A DNA stretch of 33,476 bases, taken from an uncultured Spirochaetaceae bacterium. GTDB taxonomy: Bacteria; Spirochaetota; Spirochaetia; Sphaerochaetales; Sphaerochaetaceae. The stretch spans positions 1 to 33,476 of the forward strand of contig CALXKU010000024.1 of NCBI GenBank assembly GCA_944389025.1. The letters are read 5' to 3'. The notes beneath the pieces were generated by a model, which saw nothing but the letters and a program-made list of their open reading frames with translations, ran no database searches and was not told where the DNA came from. Made by a program: the position numbers and the translations under genes. Below, piece by piece: positions 1 to 33,476 of the stretch (within the stretch, counting starts at the first letter, position 1; every line of letters begins with the position of its first letter).

Positions 1-55
1 TGGAAGAACTGTTGTCCATTGCAAGCTCAACCACACCTTTTATTATTTGACTGTC

Positions 56-1135
56 CTATTGACAGGGTGCATACCAAAGTTTCAGGTATGCTTCATCCTT
101 CTCTGGCTCTATCTTAGCTGATGTCAGAATGCTCCTTATCTCGTTTATAGCACTTTCTTTCGCCTTCTGGCTGTTTTCTTCTTTTGTTCTGTCATAATAG
201 TGTTCGTTCCTGTATCCCTTCAGAGTGAGGAAACGTACCGAGTCCTTTAAACCGTTATCCAGGGAGAAAAAGCCTGTTCCGCTATATTCTCCGCTTTTCT
301 CGAATGATGTGAGAAGGTAGGCGATGACATTTTCACTTTTATCCGAAATGCGGAAACCTTCCATGATGACATCTCCTTCGAAAGAGAAAGCAGATGTGCT
401 CACGTACTCTGCATAATATGGGGTGGGGTATGAAGAGGACTCTCCAGAGATGATAACGGACCCCGGTCTCAGTAGCGGCTCTTCATCTGCATCCAAGGAA
501 GAATTGAGCATTTCTTCTATGTTTTTCTCTACCTTCTGCTCATCCTCCCTCTCAAGTCTCTGGCCTTTGTAGACGATGTCTTCAATGTGGATCATGCTGT
601 AGCTGCTCTCGTTCTGGCTCATATGAAAGGAGACGAGGGTCCCATCATGTTCCCTTTCATCGACGAGGGTGAAAGCCGCATCCACACTCCTTTTCTCGAG
701 ATTTTCAGTCATGTTCTCTATTGAGAGTTCAATTCTCTGAGAGCTTGGAAGGATGAGTGAAAGATGCATCTCTCCGTTTATGACCGTATCGCTCTGTGCT
801 ATCTCTCCCCACATGCGTAGCTTCCCATATTGGCTCTCGTTTGATGAGATGTCGAAAGCCGGGGACGTCTCCAGATTCTCAAGAGCGCTGGAGTATTCAT
901 TGAGGAATTCATCGTCATTTGAGAGTATGTATGAAAGCATCTGCCCAAGATTCTCTCCCTTTAAGGAGCGGGATTTGATACCGTTTATGACGAAATTCGT
1001 GGATAGCGCATCGCTGACAGCTTCTGTCACTTCTTCGATATTCACCTTACCAGTAGCCGGTGAATTCGGTGTACAAGAGACTATCGCAGCCAAAAGGATG
1101 GCAACCAGTAAGACCTTTGCTATGTTACCTGTCAT
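56..1135 (-). CDS. Lipoprotein of unknown function
   Basis: This 359-residue protein begins with a short positive N-region and a hydrophobic stretch ending in the lipobox LAAIVSC (Cys21), so it should be exported and lipid-anchored. I do not recognise the mature part. It is hydrophilic and rich in Glu/Ser and has no obvious transmembrane segment after the signal. It is transcribed away from the ComEC-like gene. No Shine-Dalgarno sequence precedes the ATG, but a TATCAT hexamer ends 6 nt before it, so the mRNA may be leaderless. The gene ends in TAG. The same frame stays open beyond the stop to the window edge, but that is only 18 codons and means little. The function is unknown; the lipoprotein call is firm. 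Confidence 0.8.
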   Translation of the reverse strand: MTGNIAKVLLVAILLAAIVSCTPNSPATGKVNIEEVTEAVSDALSTNFVINGIKSRSLKGENLGQMLSYILSNDDEFLNEYSSALENLETSPAFDISSNESQYGKLRMWGEIAQSDTVINGEMHLSLILPSSQRIELSIENMTENLEKRSVDAAFTLVDEREHDGTLVSFHMSQNESSYSMIHIEDIVYKGQRLEREDEQKVEKNIEEMLNSSLDADEEPLLRPGSVIISGESSSYPTPYYAEYVSTSAFSFEGDVIMEGFRISDKSENVIAYLLTSFEKSGEYSGTGFFSLDNGLKDSVRFLTLKGYRNEHYYDRTKEENSQKAKESAINEIRSILTSAKIEPEKDEAYLKLWYAPCQ

Positions 1136-1210
1136 GTTCAGATGATAACATATTTTTCATTGATTTCTTTCTGTTACGGACAAAAATGCATTTTTTCCCA
1201 TTAAGATAAT

Positions 1211-2590
1211 ATGAGCTATCTGTTTCTGATCCTGATTTACTACCTGATGCTATTCTCTCCGGCTTTTGTCGCATCTCCATTCTCCCTTCTTATTGCTCTG
1301 CCGTTTCTCTTTTTCTCTCGGGCGAGGAAGAAGGCGATACTTTACATGTTCCTGATGCTATCTGCATCGAGAATCCTGGATGTCAGCCTGTTCCAGATTC
1401 CTTTTTCCATGGATAACGTCCGCGAGGTCGGCATAATAGCTATAGAGGATGGTGCTGTCAAACGCTATGGGAAATACGGCTTTCCCGCGCAGCTTTACTA
1501 CGCCCATGACGGCTTTGGGCTCTTTTCCTCCGCCTCAGGGGAGATTTATGTCTATTCTGCTAAGGAGGAGGTTAGAGCGGGGGATAGCCTCTCTTGTCAC
1601 GGCTCATTCAGACAAGGAAACTTTTTCACAGCTGATAAGGTATTCGCTATAGAGGATGGAGCCCTTAGAAAGGTGAGAAAGCATGGTGAGGCCATTCTAA
1701 GGAAAAGGCTTTCCCTTCTTCCTGAGGAGGAGGGCAACCTTGCCCTGATGCTCCTGCTTGCACTAAGCGATGATGGGGAGGCTGAGGTAACAGCCTTGGG
1801 AAGGGAGAAAGGGGTGAGTCATGTTTTTGCCCTCTCTGGAATGCATCTGTCTCTGATCTCCTCTCTGCTGATCCCTCTCATCAGCAGCATCGCCGGAAGA
1901 AGGAGGGCGGAGAAGATAGTGATGCTCCCACTTCTTGCCTTCACTTTCCTCTCTGGCTTCAGAGCCTCTCTTTTGAGAGCACTCATTTTCAGGGCATTAT
2001 TCACATTCTTTCCATCAATGGAGAGGGAGGACGTGTTTGCCCTGACATTTTCCATCCATGCGATGCTTTTCCCTCAGAGCCTGATGAGAGCTGGAGCGGT
2101 TTTCTCATATCTTTCGGTTGCGGGACTTCTGCTTCTCTCCGAACGCTTGGAAAGCCTTTCATTCAGGATTCTGAGAATACGGTTCTCCTTTATTTTCACA
2201 AGTCTTTCCTGCCTCCTTTTTACCATACCATACTCTTACGCCATTTTCGGGGAATACACGCTCTCAGGAATCATATACACCCCTCCTGTTAACTTCCTTG
2301 TAAGCCTTTATATGGCTCTTCTGCTTTTGTTTCTCGCTTTGCCGATACCTACGGCAGTATTCACATTTCTTTATTCAATTCTCATGAGGGTGCTCTCCCT
2401 TCGGTATTTCTCTGAGCCATGTGATGATTTCCTTGCTTATTTTCTCGCTCTCTTCGTCACCGCACTGCTCATTCTCCTCTCTTTCTTGAAAAGAAGGAAA
2501 ATAGCCATTATGCTAAAGCCGTGTGGAATTTCAATTACGAGAAGGCGAAAGAGGCGTCAGCCCTGCTTGAAAGACATGGATTCGCAATGA
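1211..2590 (+). CDS. comEC: ComEC/Rec2-family competence membrane protein, short form
   Basis: ComEC forms the inner-membrane channel that takes up single-stranded DNA in naturally competent bacteria. This 459-residue protein has N-terminal membrane helices (about 1-60), a soluble OB-like part (about 70-155) and a polytopic competence domain. The domain carries the diagnostic segment GVSHVFALSGMHLS at about residues 201-214. Many family members are 700-800 residues and end in a metallo-beta-lactamase domain. Here the protein stops after the membrane part with a basic tail, so it is a short form. Its last 70 bp overlap the start of rsmA, suggesting one transcript. Whether it supports DNA uptake cannot be told from this window. 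Confidence 0.85.
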   Translation: MSYLFLILIYYLMLFSPAFVASPFSLLIALPFLFFSRARKKAILYMFLMLSASRILDVSLFQIPFSMDNVREVGIIAIEDGAVKRYGKYGFPAQLYYAHDGFGLFSSASGEIYVYSAKEEVRAGDSLSCHGSFRQGNFFTADKVFAIEDGALRKVRKHGEAILRKRLSLLPEEEGNLALMLLLALSDDGEAEVTALGREKGVSHVFALSGMHLSLISSLLIPLISSIAGRRRAEKIVMLPLLAFTFLSGFRASLLRALIFRALFTFFPSMEREDVFALTFSIHAMLFPQSLMRAGAVFSYLSVAGLLLLSERLESLSFRILRIRFSFIFTSLSCLLFTIPYSYAIFGEYTLSGIIYTPPVNFLVSLYMALLLLFLALPIPTAVFTFLYSILMRVLSLRYFSEPCDDFLAYFLALFVTALLILLSFLKRRKIAIMLKPCGISITRRRKRRQPCLKDMDSQ

Positions 2591-3357
2591 GCAAGAAGTT
2601 CGGACAGAACTTCCTGCTACCACGTTCGGTCAGGGAGCGCATCGTCTCCCAGATGGGGGATATAGAGGGAAAGAGGGTTTTTGAGATTGGTCCAGGTCTT
2701 GGTGCCATCACTTCGATAATGCTCGAGAAGGGCGCATTGGTTACTGCTTTCGAGATAGATCATGGCTTTGCCTCGATACTGAGGAACGAGGCATTTTTAG
2801 ATGAGGAGAATTTCACCCTTGTAGAGGGGGATGCTTTAAAGACGATGAGAGGTGAGAGTGAGATTCCATCCCTTATTGTTGGCAATCTTCCCTATAACGT
2901 GGGCTCCGTAATGATTGCTGATTTAATAGAGCGTGGATTCCTTCCCGGACGCATGGTGTTCACACTTCAGAAAGAGGTGGTGGAGAGGATGTGCGCCTCT
3001 CCCGGAGGCAAGGACTACTCATCGTTCTCCCTCCTTTCTCAGCTCGATTATGTTCCCTCTCTCTCATTCACAATAGCACGCTCATGCTTCTATCCTGAGC
3101 CGAATGTGGACTCCGCGGTCGTGGTCATGGAGAAAAAGAGTGAGAAGGCGATAGCCGATGATGAGAGAGCTCGTTTCTTCACGCTGCTAAGAGCTCTTTT
3201 CTCTCAGAGAAGAAAGACGATTAAGAACAACCTGTCAAGACTTGTCCCCGATAAGGAGAGGCTCTCTGAAATCCTTTTTAAAGCGGGGCTTGATGAAAAA
3301 GAAAGAGCGGAGAATCTTCGCCTTGAAGATATCATCCGCCTTTTAAGAAGTTTCTGA
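2521..3357 (+). CDS. rsmA: 16S rRNA dimethyladenosine transferase RsmA (KsgA)
   Basis: RsmA dimethylates two adjacent adenosines in helix 45 near the 3' end of 16S rRNA, using SAM, late in 30S assembly. Visible signatures are KKFGQNFLL (about 25-33), the SAM-binding loop EIGPGLGA (about 56-63) and the catalytic NLPYNV motif (about 121-126). The C-terminal part contains FSQRRKTIKNNL, also typical of the family. Total length is 278 residues. I use the GTG start at 2521, which keeps the family-like lead-in LLERHGFAMSKKFGQNFLL but overlaps comEC by 70 bp. An ATG at 2587 would remove 22 residues. The gene converges on pta with only 7 bp between the stops. Confidence 0.93.
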   Translation: MWNFNYEKAKEASALLERHGFAMSKKFGQNFLLPRSVRERIVSQMGDIEGKRVFEIGPGLGAITSIMLEKGALVTAFEIDHGFASILRNEAFLDEENFTLVEGDALKTMRGESEIPSLIVGNLPYNVGSVMIADLIERGFLPGRMVFTLQKEVVERMCASPGGKDYSSFSLLSQLDYVPSLSFTIARSCFYPEPNVDSAVVVMEKKSEKAIADDERARFFTLLRALFSQRRKTIKNNLSRLVPDKERLSEILFKAGLDEKERAENLRLEDIIRLLRSF

Positions 3358-3364
3358 CTCTAAA

Positions 3365-4369
3365 TCAGAGTGTCGCAGCCTGAGCAAGCGTTATGGAAGC
3401 CGTTACGACGATGTCATCGACGCTGCATCCCCTGCTGAGGTCTGAGATCGGCTTTGCAAAGCCCTGAAGAATAGGACCGTATGCCTCAGCTCCAGCAAGG
3501 CGCTGTACAAGCTTGTAACCGATGTTTCCAGCCTGCAGGTCCGGGAATACGAGTACGTTGGCCTTACCTGCGACATCTGATCCTGGTGCCTTCTGCTTTG
3601 CGACCTTTTCTACCATTGAAGCATCAGCCTGAAGTTCTCCATCAACCTTGAGCTCAGGGCACTTTGCTTTCACAAGTGCTGTCGCATCAACGACCTTCTG
3701 TACGAGATCCCCCTTGGCGCTTCCCTTTGTGGAGTAGGAAAGGAGTGCTACGATAGGTTCCGTGTTGAGGAATGTCCTGCAACTTTCGGCACTTGCCTCG
3801 GCAATCTCTGCAAGCTGCTCGGCTGTCGGGTTAGGAATTGTTGCACAGTCGGCGAAGATGAAAGAACCGTTGGCACCATACTCCTTCTTATCTGTTGCCA
3901 TTACGAAGCAGGAGGAGGCACTCTTGATTCCCGGCTTGCACTTGATGATGTTGAATGCGGCCCTGAGAACATTTGCAGTCGTGCTCTCGGCTCCGGCAAC
4001 CATCGCATCCGCATAACCCAGGTGAACGAGCATCGCTCCCCAGCGGAGCATGTCGACGATATCCGTCTCCGCCTGCTCAGGTGTCATACCCTTGTGCTTC
4101 CTGAGCTCATAATATTCGTTTGCGAACTCCTTCTTAAGAGGACTTGTCGCAGGATCTGAGATCGTAATTCCCTCAAGGCTGACTCCGAGGCTCTCAGCGT
4201 TGCTTTTTACCTTGGCCTCATCGCCGACGAGAATTACGTTTTTCGCGATTTTCTCATCCATTATGATTCTTGCGGCCCTTACCGTCCTTTCCTCAAGACC
4301 TTCCGCAAGAACGAGAGTCTTGGCTGCGTCCCTTGCAAGGCCCTTCATCTTATCACTGAATGCGCTCAT
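3365..4369 (-). CDS. pta: Phosphate acetyltransferase
   Basis: This enzyme interconverts acetyl-CoA and acetyl phosphate. With acetate kinase it gives the acetate/ATP branch of fermentation. At 334 residues it is the short, single-domain form without the N-terminal regulatory domain. Recognisable parts are the N-terminal [16 protein letters not shown], the central segment [22 protein letters not shown], and the C-terminal segments [21 protein letters not shown] and [15 protein letters not shown]. No acetate kinase gene lies beside it. A good SD (AAGGAG) precedes the ATG, and a promoter with a perfect TATAAT lies upstream in the divergent spacer shared with the next gene. Confidence 0.96.
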
Positions 4370-4419
4370 TTCTTCTTTTCTCCTTGAAAATGAAATACTG
4401 TTTTAAAAATGCTATTCAG

Positions 4420-4448
4420 ATTATATTACCCTTTCCTCCTTTTTTAAA
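4420..4448 (-). promoter_or_regulatory. Promoter of pta
   Basis: Read on the minus strand: -35 TTTAAA at 4443-4448 (4 of 6), a 17-bp spacer, and a perfect -10 TATAAT at 4420-4425. The leader to the ATG at 4369 is about 45 nt and contains AAGGAG. Confidence 0.6.
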
Positions 4449-4465
4449 GGAGAAAACCGATACTC

Positions 4466-4494
4466 TTGATAATTTTCACATGAAATAGTTTAAT
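4466..4494 (+). promoter_or_regulatory. Promoter placing the start site at the ATG of the tyrA-like gene
   Basis: -35 TTGATA (4466-4471), exact 17-bp spacer, -10 TTTAAT (4489-4494). Only 7 nt separate the -10 box from the ATG at 4502, so transcription should start on or next to the A of the start codon. No Shine-Dalgarno sequence is present, which fits a leaderless mRNA. Confidence 0.6.
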
Positions 4495-4501
4495 AGCTTC
4501 C

Positions 4502-5239
4502 ATGACAATCGGAGTATACGGCTTAGGAAGATTCGGATCCTTTTTCTCTTCCGTCCTCTCTCGTGGAGGGGCGGAGGTGATCGCTTATTCACGTAGTGCG
4601 CATTCTTCTCCAGAGAATGTGGCTCTCAAAAACGAGGATGAGGTGCTTAGTGCCGATTATCTTTTCTTCTGTGTCTCCATATCCTCTTTTGAGGAGGTCC
4701 TCAAAAAGGTCGGTAGCAGGATAGGACCGGAAACTGTCGTACTTGACACCTGTTCGGTCAAAACCTACCCGGCAAAATGGATGAGGGCAAACCTTCCCGA
4801 GAACGTATATAAGATAGCCACCCATCCGATGTTCGGTCCCGATAGCGGCAGGGACGGGGTGAAAGGACTTCCAATCGTGATGTGCCCAATATCATTGAAG
4901 GATGAGCGCTATGAGAGGATAAGAGAGTATTTCATCTCCTTGGGGCTCAATGTTCTTGAAATGAGTGAGAGAAAGCATGATGAGGAGGCCGCATACAGCC
5001 AGGGGGTTACTCACTTTGTCGGAAGGGTGCTTAACGAGATGGGAATGAAACCGACCGAGATTGCTACGAATGGCTATAAGAGCCTGATGACGATCGTCGA
5101 TCAGACCTGTAACGACCCTTTGCAGCTTTTCTATGACCTTCAGCGTTTCAATCCATATGCGAAAGAGATGAGGCTGTCGCTGCAGGTAGCAATTGAGAAG
5201 ATTCTTAACCGTCTTGCAGAAGAGGAGGACAGGTTTTGA
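4502..5239 (+). CDS. Prephenate/arogenate dehydrogenase-family protein
   Basis: This is an NAD(P)-dependent TyrA-family dehydrogenase, which would act in tyrosine synthesis by oxidative decarboxylation of prephenate or arogenate. At 245 residues it has an N-terminal Rossmann fold with the dinucleotide loop GLGRFGS (about 7-13), then VVLDTCSVK and ATHPMFGPDSG, the active-site segments with the conserved His. The helical C-terminal part contains YSQGVTHFVGR. It lacks a chorismate mutase or ACT domain, so it is a minimal form. The substrate (prephenate or arogenate) cannot be decided here. Its stop overlaps the TTG start of mtaB, so the two genes are translationally coupled despite unrelated roles. 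Its promoter suggests a leaderless transcript. Confidence 0.85.
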   Translation: MTIGVYGLGRFGSFFSSVLSRGGAEVIAYSRSAHSSPENVALKNEDEVLSADYLFFCVSISSFEEVLKKVGSRIGPETVVLDTCSVKTYPAKWMRANLPENVYKIATHPMFGPDSGRDGVKGLPIVMCPISLKDERYERIREYFISLGLNVLEMSERKHDEEAAYSQGVTHFVGRVLNEMGMKPTEIATNGYKSLMTIVDQTCNDPLQLFYDLQRFNPYAKEMRLSLQVAIEKILNRLAEEEDRF

Positions 5240-6534
5240 AGGTTTTTGTCTATACCCTCGGCTGCCGTCTCAACCAATGCGAGAGTGAGGCCCTGATGGA
5301 TGCCTTCATCAGAGCTGGATTTGAAAAGGCTGAGAACGCTCAGGAGTCGGATCTCGTAGTAGTGAATACATGCACAGTCACTTCCAAGGCCGAGCAGAAG
5401 GCAAGGAGGATGATAAGACTGTTTGCAAAGAGTGCTGAAGCAGTTATCGTGACAGGCTGCTATGCGGAGATGGACAGGTCTGAAATCGAAAGGCTTGGAG
5501 ATAACATCCATGTCTACGGTCTCAGGGAGAAGGGAGGGCTTCTTAAACTGCCTGAGCATATTATGGCATCCCTCGCCACAACAGAAGATCTAAACTTCAT
5601 CATCTCCAGCTTCAAGGATGAGGAGAGAGGACCTTTCATATTCGATGCCTCCTCCTTTTCCTACCATTCGAGAGCGTACCTCAAGATACAGGACGGTTGT
5701 GACAACTCCTGCTCATACTGCCGTACGACGATTGCCCGTGGACCATCGGTATCTCTTGATGCCGACGAGGTTGTAAAAAGGGCTAAGAAGATAGAAGCGG
5801 AAGGGCTTCATGAGATAATGCTCACAGGGGTCAATCTCACGATGTACAACCATGATAAGGGAGGGCTTGGAGAGATTACCGAGCGTCTCCTCTCAGAGCT
5901 TGGCCCTGACATGCGCATCCGCTTTTCAAGCTTGGAGGCCGATCATGTGGATGACCGTCTTCTCTCCTGTTTCAAGGATGAGAGGATATTCCCTCATTTC
6001 CACCTTCCGATTCAGAGTGCCAGCAACAGGGTGCTTGAGAGGGTTAACAGGAAATACACGATTGAACATATCGAGTATATAATTTCGAAGATGAGGGAAT
6101 ACAAGGATGACCCGTTCATCGCCTGCGACATAATAGCGGGGCTCCCGGGAGAGGATGATGAGGCATTTCAGTTCACATATGATTTTCTCGAGAGGATGGG
6201 TTTTGCAGCAATGCACGTCTTCCCTTATTCTCCAAGGGAGGGAACTGCACTCTGGGGTGCCTCTGACCGGGTTGAGGAGAGAGTTCGTGATGATAGGGCC
6301 GCTAAGCTGAGAAAGCTCAGCATGGTTCTCTCTCGCCGTTATGTCTCCCGCCAGATTGGAAAGGAGTGTGAGGCTATTGTTGAGAAGGAAAAGGGCGGGA
6401 AGCTCTTTGGAACCACCGGAAATTATCTCAAGGTGGAAATAGCCTCTCCTTCTAAGTTGCGTGAAGGCAGTCTCCTTAAAGGGAGGATAATATCGCTATC
6501 CCCCCTCGTGTTCAGAGCTATTGATCTTTTTTAA
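5236..6534 (+). CDS. mtaB: tRNA t6A37 methylthiotransferase MtaB
   Basis: MtaB is a radical-SAM enzyme that adds a methylthio group to t6A at position 37 of tRNAs reading ANN codons. The N-terminal UPF0004 domain holds three cluster cysteines (in TLGCRLNQ, VNTCTVTS and VTGCYAE). The radical-SAM motif CX3CX2C is seen as CDNSCSYC (about 155-162), and a C-terminal TRAM-like region follows. The N-terminal TLGCRLNQCESEA favours MtaB over MiaB or RimO. Length is 432 residues. The start is TTG at 5236, overlapping the upstream stop as TTGA. The 3' end overlaps the convergent serine acetyltransferase gene by 17 bp. Confidence 0.92.
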   Translation: MKVFVYTLGCRLNQCESEALMDAFIRAGFEKAENAQESDLVVVNTCTVTSKAEQKARRMIRLFAKSAEAVIVTGCYAEMDRSEIERLGDNIHVYGLREKGGLLKLPEHIMASLATTEDLNFIISSFKDEERGPFIFDASSFSYHSRAYLKIQDGCDNSCSYCRTTIARGPSVSLDADEVVKRAKKIEAEGLHEIMLTGVNLTMYNHDKGGLGEITERLLSELGPDMRIRFSSLEADHVDDRLLSCFKDERIFPHFHLPIQSASNRVLERVNRKYTIEHIEYIISKMREYKDDPFIACDIIAGLPGEDDEAFQFTYDFLERMGFAAMHVFPYSPREGTALWGASDRVEERVRDDRAAKLRKLSMVLSRRYVSRQIGKECEAIVEKEKGGKLFGTTGNYLKVEIASPSKLREGSLLKGRIISLSPLVFRAIDLF

Positions 6535-7423
6535 CAATCCTCTGCTTTATCCTGATTTCCGGATCTGGGATAAGAACGAGGGAATTCGGGCCTATGTCGC
6601 TCTTGATCCAGGCCGATGAGCCAATCGTGGTGTTTTCACCGATGGTCACATCTCCCAAAATGGTGGCATTGGCGTAGATCGTCACATTATCCTTTATCGT
6701 AGGGTGTCTCTTTGCACCTCTTAGCAGTATCCCGCAACCGTTTTTAGGGAATGAGAGTGCTCCAAGGGTCACTCCCTGATAGATTTTCACATTGTTCCCG
6801 ATTACGGTGGTCTCTCCGATTACGACACCTGTTCCATGATCGATGAAGAAGCTTTCTCCAATCTCAGCTCCCGGGTGTATGTCTATTCCCGTCTGGCGGT
6901 GCATCACCTCGTTCATCATTCTCGGCACCAGAGGAACTCCTAGCTTATAAAGGTGGTGTGCAACGCGGTGTACCGCAAGTGTTTCTATCGAAGGGTAGGA
7001 GAGTATGACCTCGTGAACGCTGCGCGCTGCGGGATCCCCTTTGAGACCTGCCTCCGCGTCCAGCTTCAAAAGTGCGCGGATATCCTTGAAATGAGATGCC
7101 AGGTCATCCACGATTCCGATAGCCCTGTCCTCAAGTGCCCTTATAGGGGTATTGCCCTTGTCCTCGTAGCTCATCGCAAGAAGTATCGAGTCATAAAGCA
7201 GTCGTGTAACATTCTCCATGTGGTAGGTTACGACGCTTATAAGCTTGCTCTTGCTCTCCGAGCCGCTGAGGCCTGGGAAGAAGAGTGCCATGAGCTCCTC
7301 CTCCAGCGTCCTTATGTCCTCCATCTTTGGCAGGGCAAGTCCTCTTTTCTCATCCTGACTCTTGTTTGTCCTGTTAAATGATTCTATGTATCCGTCAATG
7401 AATTTCTCGCAGTTGTAGTTCAT
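6518..7423 (-). CDS. cysE: Serine O-acetyltransferase (EpsC/CysE type)
   Basis: The enzyme makes O-acetylserine from serine and acetyl-CoA, the committed step to cysteine. At 301 residues it has a helical N-terminal domain and a C-terminal left-handed beta-helix built from hexapeptide repeats. The segments HRVAHHLYKLG, IDIHPGAEIGESFFIDHGTG and KIYQGVTLGA are hallmarks of the family. The long N-terminal region resembles the EpsC-like form found in anaerobes. It is divergent from birA across an 86-bp spacer and overlaps mtaB tail to tail. No cysteine synthase gene is adjacent. Confidence 0.93.
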   Translation of the reverse strand: MNYNCEKFIDGYIESFNRTNKSQDEKRGLALPKMEDIRTLEEELMALFFPGLSGSESKSKLISVVTYHMENVTRLLYDSILLAMSYEDKGNTPIRALEDRAIGIVDDLASHFKDIRALLKLDAEAGLKGDPAARSVHEVILSYPSIETLAVHRVAHHLYKLGVPLVPRMMNEVMHRQTGIDIHPGAEIGESFFIDHGTGVVIGETTVIGNNVKIYQGVTLGALSFPKNGCGILLRGAKRHPTIKDNVTIYANATILGDVTIGENTTIGSSAWIKSDIGPNSLVLIPDPEIRIKQRIVKKDQ

Positions 7424-7493
7424 GCTATTAAGATATCAGCATAATATGTTTTTTTCCATATGCGTACTATCTATGGCTTGCTCTTCCTCCTTC

Positions 7494-7502
7494 TGCTATA
7501 AT
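7494..7502 (+). promoter_or_regulatory. Extended -10 promoter of birA
   Basis: TGC directly followed by a perfect TATAAT (7497-7502) forms an extended -10 element. No convincing -35 box is visible. The ATG at 7510 lies 7 nt after the -10 box and has no Shine-Dalgarno sequence, so a leaderless birA mRNA is likely. Confidence 0.55.
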
Positions 7503-7509
7503 CACACTC

Positions 7510-8457
7510 ATGACTAAGGACAAGGTTCTGACTCTTTTAATCTCATCCGGTGGTAAGACCGTTTCGGGAGAGTGGCTTGCAAATGAAATCGGGGTAAGCC
7601 GTATGGCGATAAGCAAGGCAGTATCGGCACTGCGGGATGAAGGCATTGCCGTGGAAGTGCTGGACAGGAAAGGTTATGTGCTCCCTTCTTTCGATCTTTA
7701 CAGGAAGGAAAGTGTGATTTCCGCTCTCTCCGGAATCATTAAGGTTTATTATTACGACAGTCTCAAGGGGAGCAGTAACAATGAGGCTAAGGCCATAGCC
7801 GCAGGAAACAAGGAGCCGTTCTGCGTAGTGACCAGGACTCAGAATGGCGGGCGTGGGCGTCTTGGACGTTCATTCTCATCTCCTGATGGAGGGCTATACC
7901 TTTCGATATACCTTCCCTCCGGCATGCTTGCAGAAGGGGACCTCATAACGACTAATGCCGCACTCGCCGTTGCCTGCGCTGCTGAGGATGAGAGTGGAAA
8001 GGAGGTCGGAATAAAATGGGTGAATGACCTCTACATGGGTGGTCGTAAGTTCACGGGAATCCTTACCGAGGGCATTGTGAACCTTGAGCTAGGCGGCCTT
8101 GATGGGGCGGTAATCGGCATAGGAATCAATGTCAACAGCACAATGGACGACTACCCTGATGATCTGAGGACCATTGTCACAACGCTCAGAGAGGAGTGTG
8201 GGCATCCTTTTGACAGGCTATCGCTTCTGAGAAAGGTCGTATCGAATGTGATAGACTATCAGAAGAGGGATTTTATCGACGAGTACAGGAAAAGGTGCTT
8301 CATCCTGGGCTCCCATATCACAGTGGACAGGATGGGGCTTAAAAGGCCCGCCCTTGCCCTTGATGTGGATGAGAGGGCGCGCCTTGTTGTAAGGTATGAG
8401 GATGACGGCTCCATCGCAGTGCTCAGCAGTGCGGAAGTCTCTCTTCATAAGTCTTGA
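7510..8457 (+). CDS. birA: Bifunctional biotin-protein ligase / repressor BirA
   Basis: BirA joins biotin to its carrier proteins through biotinyl-AMP, and forms with an N-terminal HTH also repress biotin genes. Here residues about 1-60 form a winged HTH (VSGEWLANEIGVSRMAISKAV). The ligase domain contains the biotinyl-AMP loop GRGRLGR (about 114-120) and IKWVNDLYMGGRKFTGILTE with the catalytic lysine. A small C-terminal SH3-like cap ends the 315-residue protein. No biotin synthesis gene lies nearby, so regulatory targets are not visible. argS follows with its start within or just after the end of this gene, suggesting one transcript. Confidence 0.94.
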   Translation: MTKDKVLTLLISSGGKTVSGEWLANEIGVSRMAISKAVSALRDEGIAVEVLDRKGYVLPSFDLYRKESVISALSGIIKVYYYDSLKGSSNNEAKAIAAGNKEPFCVVTRTQNGGRGRLGRSFSSPDGGLYLSIYLPSGMLAEGDLITTNAALAVACAAEDESGKEVGIKWVNDLYMGGRKFTGILTEGIVNLELGGLDGAVIGIGINVNSTMDDYPDDLRTIVTTLREECGHPFDRLSLLRKVVSNVIDYQKRDFIDEYRKRCFILGSHITVDRMGLKRPALALDVDERARLVVRYEDDGSIAVLSSAEVSLHKS

Positions 8458-8489
8458 AGAGAAAAGCGTTTCCAATTATATTGTCACTT

Positions 8490-10292
8490 ATGCTTAACGA
8501 ACTGAAGAATGAATGGAAGGAGACTCTAGAGTCTCATTTGAAAAAAATCCTCAATAGTGAGGAGATTTCTCCTCTTACCATGACAGAGCCTCCCAAGAGT
8601 GAGCTCGGGGATGTGGCATTCCCCTTATTCCAGTATGCCAAGGTTGCCCGTAAGGCGCCTCAGGCAATTGCCGAGGCCTTGAAAGAAAGCGTTGAGGCAT
8701 CAGCTCACCCCGAAGGTGAGATAATCCTTGCCGGCGGTTATTTCAATGTAAAGCTCTCCCTTTCCGCCATGTTCTCATCTCTTTATGAGAGCGTGATGGG
8801 AAATGGGGACGATTACGGAAAGAATGACAGCCTTAAGGGAAAGAAGATAATGCTTGAGTTCTCATGCCCGAATACGAATAAGCCGTTACACCTTGGGCAC
8901 ATGAGAAATGACAGCCTCGGAGAGAGCGTTGCGAACATACTTAAAGCCAACGGGGCTGAAGTGATGAAAGTAAATCTCATCAATAACCGCGGTGTGCACA
9001 TCTGCAAAAGCATGCTCGCATATAGGGAGTTCGGTAATGGAGAAACACCTGAGAGCACAGGGGAGAAGGGGGACCACCTCGTAGGGCGTTACTATGTCAG
9101 ATTTGCAACTTGGGCAAAGGAATGGGATGCCATGATCGCCAAAGCAAAAGAGAGCGGAGATGAAGAGGAGGTAAGAAGACTTGAGGAGAGTCACCCCGAT
9201 AAGAGGGCTCAGGCCATGCTCAAGGACTGGGAGGATGGGAAGAGCGATGTCATAGAGCTCTGGAATCTCATGAACAGGTGGACACTTGACGGCCTTTTCG
9301 AGAGCTATAGGAACATGGGCATTTCCTTCGATTGCTTCTACTATGAGAGCGAGACCTACAAGTACGGTAAGAGCGAGGTCCTGAAAGGGCTTGAAGAAGG
9401 TGTGTTCTACCGTGAGGCCGACGGGTCAGTACAGATAGATCTCTCGGAGATCGGACTCGATAAGAAGGTCCTTTTAAGAAAGGATGGAACCACCATATAC
9501 ATCACTCAGGATATCGGGACGGCGATCAGAAGGCATGATGATTACCCATTCGATTCCCTGATTTATGTGGTTGGCTCCGAGCAGGCATATCACTTCAAGG
9601 TTCTCTTTTACATACTGAAGAAGCTCGGTTACGCATGGGCCGATGAGCTTTATCATCTCTCATACGGCATGGTGAATCTGCCAGAGGGCAAGATGAAGAG
9701 CAGGGAAGGGACCGTAGTTGATGCTGACGACCTTCTTTCAGAGCTTGAGAGCCTTGCGAAAGAAGAGATAATCTCGAAGAACAGGGAAAGCCTTGTCGAG
9801 GATGTCGATCAGACGGCGCACTCGATAGCTCTTGCCGCCCTGAACTACTATCTTTTACAGGTGTCTCCGGGGCGCGATATGATCTTTGATCCGAAGAAGA
9901 GCATCTCTTTCAATGGAAACACAGGGCCGTATCTTGAGTACATGGGAGCAAGAATCTCCTCTATACTTCGTAAGGCGGAAGATGAGAATCTTGAATGCGA
10001 TGCTATTGATGGAAGCCTGCTCGATAAGGAGGATGAGCTTACCCTTATAAAGCTTATCTCCGACTATCCATCGGTTGTTGCAAAGGCCGCAGAAGGCTTC
10101 GATCCATCAGTCATCGCAGCATACCTTTATTCCGTTGCGAAGACCTTCAGCCATTACTACCATGACAATCAGATAGTCAAGGCTGAGACGAGGGAGCTCT
10201 CAAAGACCCGTCTCGCTCTTGCGAAGATGGTTCTCACAGTGCTTAGAAACGGTTTTTCGCTTATCGGAATACCGTTCTTAAAATCCATGTGA
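8490..10292 (+). CDS. argS: Arginyl-tRNA synthetase
   Basis: This class I synthetase charges tRNA-Arg. The protein shows an N-terminal additional domain (about 1-110), the HIGH signature as PLHLGHMR (about 131-138), a KMSKS-like GKMKSREGT (about 400) and a C-terminal DALR anticodon-binding domain with NGNTGPYLEYMGARI ahead of it. I start at ATG 8490, giving 600 residues and the family-like beginning MLNELKNEWKETL. A TTG at 8454, overlapping the birA stop, would add 12 hydrophobic residues of no obvious use. Neither start has a strong SD. The stop region overlaps the convergent TetR-type gene by 15 bp. Confidence 0.95.
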   Translation: MLNELKNEWKETLESHLKKILNSEEISPLTMTEPPKSELGDVAFPLFQYAKVARKAPQAIAEALKESVEASAHPEGEIILAGGYFNVKLSLSAMFSSLYESVMGNGDDYGKNDSLKGKKIMLEFSCPNTNKPLHLGHMRNDSLGESVANILKANGAEVMKVNLINNRGVHICKSMLAYREFGNGETPESTGEKGDHLVGRYYVRFATWAKEWDAMIAKAKESGDEEEVRRLEESHPDKRAQAMLKDWEDGKSDVIELWNLMNRWTLDGLFESYRNMGISFDCFYYESETYKYGKSEVLKGLEEGVFYREADGSVQIDLSEIGLDKKVLLRKDGTTIYITQDIGTAIRRHDDYPFDSLIYVVGSEQAYHFKVLFYILKKLGYAWADELYHLSYGMVNLPEGKMKSREGTVVDADDLLSELESLAKEEIISKNRESLVEDVDQTAHSIALAALNYYLLQVSPGRDMIFDPKKSISFNGNTGPYLEYMGARISSILRKAEDENLECDAIDGSLLDKEDELTLIKLISDYPSVVAKAAEGFDPSVIAAYLYSVAKTFSHYYHDNQIVKAETRELSKTRLALAKMVLTVLRNGFSLIGIPFLKSM

Positions 10293-10823
10293 CAGCAGTG
10301 CGGAGAAGGATGTGGTAAGACCGTCCAGCTCCGTGCTCTCACCGGTTATTAGCGCCCTCTCTAGGCTCAGCTCAAGATAGGCTGAGAAGAGAGGGCTTAT
10401 TATATCGCCTCTTTTGGTGAATTTCTCGATTATGATACGGCTCTGTCCCTCTATCGTAAGGGCTATGCTCCTCCACTCCTCGTATGCCCTCTCATCGTTC
10501 TGTCTCAGCGTGAGAAGGCATCTGAGGTAATCATACATCTCATCTGAGAAGAAAAGAGCGCTCCAGTGTCCAACGAGCTCAGAGATCACATTCTGGGCAT
10601 CAGATGAGAGCTCTATCCTGTATCCGCGCTTTAGAAGAAGGCCGTGGTAGTAGTCATGCATGGCCTCTATTATCTCCTCCTTGCTCTTATAATGGTGATA
10701 GAGGCTTGCCTTTCTGATACCGAGGCTGTCGGCTAGAATCTGCATCGAGTAGCCTTCCATCCCGTCATTGCTTATTATTTCTGCACTCTTTATGAGTATC
10801 TCATTTCTGTTCTTTATGATCAT
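10278..10823 (-). CDS. TetR/AcrR-family transcriptional regulator
   Basis: This 181-residue repressor-type protein has an N-terminal TetR HTH. The recognition region reads SMQILADSLGIRKASLYHHYKSKEEI (about 25-50), followed by an all-helical ligand/dimer domain of unknown specificity. I start at ATG 10823 because the frame upstream of it contains the gene's own promoter and operator. The upstream GTG/ATG-type start at 10871 would lie beyond them. The ATG sits 7 nt after a -10 box, so the mRNA is probably leaderless. The palindrome in the promoter implies autorepression. The neighbouring genes (argS, rplU) are housekeeping, so the effector and other targets are unknown. Confidence 0.85.
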   Translation of the reverse strand: MIIKNRNEILIKSAEIISNDGMEGYSMQILADSLGIRKASLYHHYKSKEEIIEAMHDYYHGLLLKRGYRIELSSDAQNVISELVGHWSALFFSDEMYDYLRCLLTLRQNDERAYEEWRSIALTIEGQSRIIIEKFTKRGDIISPLFSAYLELSLERALITGESTELDGLTTSFSALLSHGF

Positions 10824-10830
10824 GATACTA

Positions 10831-10859
10831 AATCTACCAAACGTTAGGTAGATTTTCAA
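10831..10859 (-). promoter_or_regulatory. Promoter of the TetR-type gene
   Basis: Minus strand: -35 TTGAAA (10854-10859), 17-bp spacer, -10 TAGATT (10831-10836), then 7 nt to the ATG at 10823. The spacer is almost exactly filled by the operator palindrome. Confidence 0.6.
10832..10853. promoter_or_regulatory. 22-bp palindromic operator of the TetR-type regulator
   Basis: The arms ATCTACC (10832-10838) and GGTAGAT (10847-10853) are perfect inverted repeats around a central AACGTT. Only the A/A pair at 10839/10846 breaks the symmetry. The palindrome covers five bases of the -10 box and the whole spacer, so bound repressor would block RNA polymerase. Confidence 0.75.
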
Positions 10860-10959
10860 TCTAAAACGCAAACAGTCCCCTTTATTTTCCAGCTTCTGTG
10901 TACATTCGCTTTAAAACGGTGTAAAAAGATGGGGAAATTTAATTTGTAAGGAACCAATA

Positions 10960-11271
10960 ATGTACGCATTAGTTGAAATTCTAGGTAAGCAGTACAAGGC
11001 GGAAGAGGGCAAGAAGGTCCTCGTCGACCTTCTTCACCTCGAAGAGGGCGCCACGTACGAGACAGAGAAGGTTCTTGCCGTTGTTGACGGAGATGTAGCG
11101 AAGTTCGGAACTCCTTATGTTGAGGGTGCGAAGGTCGTAGCTACTGTTGGTGCGGTCAAGAAAGGTGAGAAGATCAAGGTTTACAAGTTCCACAGAAGAA
11201 AGGGTTACAGAAGGACCCAGGGACATCGTGAACAGTATCAGGAGATCACATTCTCCAAGGTACAGGGTTAA
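10960..11271 (+). CDS. rplU: 50S ribosomal protein L21
   Basis: L21 binds 23S rRNA in the large subunit. The 103-residue protein starts [20 protein letters not shown]. Its C-terminal basic segment ([19 protein letters not shown]) is the canonical rRNA-binding part of the family. An SD-like AAGGA lies 8 nt before the ATG. It heads the cluster rplU-rpmA-obgE-nadD-yqeK-lipoprotein-rsfS, with 12 bp to rpmA. The 5' spacer next to the TetR-type gene holds no clear regulatory RNA that I can identify. Confidence 0.97.
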
Positions 11272-11283
11272 GGGAGGAGTAGA

Positions 11284-11547
11284 ATGGCACATAAGAAAGG
11301 TGGCGGATCCTCTAAGAACGGAAGAGATTCAAACGCACAGCGCTTAGGCGTAAAGAGATTCGGCGGTCAGCTCGTAAAGGCTGGCGAGGTAATCGTAAGG
11401 CAGAGAGGAACGAAGATCCATCCGGGAGCAAACTGCGGACTCGGTAAGGACTATACCCTCTTCGCACTTGTTACAGGAACTGTCCAGTTCTCCGAGAGGA
11501 AGAACAGGAAGTACTGCAACATCGTTGAAGTCGCTGTTACAGAGTAA
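11284..11547 (+). CDS. rpmA: 50S ribosomal protein L27
   Basis: L27 is an 87-residue large-subunit protein whose N-terminal tail reaches the peptidyl-transferase centre. It begins directly with [16 protein letters not shown], so it lacks the cleavable N-terminal extension seen in Firmicutes. The family motif GVKRFGGQ follows, then [10 protein letters not shown] and GKDYTLFAL. The SD GGGAGGAG lies just upstream. It is packed between rplU and obgE with 12 bp before it and 2 bp after it. Confidence 0.97.
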
Positions 11548-11549
11548 TA

Positions 11550-12605
11550 ATGTTCGGTTTTTCAGACGAGACATACATTGATGTTTCGAGCGGTAACGGA
11601 GGCGCCGGGTGCGTCTCCTTCCACCGCGAGAAATTCGTCCCCAAAGGCGGCCCCGATGGTGGGGATGGCGGAAAAGGGGGCGATGTTGTCTTTGTCGTGA
11701 AGGACAATCTGAGAACGCTCGGACACCTGAAGGCAACAAGGACCTATAAGGCTGAGAACGGTCAGGGTGGCCAGGGTGACAGATGCTTTGGACGCAACGG
11801 TAGGGATGTGGAGATTCCAGTTCCCCCGGGAACAGTCTTGAGGGATGCCGAAAGCGGTGAGATTATCAAGGATCTCACGGGCCTTGATCGCTATGTATTC
11901 CTCAAAGGTGGACGTGGAGGACTTGGAAACTGGCATTTCAGGACAGCGGTACGGCAGGCTCCCAAGTTCGCTCAGCCCGGAGAGAAGGGCGTGAGCATGA
12001 GAATCGGTGTAGAACTCCAGATTATCGCGGATATCGGATTCGTCGGTTTCCCGAACGCGGGAAAAAGCAGCCTGCTAAATATGCTTACCAACGCGCGGAG
12101 CAAGGTTGCCGGCTATCCGTTCACTACCAAGATTCCTCAGCTTGGGGTAATGCGCTATGACGATAGGGACATAGTCCTTGCAGATATCCCGGGAATTCTT
12201 GAGGGTGCCTCAACCGGCCTTGGAATGGGGATAAAATTCTTAAAGCACATAGCACGTACAAACGGTCTTGCCTATCTCATAGATGTGAGTGATGAGCGTT
12301 ATCTTGAGGCTTTCGACATCCTTAAAAGGGAGCTTGCAGAGTTTTCCGAGGAGCTTGCTGCCAAGGATTCGGTCATAATAGTCACCAAGATGGATGAGGG
12401 GGAGGATGCCGAGTCGCGCTATGAGGAGATAAGAAAAAAATACTCCTCCATGACGGTTCTTCCGCTCTCCATATACATGGATGAGCTTCTTGAGCCTGTT
12501 AAACAGGCATTTGTATATCTAGCTAGGGAGAAAGAGGAAAAGGGGTCTTCAGACGGCTTTTCCACTGTTATTGATAAGGATGCGCACTACAGGGATGAGG
12601 CGTGA
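11550..12605 (+). CDS. obgE: Obg-family ribosome assembly GTPase
   Basis: Obg/CgtA GTPases bind the 50S subunit and act in ribosome assembly and stress signalling. The N-terminal glycine-rich Obg fold (about 1-158) starts FSDETYIDVSSGNGGAGCVSF. The G domain has P-loop GFPNAGKSS (about 165-173), G3 DIPGILEGA and G4 TKMD. At 351 residues it ends soon after the G domain and lacks the OCT domain of the Bacillus protein. Its 3' end overlaps the start of nadD. The location beside L21 and L27 is the classic arrangement. Confidence 0.95.
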   Translation: MFGFSDETYIDVSSGNGGAGCVSFHREKFVPKGGPDGGDGGKGGDVVFVVKDNLRTLGHLKATRTYKAENGQGGQGDRCFGRNGRDVEIPVPPGTVLRDAESGEIIKDLTGLDRYVFLKGGRGGLGNWHFRTAVRQAPKFAQPGEKGVSMRIGVELQIIADIGFVGFPNAGKSSLLNMLTNARSKVAGYPFTTKIPQLGVMRYDDRDIVLADIPGILEGASTGLGMGIKFLKHIARTNGLAYLIDVSDERYLEAFDILKRELAEFSEELAAKDSVIIVTKMDEGEDAESRYEEIRKKYSSMTVLPLSIYMDELLEPVKQAFVYLAREKEEKGSSDGFSTVIDKDAHYRDEA

Positions 12606-13179
12606 GACTGCCCTGCTCGGGGGCTCATTCAATCCTGTCCATATCGGACATCTCTATCTGATACATGATGCATACACTCTTGCCTCTGTTGAAAGAGTCG
12701 TAATTATTCCCGCACTTATTTCCAATTTCAAGAGGGGTTCATCTCCTCTCGATTTCGAGACCAGGGTTCATCTGATTCAGCTTGCAAAAGATGATTATCG
12801 CGACATGTTCCCCTCTGATGACATTGAAATCGAGATTTCAAGAGTGGAAAAAGAGAGGGGTGGAATCTCGTATACCAGCGATACCATCCGCCATTTCCTG
12901 CCTTTATATGGGAATGACGGGAAGGTGAGCTTCATAATAGGGGATGATCTGCTGTCCGGTCTTGAAAGATGGCATGAATATGATTATTTAAAAGATCACG
13001 TGCGCTTTTTATGCTTCACAAGGGATGGCAATCATGATGGCCCTGAGGATGCGGATATCGTGTTCTTCCGAAATGAAAAGGTCATCTCTTCCAGTACGGA
13101 TGTCAGGGATGGTAATCTTGATATGCTCTCAGAGAGGGTTAGAAGGTATGTCGAGGATAATGAGTTATACAGAGGTTGA
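12595..13179 (+). CDS. nadD: Nicotinate-nucleotide adenylyltransferase
   Basis: NadD adenylates nicotinate mononucleotide to deamido-NAD in NAD synthesis. The 194-residue product has the nucleotidyltransferase signature GGSFNPVHIGHL (about 8-19) and the C-terminal ISSSTDVRD, matching the SxTxxR element. I choose ATG 12595 because the conserved strand follows directly. ATG 12580 and TTG 12571 are in frame and would add a few residues. It overlaps obgE by 11 bp, and yqeK starts inside its 3' end. The order obg-nadD-yqeK-rsfS is common in bacteria. Confidence 0.93.
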   Translation: MRRETALLGGSFNPVHIGHLYLIHDAYTLASVERVVIIPALISNFKRGSSPLDFETRVHLIQLAKDDYRDMFPSDDIEIEISRVEKERGGISYTSDTIRHFLPLYGNDGKVSFIIGDDLLSGLERWHEYDYLKDHVRFLCFTRDGNHDGPEDADIVFFRNEKVISSSTDVRDGNLDMLSERVRRYVEDNELYRG

Positions 13180-13738
13180 GAGCTGGGTCAGAAGCGTGCT
13201 TCCAGAAAAGAGGTTCAAGCATTCTTTAGGGGTTGCATCAACGGCTGCTATGCTTGCCTCCCGCTTTTTAATAGATAACGAAGCCGCGCTAATCACGGGA
13301 ATCTATCATGATGCGTACCGCTATATCGGCTATGATGAGGCAATGGATGAGGTGAGGCGGTACGGCATAAGCATATATCCAGAGGAAGAGGAGAATGCGA
13401 ATCTCCTGCATGCTCCGATCGCTGCATTCCATATGAGGCGCGATGTAGGTCCTGTTCCTGAGAGCTGGGTGCGTGCCGTTAGATTCCACACTCTCGGCTC
13501 GAAGGATATGGGAACACTTGGTGCCATAATCTATATTGCCGATTATTCTGAGCCGGGAAGGAAGCACATCGATGATGATGAGAGAAAGAGGATTTTCTCA
13601 CTTTCAAGCCTAGAGGCGATGGTTCTTCACATTCTCGATTCCCAGAACAGGTATTTCAAGGAGAGGGGAATAAGCAACGCCCGCATTACGGATGAGCTGT
13701 ACTCTTTCCTCGGAGATGGAGGGCGCTTTGAATCTTAG
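13160..13738 (+). CDS. yqeK: HD-domain bis(5'-nucleosyl)-tetraphosphatase YqeK
   Basis: YqeK cleaves diadenosine tetraphosphate symmetrically into two ADP and so removes an alarmone. HD-domain metal ligands are visible as FKHSLGVA (first His), GIYHDAYR (His-Asp) and LLHAPIAAF, with YIADYSEPGR in the C-terminal part. Starting at ATG 13160 gives 192 residues, close to the family's usual size. An in-frame ATG at 13148 would add four residues. The gene overlaps the end of nadD by 20 bp and its stop lies inside the next small lipoprotein gene, so the whole set is probably one transcript. Confidence 0.92.
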   Translation: MSYTEVESWVRSVLPEKRFKHSLGVASTAAMLASRFLIDNEAALITGIYHDAYRYIGYDEAMDEVRRYGISIYPEEEENANLLHAPIAAFHMRRDVGPVPESWVRAVRFHTLGSKDMGTLGAIIYIADYSEPGRKHIDDDERKRIFSLSSLEAMVLHILDSQNRYFKERGISNARITDELYSFLGDGGRFES

Positions 13739-14255
13739 GCTTACCATACTCATCATTCTTACTTTTCTGCTATCATCATGCACCCAGAGCGATATTTCGG
13801 CTATAGCGTCTGATGATAAAGCTGAGATACTTATCTCCTCTCATGGAAGCCTTGCGCTGATCACGGCAACAGGGGAAGATATTTCATGCCTTGAAAAGAT
13901 AAGCGGAATGGATGGTCTGAGCACTCTTGAGGACATATTCTCAGTAAGCGTGGTAAAGATCGGAGAAGAGGATGCGAAGACAAGGGATGCTCTTCTGACC
14001 CTTCTTCTGAAGCAGAGTGGGGAAGAGAGCCTGGTTATTGCACTGGCAAAATATGGTAAAGACTTGAGAAAAACTCTCTTTATTAATACTATGAATGAAC
14101 TCTCAGCAGGTTTTGATGGAGCTCTTCTTGATGGCGTGCTTAGTTCTGATGAGCTTCATGAGTACTCTCTTGGACCGCTGATGCCCAAGAAGAATGCGAG
14201 CTACGAGGAGCTTAAGGCTTTCATCAGGCTCTGGACTGAAGAGATAATGAGGTGA
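13728..14255 (+). CDS. Small lipoprotein within the ribosome/NAD cluster
   Basis: This 175-residue product starts at TTG 13728, 4 nt after a strong SD (GGAGGG at 13718-13723). Its N-terminus NLRLTILIILTFLLSSC is a clear lipoprotein signal, so the mature protein is lipid-anchored. The mature part (about 160 residues) is acidic and helical, and I cannot assign it to a family. It overlaps yqeK by 11 bp and ends 2 nt before rsfS. In many bacteria a LytR-CpsA-Psr gene occupies a comparable place, but nothing here resembles that fold. Co-transcription with housekeeping genes is likely; the role is unknown. Confidence 0.75.
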   Translation: MNLRLTILIILTFLLSSCTQSDISAIASDDKAEILISSHGSLALITATGEDISCLEKISGMDGLSTLEDIFSVSVVKIGEEDAKTRDALLTLLLKQSGEESLVIALAKYGKDLRKTLFINTMNELSAGFDGALLDGVLSSDELHEYSLGPLMPKKNASYEELKAFIRLWTEEIMR

Positions 14256-14257
14256 TT

Positions 14258-14599
14258 ATGAGAAAAGAAATAGAAGAGAAAGCGGAGAAAATCAAGGCAT
14301 TCCTTGAGGATCACAAGGTAAGGGACGTGATGGTGATGGACCTCAGTGCTGAGTGTTCCTGGACGGATTGCTTCGTAATCGGTACGGTGACCTCGGTTGC
14401 GCACCTCAGGGGTGTTGTGCATCAGATCTGGTCAATCATAAATGAACTGGGGCTTGAAGTTGCGAACAGGCATAAGAGCCCGGGGGATGACGGATGGGAA
14501 CTCATCGACTGCGGGGATATCATCATCCATCTTATGAGCAGCGAGCTCAGAGAGTTCTACAATCTTGAAAAGCTCTGGAAGAAAACCGAGCAGCTTTAA
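14258..14599 (+). CDS. rsfS: Ribosomal silencing factor RsfS
   Basis: RsfS (Iojap family) binds L14 and blocks joining of the subunits when nutrients are scarce. The 113-residue protein contains the family core: VMDLSAECSWTDCFVIGT, RHKSPGDDGWELIDCGDIIIHL and REFYNLEKLW. I start at ATG 14258, which has GAGGTGAT as SD. A GTG at 14252 overlapping the upstream stop would add two residues. It is the last gene of the rplU cluster and is followed by a hairpin. Confidence 0.94.
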   Translation: MRKEIEEKAEKIKAFLEDHKVRDVMVMDLSAECSWTDCFVIGTVTSVAHLRGVVHQIWSIINELGLEVANRHKSPGDDGWELIDCGDIIIHLMSSELREFYNLEKLWKKTEQL

Positions 14600-14601
14600 T
14601 C

Positions 14602-14625
14602 AGGGGTCTCCTAGGGGAGACCTCT
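14602..14625. terminator. Hairpin between convergent rsfS and MATE genes
   Basis: GGTCTCC (14605-14611) pairs with GGAGACC (14616-14622) around the loop TAGG, and three outer pairs extend the stem to 10 bp. No good T-run follows on either strand. It probably serves both convergent transcripts as a weak or factor-assisted terminator. Confidence 0.6.
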
Positions 14626-15983
14626 CATATTACCTTCTTCTCCTCCCATTTACCCCTCTTCCAGCGTAGGAAGAAACAGGCGCCACGGGCATACCAGTCT
14701 ATGAACATCGCCCAGAAGACGCCAAGCAGTCCGAGGCCGAGCATCACGCCAAGGACTTTTGCGCATATGACTCTGAACAGCCACATCGATGTGATTGATA
14801 CTATCATCGTGTACTTCACATCGCCAGCAGCTCTCAGGAAGTTCGGGATTGTGAATGCGAGCGGCCAGAAGAGCATCGTCTGAATCAGATCAAGCCTGGT
14901 GTAATCAACCGCCATGATATTCGCCACTTCCGAAAGATTGTAAAAGCCTGCAAGAAGTGGGGTAAGGGAGTACATTACAAGGCATGTAATACCCATAAGA
15001 AGATAGGTGAGTCCAAGGAGTTTTCTCGCATAGTACCTTGCCTGGGCCGTATTCCCAGCCCCGCAGCACTGTCCGATCACGGTAACGCTTGCCATGCCGA
15101 TAGCTGTTCCCGGGATGTTCGCAAATGTTCCGAGGCTGTTGAATACCGCGTTTGCCGCAATTGAGGCGGTTCCGAACGAGGCGATTGTGGAAGCGACGAG
15201 AATCTTTCCGATATGGAATATTCCGTTCTCTATCCCCGAAGGAAGCGCTATCCTCATGATTCTCTTAATCATTTCAGGACGTATCCTGACTCTTGCGATG
15301 TGCTCAACACGGATCATCTGATTTCGCCCGGTAATGACTTTCAGCATTATTATCGATGCGATAACTCTTGAAAGCAGGGATGCCAGCCCCGCTCCCAGGC
15401 TTGAGAGGCCGAATATGTATATCGTAATCGCGTTTCCCGTGACGTTCACAAGGTTCATGACAAGGGCGACTGTCATCGTTATGCTGCTCTTTCCCATGCT
15501 GCGGCAGATCGCGTTGCAGCTGTTGGTTATGGCAAGAAAAGGAAAAGAGATTGCAATCGGGAGCAGGTATCTTATGGAAGATACGTGGACATCCTCCTCG
15601 ATTGAGCCGAATACGAAGCGTACTACCGACTCCCTGAATACCAGAAGAAATACCATTATGATGAGAGCAAAGCCAGTGGAAAGATAGATGAGCTGTTTTG
15701 CCGAAGATGACGCGTTATCCCTGTCCTTTCTTCCCAGATACTGTGAGCAGACGACAGCGCCTCCTGTTGCGAACGCGCTGAAGACGAATACGAAGAGGTT
15801 CGCAAGGCTGTCAACAAGCGACACTCCTGATACAACCGCCTCTCCGTCCGTCGATACCATTATCGTATCCATCATTCCTATGGTGACGTTAAGCAGCGTT
15901 TCTATCAGAAGCGGGATTATGAGCTTGACGAGATATCTGTTGTCGAAGAGCAGTTCGCTTTTATCAGTTCCTATGGTTGCCAT
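14625..15983 (-). CDS. MATE-family multidrug/Na+ antiporter
   Basis: This 452-residue protein should have 12 transmembrane helices in two MATE bundles and export organic cations or drugs in exchange for Na+ or H+. The N-terminal half has PLLIETLLNVTIGMMDTIMV and the paired motif FVFVFSAFATGGAVVCSQYLGRKD. The matching element in the C-terminal half is GMASVTVIGQCCGAGNTAQA. It ends in a short basic tail. The promoter just upstream places its start of transcription at the ATG, so it can be expressed apart from the second MATE gene. Substrate unknown. Confidence 0.9.
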   Translation of the reverse strand: MATIGTDKSELLFDNRYLVKLIIPLLIETLLNVTIGMMDTIMVSTDGEAVVSGVSLVDSLANLFVFVFSAFATGGAVVCSQYLGRKDRDNASSSAKQLIYLSTGFALIIMVFLLVFRESVVRFVFGSIEEDVHVSSIRYLLPIAISFPFLAITNSCNAICRSMGKSSITMTVALVMNLVNVTGNAITIYIFGLSSLGAGLASLLSRVIASIIMLKVITGRNQMIRVEHIARVRIRPEMIKRIMRIALPSGIENGIFHIGKILVASTIASFGTASIAANAVFNSLGTFANIPGTAIGMASVTVIGQCCGAGNTAQARYYARKLLGLTYLLMGITCLVMYSLTPLLAGFYNLSEVANIMAVDYTRLDLIQTMLFWPLAFTIPNFLRAAGDVKYTMIVSITSMWLFRVICAKVLGVMLGLGLLGVFWAMFIDWYARGACFFLRWKRGKWEEKKVI

Positions 15984-15990
15984 GGTCCAA

Positions 15991-16019
15991 TTAATACAAC
16001 CTAATTAAAAAATTGTTAA
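15991..16019 (-). promoter_or_regulatory. Promoter of the first MATE gene
   Basis: Minus strand: -35 TTAACA (16014-16019, 5 of 6), exact 17-bp spacer, -10 TATTAA (15991-15996), 7 nt, then the ATG at 15983. No Shine-Dalgarno sequence. This again implies a leaderless mRNA. Confidence 0.55.
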
Positions 16020-16033
16020 GACCGGATTACGCC

Positions 16034-17431
16034 TTATTTTTGTACTATGGAATTGTTTTCTTCCTTTGCGATGAGTTTTCTTGCAACACTTAGCGAGATG
16101 ATGGTGGTAGGTATGGCGATTCCGCAGTTTGAAATCATCATCATGACTCCAAGGGCGGTAGCACCATCTTCTATGAAAAGCTGGAGGATGAAGAGGACGG
16201 GAATGCGCAGTACGAATATCTTGAGAAAGTTCAGAAGCAGCGTTATCTTCGTCTTTCCAAGACCGAGGAGGAAATCCATCCCCGCGCCGTTTATGGCGAT
16301 TCCTATGCAGCTGATCGAGTCATAAATGAATATCTTTCCTATCATGCTCATGAAGTCGGGATTAAGGCCATCCCTGCTTGTTGCAAATACCCTGATGAGC
16401 GGCTCGTCAAGAATGTAGATTGCACACATGGCTATAAGGCATGCCACAAGTGTTATGACGATATTCGCCTTATAGGCATCAACCGCTCTTTTATACTTTC
16501 CCGCTCCGTAGTTCTGACTCACGATGGAGGATGATGCGTCCGAAAAGCCGTTTTCAAAATTTGAGGGAATACCGCATATGTTGTTCGATATTCCCAAGGC
16601 TCCTATCATCTCAGCCCCGTATGAGGAGGCAAGTGCGTTTACAACCACCTTGCCAAGACTGAATGCGGAGTCTTCAACTGCCACGGGATATGATATTCTT
16701 ACAAGTCTTTTCTCATCGTCCCTTCTTGCTTTGAAAGCGAGGGGTAGGTCGAGTGAGAATATGCTTCTCTTATCGAAAAGATGTATGAGCGAATATAATG
16801 CGAAAAGGGAGTATGTAATAAGTGTCGCGAGTGCTATGTATACGATACCTTTTTCGAGAACATAGATGAAAAACGCTGAGAGAATGAGTTTTATCACCAT
16901 GGTGATTATGTTAAGCATCATTATCGTCTTGGTGTTTCCTCTCGATTTCTCAACATTGATGTATATGAGATTGAGAAAGTTTACTGCTGTTGCGGCTATC
17001 AGGATTCTGAAGTAGGGGGTACCCTCGGCAATGAACTCTTCCGGCGTGCTTATAACTTTCAGTATCAATGGTACGAATGGGATTAGAGCAAGGAAGACGA
17101 GTGTTATAATCGCCATCAGGCGAAAGAGGCTGTTCATAAGCTCATGCGCCTTAGCACTTTCTCCAGCGCCGTATGAGCGGTTTATTAGGATCATCGAACC
17201 GGTCACGAGTCCGGATCCTATCGCGTTGAGAATCATCCTAAGCTGCGCCATGTATGCTACCGTGGACACGTCGATCGTTCCCAGGTGGCTTGCCATGATA
17301 GTATCAAGAATAGAGAAGAGGGTGTTGAAAAGGGCGAATATGGCAAGCGGAGTCCCAACCTCGACTATCAGGTGATAGAGGTTTGAGGTGAGCGAGTACG
17401 CCCTGAATTCCTTTTCCGTCATCTTTCTCAT
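16034..17431 (-). CDS. MATE-family efflux transporter, second copy
   Basis: This 465-residue 12-helix MATE protein is only distantly similar to its neighbour. It has TLFSILDTIMASHLGTIDVS in the first bundle and SSSIVSQNYGAGKYKRAVDA in the second, both typical MATE positions. Unlike the downstream MATE gene it has an SD (GGGGAA) before its ATG. The 50-bp gap between the two MATE genes contains a separate promoter for the downstream one. Two adjacent divergent MATE proteins could form a heteromeric or sequential system, but nothing in the sequence proves that. Confidence 0.88.
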   Translation of the reverse strand: MRKMTEKEFRAYSLTSNLYHLIVEVGTPLAIFALFNTLFSILDTIMASHLGTIDVSTVAYMAQLRMILNAIGSGLVTGSMILINRSYGAGESAKAHELMNSLFRLMAIITLVFLALIPFVPLILKVISTPEEFIAEGTPYFRILIAATAVNFLNLIYINVEKSRGNTKTIMMLNIITMVIKLILSAFFIYVLEKGIVYIALATLITYSLFALYSLIHLFDKRSIFSLDLPLAFKARRDDEKRLVRISYPVAVEDSAFSLGKVVVNALASSYGAEMIGALGISNNICGIPSNFENGFSDASSSIVSQNYGAGKYKRAVDAYKANIVITLVACLIAMCAIYILDEPLIRVFATSRDGLNPDFMSMIGKIFIYDSISCIGIAINGAGMDFLLGLGKTKITLLLNFLKIFVLRIPVLFILQLFIEDGATALGVMMMISNCGIAIPTTIISLSVARKLIAKEENNSIVQK

Positions 17432-17606
17432 AGCATTCCCCAGAAAGATAATGCTCCAAAAACGGAAAATTGGAAAGCTATTGCGGAAAATACTTCCTTT
17501 TCTACTTTTCGATATGCGATAAGTCGTTTATGCTTAATAAGAAACAGACCGTTTTCGGTTTACCTAGTTGCTCTTTTGGGGTATATTTTACACGTTTGGA
17601 GTTGGT

Positions 17607-19181
17607 ATGAGAAAAGTTGTGTCACTATTAATTTTGATTATCATGCTTTTTTCTCTCTCATCCTGTGACGGGATGATAGATTTCATGGGAAAAATGGGTG
17701 GCAATATAATGGGAACCGACACCTCGGGCGCCACAGAGGCGGCTGAGAACGCGACGCTCTCCTCATCAGATATCAAGAAAGTTGAAGAAGATGACCGTAT
17801 CGTGCAGAAAGAAGATGGAAAGAAAGAGTTGAAGCTTGGTTCCATATCTGTTGAAGTTGATATGGATGGTATCAAATCAATCCTTCCTCCAATCGGAGAG
17901 ACAGTCGTCAGCGATATTGCGAACGCCATTAGAAATGATGAGAGTACGAAGGTTCTTGTTGAGCAGATGGGAAAGGAAGTTACTGATGAGAGCGTTAAGA
18001 CGGCTGCAAAGGGAACGGCTCAGGTAATGAATAGCATCCTTTCAAGTTACAAGGACAGCATTACAGGTGCTGTTGGCAATGAAGGTGGAATTGCTACGGC
18101 CGTGTCTGATGCGCTTTCAAGCATAGAGAACAGTCTTAATGAGATTACGAAAGAAGGGGCTACGATTACTGCTGGAGATGTTGTAACATTGCAGCTGGTT
18201 GAGTCATTCGCAACCGATGTCGCTTCAGTCGTTGATGAGAAAGGAAATATTGATGAAAATAAGATTTCAAGTCTTATAAGCAGCGCGAATACCCTTGCGA
18301 CGGTCACATCCTCTCTAAGCAGCACGACCAAGTTCTCCCTGGATCTTGAAAGTATCATATCATCCGTGATCGATGCTATTCCTGATGAGGAAGAGAGGGC
18401 TATAAGGATTGTCCGCGCAACTGACGGAGGCGAGGAAAAGTCCAAAATAATAAAAGACATAGAGTCCTATGATTTAACACCATATGTCACAGCTATAAGA
18501 AGTGTCTTCAAATCCCTTTCAGATGTGGTTGGAAACAGCGAGGATTCTTTTGAGCGGAATGTCTTAGGTCTTGGACTTCATAAGGCAACATATGAGACAT
18601 ATGTGAACATCGTTTATCCATTCATTGATTCCATGACAGGAAGCAATAAAACAGCTTATGATAATTTCAAGAGCTTTGATGGATTCTTCAAATATGTTGT
18701 CGCATCACTTCTTTCCGAGCTTGACAGGTATTATGACATACTGGTTAATGATGATACCGTTTACAATAATCTCATTTTCATTACGCCTGAGCTTGCGTCA
18801 TTGAATCTTAGAGATCACAATATCTGGTTCATTATCGAGGAATGTGTCAATGCTGAGGGCAACAGGTGGATAATCGATTCAAGCATCACCCTGGATGAGT
18901 ATCATTTCGATGTCCCGGATGAGTATGAGGCTTTAGTCGTTTCTGTAATCAAATCTTTTAATAATGCTCAGGATACAGAAGCTTCTCAGGCCCTTGGTGA
19001 TAGGGTAATGGATATTTTCCAAAGCCCGCTTTATCGTATTCCAATGGTCAGCGCCCTCTATACCATCGATAAGATGATAGATATCGTTAGCCTGACAAGC
19101 ATAACCAATCTTGTCGGGGATGTTGACTTTGATGGTATGTTGAACAGTGCGCTTGAATTCTTCGGCGTTGAAGTGGAGTAA
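17607..19181 (+). CDS. Large lipoprotein of unknown function
   Basis: The ATG at 17607 follows an SD-like GGAG and begins a typical lipoprotein signal (MRKVVSLLILIIMLFSLSSC, Cys20). The 524-residue product has a Ser/Thr/Asp-rich region after the anchor. Residues about 60-290 are strongly helical with many Ser-Ser and Ala-Val repeats and could be coiled. A more globular C-terminal half follows. I do not recognise a family. The gene ends a few bases before the SD of the outer-membrane protein gene, so they are probably co-transcribed. The pairing suggests a periplasmic or outer-membrane partner role, which is inference. Confidence 0.78.
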   Translation: MRKVVSLLILIIMLFSLSSCDGMIDFMGKMGGNIMGTDTSGATEAAENATLSSSDIKKVEEDDRIVQKEDGKKELKLGSISVEVDMDGIKSILPPIGETVVSDIANAIRNDESTKVLVEQMGKEVTDESVKTAAKGTAQVMNSILSSYKDSITGAVGNEGGIATAVSDALSSIENSLNEITKEGATITAGDVVTLQLVESFATDVASVVDEKGNIDENKISSLISSANTLATVTSSLSSTTKFSLDLESIISSVIDAIPDEEERAIRIVRATDGGEEKSKIIKDIESYDLTPYVTAIRSVFKSLSDVVGNSEDSFERNVLGLGLHKATYETYVNIVYPFIDSMTGSNKTAYDNFKSFDGFFKYVVASLLSELDRYYDILVNDDTVYNNLIFITPELASLNLRDHNIWFIIEECVNAEGNRWIIDSSITLDEYHFDVPDEYEALVVSVIKSFNNAQDTEASQALGDRVMDIFQSPLYRIPMVSALYTIDKMIDIVSLTSITNLVGDVDFDGMLNSALEFFGVEVE

Positions 19182-19191
19182 GGAGGATATG

Positions 19192-20463
19192 ATGAAAAAG
19201 CTAGTTGCAGTACTTTTAGTTCTTATCAGTATTTTCTCAGCCATTTTCGCTGCGACAGCTGATGAGATTTTTCCAGCCAGTGATAACCCTTTCTCTGCTA
19301 TTTTAGATAATTCCTATCCTCATAGCGCCAGAAGCCTTGGTATGGGAAGTGCTGGAATCGCCGTTGGAGGGAGAAGTGACAGTTTCTATATGAACCCGGC
19401 ACTTCTTGCCCGCAGGACCCTTATCTCAATCCCTTATGCACAGGTTACCGTCTATCATCCATATGATCTTTTGCAGAAGGATGAGGAGACAGGGAAAAGC
19501 ATTGTTGATGACTTTATGGATGTTTTCAAGTCTGGAGACATGCAGGATATCACAGGGCCGGCACTTGGTGTTCTTGAATCCATAAAGTCCGGGCGCGGTA
19601 AGATTGCTGAACTCGATGCCGGGGTAACTCTTGGAGGTGGCGGATTCGCACTCGGTTTCCATGTGAATGATATCATTCATACGTATGGCAATGGGGTGGG
19701 AGGAATAGATGCCAGCCTCTATGATGAGTTGAATGTGAATATCCTTGCGGCTTTAGGACTCCGTTTCGACATCACCCCTTCAATCTCTCTTGATATCGGA
19801 ATCAGCAGCGGAGTAAGCGTGATGGGATACTCGGATCTCATAGGTGCTCAGAGCGTGCTTGACATGATGGGTGATAGTGAGAGCGGAGATCCGATGGCAA
19901 TTCTCAAGAGTACTCCGATCGCTCTTGGCTGGAGCATTCCTTTAAATGTGGGACTGAACCTCAATCTTCCTCTTGGTTTCTCTGTCGGCGTGGTAGGACG
20001 CAACCTTCTCAATCCGATCCTCGGTTATAACATGAGGGTGATGGATGTAGGGGAAGTTATGGAGAATCCGATGGGAAGTGTTTCCGCGGCATTCAGTGGA
20101 GGAGAGCGCTTTACAATCAAGATGGATCCTTCACTTGACTTCGGCCTTGGCTGGAAGTGGAACAACGGGTTCTTCTCTCCAACATTAGCGGTCGATGTTG
20201 TGGATACCATTGGACTATTCAGGGATGATTTCTCTCTAAGGTCTTTCGTCGAACATCTGAGAATCGGTGCGGAGGTAAGGCTCTTAAGCTTCCTGGATCT
20301 CAGAGGTGGTATCAACCAGGGATACTGGACTGTAGGTGCGGGAATAGACCTCTGGGCAATAAAGGTGGATGCCGCATATTACTGGCAGGAGTTCGGAGAT
20401 ACTGCCGGTGACTATGGTCTTGATGCCTTCACCATCCGAATCAATATCGGATTTGACAGATAA
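19192..20463 (+). CDS. Outer-membrane beta-barrel protein (FadL/TraF/PorV-like)
   Basis: The 423-residue product has a cleavable signal peptide (MKKLVAVLLVLISIFSAIFAA). The following motif HSARSLGMGSAGIAVGGRSDS is typical of FadL/PorV-type and TraF-like barrels. Spirochaetes carry families of such proteins. The rest shows alternating strands with turn residues and ends in an aromatic-rich strand finishing with Arg (TIRINIGFDR). Starts at 19189 and 19192 are both possible; 19192 has better spacing (5 nt) to the SD AAGGAGG. The substrate or role (fatty-acid-like uptake or surface assembly) is not shown by the sequence. A clear terminator follows. Confidence 0.75.
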   Translation: MKKLVAVLLVLISIFSAIFAATADEIFPASDNPFSAILDNSYPHSARSLGMGSAGIAVGGRSDSFYMNPALLARRTLISIPYAQVTVYHPYDLLQKDEETGKSIVDDFMDVFKSGDMQDITGPALGVLESIKSGRGKIAELDAGVTLGGGGFALGFHVNDIIHTYGNGVGGIDASLYDELNVNILAALGLRFDITPSISLDIGISSGVSVMGYSDLIGAQSVLDMMGDSESGDPMAILKSTPIALGWSIPLNVGLNLNLPLGFSVGVVGRNLLNPILGYNMRVMDVGEVMENPMGSVSAAFSGGERFTIKMDPSLDFGLGWKWNNGFFSPTLAVDVVDTIGLFRDDFSLRSFVEHLRIGAEVRLLSFLDLRGGINQGYWTVGAGIDLWAIKVDAAYYWQEFGDTAGDYGLDAFTIRINIGFDR

Positions 20464-20489
20464 GAATATTCTATCTTTTTTGATTATCG

Positions 20490-20516
20490 GGCTGGTAGCG
20501 TTACCAGCCTGTTTTC
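20490..20516 (+). terminator. Rho-independent terminator after the outer-membrane protein gene
   Basis: GGCTGGTA (20490-20497) pairs with TACCAGCC (20502-20509) across the tetraloop GCGT, followed by TGTTTTC. It ends the two-gene lipoprotein/barrel transcript. Confidence 0.8.
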
Positions 20517-20633
20517 ATCTTCATCTATCTTTTCTTACTTTGTTGTGTGAATGAGGCACTTGTTTTTTCTTCATTCCCTTATAATCGAGGCAGGAATTTC
20601 TCTTCTTTACTTACTTTGCGGTGTTATTTGATT

Positions 20634-20843
20634 GTGAATGCTTTTATTGATAATGCAAAGGTGATGGCTAAGGGACAGGTCACTATTCCCAAGAATGTGA
20701 GATCCGTTCTTTGGGTGTCTAGTGGGGACAGAATTTCATTTATTATGGAGGGCGATACAGTTCGTATTGTTGATTCCGCAGTCCATGCCATGCAGATATT
20801 TCAGCGGGAGATGAAAGGAGAAGTGGAAAAAAGCGGCAGATGA
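20634..20843 (+). CDS. AbrB/SpoVT-type DNA-binding protein, probably shortened by a frameshift
   Basis: The core KVMAKGQVTIPKNVRSVLWVSSGDRISF is a classic swapped-hairpin AbrB domain, found in antitoxins and transition-state regulators. The following VDSAVHAMQIFQREMKGEVEKSG matches the tail of MazE-like members. The protein ends at a TGA after SGR. In the neighbouring +1 frame the sequence continues as DDVNRLISEMHD, which resembles the usual C-terminal end. A one-base change near the A6 run at 20827-20832 may therefore have cut it short. The start is uncertain (GTG 20634, TTG 20628 or ATG 20663). No toxin gene is adjacent. Base composition is more A/T-rich than the neighbours. Confidence 0.6.
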   Translation: MNAFIDNAKVMAKGQVTIPKNVRSVLWVSSGDRISFIMEGDTVRIVDSAVHAMQIFQREMKGEVEKSGR

Positions 20844-20924
20844 TGTGAACAGACTTATTTCAGAAATGCACGATATCGCTACATGGAATGTTCGTTATCA
20901 TTCGGGGCAGCTTATAAGAAAAGC

Positions 20925-20961
20925 AAGGCCGGTGCTGCATATATATGCTTTTACCGGCCTT
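20925..20961 (-). terminator. Rho-independent terminator of the ABC importer operon
   Basis: AAGGCCGGT (20925-20933) pairs perfectly with ACCGGCCTT (20953-20961), and GCAT/ATGC extends the fold in the loop. On the minus strand the hairpin is followed by GCTTTTCTTAT, a U-rich tail. It lies 54 bp beyond the stop of the ATPase gene. Confidence 0.8.
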
Positions 20962-21014
20962 GAGTTCACGTTTCGAGATAATGAATTATTCTCCTTTCTA
21001 GTGCAACAGCATTC

Positions 21015-21806
21015 TCAGTCATCCGTAAGGAGTGTCTCATCCGAGGCGAACTCCTTCTTTCTTATATCGCGGAACATCTCGACCAGGGTCTGGACTGTGA
21101 GCTTTTTCTTGTCCTCTCCCTTGATGTCGAAGATTATATGCCCTTCATCCATCATTATGAGTCTGTTGCCGTAGTCGATGGCGAACTGCATGTTATGCGT
21201 TACCATCATCGCGGTAAGCCTGTCCTTCTCGATGTAATGCTTCGTAAGATCCATTACCGTGGCGGCGTTTACCGGGTCGAGCGCTGCGGTATGCTCATCA
21301 AGAAGCATGAGGGAAGGGTGGGAAAGTGTCGCCATTAAAAGAGTGAGAGCCTGACGCTGCCCCCCAGAGAGAAGGCCTACGTTATCTTCCAGTCTGTTCT
21401 CAAGATGAATCGGCTCAAGAAGTTCTCTGAAACGCTCTTTCTTCTCCGCAGTCAGGCTGAAGCGTAATCCTCTCATACCTTTCTTTGATGCGAGAATGAG
21501 ATTGTCCTGTATGGACATGTTCGCACTCGTGCCTTTTGTAGGATCCTGGAAGATTCTTCCGATCTCGAATGCTCTCTTATGTTCGCTCTGGTGTGTTATG
21601 TCCTTATCCTTCAGCTTTATGCTTCCACTGGTTACAGGGAAAGTTCCCGCTATCATATTGAAGAGTGTGGACTTTCCGGAGCCGTTAGAGCCGATGACGC
21701 ATACGACATCTCCCTCGTTCACGGTAAGGTTTATATCTTCCAGTGCGACCTTCTCATTTATTGTGCCAGGGAAGAAGACTTTTGTAACATGTTCTATCTT
21801 AAGCAT
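21015..21806 (-). CDS. ABC transporter ATP-binding protein (TrpZ/COG1101 type)
   Basis: This is the ATPase of a three-part importer. The 263-residue protein has Walker A GSNGSGKST (about 41-49), the signature LLSGGQRQALTLLMA (about 143-157), Walker B LMLLDEHTAAL and the switch His in MMVTHN. The start at ATG 21806 has the SD GGAGGAGAG. A longer frame upstream is only the opposite reading of the permease end. The gene overlaps the permease gene by 8 bp. The segment GRIFQDPTKGTSANMSIQDNL is typical of the COG1101 group linked to tryptophan-like or uncharacterised amino-acid-derived substrates. Confidence 0.92.
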   Translation of the reverse strand: MLKIEHVTKVFFPGTINEKVALEDINLTVNEGDVVCVIGSNGSGKSTLFNMIAGTFPVTSGSIKLKDKDITHQSEHKRAFEIGRIFQDPTKGTSANMSIQDNLILASKKGMRGLRFSLTAEKKERFRELLEPIHLENRLEDNVGLLSGGQRQALTLLMATLSHPSLMLLDEHTAALDPVNAATVMDLTKHYIEKDRLTAMMVTHNMQFAIDYGNRLIMMDEGHIIFDIKGEDKKKLTVQTLVEMFRDIRKKEFASDETLLTDD

Positions 21807-22737
21807 TCTCTCCTCCCTTCTGCTGTGTGCGTAGCATGGCTTTCTTTTTTGCCCCGGCATCACTTGCGGCACTTCTTGTCTTTGCAACGGCAAGAGATAT
21901 TATTACGAGTATGCCTGTAAGCAGCTTGAAATCGTTTGGAGTGATTCCAACAAGATAGCCGTATCTTCTTCCGAAGAACATCAGAGCCTTGTAGATTATC
22001 CCTCCGAAAATCGCCCTGAGGGTTATCAGGGAGATCCTGTTCGATGAGAAGAGGAACTCTCCAAGCATTATGGCCGCAAGCCCCTGTACTACCATACCCT
22101 GTCCGAGGTTCGCATCAGCAAATCCCTGATACTGTGCAAGAAGTCCACCTGAGAGTGCGATGAGACCGTTTGAGAATCCAAGTCCTATGAGCTTAAGAGC
22201 TGAGGGATTCATCCCCTGGCTTATTACCACCTGCTCGTTTCCTCCGAGGGCTCCGATAGCCAGTCCAAGATCCGTTCTGAAGAAGAGATCCATTATGAGC
22301 TTTATCGCAAGTACGATTAAAAGCGTTCCAAGAAGGCTTGCAAATGCCGTTGAGAGGAACGGGAAAGCGTTAGGAAATATGCGATAAAGGGTGGTGACAG
22401 TCCTCTGGATAGGCACGTTCGCCCTGTTGCCGAGAATCCTTAGATTGATGGAGTAGAGCATCGTCATTGTGAGAATTGATGCCAGAAGTCCAGGAATCTT
22501 AAGCTTTGTATGGATAAGCGATGTCACCATTCCGCAAAGCACTCCAACTAGGAAGGCAAGAACGAGACCGACTGTGATACCCAGTCCTCCTACTATGCAC
22601 ATGGTGGCAACGGCAGCTCCTGTCGCATATGAGCCGTCGCAAGTCAGATCCGCGAGATCCAGGATCCTGTAGCTTATTAGTATGCCAAGGACCATGATTG
22701 AGAAGATCAGACCTTCTACGAAAATTCCTTCTATCAT
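21799..22737 (-). CDS. ABC transporter permease (TrpY/COG4120 type)
   Basis: This 312-residue inner-membrane protein of the LivH-like permease fold has about 8 transmembrane segments. Features of the COG4120 group are RILDLADLTCDGSYATGAAV near the N-terminus, KLKIPGLLASILTM, and GLGFSNGLIALSGGLLAQYQGFAD in the middle. ATG 22737 has GAGGT as SD; a TTG at 22749 would add four residues. It lies between the binding-protein and ATPase genes of the same operon, and its last codons overlap the ATPase start. It forms the membrane channel of the importer. Confidence 0.92.
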   Translation of the reverse strand: MIEGIFVEGLIFSIMVLGILISYRILDLADLTCDGSYATGAAVATMCIVGGLGITVGLVLAFLVGVLCGMVTSLIHTKLKIPGLLASILTMTMLYSINLRILGNRANVPIQRTVTTLYRIFPNAFPFLSTAFASLLGTLLIVLAIKLIMDLFFRTDLGLAIGALGGNEQVVISQGMNPSALKLIGLGFSNGLIALSGGLLAQYQGFADANLGQGMVVQGLAAIMLGEFLFSSNRISLITLRAIFGGIIYKALMFFGRRYGYLVGITPNDFKLLTGILVIISLAVAKTRSAASDAGAKKKAMLRTQQKGGENA

Positions 22738-22799
22738 GTAAAACCTCAATTAACAATAATAGGCCACAAATCGTGGCCTATATCAAGAGCTGGGATGCC

Positions 22800-23801
22800 C
22801 TATTTGGTAATTGTTTCACCGTTCTGTATGATTACGGCTGCCATATCAAGATATTCCTGAGGGATTTCAATTCCGAGCTTTTCAGCCGTATCAAGGTTGA
22901 ACCAGAGTTCGAAATCGGCAGGATCTGTAAGCATGACAGTTCCAATAGTTCCGGAAGGTGTACCCTTGAGAATGGACTCGATAGCCTTTCCCGTAGCCTC
23001 CCCGATTGAGTAGTAGTTAAATCCCCATGCGATAAGACAGTCAAGTCCTGCAATTCCACTCGGGTCAGAGCTGAAGAGCGGCTTACCAGCCTGTGAGCAG
23101 ACCTGATCGACTGCGGAAAGTGCGGAGATTACCGCATTGTCGGTTGCGATGTAAATCGCATCAACCCTGTCAATGATTGACTGTGCTGCCATCATTACCT
23201 CGGAAGAGTTCGTAATCGCGGCATCAACGAATGTTCCTCCAAGCTTCTCAACAGCTTCCTGGGCCATGTTCCTGAGTGCGACACCGTTTGCCTCTCCGGA
23301 TGCGTAGATGTTTCCAATCACCTTTGCCCCGGTCACATCCATAAGAAGTTTGATCTGTGATTCCACAGGGCTGAGATCGGAAACTCCGCATACGTTCGTA
23401 TCCTCACTTCCTTCGAGAGACGGTACGAGCCCCGCGTCAACAGGATCCGTTACGGCTGCGAAGACGACTGGTACGTCTGTGAATATGTTTGCAAGAGCCT
23501 GCGCGGTAGGTGTTGCGATTCCGACTGCGACATCAACATTCTCATCCCTGAAAAGCTGTGCGATTGTAGCACTGGTGGAGATGTCCCCGTTGGCGTTCTG
23601 AAAGTCGTAGCTGACGCTAAGATCGGTCGTTGCAAGATAGTCCTGCATTCCTTCCTCAACAGCATCAAGTGCCGCATGGCTCATGAGTTTAGATACTCCG
23701 ATCAGATATCCGCCATCAGAAGCGGACGCTTCCTTGCTACCACCTGCGAAGGCGAATAAAGAGAGTAGCATGACAAGAGAAAGAGCTATAAGCTTTTTCA
23801 T
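22800..23801 (-). CDS. ABC transporter substrate-binding protein (TrpX/COG2984 type)
   Basis: This periplasmic binding protein delivers the ligand to the permease. The 333-residue product has a signal peptide ending FAFAGGSKEA; no Cys is present at the lipobox position. The ABC_sub_bind fold shows GIATPTAQALAN, VVFAAVTDPVDAGLV and NVCGVSDLSPVESQIKLL. The ATG at 23801 follows GAGGAGGT. This is the first gene of the operon. Members of the family bind tryptophan in streptococci and other ligands elsewhere, so the ligand is not certain. There is no T-box-like leader that I can make out upstream. Confidence 0.92.
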   Translation of the reverse strand: MKKLIALSLVMLLSLFAFAGGSKEASASDGGYLIGVSKLMSHAALDAVEEGMQDYLATTDLSVSYDFQNANGDISTSATIAQLFRDENVDVAVGIATPTAQALANIFTDVPVVFAAVTDPVDAGLVPSLEGSEDTNVCGVSDLSPVESQIKLLMDVTGAKVIGNIYASGEANGVALRNMAQEAVEKLGGTFVDAAITNSSEVMMAAQSIIDRVDAIYIATDNAVISALSAVDQVCSQAGKPLFSSDPSGIAGLDCLIAWGFNYYSIGEATGKAIESILKGTPSGTIGTVMLTDPADFELWFNLDTAEKLGIEIPQEYLDMAAVIIQNGETITK

Positions 23802-23872
23802 CCCAAACCTCCTCAAATTGAATGATAAGTTGATGATAACTTAAAGATTATGGGACTTCAATATGCAGAGGG

Positions 23873-23886
23873 TGCATAATTATGCA
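23873..23886. promoter_or_regulatory. Perfect 14-bp palindrome upstream of the ABC operon
   Basis: TGCATAATTATGCA is a perfect palindrome 72 bp upstream of the binding-protein start and about 170 bp upstream of the integrase. It overlaps a possible -35 element (TTGCAT) for the ABC operon. It could be an operator or part of the phage attachment region. Confidence 0.4.
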
Positions 23887-24059
23887 ATTAATATTGATGT
23901 GTATTCATGTAGAATTAATAAGTTTATACATAGAAAGAAAATAGGAGGTAAAAATTTTTAGTTTTTCTACAGCTTTCCTCCGATGCAGACAAAAAACCGA
24001 CAAAACAGGATTACAATTGAAATCAAATTAACCCCCCATGGGAAAAAGGAGGAGCTTGA

Positions 24060-25199
24060 ATGTCATCATACATAGACTGCGACACCCACTACATAATGAT
24101 CCAAAGCAGAGGGATATGGGCTTACAAATGCAAAAACCCGGAGACGGGTAAGTGGTGCAGCCGTTCCTGCGGTACAAGGAACCTCAACAAAGCTCTCATC
24201 GTCATCTCAAAACGCCTTGCGGAAGGCAAGCTCCTTTATCCGGACGGCTACAGGTCCCGTGGGGCTTCCCCAAAGCCGAAATACGACAGGCGGACGTTCG
24301 GCGAGCTGACCGAGAACTATTTCGTCCATGGGAAGTGCCCCATAGAGGCCGGCAGGGAGAAGAGGGGCAAGAAGATATGCCTGAGCACCCTGTACACCTA
24401 CGAGAAAAACAAGAAGGCGAAGATCCTTCCATATTGGAAGGACGAGATACCCCGCAACATTACGGAACAGATGTGCGACCGATACCTTCTTTCACTTCCG
24501 GATCTGTACGGGATAACAAGAAGCTCCGCAAACACCGTATTCGGAGTCTTCAGGACCATGCTCGACCAGCTCAAGGCCGACGGGTTCATCGACAGCAACC
24601 CTGCGGCGGGGGTGAAGCCTCTGGCGAATGATACGAAGGAGAAGGACGTGCTCACCGTGGAAGAGCTCCATAGGCTGTTCGACGTGGAATGGCCCAGCAA
24701 GATCGCAAAGACAGCCATGAAGACCGCGGCTCATACGGGGATGAGGATAGGCGAGGTGAGGGCCCTCAAGGGGGAGCAGATCCAGGGGCTCTCAATCGTC
24801 GTAGATGCAAGCTTTTCAAGGATCGCAGGGAGGAAGGAGCCTAAGAACTACAAGACAAGAGAGGTCCCAATAACCCAGAGCCTCAAGGATGAGCTCATGC
24901 AGTATGCAAGGGGCGATGACGAATACCTCTTCTCCATCAAAGGGAGCAAGCCTATAAGCGTCAACGCAATACTGAAAAACCTCAAGACGGCCTTGAAGAG
25001 AGCAGGGATAGAGAAGCATATAACCCCGCACTGCCTGCGGCACGGGTTCAACACCATGCTCATCTCGCACAATGTGAGCAGCACCATAGTCAAGTCTGCG
25101 ATAGGCCACTCGAGCGATGCGATGACGGAGCACTACCTCCATCTGAAGGCCGACGACATGGACGCCATAAGGGCGGTGCAGGAGGAGATTGGAAATTAA
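24060..25199 (+). CDS. int: Phage tyrosine integrase
   Basis: This site-specific recombinase inserts the phage into the chromosome. The 379-residue protein has an arm-binding N-terminal part, a SAM-like core-binding domain (about 80-190) and the catalytic domain. The catalytic residues are visible: Arg in TGMRIGEVRAL, Lys near NYKTREVPI, His-x-x-Arg in HCLRHGF, His in GHSSDAM and the nucleophile Tyr in EHYLHLK. The SD AAGGAGGAG precedes the ATG. It marks the left end of the prophage. The attachment site is probably in the 258 bp between it and the ABC operon, but the other copy is outside the window so I cannot define it. Confidence 0.95.
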   Translation: MSSYIDCDTHYIMIQSRGIWAYKCKNPETGKWCSRSCGTRNLNKALIVISKRLAEGKLLYPDGYRSRGASPKPKYDRRTFGELTENYFVHGKCPIEAGREKRGKKICLSTLYTYEKNKKAKILPYWKDEIPRNITEQMCDRYLLSLPDLYGITRSSANTVFGVFRTMLDQLKADGFIDSNPAAGVKPLANDTKEKDVLTVEELHRLFDVEWPSKIAKTAMKTAAHTGMRIGEVRALKGEQIQGLSIVVDASFSRIAGRKEPKNYKTREVPITQSLKDELMQYARGDDEYLFSIKGSKPISVNAILKNLKTALKRAGIEKHITPHCLRHGFNTMLISHNVSSTIVKSAIGHSSDAMTEHYLHLKADDMDAIRAVQEEIGN

Positions 25200-25272
25200 T
25201 GCTTGACAACCGGAGGGATAGCGATTACTTTTCTGCACACAGGGATTTGTAGCAGAGCGGCAATGCTCTTCC

Positions 25273-25302
25273 GCAGGGGGGATGTTGAAAGAGCCCCCCT
25301 GC
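25273..25302 (+). terminator. Strong hairpin after the integrase
   Basis: GCAGGGGGG (25273-25281) pairs with CCCCCCTGC (25294-25302), nine bp with a 12-nt loop, followed by ATCTTGTT. The U-tract is weak, but the position 74 bp after the integrase stop suits a terminator. Confidence 0.6.
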
Positions 25303-25347
25303 ATCTTGTTCCTGTGCTGTCTTTTCACGTTTTTCTCTTTTTAATTC

Positions 25348-25394
25348 AACCGCACCACCCTCCTAGGTGCGGTTCTGCATCTTCAGACAGAACC
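25348..25394. other. Two mutually exclusive hairpins between convergent int and lipoprotein genes
   Basis: AACCGCACC (25348-25356) pairs with GGTGCGGTT (25366-25374). Alternatively GGTTCTG (25371-25377) pairs with CAGAACC (25388-25394). The two stems share bases 25371-25374, so only one can form at a time. Neither has a clear T-run. Confidence 0.5.
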
Positions 25395-25943
25395 GTAGCT
25401 TCTTCCTTTAAAACCCTCAAGAATGTTGAAAAGAACATTAAAACAATATGATTTGACTTTTCCATCATATGGGTACTCAAAAACCATGCCGTTTTTTCTA
25501 TCCCCGCTGATGTTCAGTTCTCCATTCTTATCGATTTCCAATATTATCTCATGCTCCTGTACGGTCAAATCCTCGCCCCATTGTCCTTGTGTTGTCACAT
25601 ATTGCAGATGGTAAGTATTGTCGTCATAATATTCTTTCCAGCCTATAGCTCCTTTCATCTCTTCTTTCATCTGGGTGGATATTGTAAGAAATGAGTAATC
25701 TGTACTAACAAAAATTACATCATCCTCCGAGATTGTTACGAATCGATATTTCCTATCCTCTTCATCGTAACTCATCCATTCCGTATTTTTGAGCCATTCG
25801 GGAAGGTTCAAAGAACTCTTGCCTGAAGATTCATAGCCTTGCAGTATTCCTAAAAACATTGGATTGTTGGAGTCGCATGATATGGTGAGACCAGCTATTG
25901 TCATTATGAGTACAGCGAAAAAAAGTCGTGTGGTTCTTTTCAT
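25383..25943 (-). CDS. Prophage lipoprotein B, possible lysogenic-conversion factor
   Basis: The 186-residue product has a signal ending in LTISC (Cys23) and a mature part of about 160 residues rich in strand-forming and acidic residues. No family is recognised. It is the second gene of a minus-strand pair; its ATG overlaps the stop of lipoprotein A as ATGA. Both share the layout WL, then R-x-Y-x-(F/I), then EDD-(V/M)-x-(F/L)-ST around residues 50-80, so they look like diverged copies. Location next to the repressor, on its strand, fits expression in the lysogen. Surface change or superinfection exclusion are possible roles, but unproven. Confidence 0.7.
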   Translation of the reverse strand: MKRTTRLFFAVLIMTIAGLTISCDSNNPMFLGILQGYESSGKSSLNLPEWLKNTEWMSYDEEDRKYRFVTISEDDVIFVSTDYSFLTISTQMKEEMKGAIGWKEYYDDNTYHLQYVTTQGQWGEDLTVQEHEIILEIDKNGELNISGDRKNGMVFEYPYDGKVKSYCFNVLFNILEGFKGRSYGSV

Positions 25944-26494
25944 ATTACATCCTCGGATTTTATAAGGATCCCCTCTGATGAAGAGTATTCTTCATATTGC
26001 GAAGGAATAGAACTTGATGCCCTTTCCTGTGTTATGATGATATGGATTTTCTCATCACTTATCTTTGTTATCTTTGCAGTCATTCTTATGCAATACCCAT
26101 TACCGGAGTATGGGAATCCCTGGACTTCGAAATAGTATTGACGATCTGAGTACTTCCCTTGAACATTCGCCCTAGCACTCTCGCTGGAACATAGCCTTTT
26201 TACAATTTCTGTGATTCTTTCAGATTCTGCAAAAGAAGGCTCTTCTTTAGGCTCGGTGCTTAGATACATATCATCTTCAATGAATTTAATTCTTACACTA
26301 TATTCTCTTCTATCACTGTAAGATTGTTTCTCCTCCAAAACGCCTTCATACACTAATCCATCGAGCCATGGTGCACAACCATACTCCTTTGGTCCATCTG
26401 CATGAAGACTGCCTCCTAATATAACCATCGGTTCCTCGCAAGAGCTCAGTATGCAAAGGACAAAGATGAGAAAAACCGAGAATACCTTTTTCAT
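25940..26494 (-). CDS. Prophage lipoprotein A, possible lysogenic-conversion factor
   Basis: The 184-residue protein starts MKKVFSVFLIFVLCILSSC, a clear lipobox (Cys19). The mature part contains WLDGLVYEG, RREYSVRIKFIEDDMYLST and a later stretch of alternating hydrophobic residues (ITKISDEKIHIIIT), suggesting a small beta-rich fold. It is the first gene of the lipoprotein pair. An A/T-rich segment with TATATAAA lies upstream and may supply its own promoter. It is separated by 73 bp from the repressor gene on the same strand. Its base composition is more A/T-rich than the replication genes on the plus strand, as is common for phage cargo genes. Confidence 0.7.
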   Translation of the reverse strand: MKKVFSVFLIFVLCILSSCEEPMVILGGSLHADGPKEYGCAPWLDGLVYEGVLEEKQSYSDRREYSVRIKFIEDDMYLSTEPKEEPSFAESERITEIVKRLCSSESARANVQGKYSDRQYYFEVQGFPYSGNGYCIRMTAKITKISDEKIHIIITQERASSSIPSQYEEYSSSEGILIKSEDVI

Positions 26495-26567
26495 TTTTAA
26501 TCTCTTATTTTATATATAAACCCCAGTTAAACTTTAATTCCAATATTCAAGAAATCAAGTCACAAAC

Positions 26568-26906
26568 TCAAATTGCGGTCTGATTTTTTGAAGATATCCG
26601 AAGAACTCTTTCTACAAGCTTTAAATCATCTTCAGATGCTTTCATACATGCATCTGCTATGGTTCTGACTCTTAAAGGATAAATCACAGTTTCTTTACTC
26701 CCTGAAACTAAATATTCCATAGAGATGCCGAGATACTTCGAAATTTCATACAAGTCCAAAACAGAAGGAATTCTATTTGACGATCTTTGCTCTTTTATTC
26801 TTTGATACTTGATGCCACATTCTTCTGCTATAGTTGATAATGGCTTTTGCTGTCTTTGCAAATCTATTCGTTGCCATATTTCATAAGCTTTTTCTGCGGT
26901 GTTCAT
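26568..26906 (-). CDS. XRE-family phage repressor, short CI-like
   Basis: This 112-residue protein has an N-terminal HTH_XRE domain: LSTIAEECGIKYQRIKEQRSSNRIPSVLDLYEISKYLGISMEYLVSG (about 23-69, given in parts: helix 2-3 turn AEECGIKYQRIKEQ and the closing LGISMEYLVSG). A short helical tail follows, with no LexA/CI peptidase domain, so SOS cleavage of this protein itself is not expected. It is divergent from the early plus-strand genes, the usual place for the lysogeny repressor. Its start codon follows a -10 box by 6 nt, so its mRNA is probably leaderless, as in lambda cI made from PRM. An 18-bp palindrome covers its -35 region. Confidence 0.85.
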   Translation of the reverse strand: MNTAEKAYEIWQRIDLQRQQKPLSTIAEECGIKYQRIKEQRSSNRIPSVLDLYEISKYLGISMEYLVSGSKETVIYPLRVRTIADACMKASEDDLKLVERVLRISSKNQTAI

Positions 26907-26912
26907 AACCTA

Positions 26913-26941
26913 ATAGTACAGTATGGTATGAAATTTGTTAC
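26913..26941 (-). promoter_or_regulatory. Promoter of the phage repressor
   Basis: Minus strand: -35 GTAACA (26936-26941, 4 of 6), 17-bp spacer, -10 TACTAT (26913-26918, 4 of 6), 6 nt, then ATG at 26906. The operator at 26925-26942 covers the -35 box and part of the spacer. Confidence 0.45.
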
Positions 26942-26942
26942 C
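26925..26942. promoter_or_regulatory. Likely phage repressor operator
   Basis: GGTA-NN-AAATTT-NN-TACC, an 18-bp dyad with 14 symmetric positions, lies in the divergent spacer between the repressor and the early genes. It overlaps the repressor promoter, pointing to autoregulation. A related half-site (TCATACG) lies at about 26978, next to the -10 box of the opposing early promoter. Confidence 0.6.
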
Positions 26943-26960
26943 AAAAAGTTAAACAATAGG

Positions 26961-26989
26961 TTGACAAGTTTGAAAAATCATACGATTAT
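26961..26989 (+). promoter_or_regulatory. Phage early (PR-like) promoter
   Basis: Perfect -35 TTGACA (26961-26966), 17-bp spacer, -10 GATTAT (26984-26989). The next ATG that can be used is at 26996, 6 nt after the -10 box. The upstream ATG at 26990 would fall before the predicted start site. Confidence 0.6.
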
Positions 26990-26995
26990 ATGCAT

Positions 26996-27220
26996 ATGAA
27001 GTATGAATCTTTGAACCAAACGGTTATGCTGAAGGTAAAAATTTCAAAGGATGAAATTAAGAGAGCAAAATCCTTGGCAAAATCCGAGGGCATGCTTTTT
27101 CAGTGCTGGCTCGGAAACCTCGTCAGAAAGGAGCTACAGAACAACACTCCCGAAAAGACCATCGTTGAACCTGTCGATGGACAGTCCGTCAGCTACGTGG
27201 ACAGGAGGTCTGCAGAATGA
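26996..27220 (+). CDS. Small ribbon-helix-helix-like DNA-binding protein 1
   Basis: This 74-residue protein is in the position of a Cro-like early regulator. After a short N-terminus it shows the RHH pattern: a strand (MLKVKIS), helix A (KDEIKRAKSLAKSEG) and helix B (LFQCWLGNLVRKELQ). A polar C-terminal tail follows. I start at ATG 26996, which coincides with the predicted transcription start. An ATG at 26990 would add two residues. There is no SD. The stop overlaps the next gene's ATG (ATGA). The family assignment rests on pattern only, so treat the DNA-binding role as likely but unproven. Confidence 0.65.
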   Translation: MKYESLNQTVMLKVKISKDEIKRAKSLAKSEGMLFQCWLGNLVRKELQNNTPEKTIVEPVDGQSVSYVDRRSAE

Positions 27221-27753
27221 GCCGCAAGGACGACATCAACATCCCGACATTCGACATCCGCATAGACGAGCTTCCTCAGACGAAGAGGTTTCCTCTGCAG
27301 ATGCAGATATCCATGAGCAAATTCATATCCATCGGGATCGAACACCTTGCAAGGAAGAAAGGCAAGAGCCCGTTCAACTACATCCGGGACTATCTTTTCA
27401 AATGCTTCTCCTCCTTGATCTTCGGTGAGTGTGATGACAAGCCTGCCGAGTCGAACACATCCTCAAATCCGAAAAGCTTGAAGGCAAGACTATTCAGTGA
27501 ATTATACGGCACACAGATCAGAGCGAATTTCAGAGGAGTCGATTACGACTTCGATCATTACGTAGCGGTTGAAAGCATAACGGTACGCACGCCTTCCTCT
27601 ATAGGAGACCAGGGCGAGGTGAGGATGGAACTTGTCATGGATTTCGGCTCGTATATGAAGGTGAAGAAGATGGCGCAGGGAAGGGATGTCGAGACGTTCT
27701 TTGCGGAGGCTGTCAAGAACCTGATACACGGTGAGGTTGAAGATGGCGTTTGA
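27217..27753 (+). CDS. Protein with two ribbon-helix-helix-like units
   Basis: The 178-residue product contains two segments with the same strand-helix-helix pattern as its neighbours. They are PLQMQISMSKFISIGIEHLA followed by RKKGKSPFNYIRDYLFKCF (about 27-66), and RMELVMDFGSYMKVKKMA followed by QGRDVETFFAEAVKNLIHGE (about 134-172). Between them lies a polar linker and a short beta-like region. A single chain with two RHH units could bind DNA as a pseudo-dimer. It is translationally coupled to the genes on both sides (4-bp and 11-bp overlaps). No enzyme motif is visible, and the function is inferred only from the pattern. Confidence 0.6.
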   Translation: MSRKDDINIPTFDIRIDELPQTKRFPLQMQISMSKFISIGIEHLARKKGKSPFNYIRDYLFKCFSSLIFGECDDKPAESNTSSNPKSLKARLFSELYGTQIRANFRGVDYDFDHYVAVESITVRTPSSIGDQGEVRMELVMDFGSYMKVKKMAQGRDVETFFAEAVKNLIHGEVEDGV

Positions 27754-28006
27754 TTCAGACCCGAAGAGGATTGAGCTCAAGATTTCCAAAGGAATGTTCA
27801 AGAACCTTGAGATAATCGCAGGGGTGTGCGGCGAGAGCGTGGAGAAGCACATAACACGCCTCATAGCCGACGAGCAGAGGCTCTGCGTCATATGGTGCAG
27901 GATGGACGATGCGGTCCCCGAGGGGTTCGTGCCGATAGGATGGCCGTACCTCCTCGATGAGGAGTCGTACAGATATTTGAAAGGAGAGTGCGCAGTACAA
28001 CAGTGA
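27743..28006 (+). CDS. Small ribbon-helix-helix-like protein 3
   Basis: This 87-residue protein begins at ATG 27743, 6 nt after GAGG; a GTG at 27731 is less likely. The N-terminal half has RIELKIS (strand), KGMFKNLEIIAGVCG (helix A) and ESVEKHITRLIADEQ (helix B), matching the two genes before it. The C-terminal half (CVIWCRMDDAVPEGFVPIGWPYLLDEESYRYL) is different and of unknown role. It overlaps the preceding gene by 11 bp. It is followed after 3 bp by a large hairpin and then the tRNA cluster. Confidence 0.6.
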   Translation: MAFDSDPKRIELKISKGMFKNLEIIAGVCGESVEKHITRLIADEQRLCVIWCRMDDAVPEGFVPIGWPYLLDEESYRYLKGECAVQQ

Positions 28007-28009
28007 TTC

Positions 28010-28076
28010 ATCCGGGAAGGGGAGGAAATGCCAAAGACCCCAACAAATACCCACGAAATCACATCCCCTCCCGGAT
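28010..28076 (+). other. Large leader-type hairpin before the phage tRNA cluster
   Basis: Bases 28010-28023 (ATCCGGGA, bulged A, GGGGA) pair with 28064-28076 (TCCCC, TCCCGGAT), a 13-bp stem with one bulged A and a 40-nt loop. The stem starts 3 bp after the RHH operon. It could protect the early mRNA's 3' end or separate it from the tRNA transcripts. There is no U-tract, so it is not a standard terminator. Confidence 0.6.
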
Positions 28077-28084
28077 TTCAATAG
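28028..28084 (+). CDS. Possible 18-residue peptide gene in the hairpin loop
   Basis: An ATG at 28028 directly follows GGGGAGGAA. It opens 18 codons (MPKTPTNTHEITSPPGFQ) that end in TAG at 28082-28084, immediately before the first base of the tRNA at 28085. The SD lies in the hairpin stem, so translation would be coupled to its opening. Such a short frame can arise by chance; no homology is claimed. Confidence 0.3.
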   Translation: MPKTPTNTHEITSPPGFQ

Positions 28085-28156
28085 AGCCCTTTCGACCAAC
28101 GGCAGGTCACATGCTTTAAAAGCATCGGGATCAAGGTTCGAATCCTTGAAGGGCCT
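28085..28156 (+). tRNA. Phage tRNA-like gene, class I, anticodon UAA
   Basis: All cloverleaf parts have standard sizes. The acceptor stem is 28085-28091/28149-28155 (first pair A-C mismatched). The D arm is GACC-AACGGCA-GGTC (28094-28108). The anticodon arm is 28110-28126 with loop TTTAAAA and anticodon TAA at 28117-28119, its outermost pair C-C. A 5-nt variable loop follows, then the T arm CAAGG-TTCGAAT-CCTTG (28132-28148) and discriminator T. Anticodon UAA should read the leucine codon UUA, but tRNA-Leu normally has a long variable arm, which is absent here. CCA is not encoded. The amino acid identity is therefore unclear. Confidence 0.75.
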
Positions 28157-28166
28157 TAGAGGATGA

Positions 28167-28200
28167 GGGCGTCCGCAATGGCTTGGGAATGCGGATGTCC
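28167..28200 (+). other. 11-bp hairpin in the first tRNA spacer
   Basis: GGGCGTCCGCA (28167-28177) pairs with TGCGGATGTCC (28190-28200), including two G-U pairs, with a 12-nt loop. The G-U pairs favour an RNA structure over a DNA palindrome. It sits between the UAA tRNA and tRNA-Ser and may guide processing. Confidence 0.55.
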
Positions 28201-28224
28201 GACTTCTCGAAACAAAGAAACGAT

Positions 28225-28310
28225 AGAGCGGTGGCAGAGAGGCCTGATGCGGCTGTCTTGAAAACAGACGGGGGTGACACCTCCGTGGGGTTCGAATCCC
28301 TCCCGCTCTG
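28225..28310 (+). tRNA. Phage tRNA-Ser, anticodon UGA
   Basis: This 86-nt class II tRNA has a perfect 7-bp acceptor stem AGAGCGG/CCGCTCT and a 3-bp D stem GCA/TGC typical of tRNA-Ser. The anticodon loop is CTTGAAA with anticodon TGA (28259-28261). The long variable arm (28269-28285) has loop TGACA. The T arm is TGGGG-TTCGAAT-CCCTC, and the discriminator is G, the usual base for serine. Mismatches occur at the outer pair of the anticodon stem and of the T stem. CCA is not encoded. It would read UCA (and some UCN) codons. Confidence 0.88.
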
Positions 28311-28313
28311 GTA

Positions 28314-28370
28314 GCGACAGGACGAGTGCGATCAGAGAATGTCGCATTTAAGGAAACCGTTCGGAAACGG
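28314..28370 (+). other. Two small hairpins in the second tRNA spacer
   Basis: GCGACA (28314-28319) pairs with TGTCGC (28340-28345), and CCGTT (28357-28361) pairs with AACGG (28366-28370) over the loop CGGA. They fill most of the 67-nt gap between tRNA-Ser and the mini-tRNA. Confidence 0.45.
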
Positions 28371-28377
28371 AACCGTG

Positions 28378-28422
28378 GGGGAGCAGGGATGGCAGATCCG
28401 GGTTCGAATCCCGGGCTCCCCC
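28378..28422 (+). ncRNA. 45-nt mini-tRNA-like element lacking an anticodon arm
   Basis: A perfect 7-bp acceptor-type stem GGGGAGC (28378-28384)/GCTCCCC (28415-28421) encloses a 13-nt segment with ATGGCA, resembling a D loop with its GG. A perfect T arm CCGGG-TTCGAAT-CCCGG (28398-28414) is directly joined to the 3' acceptor strand. The acceptor and T stems would stack as a 12-bp minihelix. The anticodon arm and variable loop (about 30 nt) are missing. It may be a decayed tRNA, a tRNA mimic, a processing signal, or an old attachment-site fragment. It lies 28 bp before the AlpA-like gene. Confidence 0.6.
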
Positions 28423-28450
28423 ATAACCTGGAAGAAGAGGAGGACGAGAC

Positions 28451-28642
28451 ATGGAGTTCGAGTATATGAACCTCAAGAAGATGGCGGAGTATACAGGCAT
28501 CCCATACAGCACGCTCAAGGCGTACAAGAGGAAGGATCCCGACTTCCCCGGGTCATTCATGCTGACCAAAAGGAAGATCTTCTACAGGAAGGATGAAATA
28601 GACGCCTACTTCGCAGCAAAAAGAAAAATAGCAGGTGCCTGA
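28451..28642 (+). CDS. AlpA/excisionase-like HTH protein
   Basis: This 63-residue protein has a MerR/AlpA-type winged HTH: NLKKMAEYTGIPYSTLKAYK (helix-turn-helix, about 7-26), then RKDPDFPGSF and the wing KRKIFYRKDEIDAYFAAK. Proteins of this size and fold in phages act as excisionases or as activators of integrase and early genes. It is not next to the integrase, so a regulatory role is at least as likely. A strong SD (GAGGAGG) precedes the ATG. It follows the mini-tRNA by 28 bp and may share its transcript. Confidence 0.75.
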   Translation: MEFEYMNLKKMAEYTGIPYSTLKAYKRKDPDFPGSFMLTKRKIFYRKDEIDAYFAAKRKIAGA

Positions 28643-28670
28643 AGGCACAGGCGGAATATAAGGAGAAGAC

Positions 28671-28865
28671 ATGAGCACGGAAGAAATCAAGAAGATCATC
28701 GACAAGCATATCAATGATGCGCTTGAGTCGGGTATGGCAAACGGAGAGATCGCGGATGTGACCACCACATTCACACTCAGCAAGACCGGCAGACCTTCAT
28801 TGTCTGTAGACGTGAACTATGCGTTCGCAAAGGACGTGAGGCTCACCGCAGGCGGGGAGGCTTAG
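28671..28865 (+). CDS. Small phage protein of unknown function
   Basis: The 64-residue product has an N-terminal amphipathic helix (EEIKKIIDKHINDALESGMANG) and a C-terminal beta hairpin-like part (ADVTTTFTLSKTGRPSLSVDVNYAF). SD AAGGAG lies 5 nt before the ATG. I do not recognise it. It lies between the AlpA-like gene and a strong terminator, so these two genes probably form one short transcript. Confidence 0.6.
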   Translation: MSTEEIKKIIDKHINDALESGMANGEIADVTTTFTLSKTGRPSLSVDVNYAFAKDVRLTAGGEA

Positions 28866-28890
28866 GTAATACATCCATTTTCAACTCTGT

Positions 28891-28949
28891 CCCTGCCGGT
28901 CATGTGGTTTATCTCCCTTAATACGCAGGTACCGGCAGGGGCGCTTTTT
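28891..28949 (+). terminator. Rho-independent terminator with a 30-nt loop
   Basis: CCCTGCCGGT (28891-28900) pairs perfectly with ACCGGCAGGG (28931-28940), followed by GCGC and TTTTT (28945-28949). The loop of 30 nt is unusually long. It separates the AlpA-like transcript from the replication operon. Confidence 0.75.
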
Positions 28950-28960
28950 CAGACAAAAAA

Positions 28961-29000
28961 ATTCGAGCCTCCACACGCAGATTCAAGAAGAGGCCCGAAT
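28961..29000 (+). other. Imperfect hairpin just before the replication operon
   Basis: ATTCG-A-GCCTC pairs with GAGGC-C-CGAAT, two 5-bp stems with one A-C mismatch and an 18-nt loop. It ends directly before the SD AGGAGG, where it could influence translation of the first gene. Confidence 0.45.
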
Positions 29001-29005
29001 AGGAG

Positions 29006-29173
29006 GTGACAATAAATTACATCATCACAACGGCGGTTGTAGCCGCCACTTTGATAATTATAGCAAAAATCCTCTTCCTAGGCAAAAGGCTTGGGGAAAG
29101 AAGATGGAGGAGGACCGGCTGGGCCATCCTGGACAACCGGGAGTATGTCGTATTCGACGACAGGGAGGACTGA
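29006..29173 (+). CDS. Small single-pass membrane protein, unusual start
   Basis: An open frame ends in TGA at 29171 and encodes 53-55 residues. One hydrophobic segment (YIITTAVVAATLIIIAKILFL) is followed by a basic stretch (GKRLGERRWRRTGW) and an acidic tail, so it is likely a one-span membrane protein with a cytoplasmic C-terminus. The start is unclear. A perfect SD AGGAGGTGA (29001-29009) is followed at good distance only by ATA at 29012. The only canonical start, GTG 29006, lies inside the SD itself. The next gene's ATG is 2 nt after the stop. Function unknown. Confidence 0.5.
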   Translation: MTINYIITTAVVAATLIIIAKILFLGKRLGERRWRRTGWAILDNREYVVFDDRED

Positions 29174-29174
29174 T

Positions 29175-29498
29175 ATGGAGAACAACGGAATAGCCGAGAT
29201 CGTCTACGAGAAGGAGTCGGTGCAAAAGCATCTGGACGCCCTCTCATCCGTGCTAGATGAAAACAGGCCGTATATCGTGCTCTACAAGAAGGACGGGGAA
29301 ATAGACGGATTCACGAACATCACGAATGTCGAGAAGATCGGACTCTTCCTCGGCGTCTACGTCACGGCTATCGGAGAGGAGGCCTTGAAGGGGCTTGCGG
29401 CGGGGAACGAGCTGGCCATTGGAGCGACAAAGGATCCGAAGACGAGGGAGGCCCTTGCACTCTCAAATTTCGTAAAGGGGAAGGAGGACGACAGATGA
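29175..29498 (+). CDS. Small phage protein of unknown function (107 aa)
   Basis: The ATG at 29175 has GGGAGG as SD. The product has a helical N-terminal part (YEKESVQKHLDALSSVLDENR), a strand region (YIVLYKKDGEIDGFTNIT) and a helical C-terminus. I do not recognise a family. Its end overlaps the next gene as ATGA, so it belongs to the same tightly coupled operon that leads to the replication genes. Confidence 0.65.
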   Translation: MENNGIAEIVYEKESVQKHLDALSSVLDENRPYIVLYKKDGEIDGFTNITNVEKIGLFLGVYVTAIGEEALKGLAAGNELAIGATKDPKTREALALSNFVKGKEDDR

Positions 29499-29815
29499 TG
29501 GTTGAAAAAGTCGTGAACTCAGTAGATGAGAGGAAGCGGTTATCTAGATTTAGCGATCTGCTGGATGTGCTTGACAGCATGGGAATAGACTTCTCCGCCT
29601 TTTGGAGCGGCAGTGCATGCTGTATCGAGATAAGAGCAAGCGAGAAGACGGTGTGTTTGACGTTCACCTCCTCCGAAGAGCTTGAGGCGGTCACTTGCTA
29701 TACAGAGGTGAGGGTGGATTCGATTGCCCTTCTTCTCTTCATGGACACGCTGATCATACATGGATACAGGAATGGGAACAGGGTCTTCCGTCTAATGACC
29801 AAGATGAAGGAGTGA
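29495..29815 (+). CDS. Small phage protein of unknown function (106 aa)
   Basis: The product has an N-terminal helix (DERKRLSRFSDLLDVLDSMG) and then beta-rich segments containing CCIEIRASEKTVCLTF. The C-terminal part is SIALLLFMDTLIIHGYR. No family is recognised. It shares its size and its helix-then-strand layout with the two genes after it. It is coupled to the upstream gene by a 4-bp overlap and is 7 bp from the next. Confidence 0.62.
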   Translation: MMVEKVVNSVDERKRLSRFSDLLDVLDSMGIDFSAFWSGSACCIEIRASEKTVCLTFTSSEELEAVTCYTEVRVDSIALLLFMDTLIIHGYRNGNRVFRLMTKMKE

Positions 29816-29822
29816 AGGCTGT

Positions 29823-30170
29823 ATGAATATTTTGAGAATCAACGGGGCGGTGGACCTTGAGAGGAAGCTTAGCGCACTGCACATCGGATACGGCAAGAGG
29901 CTGTCGAACGACGGCAGGCTTGTCATAACCCTCTGCGACGGAAGGATAGGGATAAGGATCAATGAGAGGAAGGACCTCATAGAGAACCCGCTCATGGTGA
30001 TGGCGGAAGGCGGCGGGGAGATGGCCTGCGGGACCGTGCTCTTCAAGAACCTCACCATCTCCATCTCGGACCACGGGGACGTGACGCTAGTGCTCCTCAA
30101 CAGCATCGGTGTCGCAGAAGGGCTCTTCGCACTCAGGGTGGCGCAGAAGGCGAAGGAGGAGAAGAGATGA
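29823..30170 (+). CDS. Small phage protein of unknown function (115 aa)
   Basis: The protein begins with a helix (VDLERKLSALHIG). A beta-rich body follows with DGRLVITLCDGRIGIRI, a glycine cluster (AEGGGEMACG) and LTISISDHGDVTLVLL, then a short basic tail. Its body can be aligned by eye with the next gene's product (shared DG, IGI, GG and T-x-x-I pattern), which suggests they are distant paralogs. The start overlaps no gene, but the stop overlaps the following ATG by 4 bp. Confidence 0.63.
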   Translation: MNILRINGAVDLERKLSALHIGYGKRLSNDGRLVITLCDGRIGIRINERKDLIENPLMVMAEGGGEMACGTVLFKNLTISISDHGDVTLVLLNSIGVAEGLFALRVAQKAKEEKR

Positions 30171-30526
30171 CGGGGACGAGGTTCAAGACTCCGGAGAAGG
30201 TGAATGACATGCTGCGTCTCCTGCTCGACGGGAGGATTTCAAGGATTGAAGAAGTGAGGACGAAGGACGGGCTCGACCTGATGGTCCAAGTCAACGGCAC
30301 GGAGATCGGGATACACTTCATCGATGATGCGATGCTCTACATCACATTCAGATGCGGTGGAAAGAAGTACCCGTTCGGACGCATCAGGGCCGAGGCCGTC
30401 ACATTCGTGATCAACAACGACGACACGTTCACGATGCAGACGGTGCTCGGGGCGGGGGGCATAAGCATAATCATGCCGAAGAAGCCGGACGCATGTATCA
30501 GGGATATCACAAGGAAGGGAAGATGA
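30167..30526 (+). CDS. Small phage protein of unknown function (119 aa)
   Basis: The product has an N-terminal helix (PEKVNDMLRLLLDGRI) and a beta-rich body (DGLDLMVQVNGTEIGIHF, FRCGGKKYPFGRI, AVTFVINNDDTFTMQTV), similar in layout to the upstream gene. No family is recognised. It ends by a 4-bp ATGA overlap with the replisome organizer gene, so its translation is coupled to replication proteins, and a replication-linked role is possible. Confidence 0.63.
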   Translation: MTGTRFKTPEKVNDMLRLLLDGRISRIEEVRTKDGLDLMVQVNGTEIGIHFIDDAMLYITFRCGGKKYPFGRIRAEAVTFVINNDDTFTMQTVLGAGGISIIMPKKPDACIRDITRKGR

Positions 30527-31524
30527 GCAGAGGAAGCGAAAAATACTGGGTGAGGCTTGATTCCTCCAGGTTCGAGAACGGAGGGGACATAGACTACCTC
30601 CTCTCTCAGAAGGGGGGATCGGAATACGTATCACTATATATCAAGCTCTGCCTTGTCACCCGCAACACCAACGGCATGCTTGCGACGGAGTTCGGGAAGG
30701 ACATCATCATCCCGTACGACATAGACAAGATAGTGCGTGAGTGCAAGTACTTCTCACGCAACACCGTCCTCGTGGCGATGGAGGCGTACAAGAAGCTGGG
30801 CCTCATCTACACCAACCAGGACGGGAACCTTGTCATAGCCGACTACGAGGACATCATGAGGAAGGAATCCTCCTCTGCGGAAAGGGTCAGGGCTCTGAGG
30901 AAGAAGCAGCGGGAGGCGTTACAATGTAACGCACATTGTAACAAAAGTGTAACGCCTGATGTAACGCAAAAAGACGCTGAAAACGTTACAGGGCTGTTAC
31001 AGGATGTGTTACATTGTAACGAAAATCCCGCCCAGGAGGGGGAAAAAGAGCTCAAAGGGGATGAATCTGGCAATTCAAATCACAATAAGGCGTTACATTG
31101 TAACGCACATTGTAACAAAAGTGTAACGCCTGATGTAACGCAAAAAGAAGAGAGCACTGATGGTTCCTTCCCTCCCCCCTTTATTAATAATAATAAATCC
31201 CCTCTCCCTTCCTCCTTTACGAGAGAAGAAAAAGAACCCCCCTCCAAGATAGGCGCGTGCGAGGAGAACCCCACTGCAGGACCATCCCTCGATGATGTGA
31301 AGGCCTATTTCGAAGGCAACATGCTCAAGGGCTCTCCGGAGATCTTCTTCTTCCATCATGAGAGCATCGGATGGAGGGATCCGCAGGGGAGGGCGATCAC
31401 CAACTGGAGGGCGAGGGCCAAGAAATGGCACTACGACGAGGCCAAGTACTACCCGCAGGGTAATAGCGGGGATGTGAATACGGGGATGCAGAAGGACCTG
31501 AAGAAAGGAGTGAGCGACCTATGA
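30523..31524 (+). CDS. Phage replisome organizer / replication initiator
   Basis: The 333-residue protein has an N-terminal winged-helix region like the phage replisome organizer domain (EYVSLYIKLCLVTRNTNGML through YEDIMRKESSSAERVRALR, about 27-130). The middle is low-complexity and repeats CNAHCNKSVTPDVTQK twice. The C-terminal part VKAYFEGNMLKGSPEIFFFH and GWRDPQGRAITNWRARAKKW is typical of phage initiators that recruit a helicase loader. I start at ATG 30523, which overlaps the upstream stop; an upstream GTG-type frame at 30352 runs inside the previous gene. The repeated middle corresponds to DNA iterons, so the gene probably contains the origin it acts on. A DnaC-like gene follows with a 4-bp overlap. 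Confidence 0.85.
   Translation: MSRGSEKYWVRLDSSRFENGGDIDYLLSQKGGSEYVSLYIKLCLVTRNTNGMLATEFGKDIIIPYDIDKIVRECKYFSRNTVLVAMEAYKKLGLIYTNQDGNLVIADYEDIMRKESSSAERVRALRKKQREALQCNAHCNKSVTPDVTQKDAENVTGLLQDVLHCNENPAQEGEKELKGDESGNSNHNKALHCNAHCNKSVTPDVTQKEESTDGSFPPPFINNNKSPLPSSFTREEKEPPSKIGACEENPTAGPSLDDVKAYFEGNMLKGSPEIFFFHHESIGWRDPQGRAITNWRARAKKWHYDEAKYYPQGNSGDVNTGMQKDLKKGVSDL
30914..30974 (+). repeat. 61-bp direct repeat, copy 1 (iteron block)
   Basis: This copy holds GTTACA at 30918 and TGTAAC at 30925, 30937, 30948 and 30960. It differs from copy 2 by a single base (A at 30924). The two copies are offset by 174 bp, a multiple of three, so the reading frame is kept. Confidence 0.9.
30918..31198. other. 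Probable phage replication origin inside the initiator gene
   Basis: Fourteen copies of TGTAAC or its complement GTTACA occur in 222 bp (30918-31139), mostly 11 or 12 bp apart, so they face one side of the helix. Three pairs form 13-bp palindromes (30918, 31008, 31092). About 40 bp after the last copy comes a 19-bp A/T-only tract (31180-31198), a good melting site. The layout matches initiator-gene origins such as lambda ori within O. Confidence 0.72.
31088..31148 (+). repeat. 61-bp direct repeat, copy 2 (iteron block)
   Basis: This copy holds GTTACA at 31092 and TGTAAC at 31099, 31111, 31122 and 31134. It is identical to copy 1 except for T at 31098. Further hexamers (30985, 30996, 31008, 31015) lie between the copies. 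Confidence 0.9.
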
Positions 31525-32321
31525 GAGAGAAACGCTACTTGATGGGAAGAGACATTGCCAAGGACCTGGTCGCCGAGTCGGAGAAGATCAGGAAGAGGTG
31601 CGACATCAGATTCCTGGCGGAAAAGAACGGGCTGACGTTCGATGAGGCGGAGGGCATCTATATCGCCATGGATGAGGATGAGAGGAAGCAGCTGGGCGAT
31701 GAACGTCTGGAAGCGGAAAGAAGGCAGGAGGAAGAGGCGGAGAAGCAGAAGGAGGAGGACGCCCTGAGGGAGAAGTTCGACTCCCTCCTCGCAAGGATAC
31801 CTGAAAGGTTCAAGGATGCCGAGCTTGAAGACTTCAAAGGGCTTGAGATCTATGAAAGGGCCGTGGAGGCTGCATCGTCCGACAGGAGCTGGATAGCGCT
31901 GGGGTCGAACGGAGTAGGGAAGACGAGGCTTGCCTACGCTCTCCAGAAGACGTGGATCAGGAGGAGCGAGGACTGCAGGTATCTGACGGCCACGGAGCTC
32001 TCGAGCCTGATAAGGATGTGGATCATGCAGGGCTGCGACGTCTGCAGTAGGCTTGAGACCGAATACGGGTATGTCAGGCACCTCATCATCGACGAGATAG
32101 ACAAGGTGAAGGTGAACGAGAACTTCATCGCATTCTTCTCCCACATCATCGACTTCCGCTATTCGCATCTGAAGCAGACGATTGTGCTGGGCAACATCGA
32201 TATGGTGAGGCAGAGCCCTCAGGACCTGACGGGTGAGAGCGCCTACTCGCGCCTCACGGGGGAGGATGCGATAACCGCAACACTCTGGTACGACGACGAC
32301 AGGAGGAAGAGGAAGGCATGA
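31521..32321 (+). CDS. DnaC-like helicase loader ATPase
   Basis: This 266-residue AAA+ protein should load the replicative helicase at the phage origin. The N-terminal third is charged and possibly coiled (ERRQEEEAEKQKEEDALREK, about 65-90). The ATPase core has Walker A ALGSNGVGKTRLA (about 127-139) and Walker B HLIIDEIDK. The sensor segment IVLGNIDM and the arginine-containing AYSRLTG follow. It overlaps the initiator gene by 4 bp and the nuclease gene by 4 bp. No helicase gene is in the window, so it probably uses the host DnaB or one encoded further on. Confidence 0.88.
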   Translation: MREKRYLMGRDIAKDLVAESEKIRKRCDIRFLAEKNGLTFDEAEGIYIAMDEDERKQLGDERLEAERRQEEEAEKQKEEDALREKFDSLLARIPERFKDAELEDFKGLEIYERAVEAASSDRSWIALGSNGVGKTRLAYALQKTWIRRSEDCRYLTATELSSLIRMWIMQGCDVCSRLETEYGYVRHLIIDEIDKVKVNENFIAFFSHIIDFRYSHLKQTIVLGNIDMVRQSPQDLTGESAYSRLTGEDAITATLWYDDDRRKRKA

Positions 32322-32740
32322 AGAAGATGAGGACAAGATATCAGACCAGGATGCCCCTGAGGGAGAGGATGAAGGCGCCGAAGGAGGACGATGTCCAGAT
32401 GGAGGTCGCAAGGATCCTTTCGACCTCGAAGAAGGTCGCATTCTTCCACTCCATCCCTAACGAGGCGAGGGGCAGGAGCAAGGCCACACAGACAAGGCTT
32501 GTCTCCATGGGGCTTGCGGCGGGGGTCGCAGACCTCTTCGTATGGTGGGCCGACGGGACGTACGGCTACATGGAGGTCAAGACCGGCAAGGGAAGGCTCT
32601 CCCAGAAGCAGAAGGAGTTCCAGAGGCTGTGTGCGGAAAGGGGGATCGAGTATTCCGTGGTCAGATCGGGCCGCGACGTGTTCAAGGTCGCAAAGGGGCA
32701 TGCCCTGCCTGCCGGGAAGCAGGGCGAGGAGAAGCAGTGA
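32318..32740 (+). CDS. VRR-NUC domain nuclease
   Basis: This 140-residue protein consists almost only of a VRR-NUC fold of the PD-(D/E)XK superfamily. The catalytic residues are visible as AAGVADLFVW (Asp) and YMEVKTGKG (Glu-x-Lys), followed by LSQKQKEFQ. The N-terminal part contains EDDVQMEVARIL. Phage members are Holliday-junction-type or structure-specific nucleases in replication and recombination modules. It is coupled to the helicase loader by a 4-bp overlap and to the next gene by a GTGA overlap. Confidence 0.88.
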   Translation: MKKMRTRYQTRMPLRERMKAPKEDDVQMEVARILSTSKKVAFFHSIPNEARGRSKATQTRLVSMGLAAGVADLFVWWADGTYGYMEVKTGKGRLSQKQKEFQRLCAERGIEYSVVRSGRDVFKVAKGHALPAGKQGEEKQ

Positions 32741-33057
32741 AGAGCAGGATCTACATCAGGAAGACGAACAGGGGCTACGACTGGGACGAGGTCCCCGTCG
32801 ACCCTCCGGAGAGCGGATGCGAAGGATGCAGGAAGCATATAGGATACTTCACCGACAGCAGAGGAAGGAGGTACTCGAAGTGCAGGAGGTACTACAGCTG
32901 CTACAGTGGCGACTACCATGTGTGCGTACCTCTCGAGCATACGCCCTGCGGCTTCTTTTCAGGGGTCAGGGTCAAAAGGAACATCAAATCCCTCGGAGAT
33001 GGGGTGGACAGGCTCGTGTTCGGAGGGAAGCGTACAAGGAGGAAGGGTGGCATATGA
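32737..33057 (+). CDS. Small Cys-rich phage protein
   Basis: The GTG start at 32737 overlaps the nuclease stop (GTGA). The 106-residue product carries a CxxC pair (GCEGCRKH, about 29-33) and further cysteines in SKCRRYYSCYSGDYHVC. They are spaced so that one zinc-binding site is plausible. It is basic at the C-terminus (KRTRRKGG). I do not know the family. The location in a replication/modification operon suggests a nucleic-acid-linked role, which is inference only. Confidence 0.6.
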   Translation: MKSRIYIRKTNRGYDWDEVPVDPPESGCEGCRKHIGYFTDSRGRRYSKCRRYYSCYSGDYHVCVPLEHTPCGFFSGVRVKRNIKSLGDGVDRLVFGGKRTRRKGGI

Positions 33058-33245
33058 GCTGGTTGAACTGGAGCGCATTGGTATTGAGCGTGATATCGTT
33101 TTCGATTGCGATGTACAACCTCGGCAGGCTGCAGGGCTACGACAAGGGGAGGGAGGACGCATATTCGGATATGCTGAACTTCCTTTCCAGCCTGATGTCG
33201 ATTGCGGATGACGGCGAGTCCGACGGTGAAAAAGAGGAGATGTGA
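33054..33245 (+). CDS. Small membrane-anchored phage protein
   Basis: The 63-residue product has one hydrophobic segment (LVLSVISFSIAMYNLG, about 9-24) followed by GRLQGYDKGREDAYSDML and an acidic C-terminus. It is likely a single-span membrane protein. It overlaps the upstream gene as ATGA and is closely followed by the methyltransferase gene. Function unknown. Confidence 0.6.
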   Translation: MSWLNWSALVLSVISFSIAMYNLGRLQGYDKGREDAYSDMLNFLSSLMSIADDGESDGEKEEM

Positions 33246-33246
33246 T

Positions 33247-33476
33247 GTGGAGTTTGATTGCAGATACTCCTTCCACCTTTTCGCAGGAGCCGGAGGAGGG
33301 ATTTTATCCGACCTGCTTTCTGGACGAGAGGTCGTCGGGGCGGTCGAGATCGAGGAATATCCGCGGCTCGCTCTACTACAGAGGCAGGCCGATGGAATTC
33401 TCCCTTCTTTCCCCATCTGGGATGATGTCAGAAGTTTCGGCGTGGATAACGAGGAGACGAAGGAGTATGTCGCCTT
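33247..33476 (+). CDS. DNA cytosine-5 methyltransferase, N-terminal part, cut by the window end
   Basis: Starting at GTG 33247, the frame encodes EFDCRYSFHLFAGAGGGIL, where FAGAGGG is the SAM-binding motif I of C5 methyltransferases. It continues with VVGAVEIEEYPR (motif II) and PIWDDVRSF (motif III). The frame stays open to the last base, so the gene continues beyond the window; the catalytic PC motif is not reached. An ATG at 33245 is in another frame that does not match the family. Phages use such enzymes to protect their DNA from host restriction or to mark it. Confidence 0.85.
   Translation, partial: MEFDCRYSFHLFAGAGGGILSDLLSGREVVGAVEIEEYPRLALLQRQADGILPSFPIWDDVRSFGVDNEETKEYVA

Follow-up and report, generated by a model that had tools for sequence, protein, structure and literature searches.

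An anticodon-less tRNA-like element in a Sphaerochaetaceae prophage and a candidate class of phage intercistronic elements

What is a 45-nt element that pairs like the acceptor stem and T arm of a tRNA, yet has no anticodon arm, doing in front of a phage excisionase-like gene? The element lies in a 33,476-nt stretch of DNA (the window), which makes up the whole of contig C24, one of 39 contigs in the 2.3-Mb genome of an uncultured Spirochaetaceae bacterium. The use of tRNAs as punctuation between genes is textbook biology for mitochondria; as a general phage device, we know of no description of it. Here we describe the element, its full-length counterpart in the same genome and elements of the same architecture in other prophages and in cultured phages.

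Anatomy and setting of the element

A prophage occupies the right third of the window and contains an integrase, a divergent repressor-like gene, early genes on the + strand, DnaD/DnaC-like replication genes and a nuclease (Table 1). Between 28084 and 28451, two called tRNAs are followed by the element and then by the excisionase-like gene, whose Pfam HTH_17 match is below the curated cut-off. The element is the final member of the tRNA array in the early region and stands just 5′ of the ribosome-binding site of this gene; the gene that precedes it is a tRNA, not a coding sequence, and the gene that follows is co-directional with it. A tRNA-Leu is expected to have a long variable arm; the tRNA called Leu in the window and the one called Leu in the related prophage described below (locus L036, 16098–16172, minus strand) both lack this arm and have mismatches in the anticodon stem, and decoding by either is doubtful.

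Table 1. Features of the window around the tRNA-like element
Feature	Position	Strand	Basis
Tyrosine integrase	24060..25199	+	Pfam Phage_integrase, 1.9e-25
HTH_3 repressor-like gene, divergent from early operon	26568..26906	-	Pfam HTH_3, 6.3e-4, under curated cut-off
tRNA-like gene called tRNA-Leu(UAA), 74 nt	28084..28157	+	ARAGORN and Rfam; sequence read
tRNA-Ser(UGA), 88 nt	28224..28311	+	ARAGORN and Rfam
Leader GGAAACCGTT..AACGGAACCGT, directly 5′ of element	28346..28377	+	87% identity over 38 nt with G000:C4
Anticodon-less tRNA-like element: acceptor stem, D-loop-like spacer, T arm, N73	28378..28422	+	Read directly; 40.5 bits with model R1
5′ acceptor strand: 7 bp from 28378 and two extending pairs (U28376, G28377)	28376..28384	+	Complementary to 28415–28423
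Spacer in D-arm place; ATGGCA at 28389–28394, candidate G18–G19 for elbow	28385..28397	+	Read directly
T arm: 5-bp stem, loop TTCGAAT	28398..28414	+	Read directly
3′ acceptor strand, N73 (C28422), A28423; CCA not encoded	28415..28423	+	Read directly
Shine–Dalgarno-like AGGAGG between element and next start codon	28438..28443	+	Read directly
63-aa HTH_17/excisionase-like gene	28451..28642	+	Pfam HTH_17, 8.4e-5; PHROG 66 excisionase, 3.2e-6

The two strands of the acceptor stem, GGGGAGC (28378–28384) and GCTCCCC (28415–28421), form seven of seven Watson–Crick pairs, and the pairs G28377–C28422 and T28376–A28423 extend the helix to 9 bp. A pair of the G28377–C28422 type is the mark of tRNA-His in bacteria; we claim no functional meaning for it here. 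The 13-nt spacer (AGGGATGGCAGAT) leads directly into the T arm, CCGGG-TTCGAAT-CCCGG, whose stem is perfect, and there is no anticodon arm. Direct reading thus confirms the anatomy given in the earlier note on this DNA: a 7-bp acceptor stem, a 5-bp T stem with the loop TTCGAAT and a 13-nt segment holding ATGGCA, with the anticodon arm absent. The argument drawn there, that perfect pairing in both stems speaks against decay, is weak, because both stems would survive a recent single deletion unharmed. By secondary-structure energy, the tRNA-like fold (−25.4 kcal/mol) comes slightly behind the minimum-energy structure (−27.4 kcal/mol), in which GGGAU in the spacer is paired with AUCCC in the T stem; these energies ignore tertiary contacts, including those between the D loop and the T loop.

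Chance level and known RNA families

ARAGORN and Rfam, run on the window, do not call the element, unlike the two full tRNAs upstream. It has no match to tRNA (Rfam RF00005) at the gathering score and no ARAGORN tRNA call, and an ARAGORN tmRNA search of the window and the Rfam search for tmRNA were both negative. The best non-tRNA resemblance in Rfam is to mascRNA-menRNA (RF01684), at 21.4 bits and an E value of 0.07 in a 501-base search, far under the cut-off of 42.5 bits. With model R1, built from the acceptor stems and T arms of host tRNAs, the element's score corresponds to an E value of 2.7e-8 for the 2.3-Mb genome, with the element itself being one of the 27 rows of the training set; in the first pass of the model search over this genome, the next-best match, at 22.8 bits, lies inside an ordinary tRNA. 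Order-1 shuffled windows contained 0.075 similar objects each, at a lower score requirement.

A full-length tRNA at the same site in a sister prophage

Contig C4 of the same genome carries a related prophage with the same gene order as the window prophage. In it, a full-length tRNA stands directly behind a 38-nt leader that is 87% identical to the one in the window; this tRNA is called as tRNA-Leu(CAA), and a Shine–Dalgarno sequence and an open reading frame come next. Inspected by hand, this sister tRNA has intact acceptor, D and T stems and a mismatched anticodon stem, in which Rfam also flags non-standard pairs. The shared leader, together with a full tRNA whose anticodon stem is faulty, is the best evidence that the element descends from a tRNA and that the anticodon arm is dispensable at this site. 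A full tRNA here in related phages was what the earlier note had named as evidence against its reading; such a tRNA does follow the same leader in the sister prophage, but with an anticodon stem that is itself faulty.

Judged from these sequences, derivation of the element from a tRNA by deletion is plausible. The stems of the element and of the sister tRNA, compared by hand, differ by three double changes that keep the pairing, and if the two are homologous, their stems would have changed in step at these three pairs.

The element could accordingly be read as the product of a recent deletion, a phage tRNA gene that lost its middle and persists as a non-functional remnant with its stems intact. 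The full-length tRNA after the same leader speaks for this reading, as does our finding no orthologous mini-element in another genome, and the tRNA-like fold of the window element is not its minimum-energy fold. One clean deletion would be insufficient, however, because the spacer has no simple alignment to tRNA positions 8–21. The three double changes, the anticodon stem already faulty in the sister tRNA and the constraint on the same reduced architecture in many phages (below) likewise argue against a remnant, which we consider unlikely, although a serious contender.

Two further structures accompany the shared leader. Between a tRNA-Gln and the leader, the sister prophage has a 113-nt tRNA-like structure (L036 16217–16329, minus strand) with an acceptor stem, a T arm and an oversized middle, called by neither ARAGORN nor Rfam. 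The leader itself carries an inverted repeat in both prophages (in L036 at about 16165–16202, minus strand). A search of viral contigs for the leader pattern gave no match, and none of the proteins of the window, used as baits, was found in viral contigs. Prophages of the genus that were found through a VRR-NUC-like protein had neither tRNAs nor mini-elements in the stretches examined.

Stand-alone elements in Sphaerochaetaceae

Across 139 genomes of the family, searched with the generic minihelix models R1 and R2, stand-alone elements free of any tRNA call occur at about eight other loci (in genomes G074, G068, G026, G114, G091, G100 and G008 and, more weakly, G079), located in prophages and in a sugar-binding-protein operon. 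In G091 and G100, orthologous elements in a prophage early region differ in the acceptor stem by a compensatory double change from A–T to G–C. Conservation with compensatory changes in the stems, which the earlier note had proposed to look for, is found for the class; the window element has a single homologous site, and this is occupied by a full tRNA. The locus in G008 has the layout of the window, with a repressor-like gene, a tRNA, tRNA-like elements and an excisionase-like gene (named by eye); its element can pair in more than one way and is the least certain of those in the family. In G074 and G068, the elements share one locus, 3′ of a sugar-binding-protein gene, the protein being named by eye from its open reading frame. 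At the orthologous sites after this gene, seven other genomes (L152–L157, L160) have plain GC-rich hairpins of varied sequence.

Many R1 and R2 matches of 22–28 bits were rejected after ARAGORN placed them as T arms within full tRNAs or tmRNAs. One match of 39.5 bits, in G412, was excluded from the count, as a long tRNA of full size is an alternative fold for it. Read the other way, it is a 54-nt tRNA-like element (L094 1620–1673, minus strand) with an acceptor stem, a D-arm-like hairpin and a T arm but no anticodon arm, between ATPase-like and replication-like genes of what appears to be another prophage. A phylum-wide search scored few candidates and missed even the window element, so that absence outside the family is not evidence.

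Recurrence in viral contigs

We searched viral contigs for GATGGY with GGGTTCGATTCCC shortly after it, a pattern chosen from earlier matches, and obtained at least 120 matches; among the 82 in the first loci, 24 lie within called tRNAs. Because the pattern is silent on the outer helix, it permits an unbiased test of the stack of acceptor and T stems. Thirty of the 62 distinct non-tRNA matches complete a 12-bp stack, whereas permuted 3′ flanks gave 0.66 on average and at most 4; 24 of these 30 have exactly 12 bp, a sharp peak.

A structural scan of the same viral loci, which demanded at least 11 bp, found 62 elements (43 with 12 bp and 13 with 13 bp) in which the stack is split 5/7, 6/6 or 7/5; outside annotated phages, such counts depend on our own scanner. 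In these viral elements, the T loop TTCRA is near-invariant and TGG recurs in the spacer. Within a uniform 5/7 subgroup, every cell pairs and double changes occur at 8 of the 12 pairs; because pairing was the criterion by which this set was chosen, the double changes carry less weight than the permutation test. In GC-rich viral contigs, genes called automatically cannot be relied on, and we therefore used distances to stop codons, and annotated phages, to place the elements. A same-strand stop codon lies at −6 to +16 nt from the 5′ end in 45 of the 62 elements, compared with 13% of random positions and 10 of 62 on the antisense strand.

Matches of a looser motif, GGTGGTCCG, in viral contigs were mostly coding sequence or full tRNAs and were discarded, as were matches adjoining the integrase of Gordonia phage BetterKatz, which look like attachment sites, not mini-elements. 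In one viral contig, a Glutamine-II riboswitch (Rfam RF01704, 48.5 bits; L231 1535–1588) is located some 200 nt 5′ of a tRNA-like element.

Intercistronic gaps of annotated phages

Fourteen strict elements were counted over the 84.6 kb of Gordonia phage VanLee, on one strand only (shuffles, 0.2), and all of them lie in annotated intercistronic gaps, 2–31 nt past the stop codon. With one mismatch allowed, an element on the coding strand is present in 16 of 18 intercistronic gaps in VanLee (counting gaps of at least 60 nt within the element-bearing block), in 7 of 7 in Cafasso and in 7 of 9 in Mycobacterium phage Cuke, usually at most about 40 nt from the stop codon; shuffled gaps of the three phages gave 0.04–0.18 elements and the antisense strand gave 0. 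Streptomyces phage Dagobah and Caudovirus D_HF2_7 have one element each in the stretches read.

No Rfam 15 family reaches its gathering score in a 39.6-kb stretch of VanLee, and none covers the elements of nine viral loci. The class of intercistronic half-tRNAs is uncatalogued, with no such family in Rfam. The remark in the earlier note that it knew of no established phage example agrees with this and with our finding no paper on such elements in the open-access literature; a description elsewhere is possible.

Genes for RNA-related proteins were seen in two of the phages. In VanLee, which has the largest number of elements, the gene for a Ro-like RNA-binding protein lies beside a tRNA gene, a polynucleotide kinase and a nucleotidyltransferase (L374 20454–22367). 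Corynebacterium phage PSonyx (L375 5005–6269) has one element, identified by eye, with an RtcB-like RNA ligase gene just downstream.

Relation of the window element to the class and to known systems

Members of the class combine a 12–13 bp acceptor/T-stem stack, the T-loop sequence T(T/C)C(A/G)A and a short spacer, and the spacers of most, not all, of them, including unrelated elements, contain (A/G)TGG(T/C). The window element has 7 + 5 bp and two extending pairs, the loop TTCGAAT, a spacer of 13 nt and, at 28389–28393, ATGGC. With model R3, which derives from the 5/7 viral subgroup, the match is confined to the T arm of the window element (13.8 bits), and the Sphaerochaetaceae prophage elements L206 and L179 reach 33.4 and 23.0 bits; the class membership of the window element rests on architecture.

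Several known systems share parts of this architecture or of its placement. In the tRNA punctuation of mitochondria, including t-elements, tRNAs or tRNA-like structures between the genes of one transcript are cut by tRNA-processing nucleases; these are mostly real decoding tRNAs, whereas the elements described here lack the anticodon arm, cannot decode and are predicted, from their structure, to be processed. RNase P reportedly cleaves bacterial operon mRNAs between genes (Li and Altman 2003, cited in PMC4919922), and the likeness is that of RNase P acting within a bacterial polycistronic mRNA; we know of no account in which the sites in such mRNAs are tRNA top halves that bear a T loop and recur from gap to gap. 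The tRNA-like domain of tmRNA likewise has an acceptor stem, a D-loop and a T arm and no anticodon arm, but the window element has no messenger part, tag sequence, G3–U70 alanine identity pair or ARAGORN call.

The mascRNA and menRNA elements at the 3′ ends of mammalian MALAT1 and MEN-beta share the acceptor stem, the T arm and a reduced middle, and RNase P and RNase Z release them from a longer transcript (PMC4919922); they belong to eukaryotic long non-coding RNAs, whereas the present elements lie in bacterial and phage mRNAs, in many copies per genome, and would be processed similarly. E. coli RNase P RNA cleaves AT1-type model substrates of an acceptor stem and a T arm, essentially the same two-helix stack (PMC11143913); those are laboratory constructs, whereas the natural elements retain a D-loop-like strand with GG. 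Arm-lacking mitochondrial tRNA genes of nematodes and mites are also about 45 nt long (PMC7730189, PMC2797822), but they lack the D and/or T arms and keep the anticodon, the reverse of the window element.

Discussion

The anatomy, recurrence, placement and covariation of these elements were observed in the analysis. The window element would amount to the top half of a tRNA, a tRNA-length stack of acceptor and T stems plus a single D-loop strand whose GG may dock on the T loop. Such a stack, the T loop and a D-loop-like GG able to form the elbow are the parts read by tRNA-maturation enzymes. Because these parts are retained, and given the cleavage precedents of AT1-type substrates and mascRNA, we propose that the elements punctuate polycistronic mRNA.

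In the early polycistronic transcript of the prophage, RNase P would take the element for a pre-tRNA and cut at about 28377/28378, and RNase Z would cut at about 28422/28423. The two cuts would detach the excisionase mRNA from the tRNA part upstream, and this mRNA would be left with a 28-nt leader and its own ribosome-binding site. Transcription, cleavage and a benefit to the phage we infer. Of the roles suggested in the earlier note, the one with most support is that of a signal for processing or stability of the downstream mRNA, as the architecture recurs in intercistronic gaps of unrelated phages; the processing part of that suggestion is a prediction.

We regard it as an even call whether the window element works in this way, as a punctuation element cut by both enzymes. 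It is a single copy, it follows a tRNA and not a stop codon, model R3 matches its T arm alone and the tRNA-like fold is not the one of minimum energy, all of which count against it. It may be an instance of a wider class of phage intercistronic punctuation elements. That such widespread, uncatalogued mimics punctuate the polycistronic mRNAs of phages and of some bacterial operons, which host tRNA-maturation enzymes would cut into monocistronic messages, is a tentative reading, a little short of even; the existence of the class is far better supported than the function of its member in the window. In many viral members, the element overlaps the upstream stop codon (at a distance of about −5), and 5′ cleavage would remove that codon, which counts against the proposal. 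For this subgroup, the step that matters may be cleavage on the 3′ side only, after which the message would end in a tRNA-like structure.

Other functions have been weighed against punctuation. The elements could act as 3′-end or stabilising hairpins, for which any GC-rich hairpin would suffice and the T-loop likeness would be incidental, and the GC hairpins that replace the mini-elements of G074 and G068 in seven other genomes fit this. A plain hairpin needs none of the near-constant 12-bp stack with its break at 5/7, 6/6 or 7/5, the near-invariant TTCRA loop or the recurrent TGG of the spacer, and we think this reading improbable. A decoy for host enzymes or toxins that attack the acceptor ends of tRNAs, shielding the true tRNAs during infection, seems very improbable: a top half would be enough as bait, and such attack is a known defence (Cas12a3, PMC12851939), but a decoy has no need to stand beside stop codons in nearly every intercistronic gap. 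That the window element is a relic of site-specific recombination, the 3′ part of a tRNA retained as a phage attachment site, is hardly credible and was set aside: T-arm-like sequences beside phage integrases do exist, as in BetterKatz, but the element retains its own 5′ acceptor strand, the integrase is 3 kb away and a search of the genome for another copy of the element's T arm and 3′ acceptor strand found none.

If punctuation by anticodon-less tRNA mimics is confirmed, it would explain what fills many unannotated gaps in phage operons and would involve RNase P and RNase Z in the expression of phage genes. It would also provide annotation tools with a new class of RNA, tRNA mimics without the part that decodes.
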